From Bolinopsis microptera (lineage: Eukaryota > Ctenophora > Tentaculata > Lobata > Bolinopsidae), in contig NC_087073.1 in the NCBI RefSeq assembly GCF_026151205.1, positions 6,965,001-7,029,000 on the forward strand: a DNA stretch of 64,000 nt, in the 5' to 3' direction. This document shows positions 1-64,000 of this stretch, in pieces (within the stretch, counting starts at the first letter, position 1; each line of letters starts with the position of its first letter). A program made the translations under genes and the position numbers. The notes beneath the pieces are model-generated. The model was not told where the DNA came from. It saw only the letters and a program-made list of their open reading frames with translations, and searched no databases.

Positions 1-165
1 TTAATTGACCCCAGTGTAATTACATGGGGGTCAATTGTCGTACTAAGTCCTAGATTTCGCGACAATTGACCCCAGTGTAATTACATAGGGGGTCGATTGT
101 CGTACTAAACCCTAGATTTCGCGACAATTGACCCCCGTGTAATTACATAGGGGGTCAATTTTCGC
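1..165. repeat. Tandem repeat of about 61 bp, each unit palindromic
   Basis: Three copies begin near 5, 66 and 128 (spacing 61 and 62 bases). Each unit carries an inverted pair, ttgacccc...ggggtcaa, around gtgtaattacat, followed by a shared spacer ending gatttcgcgacaa. The array runs off the left edge, so its full size is unknown. Confidence 0.85.
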
Positions 166-1550
166 GGTACCATATTTGCCGCCCAGGCACCTTGTAAATG
201 AGTCCAACTCACTACCGCCGACAAAACGCAAACCAGTAATGAACCAAAAGCCGGGCCCGTCGGTGATGCTGAGAAAACTGTCAAATCAATAATTGGCACC
301 TTGTTGATAGTTACGAGTCATGTTATCAATTCTACTTCTAAATTTGGTCGTAACTATGCGTATATTCCTCTCAACTCTTCCACTTTATGGACTTGTTAAC
401 TGCGGTCCATTAAATATAATTGCTTTAAATATAACACTAATTAACACCATTATCGACCCTAGCTTTTCCATTTTTCTCTTCAGGGGAAACATTTAGAGTC
501 GAAAGCAAAAGCCGCCCAGAAAAACATAAGCCCGCATTTAAAAACTGACTCGCCCAAAATATGACTGTTTTCTGCGATAATTTCCGATCGGAACTTTGGA
601 CTTAAAACACCTTAGTTTGTGAAATAAATTTTAATGCACAGACTATATCAATATGTTTGATCATCGCCATCCACTGAATTTAATTCATAATTGTTCCAGT
701 TTTAATCATTAATTAGCTGATTGTGTAAAATCGAAATTTTACAGATTTCTCAAAGAAGGAAATTCTAGCTAGGGCTAGATAAACTCAATTCAAGCCAAAA
801 TCGGTATCAATAATGGGCCGTTGGCGTTGCCGTTACTGTCACCAACTTCGGCCAATATTATTTTCGATCGAAATTATTATTAAAGACCGCAACTCCAAAA
901 CATATTTTACATTTCGGTAATACCAATGTCACAACAAGTACAACTAAACGGCAAACTGGGCAATTACAACCTCTCGGCTTTTGCACCGTACCCAAAGCAA
1001 AAAATGAAAGTTTAGTTAGAATAATCAAACTTATGGATTCAAAATTCAAATTCTGCTTACCGAGAAAGTTCTATAATTGTTACCCGCACAGGTACCGTCT
1101 TACCAAAGTTTTTAAAATTGAAGGTAAAATTTTGCCCCAAAGTGCACTGATACGGTTTCGTCACTAAGCTTGCTGTGATCTTAGTCACGTCCCTCATAAT
1201 TATACCCTCACTACCTCGAGCTCGCCCAAATTTTAAAAAGGATTCTGCAACTGTTAACAGTGTTAAGTGTTACTGTTAGTAACTGTGCTAGCTCAGGACC
1301 CAGACTACTGGTACCACCTACCAGTACTAACACTCGCACAATCGGAAACAGATCGGTCGCGAAGAGACTAAAAGGAATGTCTCTTTTACTCCTTTTGGCT
1401 TTTACGATACTCTTTATTAATCACGGTACTATCAGATATAACTAAATTTCGTGAGTTTCTTGCATTTTGATTTAGCTTAGGTGGAATTGCATTGGGAATT
1501 TGATTTAGGGGCAAAATGAATTGCAAAACGAAATTTGTAGGTTTATAATG
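166..1550. other. Non-coding stretch, no gene seen
   Basis: AT-rich sequence with only short open frames (up to about 64 codons) that lack start context, splice sites or recognisable motifs. No RNA gene or clear repeat boundary was seen. Confidence 0.5.
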
Positions 1551-1879
1551 TATAACCTACCAGGACGCGCGCCGAGTTGGACTCGTTTGGAACAAATATT
1601 TTACGAGTATCACTATCAGATCACCCGTTAAAGCGAAATGCGACAAATTATCAATATCTTTAAATGTTAAAGTTTGCTCTCCATAGTATAGAATTTCAAA
1701 AATTTGTGAAAATGTTGAATATATCAGAGGCAAGTACGGTGGATGCGGAATCGCTCTATTGACCTAATAATAGTAATACCGCACTTTTCCGCACCATCGG
1801 CCGATATTCACTCTGTCAAATTTTGAACACAGAATCCACAGTAAGGAAGATATTGAGCTGATAGTCATAAAGAATGTGT

Positions 1880-2080
1880 AGTTTAGGCTTACCTTTTATA
1901 TAAAGTTAGTTTCATTAAAAAATATTGATATTTGACCAATTTATGTTATGGGCCAAAATCGATCAAATTTGGTGCGTATGCCCAAATATTGGCATATGGT
2001 TTTTAGCTCATAACTCAGTTATTTTTTGTCCAATCTTGATGAAAATTCAATCTCTATTCATTCCACCGTATCTATGTTTA
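1880..2080. repeat. Copy of the gggcata-palindrome repeat family
   Basis: This stretch (tagtttaggcttaccttt..., then tggtgcgtatgcccaaatat..., then ttttgtccaatcttgatgaa) closely matches the arms of the foldback element at 34.1-35.5 kb and a diverged copy near 33.34-33.64 kb. It is a dispersed repeat lying inside the 1.55-3.78 kb element. Confidence 0.75.
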
Positions 2081-2121
2081 TGAACATTTTGTATCACGTG
2101 GTGACCCCCACGGTCGCTTCA

Positions 2122-2189
2122 CTGTAGCGTTTTCGACGCTACAGGGGGAGCCGCGCACTTCGTGCGCGGCGGGTCATACAACGTATGAC
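2122..2189. repeat. Three consecutive perfect hairpins
   Basis: Stem 1: ctgtagcgt (2122-2130) pairs with acgctacag (2136-2144) around a 5-base loop. Stem 2: gccgcgcac (2150-2158) pairs with gtgcgcggc (2162-2170) around ttc. Stem 3: gtcatac (2173-2179) pairs with gtatgac (2183-2189) around aac. Arms are perfect; function unknown. Confidence 0.8.
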
Positions 2190-2849
2190 AATGAACATTA
2201 TAGCCTGGGGTCCCCAGGTAACTTCCTACAAATCGTTTAATTCTATTTACTTTTACTCTTAGGTGTAAACTTTAAACACTCGCTGCGGTTCGTGTGCCAA
2301 TCCTTCCTAGCTCGTATAAGTAGTCTATCGTACTATTAGTATGGAGATGAGATGTCAACAAATAATGATAGACCTGCTCTCAATTTCCCTGAATTTGATA
2401 GACCTGCTCTCAATTTCCTTACCTGGGGACCCCAGCTGCTCATGCTATTATATTTATGTTCATATGTCATAATCAGCTGCGGAATGACAGGCTGAGGACC
2501 CCAGGCTATTATATTTATGTCTATAATCAGGCGGAATGACAGGCTGAGCGCCGCCGGCCCACCCAGTAAATGTAATCAATTTTCTGAATTTCATGATACT
2601 GATAAACCCGCTCTCAATTTCCCAAAAGACCCGCGCTACGGTGAACAATAGCCCGGCATTTGATATTTATATATTGACACACGTTGCAACCCTTTTTCAC
2701 GTGCGCGGCGGCCAGCCGCAAAAGGCCTCTCTCCGGCCGGCCGGAGTGCAAGAGAGAGGAGCACAACGTGTAGCAACTTATACACTAGTTCGTGTGTTTA
2801 GACACTTTACTTCCTACTTACTGGGCGGTGATCTTGTTCAAACTATTCT

Positions 2850-4430
2850 GTACTCTTGTATAATTTCTTCGACTTGTCGGTTTCCTTAAGTAAGACGTTT
2901 GCGAGCCAACTTTTTTGATGTTTTCCGGGATATTCGCAATTTTAAAATCAATTTTAAGGTTACTAGTTGAATAATTAAATACAACGTGTATTATTATAAA
3001 CATACAATTACACGGGGTACTATATATGATTTGTCGCGTGGCTATGCATGTTTCAAGTTCCTCACGACACTACGAATATATCTGAGCTTACAGTTACACT
3101 ATTCCAACAACAAAACACATTGTTTGGATAAAGGCTATCGTTTAAACTTCAGGGACTTTTTTTACCATTCTTTACAGCTTTTATCCAACATGAAAAATAT
3201 CCCATATTTTACTTCCATCATCCTTGTGAATTGTGATTAAGATTTATCATTTAGCATACTCAGCTGTAATTATTAGATTTGAAATGACGAATTTATCAAA
3301 CAATTTGTTTACATCGTTAGGAAAATTGATTGGGTAATTATGTGATAGTGTGCTACGACACCGAAATTGGGCTTTCTGAGTTTCTGCACGATTCCCATAG
3401 TGCAGATCTAATCACGTGATCAGGTAAGCCAATCACCTGATCATATGTAATGAATAAACTCGTTATGATCCCTATCTCAGTCATCTGAGAAGGCTACAAC
3501 TCTCATTTTTTCAGGGCAGACGTAATCTAGATTGCCAAACAGAATTCAATAAAATTTGGCTCGATCCGATTATCCAACAACAACTATCAAATAAATGCGA
3601 GAATGAACCTTCATTTGAAAACAAAACTGTTTTTTGTTCCTGTCGCTTTCTGTGTGTTCACAGTCACTGTGCTACATGCTTAACAGGTGATACACGTAAT
3701 ACGTTTGTTCCAAATATTAAGACTATAAGAGTAATACTGTCGACTCGACGAGTCCAACTCGGCGCGCGTCTTGGTAGGTTAAACCTACAACCACATGCCA
3801 GTTACTTCCTGGCCTAGAGCTAACAAATACAATTCACACATTCAAACGGTATAATCATGTTATCACTGTTATTATATGTCCTGTTATGTGCCCTGTGCAC
3901 CGTCCAGAGCGCTGTATAGTCAGTGTGTATACTGTATAGTATTAGTACGTCATCATGACTCATCACATGTCATTTTAATCATTAATTTGTGCAATTTGCT
4001 CGTCTTAGTCGATAGTCATACTCATGCTTAATTTTGACTTTGTGTTGACACTATCCTGATAGTGATTTGACACCATGATGTGATTCAGCTTCTCAGTAAT
4101 AGTTTCTTGTTCGCTTTTCTGTACTTTTATATAATTTCGTCGACTAGACTTGTCGTTTTCTGTAGTAAGACGTTTGCTAGCCAACTTTTCTAATGTTTCC
4201 CGGGATATTCGCAGTTTTATAATCACTTTTAAGGTTAATTAAATACAACGTGTATTATAAACATACACGGGGTACCTGAGGTAATTATGATTTATGGCTA
4301 TGCATGTTTCAGGTTCCTCACGACACTACGAAGATATCTGAGCTTACACTTTCATAAACTTGATAAACTTCAGGGACTTTTCTAACCATTCTTTCCAGCT
4401 TTTATCCAACATGAACAATATGTTTTACTT
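2850..4430. repeat. Diverged direct repeat pair of about 330 bp
   Basis: The segment at about 2850-3215 recurs in the same orientation at about 4115-4430. Shared blocks include aagtaagacgtttgc, the ccgggatattcgcag/aatttta block, aaatacaacgtgtatta, acacggggtac and ttcctcacgacactacga. The two copies differ by small indels. Neither encodes a convincing protein. Confidence 0.7.
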
Positions 4431-4865
4431 CCTTGAGAGTCGTGATTTGCCAATGTTTATACGTGCATTCTTAGATATTTGTTGACTGAATTTTTCTTAA
4501 GGAGTTTTAGTTAGCTGGGGGGAGTTGGTCGATTTTTTCAATACCTCCTGGAGATATTAAGTTATTCAATATTCACTTTGTTTCTAAATTTTACGTTTAG
4601 TCGGGGAATTTATTATTTATGCATTTTAGACTTAAAGCAATAGCAAATTCATTGGTGTACACTGCATGTGTATTATGACACTGCACAGGCATCATCGGAA
4701 TAGCGTCATGCTTTCACATTAAGTCTTCCAGACGGGGAATAGTACATGATATTCTACATTTATCACCCTGGGAATTGCCTGGACAAGTGAACAAGTAACC
4801 CCAAGTCCTTCGCAGGTGATATTACCACCACATTACTTGCTCACAAAGTTGTTTCTAGACAGCCA

Positions 4866-5081
4866 ATACCAGTACCACCTACCAGTACCAACTACCAGTA
4901 CCACCTACCAGTACCACCTACCAGTACCAACTACCAGTACCTCCTACCAGTACCACCTACCAGTACCACCTACCAGTACCAACTACCAGTACCACCTACC
5001 AGTACCACCTACCAGTACCACCTACCAGTACCACCTACCAGTACCACCTACCAGTACCAACTACCAGTACCACCTACCAGT
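4866..5081. repeat. 13-bp minisatellite (ccagtaccaccta)
   Basis: About 16 tandem units of ccagtaccaccta or ccagtaccaacta. The same units continue at about 5888-5920, on the far side of the hAT element, showing that the element was inserted into the array. The open frame across it is a by-product of the repeat. Confidence 0.9.
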
Positions 5082-5887
5082 CTAAGATGAGAAGTATGTA
5101 TCATACGTAATTTTCAAAGTATCGTACAAGTACGTACTTTTAAAATACTGCGGAAAAGTACGCAGATACAATAATGTAGTGCACGTGTCGGCAGCTAGAT
5201 ACAGCTAGACTGATGAAGTTTGACAGCGGTATCGTCCTGAGAGAACTCCAGCATTACAGGCTAAATGTGGACAGCGAGGGGCTCAATTTATACACCGAAG
5301 TGGATTCGTTGCAGAATCTACCAAATCCTATGTTGTATTGGAGATACTATAGCCCACAGAGTTATGAGGTTCTCCATTTGATCGCTAAAAAAGTTTTTAG
5401 TGTTCTGACTTCTTCCTCAGTTTGTGAACAAAATTTTAGAGACATGGAGTATATATCTACTGCAGTAGAAGACTACGCACTAAGCCTGAGAGATTCAACA
5501 AATTGATCTACATCTACTCTAATGCAAAACTGAAACGTTAAAGCTGAAAGTAAATTTGATCTGTTGAAATGATGATGCTAGAAAGTTCATTGTTTTTTGT
5601 TTTGATGAAATGATGAAGCTTATTAAACTTTCTTTGTTATCTGCGATTGAGTGTTTCTATTATCTCCATGAATATGGCTTTCAAAAGCATCATGACAATG
5701 AAATTTCAATCGTGGAAGTCGGGAGTTTCCAATAAATAAAACGTCGGATCTAAAAAACGTTACATCGCGCCTGTGAAAATAAGTTTGAAAATTTTTTGAA
5801 TCGTACACTGAGGTATCATACGTACTTTTCAAAATAAAGTACAAGTACGTACTTTTCGCCCGGTATCATACATACTTCTCATCTTAG
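5082..5887 (+). mobile_element. Degenerate hAT-family element with terminal inverted repeats
   Basis: The ends are ctaagatgagaagtatgtat at 5082 and its inverse at 5887. The 8-bp sequence ctaccagt flanks both sides (5074-5081, 5888-5895), as expected for hAT, although the element sits in a repeat containing that word, which weakens the point. Inside, 5213-5506 encodes a hAT C-terminal dimerisation domain. The 3' end of this element matches the sequence at 48872-48925, base for base over about 50 positions. Confidence 0.8.
5213..5506 (+). pseudogene. hAT transposase C-terminal dimerisation domain, fragment
   Basis: An open frame of 97 codons carries PMLYWRYYSP, then VLHLIAKKVFSVLTSSSVCE and QNFRDMEYI, the usual order of the hAT dimerisation region (W-x-x-Y-P, L-A-x-x-V-x-S-V-x-x-S-S, E-R-x-F-S), with the canonical ER-FS degenerated to EQNF. 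The DDE catalytic part and BED finger are missing. It lies inside terminal repeats at 5082-5887, so it is a relic, not a host gene. Confidence 0.75.
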
Positions 5888-5899
5888 CTACCAGTACCA

Positions 5900-6960
5900 C
5901 CTACCAGTACCACGTACCACCATGACTCTGCAGTATACTTATAGTATTATGTACCTCATGTGAAGCGTTTCCTTCTAGTCGAGTGGACTCTAATCAGCAG
6001 CTAGTAAATAAATGCCTTTTAAACGGGTATTACCAGAGTATTCCCAGCATGGGATCCCGAAACTATTCCCTGTCCACTGAATGTGGATGGTAGGGATCAG
6101 AGTAACGTATCTATATCGTCATACAATCGCACCAATGATCACAATAGCGAAGCACATATTTAACTATTGGCTCGGACTCTACGTCGCCTTTAAGCCGGAG
6201 CACATCTTTTAAAACCAGTAACAAGATTACACCAACGGCAATCAACTTGTGTCTTGCAGCAGCTACCATGAATAAAATCCTCCAACCGCTATATTACATA
6301 CTGTCCCAACGTCACGTACTGAACGTTAATAATTTCTGTTGAATTTGACGCAAATGATTGTCATAGATATCGTCTGATGGCGCCAGATGATCCACATAAA
6401 CGGTGCCATCAATCTTCAGATTCGATCTCATTGATACCACCATGTGCGTAGGATCTACTTAACCATGACAGTACTGCATTATCACCGCTTATTAAAATGA
6501 AGCCGAAACCTCTCGAGCTCCAATATTATTACCATCCGTAACAGTATGAAAAGCATAATACTGTCAGTCGTTACCCTAAGTGACATGTAATTCCACGTAA
6601 ACTACTGGAATAACGTGCTACTAACGGTAACAGTACCTGGTACGGGATCTACAAGTGCCAACTTTAACTAACTACCGCGACGAGTAGTAAGGTTCTTACT
6701 TTTGCGTAATATTGAAGTGACTGTGCTTATGGTAGAAATTGAGATATGTGTTGCCAAGCCAATTCCATTCTCTGATTGTGGTTCAATATATACGTATAAT
6801 TATATATACAACAATGTTTACCTCAAAATAAAATGAGAAGAATTAAAAATAAAATTTGGAATCTGGGTGGAATTTAGATCCAATATTTTATTACTATTGA
6901 AATAATCCAAAAGTTGCTGTTGTTATATTATATATAAGTTGTGCGATAAAAAAAGGTAAA
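5900..6960. other. Non-coding stretch
   Basis: After the last minisatellite units, no open frame, RNA gene or repeat boundary is convincing. The last part (6780-6960) is very AT-rich and lies immediately 5' of the oxygenase gene, so it probably includes its promoter; no specific site can be named. Confidence 0.4.
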
Positions 6961-7007
6961 TTGAATATATTATTATGTTAATTATTCAAACCTCAATTAC
7001 AAGGGTC

Positions 7008-8337
7008 ATGTCAGAGATCAAACCAGTTTCAATCTCATATCTCGACTTCAAAGCCGGAAAAGACTTTACTGAAGACGTTTCCGCCGCTTTTGGAGCGAAT
7101 GGCCTTGGTTTAATTGTAATACGGGACCTACCCGATTTCCAAAAGGAGAGAATCGCTGCCCTGAGAACAATCAGAAAGTTCGCAAATCTATCCGAAGAGA
7201 TAAAAGATAAATACACCCACTCAGAGAGCAACTATAGGTATGTGATACTGTCCACTTTAAACAAACTAGTAATTGAGATCATGATAACAATCCGACCTTT
7301 TTTCTCTCGTTCCGTCAAAACACGGTTTTTAGGACAATCGCTCATTCTCATCTTGTTTATTCAATTCACTAAGCACTTTACCACCTCTTTGAGCAGCAAA
7401 CAAGTTGTATTTTGATTAAGTAATGATATTGTGACATGAAATGAAAATGTGACTGAGTACATTGACAAGCACTCAAATCATATATTCCCGCAGTTTTGGC
7501 TGGAGTCATGGCAAGGAGAAGATGAGGAACGGAGTCCCGGACACGGCCAAAGGGTCCTACTACGCGAACACACTAGGTGACACCACCACAGATGATCAGT
7601 ACCTGAAGGATACATTCCCGGAAATGTACTCTGACAATGTGTGGCCCTCAGAGGATTTACCCGAACTGGAGCCAGCATTCAAGAACATGTCCCATATCCA
7701 GGTGGGTGTAGGCTACATGATCTGCGAACTGTTTGACAAATATCTGCGTGGTCTCACTAACGGGCTGCACTCCGCTGGGCACTTCCTGGACATGCTGAAG
7801 AAAGGGACGGCTTGTAAGGGTCGTCTCCTTCACTACTTCCCTGCTCCCCCAGCTGCTAACAAGTCTGAGGATGGTCTGTGTGGGTGGCATCTTGATCACG
7901 GTGGTATCACCATCCTCACCTGTCCTCTTTACCTGGACCTAGAGGGTAACGAGATACCAGCCCCCTCTGACTGTGGTCTACATATTAAACATCCTAGTGA
8001 CGGGAGCATTGTCAAGGTCACAATTCCTGCTGACTGTTTGGTTGTGCAACTTGGAGAGTCCTTCCAGTACCTCAGTGGTGGTCATCTCCGGGCCACAGCT
8101 CACTGCGTCAAATCCTCCAAAACCCCTGACATCACTCGAGAAACCCTGGCTTGTTTTATGGACTGGCTGCCGGAAGAGACCATGAAACTCCCCGAGTACA
8201 CACGACCCTACGCGGAGGTGGTCCACACGCCTTTCCTGCCAGAGGGAGTTCCAGATTTGGAGGGGAGGATGAAGGGAGTCAAACATTACAGGGACTTTTA
8301 TTCGAACACTTTCAAAGCCTATCACAGTGAGAATTAA
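7008..8337 (+). CDS. 2-oxoglutarate/Fe(II)-dependent oxygenase, two exons
   Basis: Exons 7008-7237 and 7494-8337 are joined by an intron with a tatag|gtatgt donor and a cccgcag acceptor; phase is kept and the product is about 357 residues. The C-terminal half shows the iron site of the isopenicillin-N-synthase-like fold: WHLDHG supplies His-x-Asp, GGHLRATAHCV the distal His, and RET, a little later, the 2-oxoglutarate Arg. The N-terminal part resembles the DIOX_N region. Such enzymes hydroxylate or oxidise small substrates in the cytosol; the substrate is unknown here. I chose ATG 7008 (MSEIKP); an upstream in-frame ATG at 6975 would add 11 residues. Nothing suggests decay. Confidence 0.85.
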
Positions 8338-8344
8338 CTGAAGG

Positions 8345-10860
8345 TGGTTTATATTTTATTATTACTTGGTCTTATTCGTTTAGTGTATAGGGGATATGAT
8401 ATTTGAATATTCCACGATTCTATTTTTAAATTCATTAAGACTTTTCATTTATTACCATTTACTATTGTTATTTACCAGTTTCTGCATTTGATTTACTCGT
8501 AAAGTTCAAGCTATTGCCTCAAAATCAAATTTAATAAGAGGTTATTAAAAACCTTGACGAAGTCATCGATGGTTTAAAAGTTTTTGTGGAGTCATCGTTT
8601 TGATTTGTGCTTCATGGATTGAACTAGCTGCATTATTATAACACTTCCTGACGCGTGTTTGTGTGGTCTAATTCACGTTCTTTTCTTATCGATGCAGTCT
8701 AGGTTCCACTTCCATGCAAAAACGCACCCGGGGTACATACTCTTCAAATAAAACTCAATTAAAAAAAAGATGAGGAGGATATGATGCGCAAACATTTGCA
8801 TGAATTCTTTTCAATTGAATGATTATGAATCAGCCGCAGCCCTCAAAACTGATGTTTTGCTTCGATAGTTCAAACGCAATTAATTGGACTGACTCAGAAA
8901 TTGTGAAGAGGAATTAAACAAATTGTGAACAGAATGGACGACTCTACAAATTGATGTGCAGCAAGGACTGAGGGTCCATAGCCAAGTAACCTAGTCTTAA
9001 GTTAGCTTGTAAAGTGGGACCAACCTAAAGAAAAGGACAAAGATAAATTTTTGACAAGTTTCGGACATGTTTAGGACATGATTTGGACAGGTCATGAACA
9101 AGTTTTGGATAGGGTCTGAACAATTGTTAAAAATGTAACAGAGCTAGATTTCACGGGGTCCCTCTTGTCATTGTCAGAATAGCTTAAAATTAAAGTTAAA
9201 ACCTCGAAAGGCTAAAGTTAAACAAAATGAAATGTAATGAGATACTACCCACAATTATACATTTAAATTAAACTAACTTACGTACTGCCCAAAGAAATCA
9301 ATTCAATCGTTTATATGGCCTGCACATTGTTTAAAATTAGCTAAGGCAGTGAGGCTTACGAACAAAACGAAGCCCCCTATGGTCTCCATGAAACATTTTT
9401 AAACAGGATTGGATGTGTCAAAGTTTGAACTCAGTCTAAGTTGGGAAGGATCAGGATCATTTAAAAATTTTCGTAAGCCCTGAGGTCACAAAAGGTATAA
9501 CAAAAGATCCAGATCTTCCAATATCAGAATCTATATTTTTGAAAGCAGCAAAAACAAACTGGCCGAGAAAAATAATCATGACCTTTTGTGCTTAATTTGA
9601 ACTATTCTTCGCTTGACTGAGAAGAACGAGTCAGACCACATATAAAAATCTGAATCGGGACAATGGTCATCATTGACAAAGCCATTAGCCATAAACCCTG
9701 ATGTTTGTCCACGTACTTTTTTGGCCACCTTGTTCTATTAAAAGCTCCTGTGGTTGCAATATTAAAAGTTCCTGCGGTTGCACTATTAATATATTTAAAG
9801 TTCCTGTGGTTGCATTATTATAATATTTAAAGTTCCTGTCATGGTTGCACGAGGTATCATGCTTCATATTTTTATTTTTATTAGGATTTAGGACATATTT
9901 TTAAGGACATGCACGTTAGAATATCACAACGTTTGAGAACCACGTGACCAAGTGATTGTACTCTTACTGGACAAGATAATACTAAAAACCTATATTAAGA
10001 CGCAATAAAACTATCGGACCACGATGCATGGGGACTTGCCACCCCATGAGGGGAGCTCATTATTTAGGTCACGTGTACTTTCTGATTGACAACAACGAGT
10101 AGAGGTTGTTTTATTGGTTTGGCTGTCAAGTGCAACGTGGCAGCAAAGAATTTCCTAGTTCGTGGTGGTGATCAGCACGAGTTGGAACGGTAAACTCGAT
10201 TTAATGGAGTGCCATATATTATACAAAATTATTATTCTATCGGGTTTCATTCGCATGGCCACCATGAGATTTGATAACAGTTGACAATACTTAAATCGTT
10301 CAGCTCTGATAATTCCTTTAAAATTTTAAAGAGACTTCAATGAAAGGTTTTTAACACAAGATTTTATATTTCCGGCACTAATACTATTGAGTAATACTGC
10401 TAAATCTATTCAATTCTTCTATCGGCTTACATCTCGTTACTTACAATTCCAATTTCCTCAACAAGTGACTGAACTCAACTGTGTTAATCCAGATTTTTAA
10501 TAGTAATACAAATTCAAATGTCAATTGAATCAAAGATAAATATTTAAATTAAAAAATTTCAATAAAAAAATTCAAAATCAATTCAGTTACTTGATTGATT
10601 GATAATTGATACATTAAGTAAAATTAATTTCAAACTCCCACGCATTCAAAATCTAACCCTTAATAAGGGTCTAGCTGAGCTAGTACTCTAGCTGAGTCTA
10701 CCTAGTTACTCTACTCTCTAACAATATGCCATCTGATCATTTCTGTTGAACAAAACCATAATTAAGCCCATAACATGTCGCTACCATGATAAGCTAGAAA
10801 GTTTACTTTTCTCCCAAGATCATAAACCATCGTCAGGTTTTGCATCATTCCTAAAACTAA
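8345..10860. other. Intergenic, convergent between two genes
   Basis: The region lies between the 3' end of the oxygenase (+) and the 3' end of the ODC-like gene (-). An aataaa at about 8750 could serve the former. At 9740-9850 an imperfect tandem repeat (aaagttcctgtggttgca plus AT spacer, about four copies) is visible. No gene was seen. Confidence 0.45.
9740..9850. repeat. Imperfect tandem repeat, about 4 units
   Basis: The words aaagctcctgtggttgcaat, aaagttcctgcggttgcact, aaagttcctgtggttgcatt and aaagttcctgt follow one another with AT-rich spacers of variable length. Confidence 0.6.
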
Positions 10861-10870
10861 AAACATAGTG

Positions 10871-13800
10871 TCATATCAGCATCGTGTTATTTTCTACGTT
10901 TACTTCTGCAGTCGGTACCCACTCCTTTATTTTAAGTGTGTCCTCTGTGGAACAGAAATAGTAAACCTCAGCGTTATTTATCATCCAGTCGGATTCGAAG
11001 CTTTTCACATAAGCTCCTAGTCCGTAAAAAGCGAGCATGTCCCCGTTACACATATCTACAGGAAGTTCTACTCCTTTAGCAATAACATCATTCTCTTCAT
11101 CAGAATAGCCGTATACCGTAGCCTCTACTTCTCCCTTAGTACTTTTGATTTTGGCGGTGTAAAAGAGAACCTTAGGGACGAACTTCTCACTAGGCTTTAT
11201 TCTGACGTGACTGAAACTTTGAAAGATGGACTCATTAACATAGTAGTACACTTTCCTATTATCCTTGGAACCTAAACGTCTGACACCGATGATGGTGGCA
11301 GCTACCGACACCGAGTCCTTGACAAAGTATTCCCCCGGATCCACAATGATGTTTATTCCTCCAGATTTGGAATTTCCTCCTGGCATCTTCCGGAAGGAAG
11401 TTAAAAAGTTCCTGTTGATAGTTCCCGCCAATTCAATAAAGCTATCCTCGTCCGTGAGATCTCTGTCTATATTGAATTTTACAAATACAATGCCCATGTT
11501 ATAGTTCAGATTCTTTTCGGCGTATTGAAATATGTTTCGGATCATTGTGCAGGTCTCCTTGATGTCCTTGCTATCACTCGGCTCCTTGATGACACTGACA
11601 ACTCCTGAATGATAAATCATGGTTACTGTTAATGCTAAAAATAATTTATAGAGGCAACCTTAAAAGGTTATCATCGTGTAAATGCCATAGTTACCATAGT
11701 TACCATAGTTACCATAGTTACCATAGTTACCATAGTTACCATACCTACCATGATTACACAACCTTCATTAACCATATTTGAATTTGATAGATGAATAAGT
11801 TTTCTTATCAGCTCTACAAACCTTCCACTTTAAGTCCCAACATCCGTGCAGTGTTAAGGATATCCTGACAACTCTGGGAGTTACGTCCGTACTTTGGGAT
11901 AGGTTTATTTTCGGAAACTATACACGCTCGGATGAGGAGCTTCGCTTCCTTGTACTCCTTCCTGGTTGAGTCATTGTAAATTTATATCTCCACTAAAATC
12001 AAGTACTTTAAAGCTCTGTTAATTGAAATTAAAGCCAGATTATAAGATTGTACGTTTACATTTCTCGGTATTCCAGTACGTTATAATGCCCTGTAATTAA
12101 AGCAAGTTCAACACTGATCGTAATTGTAGAGAAGCCCGGCTGGGTGTCATTGCTGCACTTATATTATATTAATCATGATTAGTTGCGAATGAAAAGTTGC
12201 TGATGTCAAACTGAAATTAGAGCGGATACCGGATTTTGTGCAGTTCAAATGCTGAGTCGAAAGCAATGTATCCAATGTTGTTCTCTTTTGCGTATTTTAG
12301 ATGGGAATTTTGCTTGACTGTTTGTCCGAAGATGATTCTTGAAGGATCAGCTCCGAGGTCTATCAAATCCTTCAGTTCCTTTTTGCTCAGAGCGTAAAAC
12401 CAACATCCTGATATGCAAATTAATCGTTAGTCGTCGACGCATACAAATCCATATAATTGAAAAAGGACATGTTCCTTCAATAAAGTCTGTTCGAATTGAG
12501 GACACTCGACATTTTATCTCGTGCAGAATTGACCTTCTGTTGATTACTATAATTATAAAGAATGCAGAGTGATATTGGTATTACTATTAGTTGTTATTTG
12601 TTCGTAAATTCTATTGGGTCTGTCACATTCAACAATAAAATATATATTATTATGGGTTCTAGACAAATTGTCCTAAGTGATGGCATCTTATCAGATAATA
12701 TATCCTACGGAATTGAGCAACATAGTCTGAGTATCAGTAACTACGAAGCTTGACCTCCTGAGGTGATATGATCCGATCATCATTTATCTACAACCAAGTA
12801 CAACCTTTAGTTAATTTGAAATCATATAACCTGATCCGTTGAGGACCTTTATGACGGGGGTCAAGCCGGAAATCATCATACAGTCAGCTGCAGGTTCTAT
12901 CTCTGGTATGTGTTCCCTCCACCAAAGTATTCGTTGTCTTATTACTCCTAGGTTCAGACCCTGAACACAAAATTCGTGTCATCATCCATGATACCATAAA
13001 AAGCTTATATTGAGCTTGGAATTTTCCTAACACAAAGATGCAATCAAAGCGGGTGTTTTTTAAACTTACAGGTTACCTAACACAATTCCCAAATCCAAAA
13101 AGATGCAAATATGGCTTTAAAAATGACACGCTTCAATTGTCTTTTGTTGTCAAAGTAAAAAGCAGAAAAGCTAGTGCAGTCTGTCTTAGTTCACACCAAC
13201 ATACCGGACCTCAAAGACCATGTTACCATGTTACCTGTTCACAACGTACCGCAGTCTAAAGTAACATAAAGTCAAGTATTAAGGGGACATACACCAAAAC
13301 CTTTTTTGCCGGGACCCGGGATTTGACTTCATATTATGAAAGTAAAGATTACAACTGTAAGATTTGAGGCATTGAAAATTTTTTTTGAGAGTACGCACAT
13401 TCGAAAAAAAAATTATTTTCTTTTTCGAAAGTTTTGGAAATTTTCAGAAGTCTGTCACTGTAATACCGATATTTCAGTCATTTTAAACGTTGTTTGGCTG
13501 ATTTTTTAACTGAACATTATTTACAATCCGTACAAGAAGCCCTTCAAAGGATTTTATAATTAAAGAATAGATGACGAAGTTACAGACCAAACAAGGTCGA
13601 GAGAAGCAGAATTGAAATTTTTGTAAAAATCAAAGTTGTATATTTTACCATTCACCCAGGTCATAAGATATCGCTTCACAAATTCTTGTGAGTGTAGCTG
13701 ATGATCATATCCAACTTTGTGGAACAGGATTTCTCTCAATTTTGAGTTTTAAGGTATGAAATGTGGCCTCAAACGACTTAGTAAAATTCATCGTAAAAAA

Positions 13801-14897
13801 GGGCCAAACATGGCAGATTTAAGGCTTAAAATGCCTATAACTCAAAAAGCATCAATTTTTTGAAATAATTTATACAGAATCGTAATCAGCTTGAGAAGAC
13901 GAATCTTTTAGTACCAAATAGGTTATTTTAGAAGACAAATTGTCTTAAATAATTTTCTAGCTTGAACACAAGGGTCCCCCCTTGTATAAATTTTTTACAA
14001 ATTGTACACATTTTTTTACAAATTTTGTGTCTTAAACTATTATAAATTTGGTACTAAAAGATTCGTCTTCTCAAGCTGATTACGATTCTGTATAAATTAT
14101 TTCAAAAAAATTGATGCTTTTTGAGTTATAGGCATTTTAAGCCTTAAATCTGCGATGTTTGGCCCTTTTTTACGATGAATTTTACTAAGTCGTTTGAGGC
14201 CACATTTCATACCTTAAAACTCAAAATTGAGAGAAATCCTGTTCCAAAATGTTGGATATGATCATCAGCTACACTCACAAGAATTTGTGAAGCGATATCT
14301 TATGACCTGGGTGAATGGTAAAATATACAACTTTGATTTTTACAAAAACTTCAATTCTGCTCCTCTCGACCTTGTTTGGTCTGTAACTTCGTCATCTATT
14401 CTTTAATTATAAAATCCTTTGAAGGGCTTCTTGTACGGATTGTAAATAATGTTCAGTTAAAAAATCAGCCAAACAACGTTTAAAATGACTGAAATATCGG
14501 TATTACAGTGACAGACTTCTGAAAATTTCCAAAACTTTCGAAAAAGAAAATAATTTTTTTTTCGAATGTGCGTACTCTCAAAAAAAATTTTCAATGCCTC
14601 AAATCTTACAGTTGTAATCTTTACTTTCATAATATGAAGTCAAATCCCGGGTCCCGGCAAAAAAGGTTTTGGTGTATGTCCCCTTAAAGTATTAACGACA
14701 TCTCTCCCCACACACCCTGTCATGCAGATATCACTCACCATGAAGGGATCCTGCTTATCATCGTCTTTTCCTCTTGTGTTCCCCCTCATAGACTTTATCT
14801 GGTGTTCCAGATGAGATTCTCCGAGTTCTGGGCAGGGAGGGTTACAAGTTACTAGCTCCCTTCTCAGACGCACATCTCGAGGTTTACGGTTAAACAT
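10871..14897 (-). CDS. Ornithine decarboxylase-like pseudoenzyme (antizyme-inhibitor-like), 5 exons
   Basis: Exons (minus): 14739-14897, 12831-12960, 12230-12407, 11822-11961, 10871-11604. All splice phases agree and give 446 residues, close to ODC (461) and antizyme inhibitor (448). ODC landmarks are recognisable throughout: RQRILWWREHIPEIEP, ALSKKELKDLIDLG, LKYAKENNIGYIAFDSAFEL, IIVDPGEYFV, YYYVNESIFQSF, GDMLAFYGLGAY. The catalytic set is lost. The PLP lysine of PFYAVK is Met81, the PLP-stacking His is Ile208, the phosphate-binding GGG is KFN (245-247), Arg of EPGR is Glu294, and the active-site Cys of CDGLD is Ser370. The antizyme-binding region (KQ..., KYA...FDSxxEL) is by contrast well kept. 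I infer a polyamine regulator that could bind antizyme, not a decarboxylase. No C-terminal PEST tail is seen. Intron 1 carries a 1.4-kb foldback element. Confidence 0.82.
11684..11751. repeat. 9-bp tandem repeat (accatagtt)
   Basis: About seven units of accatagtt, the last ones degenerate, lie in the intron between the last two exons of the ODC-like gene. Confidence 0.85.
13279..14687. mobile_element. 1.4-kb near-perfect foldback element flanked by TTAA
   Basis: The left arm starts ttaaggggacatacaccaaa and the right arm ends with its inverse, tttggtgtatgtccccttaa. The arms match at nearly every base down to about 13921 and 14045 (arms about 640 bases, spacer about 120 bases). A direct repeat aagtatta flanks the element, so the target duplication is 6-9 bp or simply TTAA, depending on where the boundary is drawn. 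No protein is encoded. It lies in intron 1 of the ODC-like gene. Confidence 0.9.
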
Positions 14898-15249
14898 ATT
14901 TGGGGGCTCGGTTATAACCGGTTAGTGGTGGTCGGTGGAGGTGTGAGATATTGGAACTAGTGGTCGGTGGACACGTCCTGTGTATGACCAACGCAAACAA
15001 ACGACAAAGATTATAGCCGAGCTAGCAATTTAGGATTGTGGAACTTTGGGAATTGCGTTTCCCTTCATGCTTGATGACATAAACCTAATGACTGTAATTT
15101 GTGTGAGGAAAATGTGCAGCTGACACTACTGTCACTGCTGACAAGCGACGCTATGCGGCAGCGGAATGTTCGGGAGTTGTACGTCTGCTTTCGGTATTGA
15201 GGCCACTTGTTTGCCAGGGCACGTGTGAAGCTACGAAAAATCTCCTTAC

Positions 15250-15312
15250 CTGGACTTGTCGTGGTCTCATGCTCAAATATTCGTACAGTCGTTTTACCCC
15301 TTTCCATGCTGC
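15250..15312 (-). other. Possible small exon (5' part of the ODC-like gene?)
   Basis: On the minus strand a 63-base stretch is bounded by an atttcag acceptor and a gtaagg donor, and encodes MERGKTTVRIFEHETTTS with an ATG. It lies 350 bases upstream of the ODC-like start codon. It could be a 5' leader exon of that gene or chance. Confidence 0.2.
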
Positions 15313-15991
15313 CTGAAATGTCAATCAGTGGGCATTTAAAAAATATTTCGAGTCAAATAAGGCTCTTTTCTGTACCGCGAGCTGGAGTGATTTGCAGGAT
15401 ATGACGGAGACAGTTCCTGAGACACGGATATTGTAACACCTCGAGCTATCAAACGGACATTGTTAAATAATTTGTACTGTCTGCAAAACAGGTGAGAGTT
15501 GCCACAATCACATGTACTAGTTTTAGATCATTCAAAAAGAATCGTCGTTGTGATGACTTCACTTTGAAATCCGAAGTTGCAAAGTGCCGCTCCTAAAAAG
15601 GCCGCCAGCTGTTTTTGGTCACGGGAACAACTAAAAGTGCAACATCAGACAAACAACACTTAAATACTTCGTCATAAACACCCAATCAAAGAAGACAAAG
15701 GGTTACTTTTTGAAACTAAGAAATGCCGATATATACTAGATATTTGTGCCGATGAGACGTTGTTGATAAGTTAACTAAAGTTAGCAGATCATGCTCATAA
15801 TGAAATGTTACTGAGCCCGAGATACAACTTTTACATCGTCAGAAACACATACTGTGATGTTAAGAATTTAAAGGATTTAAAAGTGGTTATTTAAAAGTAA
15901 AAGTAACAAAAAGGATGGGCGTACTGAGATCGTGAAATGTGTACAATGTATTCGATGTCGTCATTAATATTTTCTAACTTGAAGGTGTAAC

Positions 15992-16142
15992 ACTGTAACT
16001 GTAACTGTAACTGTAACTGTAACTGTAACTGTAACTGTAACTGTAACTGTAACTGTAACTGTAACTGTAACTGTAACTGTAACTGTAACTGTAACTGTAA
16101 CTGTAACTGTAACTGTAACTGTAACTGTAACTGTAACTGTAA
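15992..16142. repeat. (actgta)n microsatellite, about 25 units
   Basis: An uninterrupted array of the hexamer ctgtaa. It is open in several frames on the minus strand as Gln-Leu or Tyr-Ser dipeptide runs, which are artefacts. Confidence 0.95.
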
Positions 16143-16414
16143 TAGCTTACATTGACATATTTGTATATTATATGGCCAATGCACACGAATCGATCAAACT
16201 AAACGGTCGAAAACGGATGTCTAACGTATTTCAAACGTTTAAAAATCACCATCTCGGTCCCGAGATTTGCTCAGAAAGCGGTTAAGACTGATTTGTAAAT
16301 ATCACAAAAATGTTTTCAGTTTGGGTATAACTAAAATTAAAACTTGTTTTTATAAAATCTAACTAAATCGCGTACTGTTTTCAAGTCTCATTTAATGATC
16401 CCTCAAAAACATTA

Positions 16415-16490
16415 GACTCAGTGATGACAACGTTATAATGAAAGTAAGTAGATATACTTACCTTTATTATAACATTGTCATCACTGAGTC
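16415..16490. repeat. 76-base near-perfect hairpin
   Basis: The 35-base arm gactcagtgatgacaacgtt... pairs with ...aacattgtcatcactgagtc, with two mismatches and one possible G-U pair, around a six-base loop (agatat). Size and shape resemble a miRNA precursor or a tiny MITE. Confidence 0.75.
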
Positions 16491-19400
16491 TTTCCAGGAA
16501 AATCAGTTTACGAAGGAATGTTTAAGGAAAACAAGAAATAGAAAAACACAATTTCCCTCAACTAAAATTTCGATCAGTCTCCTTGATTCTGTTAACTAAC
16601 ATGAATATTCAATATCACAATTATTACAAACAAGGAGATGCATGAATTCAAATAAAAAGAAACTTTAGTCTTCACCGAATACTAAACAGAGGGAGGTGAT
16701 ACAAACTACAGTGAAGCATATTTAATGAAACAAGGTGTGACCAAACAGTTAGCTTTATAAAACTGATGACATCAGAAAAGCAAGTTCATGCTTCAAGTGG
16801 GTGATCTGACTTGGCAAGCTAGCATGATTGGCGCGCGGCAATTCTTGTACAGTGCATTAACCTTTGGTTATGTAAGCACTATAGAGATGGTATGTAGTAC
16901 TTTTAGTAGGACTGACGCGCCCTCAACCCTCGTCGTAATGAATCCTGGACTGAATACTGAACTGCACTTTTAATGCTTCGTCATAAGTATGTTGACCGCG
17001 ACTAGCAGACTCAAGTATGATTATGGTAATGTTTAAAAAGTCAAAAGTCTTTAAGTTTTTATACTTGAAAGACAGCCCATTAAGCATTAATTTGACAAAA
17101 CATCAATTTGATAGACAACACATTTTGAATGCCACGCTGAAATGGAAGCTAGTACATCGTCTTAACACTTAATAAGACAAAATAATTCTACTCAACAGAG
17201 ACAGAAGACAAATTAATCGACTAACTAGCAAAAATGTAAGGACAAGCATTTTAATTAGAATAAGTAGAACGACTAGGGTTGACATTAGCAACCCTAACAA
17301 CGACATAGTAAACAAAACATGGGCAGGGCTAAACACGAGGATAACTGTACTGTTAAAAGGCAGAATTTATAGCTGCCTTCTATCCTTCACTTTTACAATT
17401 ATTAACGCTGCTTTTAGAATTAGATTGCCGACCCGGCTATCTAGTGGCTATAGTCCTAGAGATTGTAGTGAAGCTAACAACTCCCCTGGTCTCCGATGAC
17501 AGCAAATATCAAAAAAGGGGCAAAGACTACAAAGTACAAAAACAAGTAGGGGATAACTATGTACTGTTAAACTACGCAATAATATTACAGAGGTGCATGT
17601 TTAAGAATTTGACCAAGAGGAACCCACTGAACTGCGGCCCGACCTCCAACTCCGGGAACTCCGGTCACACCTACTTAAAATCATCAAATTCAAATCCGTC
17701 CAAAGCATCTGCTTAAAGTAGACTTGAAATGGAAGCTCGTTTGAGACCATTTAAGGTGTTCAGGCAAATTTTAAGTAGATAAGGAGGTCAGTGAAAATAT
17801 ACAACCGTTAGAATACAGCTTCAGAAACTATGGTAACTGTGAGCTAGAGCTGTCGACTAACCTTCTCTATGTGGTTTATTGCAGAAACTTGTAAGAGTTT
17901 CTGGGTTGCCTGAATCCAAACATGCATCTCAACGATATAAGCTTATACTCAGCAGTGTAAGCACTAAGCAGGTATAGGGTTTTGTTGTTCTACATCTGGA
18001 AGTTATCCTAAAGTCGGTGTACGTGCTTAAGAGTGCAACAAAGCACTGGGGAGGTCGAACAAGCTGGGACAAGTTAACTAGTTAAACGGTTTTATATGTA
18101 AGACTTCCAACGGAAAAATAGGAAACATCTCCATCAATTTTGCAACAGTAACAGGTTATCCCCATTCAATGTTGATAAAGGCTGAAGTTTATTACAAGAC
18201 CTCGAAAGTGGTCTCTTCAAACTGTCACATTAACTATATAAGGACGATAAGTAAGGTTAATGCTCGAGAAACAATTCTAAGGATTGTCTCTCCTTTAAAA
18301 GGAATTCACTTCAAATTAGAGCGCAAGCCCGATTAACTATTTCTTATTAGAAATGCGTGCAGAAGATGACTTTTGGGGCTTCACCTTTCAATAGTATGGT
18401 CCCTGAAGTATCTGACAACCAGACGTAGGGTTGAAGGGTAACGAACAAATTGATACAATTGTAATAACGGAATTCAAAGCATTGCAATTTATAGTACTAC
18501 AAAGTTAACACTACAATTATACGTCTTGGTATACTCGTTTAATCATTTGATTTCAGTTAAACAAAAGTGGACACGAACGTTTGTCTTTTAAACAATTTTC
18601 CCATATCAATATTAAGGAAACCTTTCGCCACATCTGAAAATTTGTCGACGTTTTCGTGAAAATAAATTAAACCTCCGAAGTCCTAAGGACATTATTCCTT
18701 GCCAAACGTTGACCAAATACTGATCGTTATTGAGGAGGCTATAATTATAATTATATGCGTTTAATATGATACAGACATATCTTATTATTTGAGTCTGTTT
18801 TAATTGCCCGGTCATACGGCCCAGATCGGATTATCATATTATCACCTATTTATCGATATATATGGCCTGAATAATAACGGCATAATGCATATTGTCATTT
18901 GTCATAAGTTACGAAATATTTGATAAGACGATTGGAGCGGTTTGACTTTGAGGAATCGGATCAATGGACTACCGAACATTCGTCGATAGAAACTAGTCGA
19001 AACGCAAAGCTTCTGCCAACTATTCATGGTATTTTGATCGGCCGTTGTCAGAGAGGAACAAGCTGACACCCAGGGCTTTGTGACTATGTTCTAAACCCAG
19101 ACCCAGATACTATGATTAATGAAACTAATCCGATTAGTGCCGTGTGACCGAGCTATTAATATAAGGGGAAATTTGTAAATTGACTCAGCTTAGTTAGCGT
19201 CGAGTTCATACACCTCATAATATGAAACTGTATCTTAGTTTAGGAAATTTTAAAATCTTAAATTACTGGATTACTTAAAAGTTTTCCAGTAAAATGTCAA
19301 AAATGAGTTAAAACTTTAAGGTGGTATATGTTTATTGTTCAACTGTAAGGTTAGCATTAAGGGCGATAAAATTAAGGACTAGAACTTTAGGTATCTAAGA

Positions 19401-20272
19401 TATCGGGTAAAGCTCCAAAATAAAGCTTTTAAAAGTTTTAGATAGATAGAAAAAAAATATGGATGATCTCAACATAAACCGTTTTTAAACGTTAAAATTT
19501 GGTGTGAACTTTTGTAGGTGAAAATTCGGTACGCCCAACCAGCAGCAAAAACTTTTTGTCAAAGAAGTTTTATAAAGGAATTTTAATGTATGTAATCCCT
19601 AGATCCACCAACTATTAGGTCCAGTAACAGCTCCGGATTTTTCAAACAATTGAAAGTTTCCGTATACTTCAGTTAACACAAGTCTAAAACTTTACATAAC
19701 TCTAAAAAGTTCCATATTATAAAACTAATGCAGTAACTATAAAAAAAACCATGCGGACGAACATGCGCTATAGAGTATAAATATTAATTCTTAAGTTTTC
19801 TCACTAAAAATTCCGCATGTCGTCAATACGTCTAACATGATGACATAATAAACCCGCCCTTTACAGCTCATTTGCTACACACAGGTATGTTCTAAAAATA
19901 GTGTTTTGCAAGTAACAAGTAAAAACCAGGTGATAAAAATCCGTAAAACTGCGTATCCGAATGCTTGTAAGTCATCACTGAGACCCAGAAGTTTACCGAG
20001 CGTTCTCTATAATCCATATCTCCGGGTAGAGTTTGTTTCCGTAGTCGTATAACCAACTTTTCCTTCCAGAACTATATGAACTTTGTTTGGAATTTAATTT
20101 TTTAAAGACGTTAACACCCTTGAAGCAGACTTGCAGTTCAATAATTTACGAAGTTCAATGAGTCGTTGAAAGCAAGAGGTGTTGCGCAGCACTACCGGAT
20201 AATTTCTAACTGATGTTAGACTGACTGTAGTAAGGGCGTCATGGTTATTAGGTACGTGTTACCATGGTTACG

Positions 20273-23200
20273 TCAGCATGAGAATTTGTCTACGTTAGAG
20301 GAGAAACGGAGCTGTTGTTGCTGTTGCTGATGCTGCTTAGATAACTGTCTTCCCATTACTTTCCGTCTTTCCTGCTGAAAACAGGTTCATTTATTACCAA
20401 ACTCTCAGACTTAACGAATAGTGAACTGATATTCATAAATCTCTGATAAAATCTTGCGCTTAATGCAATTAATAGAGTAACAGAATAAGAACTAACCCTG
20501 GGACTTGTAGAGGTTCTGCTCCTGGAGTCACTGGAGCTGATAAGGGAGTAGTCATCGAACCAGAACTGTGTGGGTGGCATCACGTGATCAGACACCTGAT
20601 CCCCAGACTGGTCCTCGTGGGAGGAGGGGGACACGGACCGGGAGGAGCCGGCCATTATGTTCCTTAACGCTCCGTGCGCAGACTTGGAGATCTGGGGTTA
20701 TTAGTTAGATAGTTATATCACTATCTATACAGTTATTAGTTAGATAGTAGTAGATCATTGTAACACTATTTTATAATCAGACACTATAAACAGCCCATAT
20801 CTGATCGAGTGTGGTGTACTTTTATAAATATTATTATTTATAAATATTAAGGTTTTACTCACAGATTTGTCGGTGTGAAGAGAAAGAGATCTGAGCAGAG
20901 GGACAGCCCCAAACTCCCTCAACATGGTCTGGTCAGGAGGGGATCTGGCGGACAAGTTCCAGAGTGCTCCACACGACATGGCTATTACCGTGTCATTGGT
21001 ACTTTGCAGGAAGTCCACTAGCCGAGGCAACACTCCTGAATCTCGGAGAATTCTTCTGTATTGGCCCACTTGGGCTATGTGACTGAAGAGTCAGGGTTTA
21101 CAAATGTGGTCATGTATGTAGGAGGAGAGTTTCAATAAAATACCAGATTTCATTCGTGTTGAAAAGGATTAACTTATACAAAGTCGATATTATATTGTTT
21201 CGATAACGCTCAATTCAAGTTTGTGAATATGTTGTTTTCGATTAAATCACATTATTACGTACATCGAGGAATATTGAATAATTAATTATGGTCAAGTCAT
21301 GATTTTAAAGATCCGGAAAATTTCGGGAACAGTCGCAATTCTCCACATTTATTTGGAATTAATGAAGTACGGACACCACCAAACCAGAAGCCATTCAACC
21401 GTATCAAAAAACAATTGAGTAAATATTGTAACACGGAATACCTTACGCTATTTACATCGCCACGCCGCGCGCATTCTGGAAGCTAACGACGTGAGTGACA
21501 CGCCGATTAGACAAGTGAGCTCTAAATTTGCAATAAAGCTTGTCAAGGGACATACCTGCTAATATTCCTAAGAATACCCAGGGTGTTTTCTAGCACCACA
21601 GTGTTCCTCTGTAGAGGCTGCTTTACCAGCACTGCGATGAGTTCCAACCCCTCACTGCACAGCGCCTGACGAAGAAACACGTGTTAACAACATGTTAGCA
21701 TGACTATTTGTGGGCAAAACACGCACCTTGGTTAAACCCACGCGACCGTAAAGAGTACACATAAGGTGTGCTAATTCACTGCAATTCCGTTTTACAATTT
21801 TTACACGAGGAGCCTCACCTCTTTATTAGCGGCGTTGTGAGCACTGAGATTCCAGAGCGAGCTCGTCAGTACTTTCATAGTACTAGCATCACTGCAACGT
21901 CGCCCCACGTCTATCAGCACAGAACAAACTTGGCAATGTGCCAAATTCAGCTTGGTCTGAGAACTTGCTCTCCAGCTCAAGTTCCTAAACAGACTGGTGA
22001 CGACCCTGACTACGTCCGGAGACTCGTTACCGTGAAGTAGTCCTAACAACACCTCGAGGAAGGGGGTTATGTGGGACAGGGCCGTTTTAACATGCTGGTC
22101 CCCGCAGGTTAGGTTGGTGAGGGCCGTACAGCCGTACTTTACCACCTCACTCAGGGAGATCTGGGTGGAGTTGTGCTCAGGGAAGGAGAAAGCTATTGGT
22201 TTATACAGGGCACACAGTGCGATATACTCTGAGATTGCAAATATCACCCCGATATCGTTCATTACAGTTCTGTACTCCTCGTCAAAGGACAGTTTGGTGA
22301 GAATGATAAGAGTTTTTAAAGGCTGAGTGTTAGGAAGTGGGGTATCAGGATCAGTTCTGAGTTTAATGTACGCGTCCATCAGTCCCTCCAAACTCCTGAC
22401 TAGTGTGGACGCGTGTCTGTGAACTTTATAATGCTTCCTTCCCGTCTCTCCCAGATTCCTGTAAACATCTGAAATGGCTTTCATGCTCTGTGTCTTCCTT
22501 TCTCGTTTAGCCAAGTGGAAGATGTGTCCGAGTGGCATTGTGCCACACCCATGACAGGACTCAGGGTACATGGTAGCTACCAGTGTGTCCAGACCCTCTG
22601 AGTTGAGGATCCGTTCTGCGTTCTCCGGTACTCCGGACATTGTTATCAGTGTGTCGAACATAGCGTCCAGTGAAGACAGCTGGTCATCTCTGGGGAGAAG
22701 GTAAGTTAGTGATATTGAGGCTGTTTGGAAACTGATTAGAACAACTTAACTAGTCTATGACACTTAACACAATCCAACTTTGAGTAGCTCTAATTACAGT
22801 ACATTGAGTGAGTAAACTGAGAAAATAACAAGCAAAAGCAGACAAAATATAAAATCCAGACAAGTTCAGCACAGACCTAGCCCCAGAGAGATGAGCGGAA
22901 GAATGGCGACTAGAAGTTGAGGACCTGCTTGACTCGTACCTCGTGGAGTGCCCCTGGGTCCGGGCAGGATATCTACCATCTGATGGAGTAATTGGGTAAT
23001 TTATTGGGTAATTTATTGGGCAATTAATTGGATGATTACTCTAATGATCACTGAAAACAGGTCACCAAATATCATGCTTCCGTTTAGATTTGTTGTGTCA
23101 ATTAGGGACATGCACCTTGCTAATTAATTGGATACAGATATTAAGACAACTCATTAAGGAAATCAAATTGATGTTCCATGGGAAAGTCGAATAAAGCCAA

Positions 23201-26200
23201 TTTGTGGAAAGAGCAGTGAGTCTAAAGTAAGAGAGAGAGAGAGACAACACTACAATTTTCCGCTGAGAAAAAAATATATATGTTAAGACGGTTACTGGGC
23301 TATGTTAATAATAATAATGCAGCTTGATCTAATCAGTGGGTCAATCGTGTTTCTAGAAGGTTAAACTTAAGAAAGTTTGCAGGAAAGTTTTAAGTTTCCA
23401 TAAAATAAATAATATTCTGATTCCTACTAACATTTGAGATAACTAAATGTTTACAATTATATCACGATGGCCACATTTCACCTTTTTAAACTATTAGTGG
23501 TAGAACGTGATAAATAAAAGTTTGTATGGTCATTTAGTAAGTTTTAACGTGTCTGTCAGCACATGTTTCCATCTTTCTTAAAGTCTCATACTGGGCCATT
23601 TTAAAAGCTTTAAGTCCTGTTAGAAATCAAATTTGGTTGGGTTTCTCGAAAATAGCGCCTATGAGTTTTGTTTACTTTACAGTTTCCATAGCAGGCATAC
23701 CTAGGCGACGTTCTCAAGAGAAAATTTGGTAAAAATAAAATATACTTTGCTTTATGCAGTAAATTCCATGCCGATTTGTGACCACTCCAACGTTAATCTA
23801 TATCATGTGCCCCGATTGTATATACAATGAAACCTACTTAACAGTCAGTGATGGAAATAACTCTTTTTGAACAGTAGACCACATAAAATTACATAATATT
23901 TTATTCTCATCAATTGTTAAGCATCATGTTTAAATTAAATTATTTGAAGAATTATTCCCCTCCCTCAAATTGAGCCCATATTTCTAAGGCATCCGTACTA
24001 CTCAACATAAATATTTGAATTGCCATACCACCCACGGTCATATAAGACGCAACTTAAGGACTTTAGTCAATTAATAACCAATTACTACACATGATTTAGA
24101 CAAATAGTAAAAGCCTCAAATCTGTAGAATTATGAGGTCAAATTACACAATTGGTAGTTTGTGGGAATATTTTTATGCAGGGAACTTAAAAAACTTACTT
24201 TGAAACTTAATATTCGACGAAATATGACAAATCATGGAATTAATTCAGACTAAGATGAATGAGTTGCCGGCAATAACCATGGTCAGGTTCGAAACTGGCG
24301 GTGAGAACAAAGAAGTTGTACCAATCACTAACTTGATTCTGATTCAGAGGGAAGATCGCGATTAACTCTAGACGAACTGGAATCTGATCTGAGACCCTTA
24401 TCATCAGCTTTGTCTAGCTGGGAACTGTGTACGGTCGACCTTGATCCTCCTGAACCCTGAAATATGGAGATAAGCTACAAGTAAGCAATGTCATGTCAGC
24501 TATTTAAGCTGTTCTATTACACTCTCTAGCTGAACTGGATCAGTCACTCGGCCGGCCGGCCGGATCGCATCGATCGATCGATCGGGCGAAGAAAAACGCG
24601 CATACGCGCGCGTCACGTTGTTTATTCGCGTATATAATTATAGTAAATATTTGATCGCGCAATCCATAAGGCAAGATCAAATTCTCCCCAGTTATGAAGT
24701 GTCCTTGAACTTCATTATTTCAGACTCACTAGGAGACACTGAAACATGATGTTGGAACCTGGCAATTGACCATCACAAAGCCAAATGCTGTTAAGTATAG
24801 TCAAGAAGTAGTTTTAAGAGTAGCAACTAATTTGCTCACTGAATGAATACTCTTCCTTGAAGCTGAAAGCTCCCTGGATACGAGAGTGAAAGCATCTCGG
24901 CATAGAAACGTAAGATACACGACAGCAGGTGTTTTCTGAATCAAATATCAGCACAGTTTCTGGGGATCACATTATACTCTCTACTGACAATATTACACAG
25001 AATTTATTGCACACGAACACGAATGTAACGACTTAATTCATTGCTCCTTGAGTTCTACTGCACACAAATTAGTTTCTTACCGATTACATAATATAATACT
25101 CAATCTGAGACGAGGACTGAGACACTAATGTTGGATAAAAATAAAATTCATCACGTAATTCCGTTACCAGTTTCCAAATATTTACTGCAAACTTAACTCG
25201 TGCTAGTCTGGGTGTTCGTTATCATTTTAGGGCACGACCACGCTACTAATTAGGAAAATTAACAAATTGTTTATTATAAGCCGGAGCATGATGTCTCACA
25301 GGTAACCTTCAGTGTATTTCAGAGTAATCTAATATCTGGCATGTTCCCTTGATTACATTAGAAGAGAGAGACGTGCAATATGAAAAGTAGAGCCAAGTAC
25401 TCGAGCAAAATGATCAGCCAATGTCGCACTGTAAGAATGACGTCATGTTATGCGAATTAGTTGAAATGGTGGGAATTGTGGTGGAGGTATATCACGTTAC
25501 TCGTTCCAATTAATAAATCACATCACATGTCAATCTGTAACCAATAAGTCTAACAAAGCTAACAAACAAGTAATATATGAGGTAAGTTACGTATATAGTA
25601 AGTCAACTTGAATAGGACAATAGACGCAAGATTACATTACTTGTTCGACTTTTAACATCATTCGTAACACGATATGTTCACACACTTTACACTGGAACTC
25701 AATGAGAATGATCCAGAGCTATAGGGCATTAGGGCGCATTGCTCGAACAATCTTTACGCTTCATGATTTGACTTTTAACTGAGATATGAATAATTCATGT
25801 TGAGAGTTTAAAACGTTCAGCAAGAAGAATTATAAAATAGGCATTAAGTTGTTCGAGCTGGTTGCTCTGTTGTTAATCTGCCATTTTGAATAATGTTGGA
25901 TATTTTGGTAGAAAGTTCCAGAAGTGAAAATACTGGCTAATGAGCTGTCAAGCATAACATTTCAGTGTTAAACCTTATATATTGAGTTTAACACACAAAT
26001 AAAGGAACTGACAATAACTGCTCTCCTACTGATAAGGGTCATACAAATTAGGATTAAATTTAAAGTCATGATTTATTCTTATTTCATTTCATTTCATTTC
26101 AAGTTCGGCTGGTGCGGAATCGCACTATTTACATTTCGCACCACTTTTATTTTTACTCTATCGGTCGTTCTCCTAACATACTGTTCGGAACAATTTTGGA

Positions 26201-28609
26201 AGCTGTTAATGTAAGTCTATGTTCCACCCCAACGAAGATTTGTAACTCTTTCATAGGAAATTTTGGTACTGGCACTGCTGGTATGAGATAAGATGGTTGT
26301 AAATTAAAATTTCTTGTCCATTTGAAATCGAATCTGCCCATTGAAAAACAAACTACTTTCAATTTTATAATAGTTACTGAATTTGCCGCACATTTGTCGC
26401 ACAATTACCGCTTTTTAGCTCGTGCAGTACCACAATGCCCTATTAGCAAAGAAGGAAGAAAATTGTTCCTAATTGTAAATAATCAGTGTAGATCCACGTG
26501 TCTTAGAGCTGGAGCTACAATCAGAAAGTAAAACGTGCGAAGTCCTTCTAACACGGGTGTAATGATATGTGTTCGATAATAAATATTCCCGAATAAAGCG
26601 AATTATGTATGTATTTATTTAATGGTCATGGGTCATGTTAAAGTTTATAAATCAAGAGGCTTGCATATAATGAACATATTGGTCACACGGGTGCAGAGTT
26701 GAGTCTGTACGGAACCTAGTAGTTTCAGATCCTTGTTTAACTTGCCGTACAGCAAGGTCATCCACTACTTTAGCCCGGCGAGGCACATAACTCCCTCTAC
26801 AACTATGCCACGAAGGAGGTATCACCGACTTCAAACAAGATCGCTGTGTGTAGCATTTTTTAAAGATGTAATCAAGGCGTGTTTATTAGATTTTTGCCGT
26901 GTCGCTGTAACCTAATTGTACCCTTAACTAAGGTATTTTTACGCGATTACGAAGTAAAACTCTGTCTCTCTTACCGGTCTATCTCCTTCTGTAGATCTAG
27001 ATCTGGATACCTGAAACAATGAAGAATTTGATAATTTTTATGAGTATTAAAAAAGAACAAGTTCCCGAAAAGCATATGTTCTGAAAACAATAGGAAACCT
27101 TTAAATAATTATTATTGATAGGGCCGGATCGGTCTTATTTTAGACTCCTTCGCGAACAGACTCTTAATCCTACTTGTGGTACGAACTACATTATACAGTC
27201 TACAAAGACAAATAAAGAATGTAGCGTAGAAAGAATGTGGCTTACCGAAGTGACATGTGTTTTATCTGAACCTGATCTCGACCTGAGCAATGTGAAATGT
27301 TAGGAATGCGGTAAGCAACATGGCAAGCACCTCGTGGTGGCTACATTGTATGTAATAGTCAATAACCCGACAAAAAGGGGCCGCTTAAGATAGAACATGT
27401 ACAGCAGTTGTACAGTGCAGTGTATGTATACTGTATAGCAGTTGTACAGTGCAGTGTATGTATACTGTATAGCAGTTGTACAGTGCAGTGTATGTATACT
27501 GTATAGCAGTTGTACAGTGCAGTGTATGTATACTGTATAGCAGTTGTACAGTGCAGTGTATGTATACTGTATAGCAGTTGTTCAGTGCAGTGTATGTATA
27601 CTGTATAGCAGTTGCTCAGTGCAGTGTATGTATACTGTATAGCAGTTGTTCAGTGCAGTGTATGTATACTGTATAGCAGTTGTTCAGTGCAGTGTATGTA
27701 TACTGTATAGCAGTTGTACAGTGCAGTGTATGTATACTGTATAGCAGTTGTACAGTGCAGTGTATGTATACTGTATAGCAGTTGTATGTAGTGCAGTGTA
27801 TGTATATTGTATAGCAGTTGTTCAGTGCAGTGTATGTATATTGTATAGCAGTTGTTCAGTGCAGTGTAAGTATACTGTATATAGACTATAGAGGTTAGAG
27901 CTCATTATCCCTGCTTGTTAAAACACAAAACGAGAAGGAATTTATACATACACGCTATACTCCAACCTCATTTCAAGGCTAACAAGTAACACTATTATTA
28001 TTATATTGATTTTACATCAAAGTGGTTTAATAATACTCACTCTAATATCAAGTTGTTATACAGCATTCGTTGTTTCCCTGTAAAAAGAAAGTTATATATG
28101 ATTGTGTTGTCTGCTAGGATAAGTAATAATACTGTGCTACTGATCATGTAACACGTACATAATTATATATAATTATATAATATTCAAGGCAAAGTCTGCG
28201 TCTGAGTCACACAGGTATTTACCAAAAATAACATTGTATCATGGGTATTGGGTGTGTCCTTTAAATTCAAAATGCGAATTAAAGCTTGTACGCTAATTAT
28301 ATGTTATGGGTGATAACGAGAAATGTATCCTATTTCTGACGAGTATTGGCTTTTCTAAGCAAACTTAGTGAGACAAAATGGTTTAATCAGGCAAAATGAA
28401 AAGCTTCAATACGTTTTGAAATAAAAGAAACAACTGCAAGTATTTATTTAACATGATCCGCAATTGAGGAGAAAAATAATATCATCTGAAACATGAGAAA
28501 TATTACATTGGTTTCCATTAGCTTTTTCGGACATGACACTCTCATCGTCTTTAAAGGAAGTAGCCTTGACTTTGTCCAGGATCTCTGACAGATCTAGATC
28601 GTTAGCCAT
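20273..28609 (-). CDS. APC: APC-like armadillo protein lacking the C-terminal half, 11 exons
   Basis: Exons (minus): 28507-28609, 28041-28077, 27246-27282, 26975-27010, 24333-24456, 22877-22979, 21819-22689, 21556-21665, 20863-21082, 20497-20691, 20273-20374. All phases join, giving 645 residues. Residues about 147-560 are the APC armadillo domain: LSFDEEYRTVMNDIGVIFAI, GCTALTNLTCGD, VVTSLFRNLSWRA, SSLWNLSAHNAANKE, GILRNIS, CGALWNLSARSPPDQ and GALRNIMA all have close counterparts in APC. The N-terminus is a short Ser/Arg-rich segment spread over tiny exons, with no long coiled coil. After the last repeat only about 85 Ser/Gln-rich residues follow before a stop. No 15- or 20-residue beta-catenin repeats, SAMP motifs or basic domain were seen, against about 2,840 residues in human APC. 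The core is certain; the terminal exons are inferred. Confidence 0.85.
23220..23250. repeat. Short GA-rich run in an APC intron
   Basis: A short (ga)n tract, taagagagagagagagac. The rest of this intron holds nothing recognisable. Confidence 0.7.
24540..24620. repeat. GC-rich simple palindromic patch
   Basis: Consecutive runs of ggcc, then atcg, then gcgc/acgcg in an otherwise AT-rich APC intron. They are self-complementary over short distances. Confidence 0.7.
27403..27882. repeat. 34-bp minisatellite, about 14 units, in an APC intron
   Basis: The unit runs agcagttgtacagtgcagtg followed by tatgtatactgtat. Adjacent copies differ by single bases (tacag/ttcag/ctcag) and one carries a small insertion. 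It lies between the second and third coding exons of the APC-like gene. Confidence 0.95.
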
Positions 28610-29784
28610 AGGTGGAAACTATAATTGATACGTAGCCTTTACATTACCTGTAATGGTGTTGTTAGACAAAGGTTTAAATACAATGCTTTTGGACACGAAG
28701 GGAAACACACAACGTAAGGCTTGAAATGTTCGTAAAACTACATCATTAGAGCCTGTAAAAACATTTAATTTTAAGATAAGCACTATATCAAGTAAAATTC
28801 ATATATAATCATCATAGTTTATTAACTCAAATACAATCACATACCGAATTGTGTTATAAAGACGTTGGATTTAGTTTCCGTTTTTTCATAATGTACAAAA
28901 CCAATACCAAATAAGTCTCTCAAAGCTATGCAGTAGAAGTAACTATGCAGTAGGGGGTTGGGTTACAGTAATTCGGGGGAGGTAATGAATATTGATAATA
29001 ATTGATACAACAATGTTAGTCTTCAGCTGGTGGTGGATTCAGCAAGATCAGCTTTACTTACAAAATACAATAGATGAAATTGAAAACACTTAATTGGGGA
29101 ATCTTAATCATCAGAAACCATACATTTTTTTATTTGAAAATTCAATTAATTATTATATATATAAATCAAGCGTTACATTTCAGCCATGCAAAATTACAAT
29201 GACATATTTTGATATACTAATTGATAAATGGAACTGCAATATAAGTTGCTTAATGTTTGGCCGGATGACAACTAACTACAAGAGAAAAATAAACTTGATT
29301 ACATAATAATTAATTCGGCTGAACCAACACATAGCAAGAGCCACATTAACGTTGGGGCCGTCATGATACAGAACATAAATAATATTAAATAGTTAATAGT
29401 TAATAGTACTATGTTTACAGTATGCACTGAAGGGGTATCCTAGGAAGTTTCTTGAACTTTTAACAGGTACCTCTCCTCATTTAACCCTCAATTAAATTTC
29501 ATGTCATTCAGCTGAGTCGACCGAGGAGATCGCATAGATCCAATGGATCCTTAGCTACTCCCTAGACATACAAAACATTGATGTTGAATGTAGATTTATT
29601 GATTTGATTTTTGTTCAGTCCAACCAAGAACAAATAACTCAATGGGTCAAATAACAAATCAGATCCATAAGTTAGTATATATAATAGCTATGATGACAAA
29701 ATGAAACATAAACTTCTCGTCGTTTTTATATCAAAATAATTGAAAATAACAATAATGTGCTCTTACAAATGATTGGTTGGTTGA

Positions 29785-29872
29785 TTAATGGGCATCCTTT
29801 TGAGATTTCGATTTGAGCAACATGTTTAAAGCTTGGTTCCACTGAAACTTGTTGTCAGGATCTGGCATTGGC
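29785..29872 (-). CDS. Possible terminal exon of an unidentified gene
   Basis: A ttctag acceptor is followed by an open frame of 28 codons, PMPDPDNKFQWNQALNMLLK then SKSQKDAH, and a stop. The composition looks like a real protein end, but no upstream exon was found and no family was recognised. Confidence 0.3.
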
Positions 29873-29899
29873 CTAGAAATTTACCGAAGGAGAATACAG

Positions 29900-30925
29900 A
29901 AGTGCAAAACGTGGCCTTATGTCTATTTTGCAATTTAGAGATGACCACTCAGTACAGTGCCACTCTATAAATAATCAACTTTAGTGACAAACCAGTTCAA
30001 TATTCTCCACAGAACACTTTCCTATGAAAAGACCCCCATTTATATTTATATCTTTTTCATTTTACACCTGTCACTCACATCATATAATATACACCACAAA
30101 AGAAAAAGATTCATTCAATCATTACATTATACACTCACTCCACCACACATGTACACAAACCATTAAAGCAGGTTACACGCATGTGTACCGTTCACTTCAC
30201 TACCGTTTACAACGTATCAGGTAATGGTTCAGTTTAATTATGGTAAGGGCACAGCCTGTCAAAAACCCTTTTCGCATGATCCGTCGACACCGCCTGAAGG
30301 TGACTGCATAATAACGGATCAACGTGGAATCAAACGTTGATAAGCTTGCAGCTTCCAGTGACAATGTGTTCAACCTGGTGTCATGCTTGAATCGGTTTTG
30401 GACCCCTTCATGCTTTTATTTAATTCATTATTGTTATTTGGTATTATGAGCTGACATGTACATATAAATACGGTATCTAAAAATTAAGTGTATAGCGAGC
30501 ATATTTAACAATTTTTAAGCAATAATGTATTGCGAGCAGCTGTAACTTAAATATCGCATAAAAATCATATAACTCAAAACTAAAATTTTACTGGAATATA
30601 GGGAAAACTAAGATAAAATTAATGTCAGATCCGTTGCCACTCTCAGCAGTCAACCAGTGCAGGGCTCACAAAAGCTTAACAGCGCCTGGGTCCGTTCACC
30701 AACTGTGCTAATGTGAGTGGCGGTGTGGTAAGACCCATTTTGACAGCGTGTATATTGATCAAATACAAGCGCGCTAGCTGCTAGCATACTTGTATCATTT
30801 AATTTTAAATCAAATTTATTCGGATATATATTTATTGATTATGTATTGAATTGGTGATAAATAATAAAATTGTCTTTTCTCAAAAAAAATGTCTTTTCTC
30901 AGAATCTATCTTGAACTCTATAATT
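29900..30925. other. Non-coding stretch upstream of APC-like gene
   Basis: AT-rich; short open frames only. Nothing supports a gene, RNA or element here. Confidence 0.4.
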
Positions 30926-30930
30926 TTCAG

Positions 30931-31138
30931 GAAATTAGTCAGTAAGTTAATTGTTAAAGGACAAAAGAGATGTGATGTCTGTGTAAATGGATATGCAATT
31001 CCTAGTGATGTCTTGATCTGTAGACAGCTTTCCCAGCCAGAGGGTAGTTTGTTTGTCAGATCAACTCACAGATGGGGACTCATGCTGACTGATATAAAGA
31101 AAAAAAATCTGGAGATTCGATTAATGATTTCTGAGTAA
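30931..31138 (+). CDS. Possible terminal exon, unknown protein
   Basis: A taattttcag acceptor opens a 69-codon frame containing KRCDVCVNGYAIPSDVLICR and GSLFVRSTHRWGLMLTD, then stops. The Cys pairs and mixed composition look protein-like, but there is no partner exon and no recognised family. It could be a transposon remnant. Confidence 0.25.
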
Positions 31139-31599
31139 GATTGATTCCCAGGAAATGTTTTTTAAACAAAAAAAGGTTTCTCGTTGATAATTATGACATC
31201 ACCAATCACACATGTCTACAGAGGATCATCATATACTATATGAAAACGCTAGTAATTTACCAAAAACAATTTTATTAATTATTATCAAATACATTGACCA
31301 CTGTATTTTTAAAACCTATTCATACTTCCCAGTGATATGAAGATTTATAGAGCGTTTTTTGTCACATAACGATGAAGCCAAAGATAATCATATCGTTATA
31401 AATTATGTTCCTTTTTATTTTCAATGTAATTGCTTCCTTCAATTCTAACTTCTCTAGCAACTTCCCAAAAAATATTTATCACTGTTTAATGAATTAACAA
31501 TTCATTTTATCTACTGCTCCAGCTTAAAAACTCAAGGCACTTTCTGAATTCTTGACCTCAAAAGGGAGTTTGCTCTATCTTAGTTACACTCTTGCTACA

Positions 31600-32290
31600 T
31601 CTATTGCGATTAAGACCAGATCTGCTCATTTCTGAACATACCGGATTCATAATCAGTCCAAACAATGTCACACAGTCATTAAACGTGTTGATGAAACTAA
31701 ATTCCTCAGCGTTATAATAGATAAAAACCTTAACTGGAAACCTCATACTGCATATCTTACATCTTAGTTCTAAATATTAAAGTGTGAAGTCGGTAAACTC
31801 TGCCGTATGAGAAGATTTATACCTAAAGAGCTGTATAATTTTTGTTTCGGCAACCAGCAACTGAATCGTCGATGGGCCGACAAATATTTGTTGTCGAGTA
31901 ATGTTGAACATTCATATCTACATGATTATATTGATTTCATTTAGGAATTGTATATAATTATCTTTGACCAAGTTAAATTATCAATGAGAATGCACCCCAG
32001 CACTTGGCGCGCGCGGCGGCTTTGATGTTAGCGGCTACAAGCTAGGCAGCTGCCGACAAAATGCCACGCACGTTCAGCGCACGGCTTTTCGTTTTCGATT
32101 TTATAAAGCAACTTTTAATGTTTATTAATGAAATTATCGGATATTTATAATTCAATATGTATTGATTCTTCTGTGGAAAATAAAAATTGTATTTTACTTT
32201 TTTTAAATAATTATACCCTCAACCCTGTTCGAATCACATCTTTCCTACTGTATATCTGTATGGGGTAGCATGGGGCACCGGCAGCTAAGC
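31600..32290 (+). pseudogene. LINE reverse-transcriptase tail, degenerate (5' piece)
   Basis: In-frame pieces resemble the post-RT region of jockey/CR1-type LINEs: DETKFLSVIIDKNLNWKPHT around 31690-31760, and STLFESHLSYCISVWGSMG around 32222-32275. Stops and shifts separate them. The matching 3' piece occurs at 33.85-33.95 kb, so the relic has been interrupted. Confidence 0.6.
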
Positions 32291-32329
32291 AACGTATAAG
32301 CTCAATATTTACTGCTCAGACCCTTTAAA

Positions 32330-32450
32330 TATTTCGAGCTCGTCACGAGCTGTTTCGAGCTCGCTCCAGCTTGTGGCGAGGCCGCGCAAAGCTCGTCACG
32401 AGCTTTGCGCGCCACTTTCGAGCTCGTCAGAGCTCTGCGCGCAACTGGTA
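32330..32450. repeat. Nested GC-rich palindromes
   Basis: The words cgagctcgtcacgagct and gcgcaaagctcgt/acgagctttgcgc (about 32383-32410, 13-base arms) repeat and invert within 120 bases, in strong contrast to the AT-rich surroundings. Confidence 0.7.
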
Positions 32451-33135
32451 ACTAGTATGTGAGTTCTGCGCGAAAGTGGCTGTACCTTTCTCACATCAAA
32501 TTAAAAATCGACGTGGTTCTGAAATATTTTCCCGCTCGATAATCCCGCGTTTAAAGTTCTGCCCAAAATTGCGTCAGAATGATGACGCAGCTGTGCAATT
32601 CAACTTTTTCCTTCAAATACTAGTTTATTCCAATTATTTTCAACTTTAATCCATTAATGTTACAAATTTATCAAGCTGATTTAGTGTGTTTTTAATTCAT
32701 ACCCTAGCGGCGTAGTCGGTACAGGGATTGTAAAGATATCACAACGCTTTTGCAATTGCAGGTTATCATGAACCAGGCATGTATAAATATTTTCTTTTGA
32801 GTAAATCATTCCATTAGCATTTACATTGCGGTGTTTCTTGTCGTTCACCAAATTATGCTTCAACGTCTCACATTTGCTTTTACCTGGAATTTTTACAGGG
32901 AAGCAAATTGTTTGTTATTCGTTTGAATTTAGTTATACATTTTAGATATATAAGAAAATTTATTTAAAAGCGCTCTGAGATAAAGATTTTGAAAGAGTAT
33001 GTTTCATTCATACTATCATGATGTTAAATAATTCTAACTAAACTTAAAATTGCTTTCTGTCGGTTACTTAAATTAATTTAATTGAACATGGAGTTTGAAG
33101 TTGGTGCTTTACACTTTACAGTTTATATAACCTTA

Positions 33136-33245
33136 GGGGGGGGGGGGGGGGGGGGGGGGGCAACCATATTAAAGTATATTAAAGTATATCCCCGGGTCAA
33201 AATCGGAAAAAATCCTACATTTTAATATACTTTAATATACCTACA
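33136..33245. repeat. Poly-G tract (25 G) followed by ttaaagtata repeats
   Basis: Twenty-five G residues at 33136-33160 precede caaccatattaaagtatatt and tatcccc(c)gggtcaaaatc; an inverted ttttaatatactttaatata follows at about 33215-33235. The same direct words occur at 36285-36345, with atatggtcgcccacccccc just beyond, resembling an inverted end. They probably mark the ends of one or more elements. Confidence 0.6.
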
Positions 33246-33339
33246 ATTAGAAGATTTATATTCTTCGTTAAGATTTACATGATGAACTATATTTTTCACT
33301 CAGATTCGCAAGATAAGCCTGTTTTAGGACTAGTACATG

Positions 33340-33640
33340 AATTTCCATCCAGATTGGTCAAAAATTGGCTGAGCTATGAGCTTTAAAAAATATGCCCATA
33401 TTTGGGCATACGCTTTTGCCCAAATTCGCTTTTGCCCAAATTCGATAAAATTTCAATATTTTTTAATGAGACTAACTCTATGTGAAAGATATAACTCAGT
33501 GTTTGTTGAATATAGTGGATACTAAGTAAAAAGACCTCCATGAACAAAATTGGGAAAATTGCACATAATATCTCGGTTCGGAATTCTAGCCGAAATGACT
33601 TCATTAAAATTGAAATAACTCCATCAGTTTTCAATATTTT
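33340..33640. repeat. Diverged copy of the gggcata-palindrome repeat
   Basis: Contains ccagattggtcaaaaattgg, atatgcccatatttgggcat and aaatttcaatattttttaat, matching the arms of the 34.1-35.5 kb foldback and the copy at 1.9 kb. Confidence 0.65.
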
Positions 33641-33839
33641 TTCAAGAACTTTTTGGAATCGATTAAGAATTGCATTTCAAGCTTATTTTGGGCAACAATT
33701 TTTGATGTAGGCATCCAAGGAGATAGGGATATATTAAAGTATATTGTAGGTATATTAATTAATTATTATTAGTAGGAGCGGCGAAAGCTGCAACCTATAT
33801 GTTAATAGATCAACATCACATAAAAACTTTCAATACTTG

Positions 33840-33960
33840 GGGGCAAAATGTTGGAATAATGTTCCAACAGATCTACGAAATCTGCCCGATGTTAAAAGCT
33901 TTAGTGATTCGTATAAGAAACAGCTACTCTCATCTATAACAACAGACCCTAATTATACCG
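33840..33960 (+). pseudogene. LINE ORF2 C-terminal end, fragment
   Basis: The frame reads CWNNVPTDLRNLPDVKSFSD then SYKKQLLSS, the typical last motif (W-N-x-L/V-P...F-K) of LINE ORF2 proteins. It continues the relic at 31.6-32.3 kb. Confidence 0.6.
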
Positions 33961-34125
33961 TCGACAATTCATATGACAAATTTTACACTGCAATCATAGT
34001 CGACGATAACTAAGTATCTTCTAATTCTTTTAAATCTGAGGCATATATAATTGATGTATCGAAAGGATTTTCCCTTTTTTACCACCTTACCATTTTGATT
34101 GATTTTGCACATGACTGACATGTTT

Positions 34126-35490
34126 TAAGGGGGGGGGCCAATGGATATTTTTTGTGAAACTTGATTTCGAGATAGCAGTTGACCAACAAACTAAGACCAG
34201 TGACCGAACTTTTGAGGGGGTCCCGGACCCCAACCGCCAAACGGTGCCCGCAGGGCAGCCACGCCCATATTTGGTCCAAATTAGGCCCAATTTAGCCAAA
34301 TACTCTGAACATGCCCAAAACCCAAATTTTAGGTGCTCTACTTGTAGCTAGTGGTCTCTTGAAGTCGTATATGAAATTTCATCAAGATTGGACAAAAAAT
34401 GACTGAGTTATGAGCCAAAAACCATATGCCCATATTTGGGCATACGCACCAAATTTGGTAGATTTCGTCCCATAAATTGGTCAAATATCAATATTTTTCA
34501 CTGAAACTTACTTTATATGAAAGGTAAGCCTAAACTACATATTCTCTGTAAGTTATAGCTTTATATCTGTTTAAATGTGGATACTAAGGCGAAAAGACCA
34601 CAAAAAATGAACTAAATTGCCCATATCTTGGTTCGCGATATTCGCGGAATTGATCTCATTAAAATTGTAACAACTCAATCAGTTTTCAAAATTTTTCCAT
34701 GAAATTTTCGGAATCGACTCGAAATCGCATTTCCACCTTAGTTTGAGAACAGATTTTTGATTAAGGCCTCAAAAAAAATTTGGCGGCCAAATTCTGAATT
34801 TCTCCGGGAAAATTTTGGAATTTGGCCGCCAAAATTTTTTGGAGGCCTAAATCAAAAATCTGTTCTCAAACTAAGGTGGAAATGCGATTTCGAGTCGATT
34901 CCGAAATTTTCATGGAAAAATTTTGAAAACTGATCGAGTTGTTACAATTTTAATGAGATCAATTCCGCGAATATCGCGAACCAAGATATGGGCAATTTAG
35001 TTCATTTTTTGTGGTCTTTTCGCCTTAGTATCCACATTTAAACAGATATAAAGCTATAACTTACAGAGAATATGTAGTTTAGGCTTACCTTTCATATAAA
35101 GTAAGTTTCAGTGAAAAATATTGATATTTGACCAATTTATGGGACGAAATCTACCAAATTTGGTGCGTATGCCCAAATATGGGCATATGGTTTTTGGCTC
35201 ATAACTCAGTCATTTTTTGTCCAATCTTGATGAAATTTCATATACGAGTTCAGGAGACCACTAGCTACAAGTAGAGCACCTAAAATTTGGGTTTTGGGCA
35301 TGTTCAGGGTATTTGGCTAAATTGGGCCTAATTTGGACCAAATATGGGCGTGGCTGCCCCGCAGGCACCGTTTGGCGGTTAGGGTCCGGGACCCCCTCAA
35401 AAGTTCGGTCACTGGTCCTAGTTTGTTGGTCAACTGCTATCTCGAAATCAAGTTTCACAAAAAAATATCCATTGGCCCCCCCCCCCTTAA
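34126..35490. mobile_element. 1.36-kb foldback element with ttaagggg...ccccttaa ends
   Basis: Left arm from ttaagggggggggccaatgg and right arm ending ccattggcccccccccccttaa are inverted copies along nearly their whole length, meeting near 34795-34815 (tggcggccaaattc / gaatttggccgccaa). Differences between arms are few (for example in gggggtcccggaccc). Both arms carry the palindrome atatgcccatatttgggcat. Apparent open frames in opposite directions over the arms are mirror images, not genes. Confidence 0.88.
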
Positions 35491-35539
35491 CCGGAGAAAG
35501 GGTTCGCACAGTGGTAGTTTTATAAACCACTTTTAATTT

Positions 35540-36480
35540 ATTGACCTATTATAATACCTAGTGGTAGTTTTATAGACCACATTTAATTTATTTACTTATT
35601 ATACTTAGTATTTATTTTTGGTGACTGTATCACCCAGTTTTAACATTTGATAATTGTACAGTTTATTGACGACACATTGACTGAATGTTATTTTATATTC
35701 TAATTTATATTCTAGATATTTTATTTATTTTTCAACAGACGACAACTTCCTGTTTTTTCTTCTATATTAGTTACTCATATCTCTTTTACAGACTTTTTTA
35801 CAAGGACATTGACAGATGATACTCACATTAGGCATTCATTATTGCATCTAAATTATTTCACTTGCATTAGGTTTAGAAATTTATTCTCTGGTTAACAGAT
35901 TTCAAATGTTTAATTAATTTGTAGTATGACAGTAAGGTATATAAGAAGTTATTTAATTTTGCTTGGGCTATTATTATATTGACTATTGAGGTTTAATGAT
36001 GATATGGAATTTGAATTCTATATAAATTTACACTATGTGGTTGGGGCATTTTGCATAGTAAATATGGTTACTACTCCTATATATCATATTGTTTGATTGG
36101 TATTCGATTTCTGATTATTTCTCTAGGAATATGATTATTATATCTCAATTTGGCTTTAGGTAGGGTGCCCCGCTAAAAGAACTGGATTCTTCCAGGAAGC
36201 ATCCCGTGCACAGACCTTGGTCTACATATATATTAAATTATTAACCATTCATTCTGTATGTGCACGAAAATTTATTTCAATCAATTAAAGTATATTAAAG
36301 TATATCAAAGTAGATTAAAGTATATTAAAGTATATCCCGGGTCAAAATCAAGAAAAAAAAACATATATATATATGGTCGCCCACCCCCCACCCCCCCTCC
36401 CCCAATAATTTGTATTGATATTGATTGATTGTACTGAAAACAACAGTAACCTGTTTTTTACTACTATCAAGCTTTTATTC
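35540..36480. other. AT-rich non-coding, ends with repeat words
   Basis: Two near copies of cctagtggtagttttatagaccac begin this stretch; (attaaagtat) repeats and a C-rich run close it at 36285-36410. No gene was seen. Confidence 0.45.
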
Positions 36481-36531
36481 ATTACTAATATTTAACCTGA
36501 TTCTAATGATAAACAAATAAATTTATATGTT

Positions 36532-39500
36532 ATGCCATGTTTAGCCTTGCCAGAAAGAAGTCTTAGCTCAAGAAAAAGAAGAAGAGCCGTTAAATTGGAT
36601 GATACCATCAGACCGAAATGGGCTTTAATCAGATTCAAAGATCTGCCCCAAGAACCCGCAGAGATTCTCCCTGTCGACAGATTAGTAAGAATAATAATAT
36701 CATATTGTAACATTTCAATTATAACTGCTACAATCGATGGGATTCAATTTCAATACTAGATGGACTTAAATTTCAATTTTTCAGTACACTGAATCAAATG
36801 AGAGAGCCGTCTGCTCCAGTGTAGCCAAAGGGGACACATGCTTCGTGACTTACGAAACAGTGGGGAAGAGTGGGGGAAAAGAAGGCAGAGACCTGTCCTG
36901 TGGAAATAATGCAGCTCATAACTGGTAAGCATTTTAAGTGTAACCCGTGCCTAACGTGCTACGGCCAAGACTTCACTATCATAATTGAAACACAAAAGTA
37001 TAAACTATTTAACTATTGTAAAACTATTATATTTGAAAATTTGCATTACATTATCGTATCACTTGTTGGTCTCTAATCAGGATAACACTTATTGATCTAT
37101 AATCTGGAGAACAATTTTGAAAATATAAAGATACTAGACAACACTGTAGTTTTGGTGCGATGGGATCACTTGATCATGGAGATCTTCGAATTGTAACCGT
37201 ATGTGCAATTCATTTTGTAACATTTCAGACCAGAAACAAAAGAAACAGGTCGAGGATGAACTGATCGATGACCAGAGCAGGTTGAAGATAAGGAAGTATG
37301 TGTTTCTCTATTTAACGGCTTAGTGGCTCAGTTGGTTAATCCGCCTGGTATTGCTTGAGGTACCAGGTTCGATTCCCGACTCTGTCACTAGCCATGGGGT
37401 GAGCGTCATCGACGCTCAGCTAAGCATCCTGAGTGGTCTATGCAGCCCCCTGGTCCACTCGGCCAAATACTCGAGAAATCGGGTGTGAGAGTTAAATGAG
37501 GAGCTGCCCATTGCAGAAAGTATGGTACACGCTACCTTAACCGTCACTGGCCTAATGTATAATTGAATCCTTCGGCTTCCTGTAATTGGCTGGTTACACA
37601 CTTGTGTAACAATGTGGCTGTTGGAATGTCCGAAGTAAAATAAGTGTTGAGATAAAATTTATACTTGAAATTAATATGTATATAATTGGATACTTTAGGT
37701 TCAAGGAAATTTAAAAATAACAGCAGAGACATTTATACATACCATTTTTAATAGGATATATTGAATTTCTCTGATTGCTTGCAGAACAATGCCGTATCCA
37801 TCATCACAAATTTATAAGCCTGGATTATTGTTTTCGATAAGTGATTATGTGACCATAAACTTCAAAATTTATTGCAGCACAAACGTAAAAAAGAGACTTG
37901 CCCCAAGAAAATCGAAGAAAAATAAGGAAGAGTCTGGGAAAAGAGCCTTATCTATGTATGGCTCTTTATCAAGGTACGAAAAGAGTAGTCCCGATCGATC
38001 CTTATTTACTTTCAAATGCTTATATTTTTTTATCCACGAAAGGCCAAACTAAACGCTTAAAATGAAATTTTATTTCAGTATTCTCCCTGAGGAAATATTG
38101 CAATCGGTACAGGAGTCAATGTAAGTTATAAGATAGTGGGTATTAAACAAGAGGCGGGGTTGATTTAAAATTCGTTTATCTAAAATTCTGTTGTTTTAAT
38201 TTTTGCATATAAGCTGACAGCTCTACTATCAATATTCTCTTTTCGCTACTATCAATGATATCTTTTCTCTGAGGATATTATAATTAAAAGACGCTCCCAT
38301 AAATTTAGAACTTAACTTGAACTAGAATTTTATTTTCAGTGAACTTCTTCCTGCTGCAGTGGAACAGGACCTCCCTAGAGCTCAGGAACCAAGGTATATT
38401 TTCTTAAAGAAAATTGTATTTTGTAGCATAGAGACTAGATAACATTCCATATTATGAGGTGGGGAATGAGACTGTAGAATAAGTCTATATAATAGGTTTT
38501 GGTGTTTCATAATTATATTCACGTATCTTTTTCATATCAGCTGACAGAAGCTCTACTATTTCATTATATCACTATTATGTCAGAAAATGTTTTAGAACTT
38601 GAAAGTTTCGAAATAGATTCGAAATAGAAAATTTTGCCCCTTACCTGGACTGACATTTTATTTTCAGCCAACTCATTCCTGCTACAGTGGAACATGAACC
38701 CAGGTATGTGTTCTTAACATGAACAGCATAATACTACGTCTATCCCTATATTTTATTCCATATAATCGACTCTTCTATTGTTATTGTATATTTGTAATCT
38801 TTCTTCACTCTTATGACGTAGATCATAAAGTTAAATAGTTGGTGACGAATTTTGCGAGTGGAGAATCTTACTTCGTTATTAACTATCAATCTATATTACA
38901 TATTGTGGGAAATAATCATGGCTGCATGCACATTTTACTACTTTAAATTATTCCCGAAAACAAATCTGAACAAATTTCATTATGATTCTTAGGAGTAATT
39001 TACTCTTTAAACAACACGAATTTACTCTTTAAACAACACGCTAGACATAACTAACTATGTCCATTAAACATGAAATAAGATGATGCTTTATCTTTATTTC
39101 CTTATATAATTGTTTCAGGTCCCCAACCATCGAGCCTTTAAGTCCCTCCCCTGCGACTAGCATATCAAGGTACATATAAAGTTCGGTATGGTACATTAGT
39201 TAAGCACAATCAATATCTTGGAAGTATGTTTTAGATAAAATTGATATCCATGCAATTTATAATTACGTCTAAATTTTTATCATTATTTATCTGAATCTCT
39301 TCAGGACTCATTGGTCTCCCATGACAAGCACCCCCACGACACCTTTCTCCCAAGTTATCGACCCGCTCCACAACTATGAGTTAATGAAGAGAGTAATGGA
39401 GGATGCCCTTGCACCGTACAAGCAGGATTTGGAGAAGGTGAAGGAGAAGACTAAGTGCTACAAGCGAGAATTGGAGGAGGTGAAGGAAGAGATGAAGAGC

Positions 39501-39576
39501 TACAAGCGAGAATTGGAGGAGGTGAAGGAAGAGCTGAAGTGTTCTAAGAGAAGGAAAAGGAACAAGCCCGGCCCTG
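36532..39576 (+). CDS. Nine-exon coiled-coil gene with microexons, function unknown; one apparent frameshift
   Basis: Exons: 36532-36684, 36785-36924, 37229-37295, 37878-37973, 38079-38120, 38340-38393, 38668-38703, 39119-39169, 39305-39576. Every intron has GT-AG ends and phases agree, except that exon 2 has one base too many. Frame 1 (GDTCFVTYETVGKSG) must shift within a run of five G near 36879 to continue as EKKAETCPVEIMQLIT, which joins exon 3 correctly. The N-terminus (KWALIRFKDLPQEPAEILPV) and GDTCFVTY recall uncharacterised BEN-domain-type proteins, but no BEN domain is seen. Exons 4-8 encode Pro/Glu-rich linkers, three of them similar (ILPEEIL, ELLPAAVEQ, QLIPATVEH). Exon 9 is a charged coiled coil with three near repeats of YKRELEEVKEE. 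The last exon is unresolved: acceptors at 41755 and 42195 both lead to quick stops beyond inserted transposons. Confidence 0.6.
37316..37510 (+). mobile_element. tRNA-derived SINE
   Basis: A polymerase III box A (tggctcagttgg, 37324-37335) and box B (ggttcgattcc, 37366-37376) are correctly spaced, but the sequence outside does not close into a tRNA acceptor stem. An unrelated tail follows to about 37.5 kb. It sits in an intron of the coiled-coil gene. Confidence 0.75.
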
Positions 39577-39600
39577 GTATGTACCAAATCGTATTTATAT

Positions 39601-39882
39601 ACTGATAGTTGGATAATATCTGGTTGAGAGACAAGGACAAGTGAAACAAGGAAGTTAGGAATGAAGGCAAATTTTCGGCGTCAACGCCATCTTCAGGCTA
39701 AAATTGGTATAAACATTAGTATTAAATTATAAATGGTTCTACTTTAAAACTAGTTAAAATGTCGAATCAAATCACACACACTGAATACTGGTATTACATA
39801 AAATGGTGAAGTCCACACGTTTTAAATTCTGTCCTATGACATACTACTAATATCCTCAACCGGATATTATCCAACTATCAGT
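39601..39882. mobile_element. 282-bp MITE with about 28-bp terminal inverted repeats
   Basis: Left end actgatagttggataatatc then ggttgag; right end ctcaacc then gatattatccaactatcagt. The interior encodes nothing. It starts 24 bases after the donor of the last recognised exon of the coiled-coil gene. Confidence 0.85.
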
Positions 39883-40059
39883 ATTTCAATCATGAGACTA
39901 ATAAACAGCGAACTACTCCATCATTTGATAAATCGTATTTAGTCTCATCTTTATAGGTTGATGGCCCATAAAAGTTAATATTGGTGGATATTGGTCAATT
40001 TTGGTGGATATTAGAGATATTGGTCAAGCAAATACAGAAATGGCTAAAATATGTCATCT

Positions 40060-41694
40060 CAGGGGTGTAGGAATGATTTTCTTCATGGGGGGGCCAAATT
40101 CTAAAAATTTTTTGGCGCTTCGCGCCACAGCCTAAATTTTTCGGCGCTTCGCGCCAAAGCCTGGATTTCGAGGGTAAGGACAAAAGAAAATTGCAGCATG
40201 TGCGGTATTGCGATTTTTCAGATCCTGGCCTCACGACAAATCGCGATTTTTTCAGTTCTCCGCGTCAAATTGCGCATTTTCCTTCAAATCTGAGGACCAA
40301 ATTCGCGTATTTTCCTCCAAATCTGTGGGCCAAATATCACGTTTTCTATCATTAGTATATGAAACCAATCAGTAGCACATCAACAACCTTCCGAATGTAG
40401 GTACGGACTTCAAAAAAACCGAAAAATATATTTTCGGCTCAGAATGATCAGGGTAGCATGAAACATGAACAAAAGTAATTTCCAAAAAACTTTGAAAAAT
40501 TTTGACTTGGAAAATTTTCGGTCCGAGTCATTCTCGATACGTACCTCTGAAAGCAGAGCTCCCGCTTTCGAGCTCGTATTACGAAGGGGAGGCCTGCCTT
40601 CCGAGATCGCATTACAAAGGTGAACCCTGGAGTCCAAAATCGTATACCAAAGGGTAGGTGCGGACTTCGAAAACGGAAAAAATATTTTCGGCTCAGAATG
40701 ATCAGGGTAGCATGAAACATGAATAAAAGTAGTTTCCAGAAAAACTTTGAAAAATTTTGACTTTCAAAATTTGTAACTTAGAAAATTTGTCGGTCCGAGT
40801 CATTCTCGATACGTACCTCTGAAAGCAGAGCTCCCGCTTTCGAGCTCGTATTGCGAAGGGGAGGCCTGCCTTCCGAGATCGCATTACAAAGGGGAACCCT
40901 CGAGATCAAAATCGTATATCGAACTTCGAAAACCGAAAAAAATATTTTCGGCTCAGAATGATCAGGGTAGCAAGGTTTACAAATAGCATGAAACATAAAC
41001 AAAAGTAATTTCCAGAAAAACTTTGAAAAATTTTGACTTGGAAAATTTTCGGTCCGAGTCATTCTCGATACGTACCTCTGAAAGCAGAGCTCCCGCTTTC
41101 GAGCTCGAATTGCGAAGGGGGGGGGGGGGGGGGGGGGGGGCTGCCTTCCGAGATCGCATTACAAAGGGGAACCCTCGAGTCCAAAATCGTATATCGAAGG
41201 GTAGGTGCGGACTTCGAAAACCGAAAAAAATATTTTCGGCTCAGAATGATCAGGGTAGCATGAAACATGAACAAAAGTAATTTCCAGAAAAACTTTGAAA
41301 AATTTTGACTTAGAAAATTTTCGGTCCGAGTCATTCTCGATACGTACCTCTGAAAGCAGAGCTCCAGCTTCCGAGCTCGTATTGCGAAGGGGAGGCCTGC
41401 CTTCCGGGATCGCATTACAAAGGTGAACCCTGGAGTCCAAAATTATATATCGAACTTCGAAAACCGAAAAAAAATATTTTTGGCACATAATGATCAGGGT
41501 AGCATGAAACATGAACAAAAGTAGTTTCCAAGAAAACTTTGAAAATTTTTGACTTTCAAAATTTGTAACTTAGAAAATTTTCGGGAAAAAAATTTTTAGA
41601 AACCTAAATTAAAAAGTTGGCCTTTTTTGGCCCTTTGTCCAGATTTCATGAGGGGGCGATGGCCCCCCCTGCCCCCCCGCTTCCTACACCCCTG
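40060..41694. mobile_element. hAT-type non-autonomous element with internal satellite
   Basis: The ends are caggggtgtaggaa (40060) and its inverse ttcctacacccctg (41694), followed inward by G- and C-runs. The 8-bp sequence tgtcatct flanks both sides exactly (40052-40059, 41695-41702). CAGGGGTG-type ends plus an 8-bp duplication are diagnostic of hAT. The interior is made of about 4.5 tandem copies of a unit of about 260-280 bp; there is no transposase. Confidence 0.92.
40400..41580. repeat. Tandem repeat of about 260-280 bp, about 4.5 copies
   Basis: Each unit contains ggtgcggacttcgaaaaccg, attttcggctcagaatgatc, agggtagcatgaaacatgaa, cggtccgagtcattctcgat, acgtacctctgaaagcagag and ggcctgccttccgagatcgc in order. 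One copy has a 24-G run (41117-41140) where the others have aaggggagg. Recurrent open frames over the array are shadows. Confidence 0.92.
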
Positions 41695-42474
41695 TGTCAT
41701 CTAACAATAATAACACGATCAACTTTGACTAATCGTCCATCTTTCTCCATTTCGTCTAGAGTCTGACCTACCCGTTCTGAATTGAAATGATTAAAACATA
41801 ACACATAGTACCCACAATGAATACATAGTACCTACATTCAAATTTTCATATTACCCATACTGACGAACATGCCATGCCCCTCCTTTGAGGGGGTGCCCCT
41901 CCATGCCCCTCTAAATTTTTCTCTGTTGGTCAGTATGCTATTACCATATTATTACGTTTTAACGATGAGCACTTGTTATATACATTTCTAATATCACTGT
42001 ATGTATGGTCGTCTGGCAGCATTGCTGTTGTTCTTGTTTGCGCCAAACCTGAACATTCTAGTCTTGGAGGTTCCCATGAGAATGGTGGAGTTCTTGTTCT
42101 TCTACTAAACGTAGTAACAGGAAACAGGGTAGGCTGATAAACTCACTAACAATAATAGTGGCGTCCTAACAAGACGTACTTCTTATATTTCAGGGTTTCA
42201 CATCTTTCTAATCTGAACGTGCCTTCGCCTCATACTGATATGTCGCCAAACTTGTTTTTAATTTAAAAATTGAGGATCAGTGTATTAGAGTTTGTTCAAG
42301 TTTGTTATATAACTGATGGAAATAGGTGTTAAAAAGCTCTGGGTCCCGAATAACGGGAGCCGGGAGCCTTACAAATAAAAACTCGGTGAATTTAACTGTT
42401 CTACTTACTTTAGGTACTTTAGGTTGGTTTGGCAGGGATTGCTTCTGGACAACAGTAACTAGTACGTCCTCCAT

Positions 42475-43239
42475 TCATTCCTGGTTCAGATCTTTCTGTA
42501 GATTCCATTCCAGGAGTGAGTTGTTGGTGATGGCGGTGTATCCTTTGGTTGGCGGGGTATCGGGAAACGTCTCCAAAAATCGAGCAAGTGATACCTTGAA
42601 GGGTCCTAGGGCAGTTAAACTGTTCACTTGTCGTGGGAGGAGGTTCCATAGTCTCGCTGCATTCACTCCAAAGGAATTCTCGTAATGAGTGGCCACTGAT
42701 CGTTGCGATTTGTTGTTCAGTGGTGGGACTATGGCTTTTATGCCATGTCGAGCGTTTTCCTTGAATACCATGTTGATGTCATTTGGAGCAAGGTCGTTTG
42801 CCATCTTCCATGTATGGATCAGGATGTATCGCTCTCTCCGCCTCTGCAGGGAGAGCAGGTCCAGCTTCTTAAGACGGTCCCAATAGTCCAATTGCTGACA
42901 ACCTAAGATACGGCGAGTGTAGTTCCTCTGAACATTTTCGATTGCTTCTATATCTGTGATTTTGCTGGGGTTCCAGACCGGGCAACAGTATTCTAGCCTG
43001 CTCCTCACCATTGTTTTGAAAAGGGTGAGCATCAGGAAAGGTGATCTGTCACTGAAGACACTGAAGACCCACGATGCCATTTTCTTAGCAGTTTTCAGCA
43101 TCTGATGGATATGGGGCGTCCACGAGCAGTCATTTGAGAGGAGTACTCCAAGGTCTCTGACTGTTTGCGTTGGTTCGATAATTTCCCCGTTTGTTGAGCT
43201 GTAGCTGTAGTCTTCGTTGGAGAAGGGGAGTTCTCTCAA
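42475..43239 (-). pseudogene. LINE (jockey/CR1-like) reverse transcriptase C-terminal fragment
   Basis: A 254-codon frame has VRDLGVLLSNDCSWTPHIHQ, MVRSRLEYCCPVWNP and LWNLLPRQVNSLTALGPFK, the usual order after the RT catalytic core of jockey, CR1 and related LINEs. The YADD catalytic box and endonuclease are absent upstream, so it is a 5'-truncated copy. The frame has few lesions, suggesting fairly recent insertion. Confidence 0.85.
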
Positions 43240-43799
43240 TAGCAGGGATTTATTCAGCTTGTAACTGTTCTAGCTGTAAGATAGATCAGCATCCAGCATG
43301 GTTGGTCACTAGTGGAGTGTTCTTGTAGGGTTTCTCTGTAGGACCAGCTGTGCAGTGAACAGGAGAAGATTCTGTGGTAGTTATTGTATAATACCTGGCA
43401 ATTTGGAAATTGAGGGTCGCAGGTGCTGGCCACCCTTGCCTAAAAGGCTGTACTTTCTCCGTGTAAGAGAGACCTAACTTTGGTGTCTGTGCTTCTATTT
43501 GAGCAGCGAGGAAAGTGATACCTGGTGTTATCGAGAGGAAATATATAAGTAACTGAGACAGTAACTACACAATCTATGATAATGATAACTAGTGAAAAGT
43601 CTCTATATTAGTCAAATTTAGACAATGATAATGATAACTAGAATGATATATTAGTCAATAGCTTACCAAAATACCCACAAGGCACAGCACACACTCACAC
43701 TCACTGCTGAGACTAGCAAAGAGAAATATTACACTACTTGAGCAGCTCAGCGAGGAAAGAACAGTTGGTATAGTGATTGTTCTTAGGAGGCTAGCTAGG

Positions 43800-44410
43800 T
43801 CCATCTCGAGACCCACTTTCCCTTCAGTTTTAAGCTGCTGAAGGAGTCCGGGGTTGCTGATTCTTCTTTAAGACAGTTACTTCCTGTCTTAAGGAGTTTA
43901 ACTCCTTCATCACTTCCGTCATCCACTGAAAATGAAATTAATCACATTTTCAAAGGGTAATCATTATACCACTTTGTATCAAAAACTTTGATGAATATAG
44001 TATTGATGTCAATGAACATGAAACTTCTAATAGGTAATAAGGAATAATTCATACTGTTTGCTGGGTGTATCCTGGAGGCTCTGTGTTTACCCTTGTTACC
44101 TCTGTGTTTACCGACGGTGATAACTATCTGATCAGGTATCAAACCAGAGGGGCCAGCATGGTTGGCAACAGGAGTAAAATCAGGAACAGCTGCTGCTGTT
44201 GGAGGACTAGGGAGGGTGGCGGAAGAAAGCCCAGCTGTAGGACTAAGGGCGGCAGAGGCGACAGAGGGCCCAGCTGTAGGACTACGGGGGGCTGCGGCAG
44301 AGGGCCCAGCTCTAGGACTAGGAGGGGCAGGAATGGTGGCGAGGAAGGGTTGGGGACAGATGGCAGGCTGGGGGCTGCCCTCATATAGGCGAAAATTGGT
44401 TGTGCTCACG
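43800..44410 (-). CDS. Possible Pro-rich plus coiled-coil gene piece, weak
   Basis: On the minus strand 43,942-44,409 is open with Pro/Ala/Ser-rich repeats (SPTAGPS-type, from a DNA tandem repeat at 44205-44340). A downstream segment after a cattttcag acceptor near 43927 reads MTEVMKELNSLRQEVTVLKK, a clear heptad pattern ending in a stop. The visible donor does not match that frame, so the join is unproven. Low complexity makes this uncertain. Confidence 0.3.
44205..44340. repeat. G-rich imperfect tandem repeat, about 4 units
   Basis: The word gcccagctgtaggactaagg recurs with small changes about every 33-36 bases. Confidence 0.7.
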
Positions 44411-44449
44411 CCCCAGTGGAATAAATTTTAAATATGACTAGGAATCCAT

Positions 44450-45780
44450 TTTGGGAAGAAAAAAAGGCTATATATTTTTCGGCCGCTTTGCGGCCGACTT
44501 GTCACTGGTCAGCTCTTCTCCCAGGTCAAGATTAGTTTGAAATGCTTAGCGTATCCATTAGAATAATTACCGGATGAATATGCAATTGCAAATTTTGAAA
44601 TTAAATAAAAAATTTCTGAGAATTCTTTAATTTATTTGAAACGCAAGGAAATATTTTTTAAAAGAAGTATACACCCTAGCCCACAGCCTAGTCTTTCATA
44701 CGAACACGGTAGATCGTGTTGTAAGATTTGACTCTCATCAGCGTGATGAACGATTCGCTACTCTGAAAGTGGCTTCGACCTTGTGTCGATATTTATGGCC
44801 TGACTTTGGATCTGAAGCTTGCTTCTGCCAGGTTAGATACAATATTGGACAATAAACAATGATAAACTTCGGACTTAAAGCGGGATAGGGATGTATAATG
44901 GAGGGGGTTGTCTGCACTGTACTCTAGATGATCTAGGATGTGAAGCTTGCTTAAGCCTAGAACACACGAGTTCCCCTGATATAGTAGCAATGGCTAGATT
45001 CACTTCCTTCCCACTTGCACTGTTGTTGACTTGTAGCTACAATATTAAATTGATTCGTGGAAATCGGTCTCGGATGTGAAGCTTCCTTAAGCGCCAAACC
45101 CTGAGAATACTGTATTACTCGAACTTCGAGAATTTTCTAAATGAATCTAGACTAAAGGAGCCAACTTGAATCCATAAAATTTTGAATGCTACATTTTAAA
45201 ATACCGCTCTATATTTACACCGTTCACCAGTTAATATGGCTGGGAGGATTGGGAGGATTCATATTAGATTGTCGATTGTTTAAGATTAACTTGATATTTT
45301 AGCGTATCAGAGCTGAAATTTTGCATGACTATTTCAAATGACTATTTTACATGACTATTTTTTCATATTCCGGGATGTTGAGGAAGGAGGAATGGATAGC
45401 TCGCGTTTTCTGCGCGTTTTTTGGTGTCTGAATGCGCAAAAAATAGTCAAGCAATCTTATAGGTAAGAAATAGTCATGGAATCTAGGAATGCGCTCGATT
45501 CGAACTTCGAGTCGATAAAATGATGTAACATCGCGTTAGCCCTGAGAGCGACCAATTTTGATTTAATTTTAAATTAATGTGAATATTTTTTCCACAAGAA
45601 TCTTTTTTTACCGGTTATCAACAAATTTTGACTAGGTGTTAAATTCCTGGACGCCTGACTATTTGCCACTGGGGCTCACGCACCAATCGAGCTCGTCAAT
45701 TAAAGCAAGAGCTGACCAGTGACCAGTTGTATAAATTACGAATAGATAAAATGATTATAGATTGAATACTGTTATCGAAT
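44450..45780. other. Non-coding stretch
   Basis: Contains repeats of the word gactatttt.cat near 45335-45370 and several gtgaagcttgct words (44810, 44938, 45075), suggesting decayed repeats. No gene was recognised. Confidence 0.35.
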
Positions 45781-45837
45781 ATTTCGTACAATAAAAACAC
45801 TTCAATATATAGTAAGAAGTAGAAAAACAAGTATAAA

Positions 45838-46173
45838 TCATATACAAAATACAAATAATTGTTTAAAAAGAAATAAACAAAGCATCTTCAAACGCCGTGC
45901 GCAAAGTTCTCTGGTGGCGGCGAAGCAGGGGGCCAGGTAGGCGGTGCTCGGGGAGGAAGGGCTTTCCTGGAAATACGCCGGAGGTTGGGTATCCATCCTT
46001 AAATCGTAGTTGGCAGCTTGTTTGGCGTAGAACTCGATCTCCACCCGAAGGTCCCTTATTGTGCGCTCTGCTCTTCTTAACTTTTTCCTCATAGCTTCCA
46101 ACTCGCGCAAATCGTCACTGTAAGCTGTCGTCGGGGACGATACTGCTTTTATCAGGTCTCTAGAAGTTGCCAT
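45838..46173 (-). CDS. Small coiled-coil protein, family copy 1 (intact frame)
   Basis: An uninterrupted frame of 111 codons starts with ATG: MATSRDLIKAVSS, AYSDDLRELEAMRKKLRRAE, RTIRDLRVEIEFYAKQAAN, RMDTQPPAYF and SPSSPSTAYL. The middle forms a charged coiled coil; the end is Pro/Ser-rich. Two further copies lie at 53113-53334 and about 52015-52115, and flanking non-coding sequence is also similar, so this is a dispersed family, perhaps carried by a mobile element or a multigene family. No known domain was recognised. Confidence 0.6.
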   Translation of the reverse strand: MATSRDLIKAVSSPTTAYSDDLRELEAMRKKLRRAERTIRDLRVEIEFYAKQAANYDLRMDTQPPAYFQESPSSPSTAYLAPCFAATRELCARRLKMLCLFLFKQLFVFCI

Positions 46174-46179
46174 AGTAAC

Positions 46180-48500
46180 TAAAGGAGGGATAAAAGGGTT
46201 AGAAAAATAATGAAAAGAGGTGGTAAGTGGTAACAGGAAAAATACAAAAGCAAAGGTAAAAATATAAAATTTTTATTATTGAGCATCAAGTAACATCCCT
46301 TTTTTTCTTCTGGTTCACTTGCCTTTAACCTTTTTCTTATCTCACCAAAAGATGCGGTTAATTGGATTTTGTGCGGGAGAGGTTAATTTGGTTAATTTGG
46401 TTACAACACAAAATTAAATTATAATCTGAAAAAAGTGGGTTAATGTGAATCACACACTCACTCTCGCTACAATACTCTAAAACCTTCCTCCTCCCGACTG
46501 CCCTTTTCTCCTAATTAAAAGTAATTAACTATAACTTACTCGTTTACTATCAGTAAAGTTATTGTCTCCATATTGACTTATTGATATTTAAAATATAAAA
46601 TAGTTTTGGTCGAACAATCCTGTCGAATTCGTCCCTCGTCAATGTTACTGTCAGGTTTCCTTTGGCGTCGTAATCTGGAACTCGTACAACGGCGGTGTGC
46701 GTCTTTGCGAGGCAGTGTTTTGTGACAGTGATTTTGTGATAATGTGACTGAAGCAGCTACAAGGTACGTGATGATTTGAGAGTGGTGGTGATATCTCGCA
46801 GCTCCGCCACGAAGAGCGCTCGCCTGTGCCAGGGCTGTCAATGTCCCGTGAAGTGGTTGAACCGCTTCAGTTGTAGATAGAAGATAACGATAAAGATCTT
46901 GGTTTGATACTAAACTAAATAACAGCTGTTACCAGTTTTCCTATAATGGGAGAACTATAGGTCTTCTTGAGTGTGCTTTTGTCAGCAAGAAGCTATACGT
47001 GAGGTGATACAAATAACTGGGCTAAGTTTACTTGTCACGCCGTTCCCCAACGATGCGTCCTGTCTGTGTTGCTTTTAAAGAGCTTGACAGGCCGCCCCAT
47101 TTGAAGAGACTCATAGCTGAGCAAGAGATAAAGGCCTAGATGGTGGATTGATTATCTTGAGGCAGACCTGTTGACTATGAATGAATCCGTGTGGTATGTA
47201 ATGGTTGATACCGTATACTAATACAGCAGAGTTCACCAACGCACCCAAGATCAAAGTTAAACTTACGAAATATGGCGAATAAAGAAAATGAATGAATATT
47301 TCACTAATCGCCTCAACTGGTGAATATTATCTATTACACCTATTAGACTATTGTGTGGGCATATTTAAGAAATAACCAGGAAAATACACTAATAAAATTG
47401 CCAACAGCTGAAATACTTGAACAGCTGTAATGATGCAGTACCTGGATGTACAGTTAAGCAATGTTATAATATTATTTTATTATTATTATTTATTATATTA
47501 TTTTATTAGGTATACTAATATACTTCTGCATATTTTGTTGAGGTATATATTATACTTTGTATTAATATGATGTCATGTGGCATTATAATTTATATATTAT
47601 TAAAATAGAGACTTTGTGATTCACTTTTAGCATTTTACCCAGGTAAAATGACAGTTCAGGACTTAAATCTTTAAATAAACATTATATTTTATACCATAGT
47701 CCATATTATATAGCAAGAAAATATCTTTGATGTTGTCGGGATTAAGTTGGATCCTTGCTGGAGAACTTTGGACAGCTGACAAAAAGTGTTTATTTGTTAA
47801 TTATAATGATATTGCAGAATTCGTTACCAGCTATTGTTTGGGCAGTTAGAGCACTCTTGTTTTCAAGGCTCAACGCCAAGACTTCCGGTGCTACTGTAGG
47901 TATAATTAGCCAAATAGAAGGTATGTTATCTCCAAAAACGGGCCGTAACACAGACGAAAAACAGGCCGGGTTCATTATGATATAATTATTCGCCGTCGAA
48001 TCGGTGGCCCTAAAAGTCACTAAGATTTCAAGTTAATAAATAATTAAATATAAAACGATAAATAACCAGTAACATAAGATTATCAGTTACAACACTGTGC
48101 AAAATCTTATTAGCAGTTATCAGTTCAGCGAGAGTTTCATTCAGTTTCGTCAGCAGTTGGCAGATTGTATAAATAAAGGATTCGGTATTATTCCAAGATT
48201 AACAGTTATATTTCAAAACATCCTGATATAAATAGAATCATAAAACTAATTATGTACATATTATGTATTATTCTCCAGCCCTTCTACTTTACCAGTTGTT
48301 TGTAAGAGCCGCAAATTTCTTTTAATAAGATTTTTCCACTCATTGTCATCATGATAGCTCAGTTTGGCTCCTCTACAGCTACAGGACATACATAACACAT
48401 CCTGGCTCGTCCCCCCTTTCTCTCCAACGACTATTGACAAAAAATGAATTTTTTAAATGCAATGTAAATAGTAATATTTTATTTTAGCAATGATACAGTC
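46180..48500. other. Non-coding stretch
   Basis: The first 150 bases are shared with the sequence upstream of copy 3 of the coiled-coil family (52118-52240). The rest is AT-rich with no gene seen. The phrase acacatcctggctcgtcccc at about 48395 recurs at about 51093. Confidence 0.4.
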
Positions 48501-48577
48501 AACTTGATAGTAACTGATCTCATATTAGGACAATTCGCTTACTCTGACTCAACGTATATAATATACCGTATATATAC

Positions 48578-48786
48578 GGTTGATGTACGAGGTTGATGTA
48601 CGAGGTTGATGTACGAGGTTGATGTTCGAGGTTGATGTACGAGGTTAATGTACGAGGTTGATGTACGAGGTTGATGTACGAGGTTGATGTACGAGGTTGA
48701 TGTACGAGGTTGATGTACGAGGTTGATGTACGAGGTTGATGTACGAGGTTGATGTACAAGGATGATGTACAAGGATGATGTACGAG
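48578..48786. repeat. 13-bp minisatellite (ggttgatgtacga)
   Basis: About 16 tandem units, the last few degenerate (aggatgatgtac). Because 13 is not a multiple of 3, all three minus-strand frames are open with the same peptide repeat, an artefact. Confidence 0.95.
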
Positions 48787-48871
48787 CATATTTCACCCAT
48801 ATTCGGTTCATCTTGGAGGTATATTCTAAAGAGGTTATCCTCCTTAACAGTAAGATTTGCAGTAGTCATAC

Positions 48872-49079
48872 CTAAGATGAGAAGTATGTATGATACCGGG
48901 CGAAAAGTACGTACTTGTACTTTTTTTTACTAAAATCGTTTCTTGCGAAATTTTTTAATCTTAGAAGCAGTCCCCTTGTAACTTGAGCTACAATATTTAC
49001 ACTGGAGAAGATGGTTTCCACTCTTGTCCATTCCACTGCTTTCTACGTAATTCCATTCTACTCCACGAGCTTTCGGCAT
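48872..49079 (-). pseudogene. hAT element end with truncated BED-finger ORF
   Basis: 48872-48925 is the same terminal sequence as the 3' end of the element at 5082-5887. At 48930-49079 an ATG frame on the minus strand encodes W-N-Y-V..., LLQCKYCSSSYKGTASKI, the first half of a BED zinc finger (C-x2-C), and stops before the His pair. An N-terminal domain only about 50 bases from the 3' end implies internal deletion of the transposase. Confidence 0.7.
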
Positions 49080-49481
49080 GATCCGGATCGCTAAGAATAA
49101 AACTAAAAGATTAGCAAACAACATTGTGACGAAGTATATTTGAATGTTCGAGTCGACAAAACAACATTCTCAAAGCATGGACGTTCAGCTAAATAAATCT
49201 TGACCTTTACAATTTAAACTGCCAAAACAGTAATCCGATCTTATGATTGTAAACACCAAGTGCTCGGTCTAATACAATTGCTAAGACATCGCAATTTCAT
49301 ATGCAATGTCAGTATCGTATACATTATGATGAAATCGAATTAAATAATTTTGTCGCGACATGTACAACGTAAAAGACTAACATGAGCTCGGAAATGAACT
49401 ACTCAGGGATAGCTACGTGCCGTGCCACGTGTAACGCTGCGCTAAAACTCTCGCTAAAACTCTTCTTAGATGATCTAGAAC

Positions 49482-49700
49482 TTATAAGACTCTGAAATCG
49501 CCTTTCGTGTACAGAATAAAGGGCAGTATGTCCTCGTCATCTAAGACTGAAATTTGAGTATAATAGTGTGAATCAAAGAGTAGCTTTATATGGCTACCTT
49601 CTCTTATTCCCAGCTGCTCCCTCAAACTGTCCCAGGACAACCCTTCGTATACATGCACACTAGTAACGAAGCCATTCCACTCAAACTTTATCATACCCAT
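49482..49700 (-). CDS. Unrecognised 72-codon frame
   Basis: An ATG frame encodes IKFEWNGFVTSVHVYEGLSW, LREQLGIREGSHIKLLFDSH and DDEDILPFILYTKG. The pattern of short beta-like segments and a DDED turn could suit a small ubiquitin- or PB1-like fold, but no family can be assigned. It may be a first exon; no partner exon was found. Confidence 0.35.
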   Translation of the reverse strand: MGMIKFEWNGFVTSVHVYEGLSWDSLREQLGIREGSHIKLLFDSHYYTQISVLDDEDILPFILYTKGDFRVL

Positions 49701-50180
49701 GACTGTGCTACAGTGTGTAAATGCGTGAATGTGAGTGAATTATTAAATTATATGAACTTTTGTAGGAAATTATAAAATTGATGAATGAATAATATAATGG
49801 AGACTTTGAATAGCTTTGAAAGTTTGAATAGTGTCCAGATCATGGAATTACAGTTAAACTACAGAACTGATTAAATAATAAATTAATAAGAATGCAAGTG
49901 TGTACGTTAAACTATACATAAAATGTCAACATATTAAGTTTACTGTACATGTAACACTGTAACATTAAATTCAATTCAAAAAAGCAAAAACTAACAATTT
50001 TACTTGCAAGTGTAAAGTTAATAGTCAATTAACCTCGATAAGTACCATGCCTCCATACCACCAACATACTGTTTTTATATCGAAACTTACAAATTAGAAA
50101 TATACATATATATAATATGTAGGTTTTCTCGTCATTCTGATTACATATTAACTTACTATATTATACCTTTATACTCAAGG

Positions 50181-50834
50181 TTACATTAAAGGCAAATGTA
50201 AATATTGGAAGGATTCTTCCAACAGCACAAAGTTCGGTAGCTCCAACTCGATCGGCATCTTGTTTTTCATCGCCTCAACAACTGCCGTGTTATTATGGCT
50301 CCTCTTGAAATGTGTATACAGGGGTCCAAAGGACGCCCACTCGGACAGTGAAACGTCTTTGCCACATAAGGGGCATACGGCCACTACTGGATTTAGGACA
50401 TTGTAATCCGTCCCAAATGTGGCCGTGAACGACGACCGATTTTTCATCAACGCTTTCCTAAAGAAAGGCGTCAAGCAGCTAGCGTCCATGTGTGCCATCA
50501 CCTTCAGTCTTTTCCCCCGCAACTGACACTTTGAAACCTGTCTTTTATTGGTTCTGTACACTGTTGTTTGAGTTATTTCTTCCCTGTTCGGCACCTCATC
50601 CTTGAATCCGGACAGAGCGGGTAAGTTTGTTGATATCCAGAACTTGGTGCCAAATTCAATTCTTAGTACAGCCTCGGAAGTTGCTCCGACAACTCTTTTC
50701 AGATTTAAGATAAATTCTTTGGTTGTCTGCCCATACAGCCAAGGGACTAAACCATTTCCCTTTCTTTCATTAACCTTGTTGCGGACACTATATACCAAAG
50801 GACTACAATAGTTAACCGTGCTTGACATTATCGA
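50181..50834 (-). CDS. Unknown protein with C2H2-like finger, terminal exon
   Basis: A single exon of 217 residues begins after a clear aaattttcag acceptor (reading SIMSSTVNYCSPLV) and runs to a stop. Near the C-terminus CPLCGKDVSLSEW...YTHFKRSHN fits a C-x2-C...H-x4-H finger. The centre (LRIEFGTKFWISTNLPAL) is not recognised. It sits among transposon fragments on the same strand, so it may be part of a transposon-encoded protein. The frame has no lesions. Confidence 0.5.
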   Translation of the reverse strand, partial: SIMSSTVNYCSPLVYSVRNKVNERKGNGLVPWLYGQTTKEFILNLKRVVGATSEAVLRIEFGTKFWISTNLPALSGFKDEVPNREEITQTTVYRTNKRQVSKCQLRGKRLKVMAHMDASCLTPFFRKALMKNRSSFTATFGTDYNVLNPVVAVCPLCGKDVSLSEWASFGPLYTHFKRSHNNTAVVEAMKNKMPIELELPNFVLLEESFQYLHLPLM

Positions 50835-51099
50835 CTGAAAATTTGAATTATGAATAGTTATTATTAAATGCAATGTAAATTAAACAGAAGCTTGGACCAA
50901 GAGATCGATAAACGTATTTATTCTAATTACTTAATTATTACAATCTGCAATGAACTGTAAAGCGATTATCTCAAAATCTTAATTTTTTGGACTTTAAAAT
51001 CTATCTCCTCATACATTTTTTGAACTAAACCCTTCATACTTGGCAGGTATACATTTTGATTTAGGCCTCAGAAGTCAAATTGCTTACAATTACACATCC

Positions 51100-51660
51100 T
51101 GGCTCGTCCCCCCTTTCTCTCCCACGACTATAGGTTTTAAATGTAGTATTAATAACTATATTATAATCCTTTTATATTATATAACAAATAATTAGGGAAT
51201 ATAAATGTGGTTGCTTGTGTATATTCGAAGTAGTGAATAACTATGATGTCTTGGACTTTGTCCTCGGACTTTGAATTGTCGTTGATTCAGATTCTCTTTC
51301 TCTCCCTCTTTCTCTTACTCTTTTTCTCTCACGACTAGGTTTTAAATGTAGTATTAATAACTATAATCCTTTTATATTATATAACAAATAATTAGGGATT
51401 ATAAATGTGGTTGCTTGTGTATTTTAAGTTGTAAATAACTATGATGTCTCGAACATTGAATTGTCCTCGATTCAGATTCTCTTTCTCTCCCTCTTTCTCT
51501 TTCTCTCCCACGACTCGGTTTTAAATGTAGTATTAATAACTATAATCCTTTTATATTATATAACAAATAATTAGGAAATATGAATGTGGTTGCTTGTGTG
51601 TATTCGAAGTTGTGAATAACAATGATGTCTCGGACTTTGTCCTCGGACACATATTGTCTT
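51100..51660. repeat. Tandem repeat of about 185-200 bp, about 3 copies
   Basis: Each copy has tctctttctctccctctttc, cacgact.ggttttaaatgtag, tattataactataatcc-type words, ataacaaataattaggga and atgtggttgcttgtgtat in order. Confidence 0.85.
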
Positions 51661-52014
51661 CCCCATGCTGCTAGTACCTTTTCTGATTGGGAACTGGGTT
51701 TTACTAACAGCAAACTGCAAAATTTGTCAAATTAATTACAGTTAATTATATCGAAATAGATCTTGATGACAACGGATGAATTCTATGTAAAGTGGTATTT
51801 AATGCAACATTTAGGCTGGAAAACTCATACGTACAGTAACTTATTTCCCTAAATGTCTACTATAATGTGAATAATATACTAAGCTCATATAATAAGTCAT
51901 GGCTCTCGATTCGCCTTTAATTTCTTCCGAAGATGGTCATTTATGTGTGAGCCGGGTGAGCAATATTTATTAATTAATTATATATCTGTACCTCTTTGGT
52001 GTTAGTTTCTCAGC

Positions 52015-52115
52015 TCTACGCAATCTCTTTTGAGGTCCTCCAACTCGCGTAGGTCGTCCGTATAGGCATTCGACAGGGAAGAAACCGCTTTCAGAAGGTC
52101 TCGTGAAGGAGACAT
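52015..52115 (-). pseudogene. Coiled-coil family copy 3, truncated and frameshifted
   Basis: Starts MSPSRDLLKAVSSLSNAYTD and DLRELEDLK, close to copies 1 and 2, then loses frame by one base in an A-rich run and diverges. Only the first third of the protein remains. Confidence 0.65.
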
Positions 52116-52392
52116 GACAAGTTGTAACTAAAAGAGTGATAGGAGGTTAGAAAAATGAATAAAAGGGAGGTGTAAAAGGTAAAGTTTCTCGGCCGGGTAA
52201 ATTCAGCTGAGGGTTGAGCAAGATGCGGTAATTACTGTGGTAATTAAGATGAATTACTCTTAATTATGACTGTTTACTATTACATTCATTAGTAATATTA
52301 CATTAATTACTACTTTTACATCGATCACTACTATAATATATTACTTATATCTTTATATAATTATTATATTGATTACCTTCGTATCTATCATT

Positions 52393-52965
52393 TTACCCCA
52401 TATCCATTAAAAATGCCACCGATAGAATAAAATTCTTGTCCGTCATATGACGGAGACAAGACTCCGCTGTATTATCTGGAACCAAGCCTTGCAGGGCAGC
52501 AGCAATTGCTCTGTAATTGTTGAAAAAAGATCTATAAACTTTCTCACAGTCAACGACAAATTTCTTTGACTTGAAAATTTTTGGTTTAAGTAGAGCAAGT
52601 TCGATGGTCTCTGCTGCCCTAATCAAATATTCATACGAATTGCTGTACTGCACAGCTTTTACGATTTCTTGAAGCCACTTTACGTTTTTTTCAAGAAACG
52701 GTGCCTTCTTAAACCCATTCAAAACAGCTCGTTCAATAACGTGAGCAGGGTCCCATATCTCATAATGTTTGCCCACAGCCTTGTTTATGAGGTTGAGATC
52801 GACAAAATGTCGTAATATGACTAGATTCACATACTCACCGTCAATACAAAACCCAACAAAACGTTTCTCAGTGTGACGTGATGATATCTTGTGTTTGATA
52901 AGCAAGTCAATTATATTCTGAGCTAATCCGCTTCCAGATTTATCATCGCATGCTGGATGACCCAA
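52393..52965 (-). pseudogene. hAT/KIAA1586-like transposase-derived fragment
   Basis: A 190-codon frame has FVGFCIDGEYVNLVILRHF, then YEIWDPAHVIERAVLNGF and VKWLQEIVKAVQYSNSYEYL. This matches the order in hAT-derived proteins where a D-G-A-S-V block precedes a C-x-A-H-x-L-E-L block. The catalytic pattern is altered and both ends are missing. Confidence 0.5.
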
Positions 52966-53112
52966 GTAAATATTGATGATTAGTAGTGCAGTAGGATCAT
53001 CAGGGGAAATATTGACAAGTCAAATAAAACACTTCAATATAATAAAAATATTAAAAACAAATATAAAATAAAAGCGAAATACACCATGAAAACATCTTCT
53101 TAAGACAGAAGC

Positions 53113-53334
53113 TCACGCCCCTCGTGTGTTGATATGTGGTGAATCCGGGGCGGTGCTCGGGGAGGACGGGCTATCGAAGTAGGGAGGGGGTTGCGTATCC
53201 ATACGTATTTCAACGTTCGCTGCCTGCTCTGCGTAGTATTCAATCTCCACTCTGAGGTCCCTAATCGTTCTCTCCGCCCTTCGTAGTCTTTTCTTCAGGT
53301 CATCTAATTCGCGTAGGTCATCAGTGTAAGCGTT
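53113..53334 (-). pseudogene. Coiled-coil family copy 2, lacking its start
   Basis: Reads NAYTDDLRELDDLKKRLRRA, ERTIRDLRVEIEYYAEQAAN, RMDTQPPPYF and SPSSPSTAPDSP, then a stop. The first 16 residues present in copies 1 and 3 are missing because unrelated sequence starts at about 53335. Confidence 0.65.
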
Positions 53335-53366
53335 AGTAGTTACGAAAATTACTTAACCAGTTCACA

Positions 53367-53552
53367 TCAAATACGTGGAACTACATAAATTATATGTATG
53401 TCGCATGTTGCTCCAAACAGCCCTGCAAGCTTATCATGTCCGTCTAGTGAATATGGACAATTCGGACCTCTCACCGAAAAATCGCCTTCCTGTATGTTTT
53501 TCAGCTTGTTGATAGGGTCTCTCAACATTTTCTGGTTTAACATCTCTGACAA
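53367..53552 (-). pseudogene. Integrase-core (DDE) element fragment
   Basis: The frame contains FSVRGPNCPYSLDGHDKLAG, resembling the Y-x-V-x-G-P-N-x-x-W-x-x-D-G-x-x-K-L motif that carries the first catalytic Asp in integrase-core transposon proteins common in invertebrates. The Trp and following residues are degraded and only about 60 codons remain. Confidence 0.5.
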
Positions 53553-53559
53553 ATATCAT

Positions 53560-54720
53560 ATTTATTAATGTTTTAGTTCGTACTAATCCTCCATTTAATT
53601 ATCCAGAAATATTTAAAGGGAAGACCATCGAGTTGTTACTGTTATTATTCTGTTGTGTTAAAGATTTGCTTGCGCAAGTTAACAATAATTATCTAATAGT
53701 TTTCAACTTTAGCTTAGTATGGCTGCAACGGCTCTGTAACCAAGGGAACCAGTGCTTTCCGTCAATATCAGCTCTACGTATCCTCTAAGGTTCACTTTTT
53801 CCGCTTATCTGGTCTTTTCGATTCCGAAATGTTTAAGCATTCTAAAAGAAAATCTGATAAAACTAAAAGGTAACAACTATTAACATCAAGGCCGGGGCTG
53901 ACTGTGAGTGTAACCTAGATAATAGCACCTAGAGAGCATTTTCAAGATAATAATTAAGGTTACTAAACAGTCAAACCATAGTTAAATTATTTCATCGATC
54001 ACTGTTGTGTGTAAGATTTTGAGTAATTAACAGTATCGAAACTTATTTACAAGGAAAAAAGAGACTACGGAGCCACTTTCTGGTGGTATTATCTTCTCGT
54101 TAAAATAATAAAATATATATTCAATTTATACTCAATTTATAAAATCTTATCCTGGGATCATATGGCAATTTTTCTGAACATCTTTTTAAAGATTTGCAGA
54201 CAAACGAAGAATGGTCCTTTTCTTCGTTTGTGACACATGGCTGTGTCATGTTGTTTAGCAACAAAAAAAACGTGTGTAAATCATCTTCAGCTAAGACCAT
54301 CAAGAGCCGATGTTGAAGCTCTTGTATGCATCTGGCTTACTCCCCCTTACATGCGAAAGAGTCACTTTCAGCTCTTCTAATTATACTGATAATTATATTG
54401 CTACTATAATTATATTGATTACCTTCGTATCTATCATTTGACACTCTTTCTGAACTTACTTAACCAGTTCACATTAAATACTTGCAGTGGAACTACGGAG
54501 TCACACCTGAGATGGAGACAGTGAATTCCTGTTTAATCTTTAGTAAAGTTCGTATATTTCGGATATTTGGCAGTCTTACAAAACCAGATTTTAAGATATT
54601 ATCAATCAATACAACCTGCAATGCTGTTATCTTTCTGTTAGCATGTAAGCATGGTGTAGCTTTCTTTTAACAGCCTGGTCATGGTCAGGATGTTGTATCT
54701 TCATCAGAATGTAACTGAAA
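53560..54720. other. Non-coding, with decayed fragments
   Basis: The words ccttcgtatctatcatt and ttaaccagttcacat occur both at 52377/53354 and at 54423/54460, so this is a diverged duplicate of neighbouring repeat sequence. A 60-codon minus frame at 54121-54303 is unrecognised. Confidence 0.35.
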
Positions 54721-54731
54721 GAAACACTTTT

Positions 54732-54807
54732 AAAAGTTGTAAAATACAAATAATTCTAAAGTAATGCATTTGCGTTACTTTACAATTATTTGTATTTTAC
54801 AACTTTT
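54732..54807. repeat. 76-base hairpin
   Basis: aaaagttgtaaaatacaaat (54732) is inverted as atttgtattttacaactttt (to 54807), and the arms extend inward to taaagtaa/ttacttta with one bulge around a ten-base loop. Confidence 0.8.
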
Positions 54808-54839
54808 AATCATTGTAATATATATTGTCTTTAAAGGAA

Positions 54840-55330
54840 AATCTCACTCTTTTTAATGAATGATAATAATTTAAAGGATTTTATCTTGAAAAGGTCATTA
54901 ATTGTTACAACTGGAAATCCAGTCTTCAGTGAATGAAGCTCTAGAATGAGTGGTAACAGCACTTGCTGTTTGAAGTCAACATCATTTGCCTTGTTCTTCA
55001 AAAATAACAGAGGACACAGGATTGCTTTGCGACGTACATATTCAGGCATTTCATTGACAATCACCTGGAGCAATTAAGATAAGGTTCGTATTTGTGGCTT
55101 ACATATAATATAAGATATGTTGATTAGAAGTTAATAAACCCATGATTGTGTATAATCATGATGGTACAAATACCCCCTAAATTGCCCTAAAATAACCTGG
55201 AGTGGATACAATGAATTGCTGGCGGATTTTGAGGTTTCTACTCCATCTATGTTGATACTAAGGGTCAGCAAATTGTACTTAGAATCGAACTTTTCTGCAC
55301 CATCCATAGATTTTAGTTCCTGGTACCTGG
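54840..55330 (-). pseudogene. 'Transposase domain-containing' protein fragment, two exons
   Basis: Upstream exon (about 55192-55330): NLLTLSINIDGVETSKSASN SLYPLQ (written here in two parts), ending at a donor. Next exon (54831-55060): VIVNEMPEYVRRKAILCPLL and LILELHSLKTGF. Phases agree. I-N-x-D-G-x-x-x-x-x-S-x...S-L-x-P-x-Q is the hallmark of the Tnp-like proteins abundant in cnidarian and mollusc genomes. No intact full-length gene is present. Confidence 0.6.
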
Positions 55331-55346
55331 GATAAACTATTAAGAT

Positions 55347-55760
55347 TCATTTTTCTGAAATCCCGAAATCCAAAGTTGATATGAGAAATGGGCAATTGCG
55401 AAACAAATGCACGTTTTCTTCTGGTTCTAAATGGCATCTAGAACAGATATCTGAATATTTCTTCTTTATCTTAAATAAAAATGAGTACAGAGGGGCTCTA
55501 TTTGATAGGATCTTGGTTAGTTTATGGAGATCTGCTGTTGTCATTTTCGTTAGGTTGGATGATGATTCAATCTTGTGGAGGGAGACTACTAGCTTCTGTA
55601 GTTTATTGGTGGAAGGTGATGCTTCGAATGATGCTTTACTTTGGGCGAAAGACCAACTTTTGATTTTGGTTTTGAAGATGGAGTACGGAACGGGGGAGTG
55701 GGGACAGGAAGGGGACGTAGGCGGAGGCTGGGAGGGGAGGGGGGATTAAAGGAGGCGCTC
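55347..55760 (-). pseudogene. LINE 3' fragment with CCHC-type motif
   Basis: The minus-strand frame reads LHKLTKILSNRAPLYSFLFK then CSRCHLEPEENVHLFRNCPF, a C-x2-C-x7-H-x4-C motif typical of the region after the reverse transcriptase in some LINE families. Frames upstream are broken. Confidence 0.5.
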
Positions 55761-55869
55761 AATCTTGGGAGCGTGATCGAGGAAGAACCTCATGGGCGCC
55801 TGGGCAAACTCGGCCCATGGCCGTCCAACAACCATATCGTTACAAAAGATGGTAACCGCTTGTAGGATT

Positions 55870-57130
55870 GAGGAATGTGTCTTAAAGCCAGCCAATCAGC
55901 GAATATTTCCCTGGTGCGAGAACATTGAACGCTAGAACACTACTTGATTAAACGACTCGTAAATTGATAACGAAGTTTACATTAGTTTAGTTTACTGACT
56001 ACACAAAATCGGATGTATTGAGTTTTGAAAATATTTATAATAAAAAATATTAATTCTCTACTTAAACAATTTCTATTATCTCTCAGAAAAAGATGCTCTT
56101 GATGGAGTAAAAGAAGCTGTCCCTGTTTTGCAGCTTCTTATTTTTAGTATAAAATAGTTTACCCTCTGATGGCGCAATATGGACTCCCTCTCCGTAAAAG
56201 TCATTCAACATTCGCACTCTTTCATTGATTGTGTGGTTAATCTTGTCCCGCAATCAACCTGCTGAAAATGTACCTTCACATTCCATCTTCTAGTCGATGT
56301 GAAGGAACATTTTGGGCCTTGAAATTCTTTCCCTCCGTTTAGTTTAACAGTAATCAGTAAGCTAATATTAGTCCTTTCAGATGTCACCTGAGATCTATCT
56401 CTAAAAAACTGATCTGCATATAAATTGTCTGATTAATGATCAGATCAGTCAACTTGATCGATACTCTATGGATGTTTATCTTTCGACTGAATGGTTTTAC
56501 TGCACTTATCGATTGCCACAAATTCACCTAGTTTCCAGCATTCCTCAGCAATTGTATTTTAATATTGACGGTTAGTCTGCTTTTATCTGGAATACCTTGA
56601 TCAACTTTCTCCTGGGGAATCTCTCACAAACTTGTTGAACCACACCTCCGGCCGATAACACCATATTGGCCTCATCCATGCTTAGTGTGGGCCGATAAAA
56701 CAAACCTGGCCTCAAGTATACTCTATGCATACTTGTCGGTGGCAGTATTCTCCATTCTTGTGGCACAAATTTCCTTGCACACTTTTTGGGGGACGTGTAC
56801 GTAACACGCAGACATTAAGTTTGTAAGCGTTTTAATTTTGATCAACACGCGGTCGGCCGCGCACCCGCGCAAATTGATGATCACACGGTGGAAAATATTG
56901 GCCATTTCGCAAATCAGAAGTACTTGAGACCAGAATTGCCGGATAATCGCGCTGCAAATTTCCCAAACTTTTCCAAAATATCACTTGAAATCATGGCCAA
57001 CTGTCAACAAAACTCGGCAAATATTAACAGGACAATACCAACTTCCACATATACCACTGTGAAGTAATATAGACATAGTTGATAAGTTGATAACACGATC
57101 CTCCAAATAATATGAGCCAACATAATTTTT
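55870..57130 (-). other. Mostly non-coding; unassigned exon-like frames
   Basis: Minus-strand frames at 56205-56387 (ISLLITVKLNGGKEFQGPKC) and 56572-56770 (PQEWRILPPTSMHRVYLRPG and ANMVLSAGGVVQQVCERFPR) look protein-like but match no family I know and lack proven splice partners. They might be 3' exons of the USP-type gene just upstream. Confidence 0.25.
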
Positions 57131-57143
57131 ATTTAACACTCAC

Positions 57144-57560
57144 TCGACAAATTCTGTCCAGCGACTGATATCGATGGTGTTGCTACATCTATGCACTTTG
57201 CCAATCGTCCAGCCTCACACATTATACATAAGTCTGAAATGTAAATGTGTGTTGAGGCAGATAATTGTAAAACGTTAAAAAGTGAATTATTAAATAAGTA
57301 GCTTAGAAGCAGTTAGTCTATTTTAGATAACCAGCGAAACCACAATTTGTGTAGAACATCAAATATGAAGTGACAAGTGTCCACAAACCTGTGCAGCTCT
57401 CTTGCTTATGGGTCTCGGTACGATAACTGTTAAGACTCATCACACATTGTAATATGGAGTTTACAAAGCACGTGTTTCCAGTGTTCTTTAGACCAGTCGG
57501 TCTAGTCGAAATCTGGTAAGGGTGTTTCATGAGATGAATGGATACGTTATTATCTTCCAT
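57144..57560 (-). CDS. Ubiquitin-specific protease (USP) 5' exons, partial
   Basis: Exon 57389-57560 starts with ATG and contains GLKNTGNTCFVNSILQC, the Cys box of C19 deubiquitinases with catalytic Cys at about residue 31. A gtttgt donor joins in phase to exon 57144-57233, which reads LCIMCEAGRLAKC and could supply a zinc ribbon or be a different exon. The His box and the rest of the fold (about 300 residues in the family) were not found downstream, so the gene is partial, interrupted, or its other exons are too diverged. The Cys so close to the N-terminus means no extended N-terminal region. Confidence 0.6.
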
Positions 57561-57988
57561 AAGTTTGTTTAATGGTACATGCGTCGAAGAGTATATTAGA
57601 AATAAGAAAGCTTAACAGAGCGTAAAGATTTTTACATTATTAGCACATGCTAACACTTCTATAAAATCTTGCTTATGAATATAGACGACTGTCTAAGAAT
57701 ATGGCTGCTTAGGTATAAAGCAACATATTAAATGGATCATTCGAGCATGTATTGGGAATACCAAAGAATAGGAAACTTTATTTCAGCGGCTAATTGTAGA
57801 CCAAAAGATGCTTCAGCGCTACAACTATATACAATGATACCGTATCTTCAGTGTACTTCAGTTATTAATTTATCGGATCTGTATAGCACATTGGTAGCAA
57901 CTCCCACTACCAAGTTACTAAAGGATTCGATCCATCTCTTTGCACGTTTCAACCAATCCCAGCAGCAACTTACACTGCCGAGAAGGTA

Positions 57989-60024
57989 TCAGTGCTTAGT
58001 TGGGGTAAAATCCGATGGGGAGTTCTGAAAAGCAAGAAACCCGTGTTATCACTTAAAGGTAGAGGGGAGTACCACCATCTGGAGTGGCCATATTGATTTA
58101 TTGATATATGAAGGTATCGAACACGTCTATGAGGAAGAATATGATAAGGAAATAACATTAAAATCAACTATAATATTAATAACATATTAATCATTAACCT
58201 GTCTCATATTCAAGGGGGAACCGAAGAATTGTTTGCAGGTCTGACATGACCGGCTTCCCTATTCGTCTGGATATTAATTCAATATTATGATATTATTACT
58301 ATAACATTAACAATATATCATGTAAAAGGTTAAAAATAATTCAGATTAGGTTAAAAACCTAGGAGCATAGGAGATATATATTACATTATGTAGCAAGAAA
58401 ACTGTCGATAAAACAGACAGGATAAAACGTCTTACTTCTGATCGGTGTGAAGGAGTTTGACCCCAGTTGGAACGTGCAACAGAAAATTGAACCAAATTTC
58501 GCTGCCGACTATCAATGATTCGTTGAGGTGTGAATGGCATGGTATGCTAACTAATGATTGGTGCATGTTAATGTTTTATGATTATTTATGAATGATTATT
58601 CATCGAATAAAAAGTACCCTCTGAATACCAACATTACATTTTTATGTAAAGAAAACTTCGATGCAATGAAGAAACGACCAAAGTTCTAGTTAAATCATGT
58701 TAACTGTTAAGTTAAGTTCTAGTTAAATTATGTTAAGTGCTTATTTAAAATCCTTATAAAAATCAATTGATATATTTTTTAAGGTTTTTCGAATCAATAA
58801 TTATACTTTTAACCAATTAATTTCACGAAAGGCAGATCAAATTTTACATTTTATAAAGAAATATACCTTGAAAATCACGTCTATGTTTCGCTGATGGTCA
58901 GGAGCCTCTGTGTACACAAACATAGCGTGGGCATAGGAGCTGTTGCAATTAGGTTGATTTAGGACATTGATCGCAACTTTTGTCGACTTCATGTCTGCAT
59001 CGATAAAAATTGTTGTGTAAATCTTTTTATCGCTCCCGATTTGTAACTGTCCTGCAACATTAATTGCCGATTTTGGTCAGCTGATAAAAACAAGACAACC
59101 TCTATCCTAATGTTACTACTATGACGAACAGAAATAGAGAAAACTTAATCACCTGTATTCTTCAGCGTTACAAGTGTTTTTGTCAGCAATTCTTGGTCAT
59201 CGCAGTAGGCCACTGGTGTTCTCCGTGCCAGAATATCGCCGCTTTTGGTCTCGTTCTTTTCATGAGCCGCCGCTTGGTGCGACAGAGACACCATTACACT
59301 CATGTAACTCACCTTAGGATGTTCAATGAGAATTGAGAATTTAACTGATTTTTAGTGATGACAGACTGTATTAGATTTAAGTGCTAAATTTATCGCGAGA
59401 TCGGCAAGTAGTGTATGTGACTAAGATCAGAACTTACAGTATAAGACTCTTCAACTGCTTTTATCTCTTTCTCTGATTCTAATTTGATATCAAATTGCTT
59501 CAGCATAGGTCGCAGATTGTTACGAACATTGGATGTCCCCGTGTTCGCTGGAAAGTTTATCAATATGAGAATCTGCCTTACTCATGATATGTTAGTTCGG
59601 TATTCATATCTATGTTTTATATCAACAGTTAGAATTTAAACTCAAGCACTCACACTCTGCTTTGAACATGGCAACATGAAGAGCGTCAATCGGTTCTATA
59701 CTCTTTACTCCAGTAGAGGCACTGATGTATTGACGTTCTTCTTTTGATAACGAATTTATCTCAGCTGTTCTTATTCGTTTCGTTACCATATCGATCTCAT
59801 GTTCGGGACATTTCGAACAACTTGATTCAGCCTGCAAACAGTGCATCCATTATTTATTTCACCACCATCACCATTTCTGGTTGATCAATAAGCAATCTGG
59901 TCTGCACATTATTACAGATTAAAAATAACCTGATAACACTATTTAGGATAGATACCAGATGCTCCTTTGTGGTACGTTCAGTTCTTTTCTCACCATTGCA
60001 GACAACGCAAGGGCACTGTTTCAT
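57989..60024 (-). CDS. Seven-exon gene of unknown function with N-terminal Cys motifs
   Basis: Exons (minus): 59956-60024, 59654-59831, 59438-59547, 59153-59344, 58867-59051, 58436-58546, 57989-58024. Splice phases agree at every junction except the third to fourth, where one or two bases or a microexon are missing. It starts MKQCPCVVCNGEKRTERTTK, followed by CSKCPEHEIDMVTKR: paired C-x-C-x2-C and C-x2-C, probably metal-binding, like the N-termini of transposase-domain proteins. Later segments (LIEHPKVSYMSVMVSLSHQA, KKIYTTIFIDADMKSTKVAI, HAMFVYTEAPDHQRNIDVIF) match nothing I know. About 280 residues. Either an unusual host gene or an ancient transposon derivative. Confidence 0.5.
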
Positions 60025-60039
60025 GATACGATCTAAAAT

Positions 60040-61040
60040 ATGAATTTTACTTGAATTTGATTACTGTGCCTCTAAGTTTCATGCAACAAGAGTTAAGTAA
60101 CTTCCGAAGACAAATGAAAATACTTTTTTTGGAATCATTCGCTAGTGTACGATAATTACAGAAATACATCAATACACCACCCACCCCAAGCCGCGTGAAG
60201 GCTGATAGACCGTTTGGGGCTTTGACAGATAAATACATAGCAGTTCAGGGAAATTAGATGTTAATATGTTGTAAAATTCAGTTCTGATTATCAATGAGCG
60301 TGAAAACTGCCTGCAAGTTCTGGGTATTTATCTGTCACTTTTTACATTACACTATACATTAAATATATTACACATTAGATCATACATTATACATTATACA
60401 TCGATTCATAGTTACAAGTTCTGTGAAAAGTTTAGTTGAAAGTTTAATTACAAGTTTAGTTAAAAGTTTAGTTGAAAGTTTAATTGAAAGTTTAATTACA
60501 AGTTTAGTTGAAAGTTTAATTGCAAAATGATGGTAAATCTTCTCAGAGAACACAATAAATCTATCTAAAATCTTTGAAACTGAAAGTTTTCTTGGCTGAT
60601 TCTCTAGCCCTTTTCTGGGCCGCCTATCTCACCCGGCTCTCAATAATGGATTCGGGTCCAAAACAATCGCTCGCACTGAAAGTGAAAATCAGTTGTTAAT
60701 GATAGCAGAAAGTGTGCATTGCGCTCTTGTTAATCATCATTCTTACTTGCTCAAACATCTAGAAACAAAACGCAAAAAGTTTCTTATAATGACTTCTCAC
60801 CTTGAGGCGTACGAGGCTTGTGAGGCGACTCTCGACCTTGGTGACGGTCTGACCTCGAGAGTCGGGAGGGCCGAGGAGCTAGCAAACTCCCGCTGTGGTG
60901 TAAATATCACCGCCGTACTGAAATAAAGTTACAAATCAAGATTTAACTGTCGGGTGAATTCTTCCCAATGAGTATGAAAAGAGATGAGAAAACAATATTG
61001 GAACATGTAGAAATATTATCAATCAGTCTTACCTCCTTCC
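60040..61040. other. Intergenic, with one possible exon and a tandem repeat
   Basis: On the minus strand about 60800-60925 is bounded by a tttatttcag acceptor and a gtgaga donor and reads TPQREFASSSALPTLEVRPS then SRVASQASYASR, Ser/Arg/Pro-rich; no partner exon was found. The 12-bp repeat lies at 60428-60522. Confidence 0.35.
60428..60522. repeat. 12-bp tandem repeat (aagtttagttga)
   Basis: About eight units alternating aagtttagttga, aagtttaattac and aagtttaattga. Confidence 0.85.
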
Positions 61041-61047
61041 CCTCCTT

Positions 61048-62174
61048 TCAGCCACTTGGGACTGAACTGGTGAGCTCAGCCTGACGCAACTCTACTTGGT
61101 GCCTCATTGAGGCAGTCTCGCAATCCTAATTAGAAGTTGGTGGATGTAGTCATCACAATTATGAGGAAAATACGTGGCAGTTAGAATAAGTATAATACCA
61201 AATATGTGGTGGTAATTGAGAAACGAGACCTCACCTTGGCCTTACAAGACAGAGCGTGTATGGGATCCGTTTGGGTCCCTGAGCTGGTGCTCTGCTGCGG
61301 CTCCTGATCCAGCTTTCTTCTCTTCAGCCGGTGTTTCTCGTCGGCTGCGTATTTTTTCATCCGCAGCTGCACCTCCCGGCATTGTGCTTGGGTAACAGCA
61401 CTCTCTGCAATATTTTGTCTTATGGGCAGTTTCTCAAGTCACCGAATCAAGCTCAAATATAACGTATTGACTTGGTAGATTACCATACATTAATTTGAAC
61501 TACAAAATTAATCAAGTGTGTTAGAGCCAAACTCATTATGTAATTTCTTACCCTCGATATAGCAGAACTTGGCGATGGCCTGCCTGATCCCTGTCTCCTT
61601 CAGCCCGGGGTACCGTGCTCGAAAGTGTCTGAAATTATGATTCAATAAAATCGGATTGAATTAGTGATTATTAGTTTCTCAACGGATAAAATCTTTTTAT
61701 TAAAGTGTTGTTCAAAATGAAATTTTTTGATGATATGCTATGTTTGAATATTCATAATTGAGGTAAGATAACTCACTGCCAGCATTTCCCCCTGATCTCA
61801 TTTGAGACAAACGCCATCTTAGGACTCGAGTAGAGTGAGAACTCCTCAGACAACATGAAGTACATTCCACATATTTTAGGTTTGATCTTAAATTCTGTAA
61901 CGATACACCGCGAAATACTACTTCTCCCTTTTTTACCTCAATTCCGTTACAAACATGCGTCTATTCCTGCTGTAACAGCCAACAAGCATGTCAAGTATCT
62001 GCCAAATTTATGTTTGTTCATCGTGTTTGTATTAAGACACGTATAATTCCTCATTAAATTATAAATATCTTCACCAGCTCTTGCAGACTTGAGTCCTCCA
62101 ATACTCGAGCAGTGCTCATTCCACCAAGCCTCTTCCTGTTCTACATTCTCCCACTTTCCTTGAACGAGGTTCAT
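61048..62174 (-). CDS. Five-exon gene encoding a 180-residue basic protein of unknown function
   Basis: Exons (minus): 62075-62174, 61777-61894, 61552-61628, 61235-61404, 61048-61125. All four introns have good GT-AG sites and phases add to exactly 181 codons with stop. Sequence landmarks: MNLVQGKWENVEQEEAWWNE, KIKPKICGMYFMLSEEFSLY, SSPKMAFVSNEIRGKCWQHF, RARYPGLKETGIRQAIAKFC, then a basic stretch KHRLKRRKL (possible nuclear signal) and a Gln-rich helix at the end. The Trp-rich start and the central block could form a small helical DNA-binding (SANT-like) fold, but this is inference. No known family was recognised. Confidence 0.65.
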
Positions 62175-62626
62175 TTATCAATCTCTGCAAGACTCAAGAA
62201 GTACAACAATAATCTTATATTATAATTATATCATTTTGCTTTCATTTTACTTTGAGAAGATATTGTCGTGCTTTCAGTTCGTAAATTTTTACAACTCTGT
62301 CCTCGTCGTTTCGATAGTGGTTTGTCGTGTGAAGTGATGTGATGTCCAGGCTTTTCTGGTGCTTTCGAACTGGCCAGACTGTATCCTTTTTGAATCTCTT
62401 TGATTGTACAAATTACAAATTATTGAGTATTTATCATCAAATAAAATCAAATAAGGAGAATATAAAATATCAAAAACTTTTAGCAATAATAACAATCACA
62501 TTGTCGAGGAATAGTTTCCTCGTCCTCTACATCATACAAAAAAGTAATTACGTACTATATGTGAACGACCCCTAAGAGGAATTTATAGGTCCTATATTAA
62601 AATTTGATTTATAGACTATATTAAAT

Positions 62627-63170
62627 TCATACCACGAGGACTGCAGGGGTCTGTAGCTTTATTATCATCTTCTTTACTTTGTTTACAACTAGCTTTACGC
62701 CGCTCTGTTCGAAAATTGAGTGTTTGACGACTAGTGCCAAAACGTGAAGGAAACAAGATATCCAGTCCACATCAGTGAAAGCTCGTCTCATAATTGCTGC
62801 GGTGTCTGAAACAATGCACATGCAGTGGAGTCTGTCTACTGAGAGTCCCCACTTTTCCAGCACAAAGACAACCCTGCCTTTTATTGATTCTCCAGTATGT
62901 GACTCATTATAAGGAAGAAATCTCAAAACCAACATTTTCCTAACAAAATCTTCAGTGATAAAATGTACTGTAAGTCCTAAATAAGAGTCTAATGCGAGAG
63001 AAGACCACACATCACAGGTCACGGAATAGTGTCCTTCTTTCAAAGCAATTAAGAGGGACTCAAATAGCTCTTTCTGAACCTCTCTATACAATTTCGGCAT
63101 TAGAGTCGTCCTGACAACCTTTAATATCGTGTAGGGAGTGGTATATAAGTCTTGCAACTCAGACCTACCT
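62627..63170 (-). pseudogene. hAT (ZBED-like) transposase core fragment
   Basis: One long frame, entered by an acceptor near 63170 and left by a gtatga donor near 62630, carries HYSVTCDVWSSLALDSYLGL, TVHFITEDF, then IVSDTAAIMRRAF and ISCFLHVLALVVKHSI. These are the first Asp region (T-x-D-x-W-S), the D-x-A-x-N-M block (Asn changed to Ile) and the C-x-x-H-x-L-x-L block of hAT transposases. The BED finger and dimerisation domain are not in the window. Probably a relic. Confidence 0.75.
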
Positions 63171-63179
63171 TAATTGATT

Positions 63180-63560
63180 TATACAAAATCAAAACCACTT
63201 TAAAAAAATAAACCATACTAATTTAGAAACAACAGAAAACATACAATTTAAAATAAAGGTATAATAAACGTAGTACAATGACATTAATCTAGAACATAAA
63301 ACAGATCTTACAGAATAACCTATGATACCAAATGTAAAGCAAAAACTCGGTGAAAACTGTCTTAAAAATGAAAACAAACGCAAAAAGAAAACCATCAAAA
63401 CTGATTATATAAATGGTTATTCAACAGTCAACACTCACTTGAAACAGTTAGTATCAGCAATTCAGGCTGACGGACAACTAGGAACCTGTCAATTTTACCT
63501 AGTTAACTAATTAACATGCAAGCTTTGGAAATCCAATCAGCTCCGACAACTAGGAACCAA
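63180..63560. other. Short non-coding stretch with repeated word
   Basis: The word gacaactaggaacc occurs at about 63472, 63545 and 63576, in the same orientation. It separates the hAT and MULE relics and may mark an element end. Confidence 0.45.
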
Positions 63561-63563
63561 TCA

Positions 63564-64000
63564 TTACATATCCCCGACAACTAGGAACCTCTGGAGATAC
63601 TTTAAACATTCAGGTGTCCACTGATTGCACAGCAAAAATTTCTGGTCAATAACAGTATGATTCGTATAGCTCTGGGTGAATATATTCGGGGCGACGTGAA
63701 ACGTGCCGTCTGCAGTCCAGTTGTTACCATGCCAGCGTAGCAAGGTTCCGGGCTGTAGAGAAGGCAACGACTCGTACATTCCGATCTGTCTTCCCGTCGA
63801 AGAGAACAAAGGGCTCGTCCCGTCTCGTGGAGGTGCAGGTAGAAGGAAGGAGGAATTCTTCTGAGGTCTTCGCTTCAGAGTGCTGTGCAGATCCGGACGC
63901 CTTGGCTCTACTGCCTTGGGCTGTTCAGCAGCTTTCCGCTTCAGTGAGGAGAGGACTTCACGCTTCTGTGGAGCAGCGTTGTCAGCAGGGTGGTTGTGCA
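63564..64000 (-). CDS. MULE-type transposase, partial at window edge
   Basis: The frame runs from the right edge to a stop at 63564. It begins HNHPADNAAPQKREVLSSLK and KRKAAEQPK, then LLRWHGNNWTADGTFHVAP and IFTQSYTNHTV. The H-x-H-P motif followed by W-x-A-D-G-T-F-x-V-A-P-x-x-F-x-Q-x-Y-T is characteristic of MULE transposases linked to FLYWCH fingers, whose first catalytic Asp lies in the ADGTF box. A stop soon after suggests a truncated copy; the N-terminal part lies outside the window. Confidence 0.75.
   Translation of the reverse strand, partial: HNHPADNAAPQKREVLSSLKRKAAEQPKAVEPRRPDLHSTLKRRPQKNSSFLLPAPPRDGTSPLFSSTGRQIGMYESLPSLQPGTLLRWHGNNWTADGTFHVAPNIFTQSYTNHTVIDQKFLLCNQWTPECLKYLQRFLVVGDM

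Follow-up and report, generated by a model that had tools for sequence, protein, structure and literature searches.

Human APC goes on past its armadillo domain with 15-aa repeats (15R), 20-aa repeats (20R), SAMP motifs and basic regions. Short or partial forms of APC are already in print for ctenophores and sponges. In the ctenophore Mnemiopsis leidyi, Pang et al. (2010; PMC2959043) described an armadillo match only, with the other APC domains reported missing, from a partial scaffold match with two ARM (E = 2e-17). Truncated APC has been described in sponges and Nematostella (PMC5684314), which for Nematostella conflicts with Table 2 of Pang et al., where APC is entered as present, and not as partial, in both Nematostella and Trichoplax. 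In humans, the S811* protein of COLO-320DM cells consists of the armadillo domain and a short tail, lacks 15R, 20R and SAMP, and enters reconstituted destruction complexes, where it recruits beta-catenin (PMC8403986). How it does so without the known binding sites is termed unknown in the same paper, and the mode of action of APC in the destruction complex is still unsettled. An animal whose sole APC consists of the armadillo domain is a natural test of that domain acting alone. Here we add to these reports a complete ctenophore gene model, including its 3' end.

The host is most likely a ctenophore: a glutamate-receptor exon is identical at 90/117 residues to ML032222a, presumably a Mnemiopsis gene, and ligand-binding pieces of two glutamate receptors served to place the organism, whereas a PDB search with another such receptor did not. 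The window (the whole 64-kb stretch of DNA analyzed) contains no N. On its minus strand, from 28609 to 20273, we rebuilt the APC gene independently from the sequence and obtained 11 exons and 645 codons, identical in coordinates and length to the model of the first-pass annotation, which had also described the phases as consistent. All ten introns are GT-AG, the incoming exon phases (0-1-2-0-0-1-2-0-2-0-0) agree with one another, and the frame is open across all 11 exons. Homology supports exons 7–10 only, whereas exons 1–6 and 11 were modeled from splice signals and open frames. Exon 1 (28507–28609, residues 1–34) begins with the start codon at 28609–28607 and closes with a GT donor; because the in-frame TAG located four codons upstream could be part of a splice acceptor, the coding part may extend upstream of this ATG. 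Exons 2 (28041–28077, 37 nt), 3 (27246–27282, 37 nt) and 4 (26975–27010, 36 nt), together with exons 5 (24333–24456) and 6 (22877–22979), which encode a serine-rich linker, were placed by AG/GT signals and phase, and a family profile search with residues 1–147 gave no match to any family. The armadillo domain starts in exon 7 (21819–22689, residues ~148–437) and continues through exon 8 (21556–21665), both anchored by PDB matches to APC and by groove mapping, and exon 9 (20863–21082), anchored by PDB and Pfam Arm matches. It ends at residue 563, the limit of the PDB match, in exon 10 (20497–20691), which also begins a serine-rich tail and carries a GT donor in phase 0. Exon 11 (20273–20374) runs from an AG acceptor through an open frame encoding a polar tail to a TGA at 20275–20273. 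From end to end, the protein has a short polar N-terminus, then the armadillo domain, then a polar tail of 82 residues.

The armadillo assignment exceeds chance: residues 269–563 align with that domain of human APC (structures such as 3nmw and 7f6m) at 40% identity over 285 aligned residues (114/285 identical). Among the best 60 of 144 PDB matches found by phmmer, APC chains came top (E = 2e-48, 168 bits), followed by designed armadillo proteins at no more than 80 bits (5mfm_C, at 74.5, is labeled importin alpha); the best evidently natural non-APC match was catenin delta-1, at 42 bits. Pfam Arm scored 67.5 bits on the 645-residue protein, bearing out the earlier description of the armadillo repeats as clear, and APC_rep (PF18797) reached 17.3 bits at residues 265–290, under its cut-off of 27. 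When the genome was searched at E <= 0.01, eight of the nine matches were the APC gene itself and the ninth was a 23%-identity stretch on contig C4. Judged from sequence, by its armadillo best match and as the sole APC locus found in the genome, the ctenophore gene is an APC orthologue.

To compare the peptide-binding groove, we mapped 14 ligand-contact residues of human APC, taken from PMC4860839, onto the ctenophore alignment. The equivalents of human F458, N507, G511, K516, R549, N550, W553, W593 and N594 lie in exon 7 and that of N641 in exon 8, and the substitutions from human to ctenophore are M503T, F510C, N679M and M717S. In all, 10/14 groove residues are identical to those of human APC, compared with 114/285 across the domain (P = 0.015, a value that overstates specificity because the groove asparagines are partly general to armadillo proteins). 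A stricter groove-ligand consensus had no match when the loci of Axin and beta-catenin were translated and scanned. The sequence DQSGDQVS at residue 574, in the APC tail, is reminiscent of SYSGDALY, a groove ligand from Amer1-A2 (assembled from the residues given in PMC4860839); its shuffle value of 0.9% is post hoc, because the likeness was noticed first and the pattern then widened to fit.

The protein ends 82 residues past the aligned armadillo domain, in line with the earlier estimate of about 85. By alignment numbering, human S811* extends 77 residues past human position 733, a tail of similar length; the human protein, truncated in cancer cells, retains the N-terminus of human APC, whereas the ctenophore N-terminus matches no family. 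Regular expressions for the strict 20-aa-repeat cores, SAMP and 15-aa motifs found none in the six frames of the 64-kb window, which extends to the whole window an absence previously noted for the following 5 kb, and a relaxed 20-aa-like pattern matched once, at minus-strand position 523, outside the APC gene. From 20270 down to 11700, the longest minus-strand frame is 100 aa, inside a TTACAG repeat, and the mean of the longest frames in 200 mononucleotide shuffles of the same region is also 100 aa. Therefore, no long C-terminal exon is masked by one wrong base, and a single erroneous stop was ruled out.

We then compared five APC-specific Pfam families with the 265-Mb genome, a test subject to profile sensitivity and run without an APC-bearing positive-control genome. 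None of the five families (PF05924, PF05923, PF05972, PF05956 and PF16689) had a credible match. The best SAMP match (PF05924) scored 15.1 bits on C1, below the cut-off of 19.6, and two of 14 control genomes likewise had matches below the cut-off. For the 20-aa repeats (PF05923), three matches fell short of the cut-off, all on C2 and outside the window, the best at 18.3 bits against 19.9; the search of other loci for SAMP motifs and 20-residue repeats suggested at the outset thus yielded none that was credible. The basic domain (PF05956) had no genome match at E <= 10, and the N-terminal coiled coil (PF16689) gave two matches, both below threshold and likewise on C2 beyond the window. The 15-aa repeats (PF05972) matched once, on C11, at 20.2 bits (cut-off 19.4; E = 0.41; 10/15 positions); as the frame between stops is 19 aa there, we took this match to be due to chance. 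Pfam profiles can miss short motifs when the phylum is divergent. Since one APC locus was found, and none of the five APC-specific families is credible elsewhere in the genome, the split gene that had been offered as an alternative is unsupported, as is a second APC locus.

Pang et al. (PMC2959043) reported no axin in Mnemiopsis, whereas an Axin-like candidate is present here on C3, with an RGS match at 6756021–6756404 and a DIX match at 6767303–6767395 (profile positions 41–71 of 77) on the same strand. The RGS, a GSK3-binding-like helix and the partial DIX share one strand within 11.4 kb, and we infer that the RGS and DIX belong to one Axin gene; the other DIX matches, on C10 and C13, are on contigs without RGS matches. 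The sole PDB match of the putative helix at E <= 10 is Axin-1 (8vmg_C, E = 1.2); its position between the RGS and DIX favors a GSK3-binding role. The RGS is divergent: its top PDB match is RGS18 (E = 0.035), and the longer exon had no match at E <= 0.001. The beta-catenin-binding helix of Axin (PF08833) had three sub-threshold genome matches, on C6, C9 and C1, and none on C3; a ctenophore Axin without this domain is already mentioned in a 2025 paper (PMC12412431). The genome encodes beta-catenin, in which the DSGxxS degron spans a GT-AG intron. The CTNNB1_binding (TCF) profile had no match anywhere in the genome, from which we draw no inference. The Arm-repeat genome search matched, besides beta-catenin, loci that we take to be importin-alpha-like, delta-catenin-like and SPAG6-like.

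The reading we favor, with a confidence just short of even, is that this APC is a natural armadillo-only protein, probably never truncated, which serves as a peptide-binding adaptor joining Axin in beta-catenin destruction. The long C-terminal region with its beta-catenin and Axin motifs would probably have been added later in other animals. The armadillo repeats would contact Axin near its GSK3-binding region, and APC would assist Axin polymers in presenting degron-bearing beta-catenin to GSK3 and CK1, with APC itself not binding beta-catenin. Consistent with such a contact, Axin associates with the isolated armadillo repeats of both human APC and fly APC2, in the fly case through an Axin fragment holding the GSK3-binding site, and the beta-catenin sites of APC are described as dispensable for its mechanistic role (PMC4568445). 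The first-pass annotation had allowed that the short form is the normal protein, which accords with the single locus, the window free of N, the lack of credible matches to the five families elsewhere and the ctenophore and sponge papers. It had further suggested a destruction complex lacking APC contacts with both Axin and beta-catenin. The part concerning direct beta-catenin contact is supported, since within profile sensitivity neither scaffold has a recognizable site; the part concerning Axin is too strong, because in flies and humans the armadillo repeats suffice for association with Axin, and human S811* enters destruction complexes.

However, S811* does not stimulate beta-catenin phosphorylation or ubiquitylation (PMC8403986), and APC lacking SAMPs lowers beta-catenin poorly (PMC4568445); therefore, an APC reduced to its armadillo domain may have no activity in destruction. 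It is a serious, if lesser, possibility that the short APC acts outside beta-catenin destruction, as an armadillo adaptor whose partners are confined to the cytoskeleton or adhesion, while GSK3 and CK1 phosphorylate beta-catenin with Axin alone or free of a scaffold. The protein has no recognizable beta-catenin or Axin-RGS contact motif, and its groove for peptides of the Asef, Amer1 and Sam68 type is mostly kept, as this alternative would have it, but the association of isolated fly and human armadillo repeats with Axin speaks against it. So would Nematostella, where APC is a Wnt inhibitor and its mutants resemble GSK3 inhibition (PMC8241978; PMC4895019), provided that the Nematostella APC is short, on which the papers conflict; if it is long, these mutants are uninformative on a short APC. 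The truncated APCs of sponges and Nematostella belong to other phyla and are set beside the ctenophore protein by their published descriptions.

Alternatively, the gene model could be incomplete, with alternative 3' exons encoding a divergent, unrecognized C-terminal region. The APC tail has no homology, and poly(A)-like hexamers are scattered (first ATTAAA at 20098, first AATAAA at 19336), but the short, shuffle-like downstream frames, the absence of strict motifs from the window and of credible profile matches from the genome, the stop that unspliced read-through past exon 10 meets after 46 codons and the report of an armadillo match alone in Mnemiopsis (PMC2959043) make this improbable. Least probable is that the assembly is wrong here, or that the gene is a pseudogene or a decayed duplicate of a long APC: although the assembly comprises 232 contigs, includes stretches that read N and is perhaps incomplete, the window has no N, all 11 exons are open and no second APC locus was found at E <= 0.01.

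In the favored reading, that of a natural armadillo-only adaptor, the ctenophore protein resembles APC as truncated in human colon cancers yet is apparently the normal protein of an animal, and for Wnt pathway evolution, a cancer-type truncation of APC may resemble the ancestral state. The armadillo contact is described as one of two APC-Axin contacts in flies and humans. It is conceivable, though rather doubtful, that this contact, at the GSK3 region, was the first APC-Axin interface and is still the sole one in a ctenophore destruction complex in which neither APC nor Axin has a recognizable beta-catenin site; if so, an older machine would later have gained the SAMP-RGS and 15R/20R contacts.

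An independent rebuild on the minus strand reproduced the APC homologue described in the first-pass annotation, giving the same 11 exons and 645 codons followed by TGA. All 10 introns had GT-AG boundaries and every exon phase was consistent. Homology falls in exons 7 (22689-21819), 8 (21665-21556), 9 (21082-20863) and 10 (20691-20497). Exons 1 (28609-28507), 2 (28077-28041), 3 (27282-27246), 4 (27010-26975), 5 (24456-24333), 6 (22979-22877) and 11 (20374-20273, ending in TGA) were based on splice signals and frame, because homology support was limited to residues 265-563; Pfam returned no family match for the APC tail or N-terminus. A tandem array of ~34-base units (tgctatacagtatacatacactgcactgtacaac), spotted by eye, occupies 27388-27900 in the intron that separates exon 2 from exon 3.

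Among the best 60 of 144 PDB matches, APC armadillo chains ranked first (E = 2e-48, ctenophore residues 269-563), followed by designed armadillo proteins (at most 80 bits) and catenin delta-1 (42 bits). The ctenophore and human armadillo domains were identical at 114 of 285 aligned residues, and Pfam placed Arm over and APC_rep under its cut-off. Eight of the nine genome matches to APC at E <= 0.01 were fragments of the same gene, indicating one locus; the ninth was a stretch on contig C4 with 23% identity.

The strict patterns for the 20-aa core, SAMP and the 15-aa repeat matched nowhere in six frames of the whole 64 kb; a relaxed 20-aa-like pattern matched once, distant from the APC gene. 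Downstream of APC to 11700, no minus-strand frame exceeded 100 aa, and shuffles gave the same; a TTACAG hexamer array lies at 15985-16146, with three minus-strand frames open through it. The suggestion that SAMP motifs and 20-residue repeats might reside at another locus was not borne out: across 264,652,675 bases in 232 contigs (the window being on C2), SAMP (PF05924), APC_r (PF05923) and APC_N_CC (PF16689) gave only sub-threshold matches outside the window, and APC_basic (PF05956) gave none, although such misses do not prove absence and divergent motifs can escape short profiles. The single APC_15aa (PF05972) match, barely above cut-off in a 19-aa frame, was read as chance. Sub-threshold SAMP, APC_r, 15aa and basic matches also occurred in some of 14 control genomes, at the level chance would produce; the controls included no genome with a genuine APC as a positive control for the motif searches.

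Contig C3 carries, on one strand, exons for RGS (6756021-6756404) and for part of DIX (6767303-6767395), and an exon between them resembles the GSK3-binding helix (sole PDB match Axin-1, E = 1.2). Judged from these domains, the locus is probably Axin. Its RGS is divergent (best PDB match RGS18, E = 0.035; none at E <= 0.001). The Axin beta-catenin-binding helix (PF08833) had no credible match in the genome, in agreement with the ctenophore Axin without this domain mentioned in PMC12412431; the early Mnemiopsis survey of Pang et al. (PMC2959043) found no axin. The beta-catenin gene lies on C6 (E = 2e-41; about 19287000-19299300). An exon pair farther upstream on the same strand gives FIDSGIASGSTTS spanning a GT-AG intron, a degron split by an intron, which we infer to belong to this gene; it agrees with the conserved Mnemiopsis phosphorylation sites reported in PMC12412431. 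A long glutamine/proline-rich frame 3′ of beta-catenin, also on that strand, is probably its last exon.

To compare the ligand groove, we took 14 residues from the APC-Amer1 structure paper (PMC4860839); a single offset onto the human chain fitted 14/14. Ten are identical in ctenophore APC (F458, N507, G511, K516, R549, N550, W553, W593, N594 and N641) and four are substituted (M503T, F510C, N679M and M717S). Given overall identity, P = 0.015 for at least 10 identical residues, a weak test because some groove residues are common to armadillo repeats in general. In the tail, at residue 574 (exon 10), DQSGDQVS resembles the Amer1-A2 ligand, a likeness spotted post hoc, and is a possible self-ligand of the groove.

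We tentatively favour, at slightly under an even chance, ctenophore APC acting as an armadillo-only Axin partner over its having no role in destruction, which seems somewhat less likely. Work on the Nematostella complex by Sun et al. (bioRxiv 2024) may already put forward the former view. According to PMC4568445, fly and human armadillo repeats by themselves associate with Axin, directly or indirectly, and the Axin fragment partnering fly APC2 repeats includes the GSK3 site. Human APC truncated at S811*, with a tail about as long as the ctenophore one, joins reconstituted complexes and recruits beta-catenin; it stimulates neither phosphorylation nor ubiquitylation (PMC8403986). Nematostella mutants identify APC as a pathway inhibitor (PMC8241978; PMC4895019), a support that is conditional because PMC5684314 describes that APC as truncated, whereas Table 2 of Pang et al. 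scores it present, not partial. APC of short or partial form has already been described from non-bilaterians (PMC2959043 and PMC5684314); among the open-licence PMC papers listed, none contained the ctenophore gene model itself.

Elsewhere in the window, an ornithine/arginine decarboxylase-like gene (10871-12426, minus strand) has its N-terminal Pfam domain in one frame and its C-terminal one in another, and 2-oxoglutarate/Fe(II) oxygenase-like frames (6960-8337, plus strand) fall under Pfam cut-offs. Four long minus-strand frames (42475-43269, 50181-50879, 52393-53019 and 62627-63169), lacking Pfam matches at E <= 0.01, look like transposable-element remains. In a PDB search, a glutamate-receptor exon matched ML032222a (90/117 identical, E = 7e-58), then 4zdm (7e-31) and glutamate receptor 2 (2e-16); ML032222a and 4zdm, presumably from Mnemiopsis leidyi and Pleurobrachia, were likewise the top two matches of a second glutamate receptor. 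These matches point to a ctenophore that is a relative of Mnemiopsis yet distinct from it. The glutamate-receptor ligand-binding family has 32 matches over many contigs of the searched genome, many in long open frames and clustered on C3 and C12.
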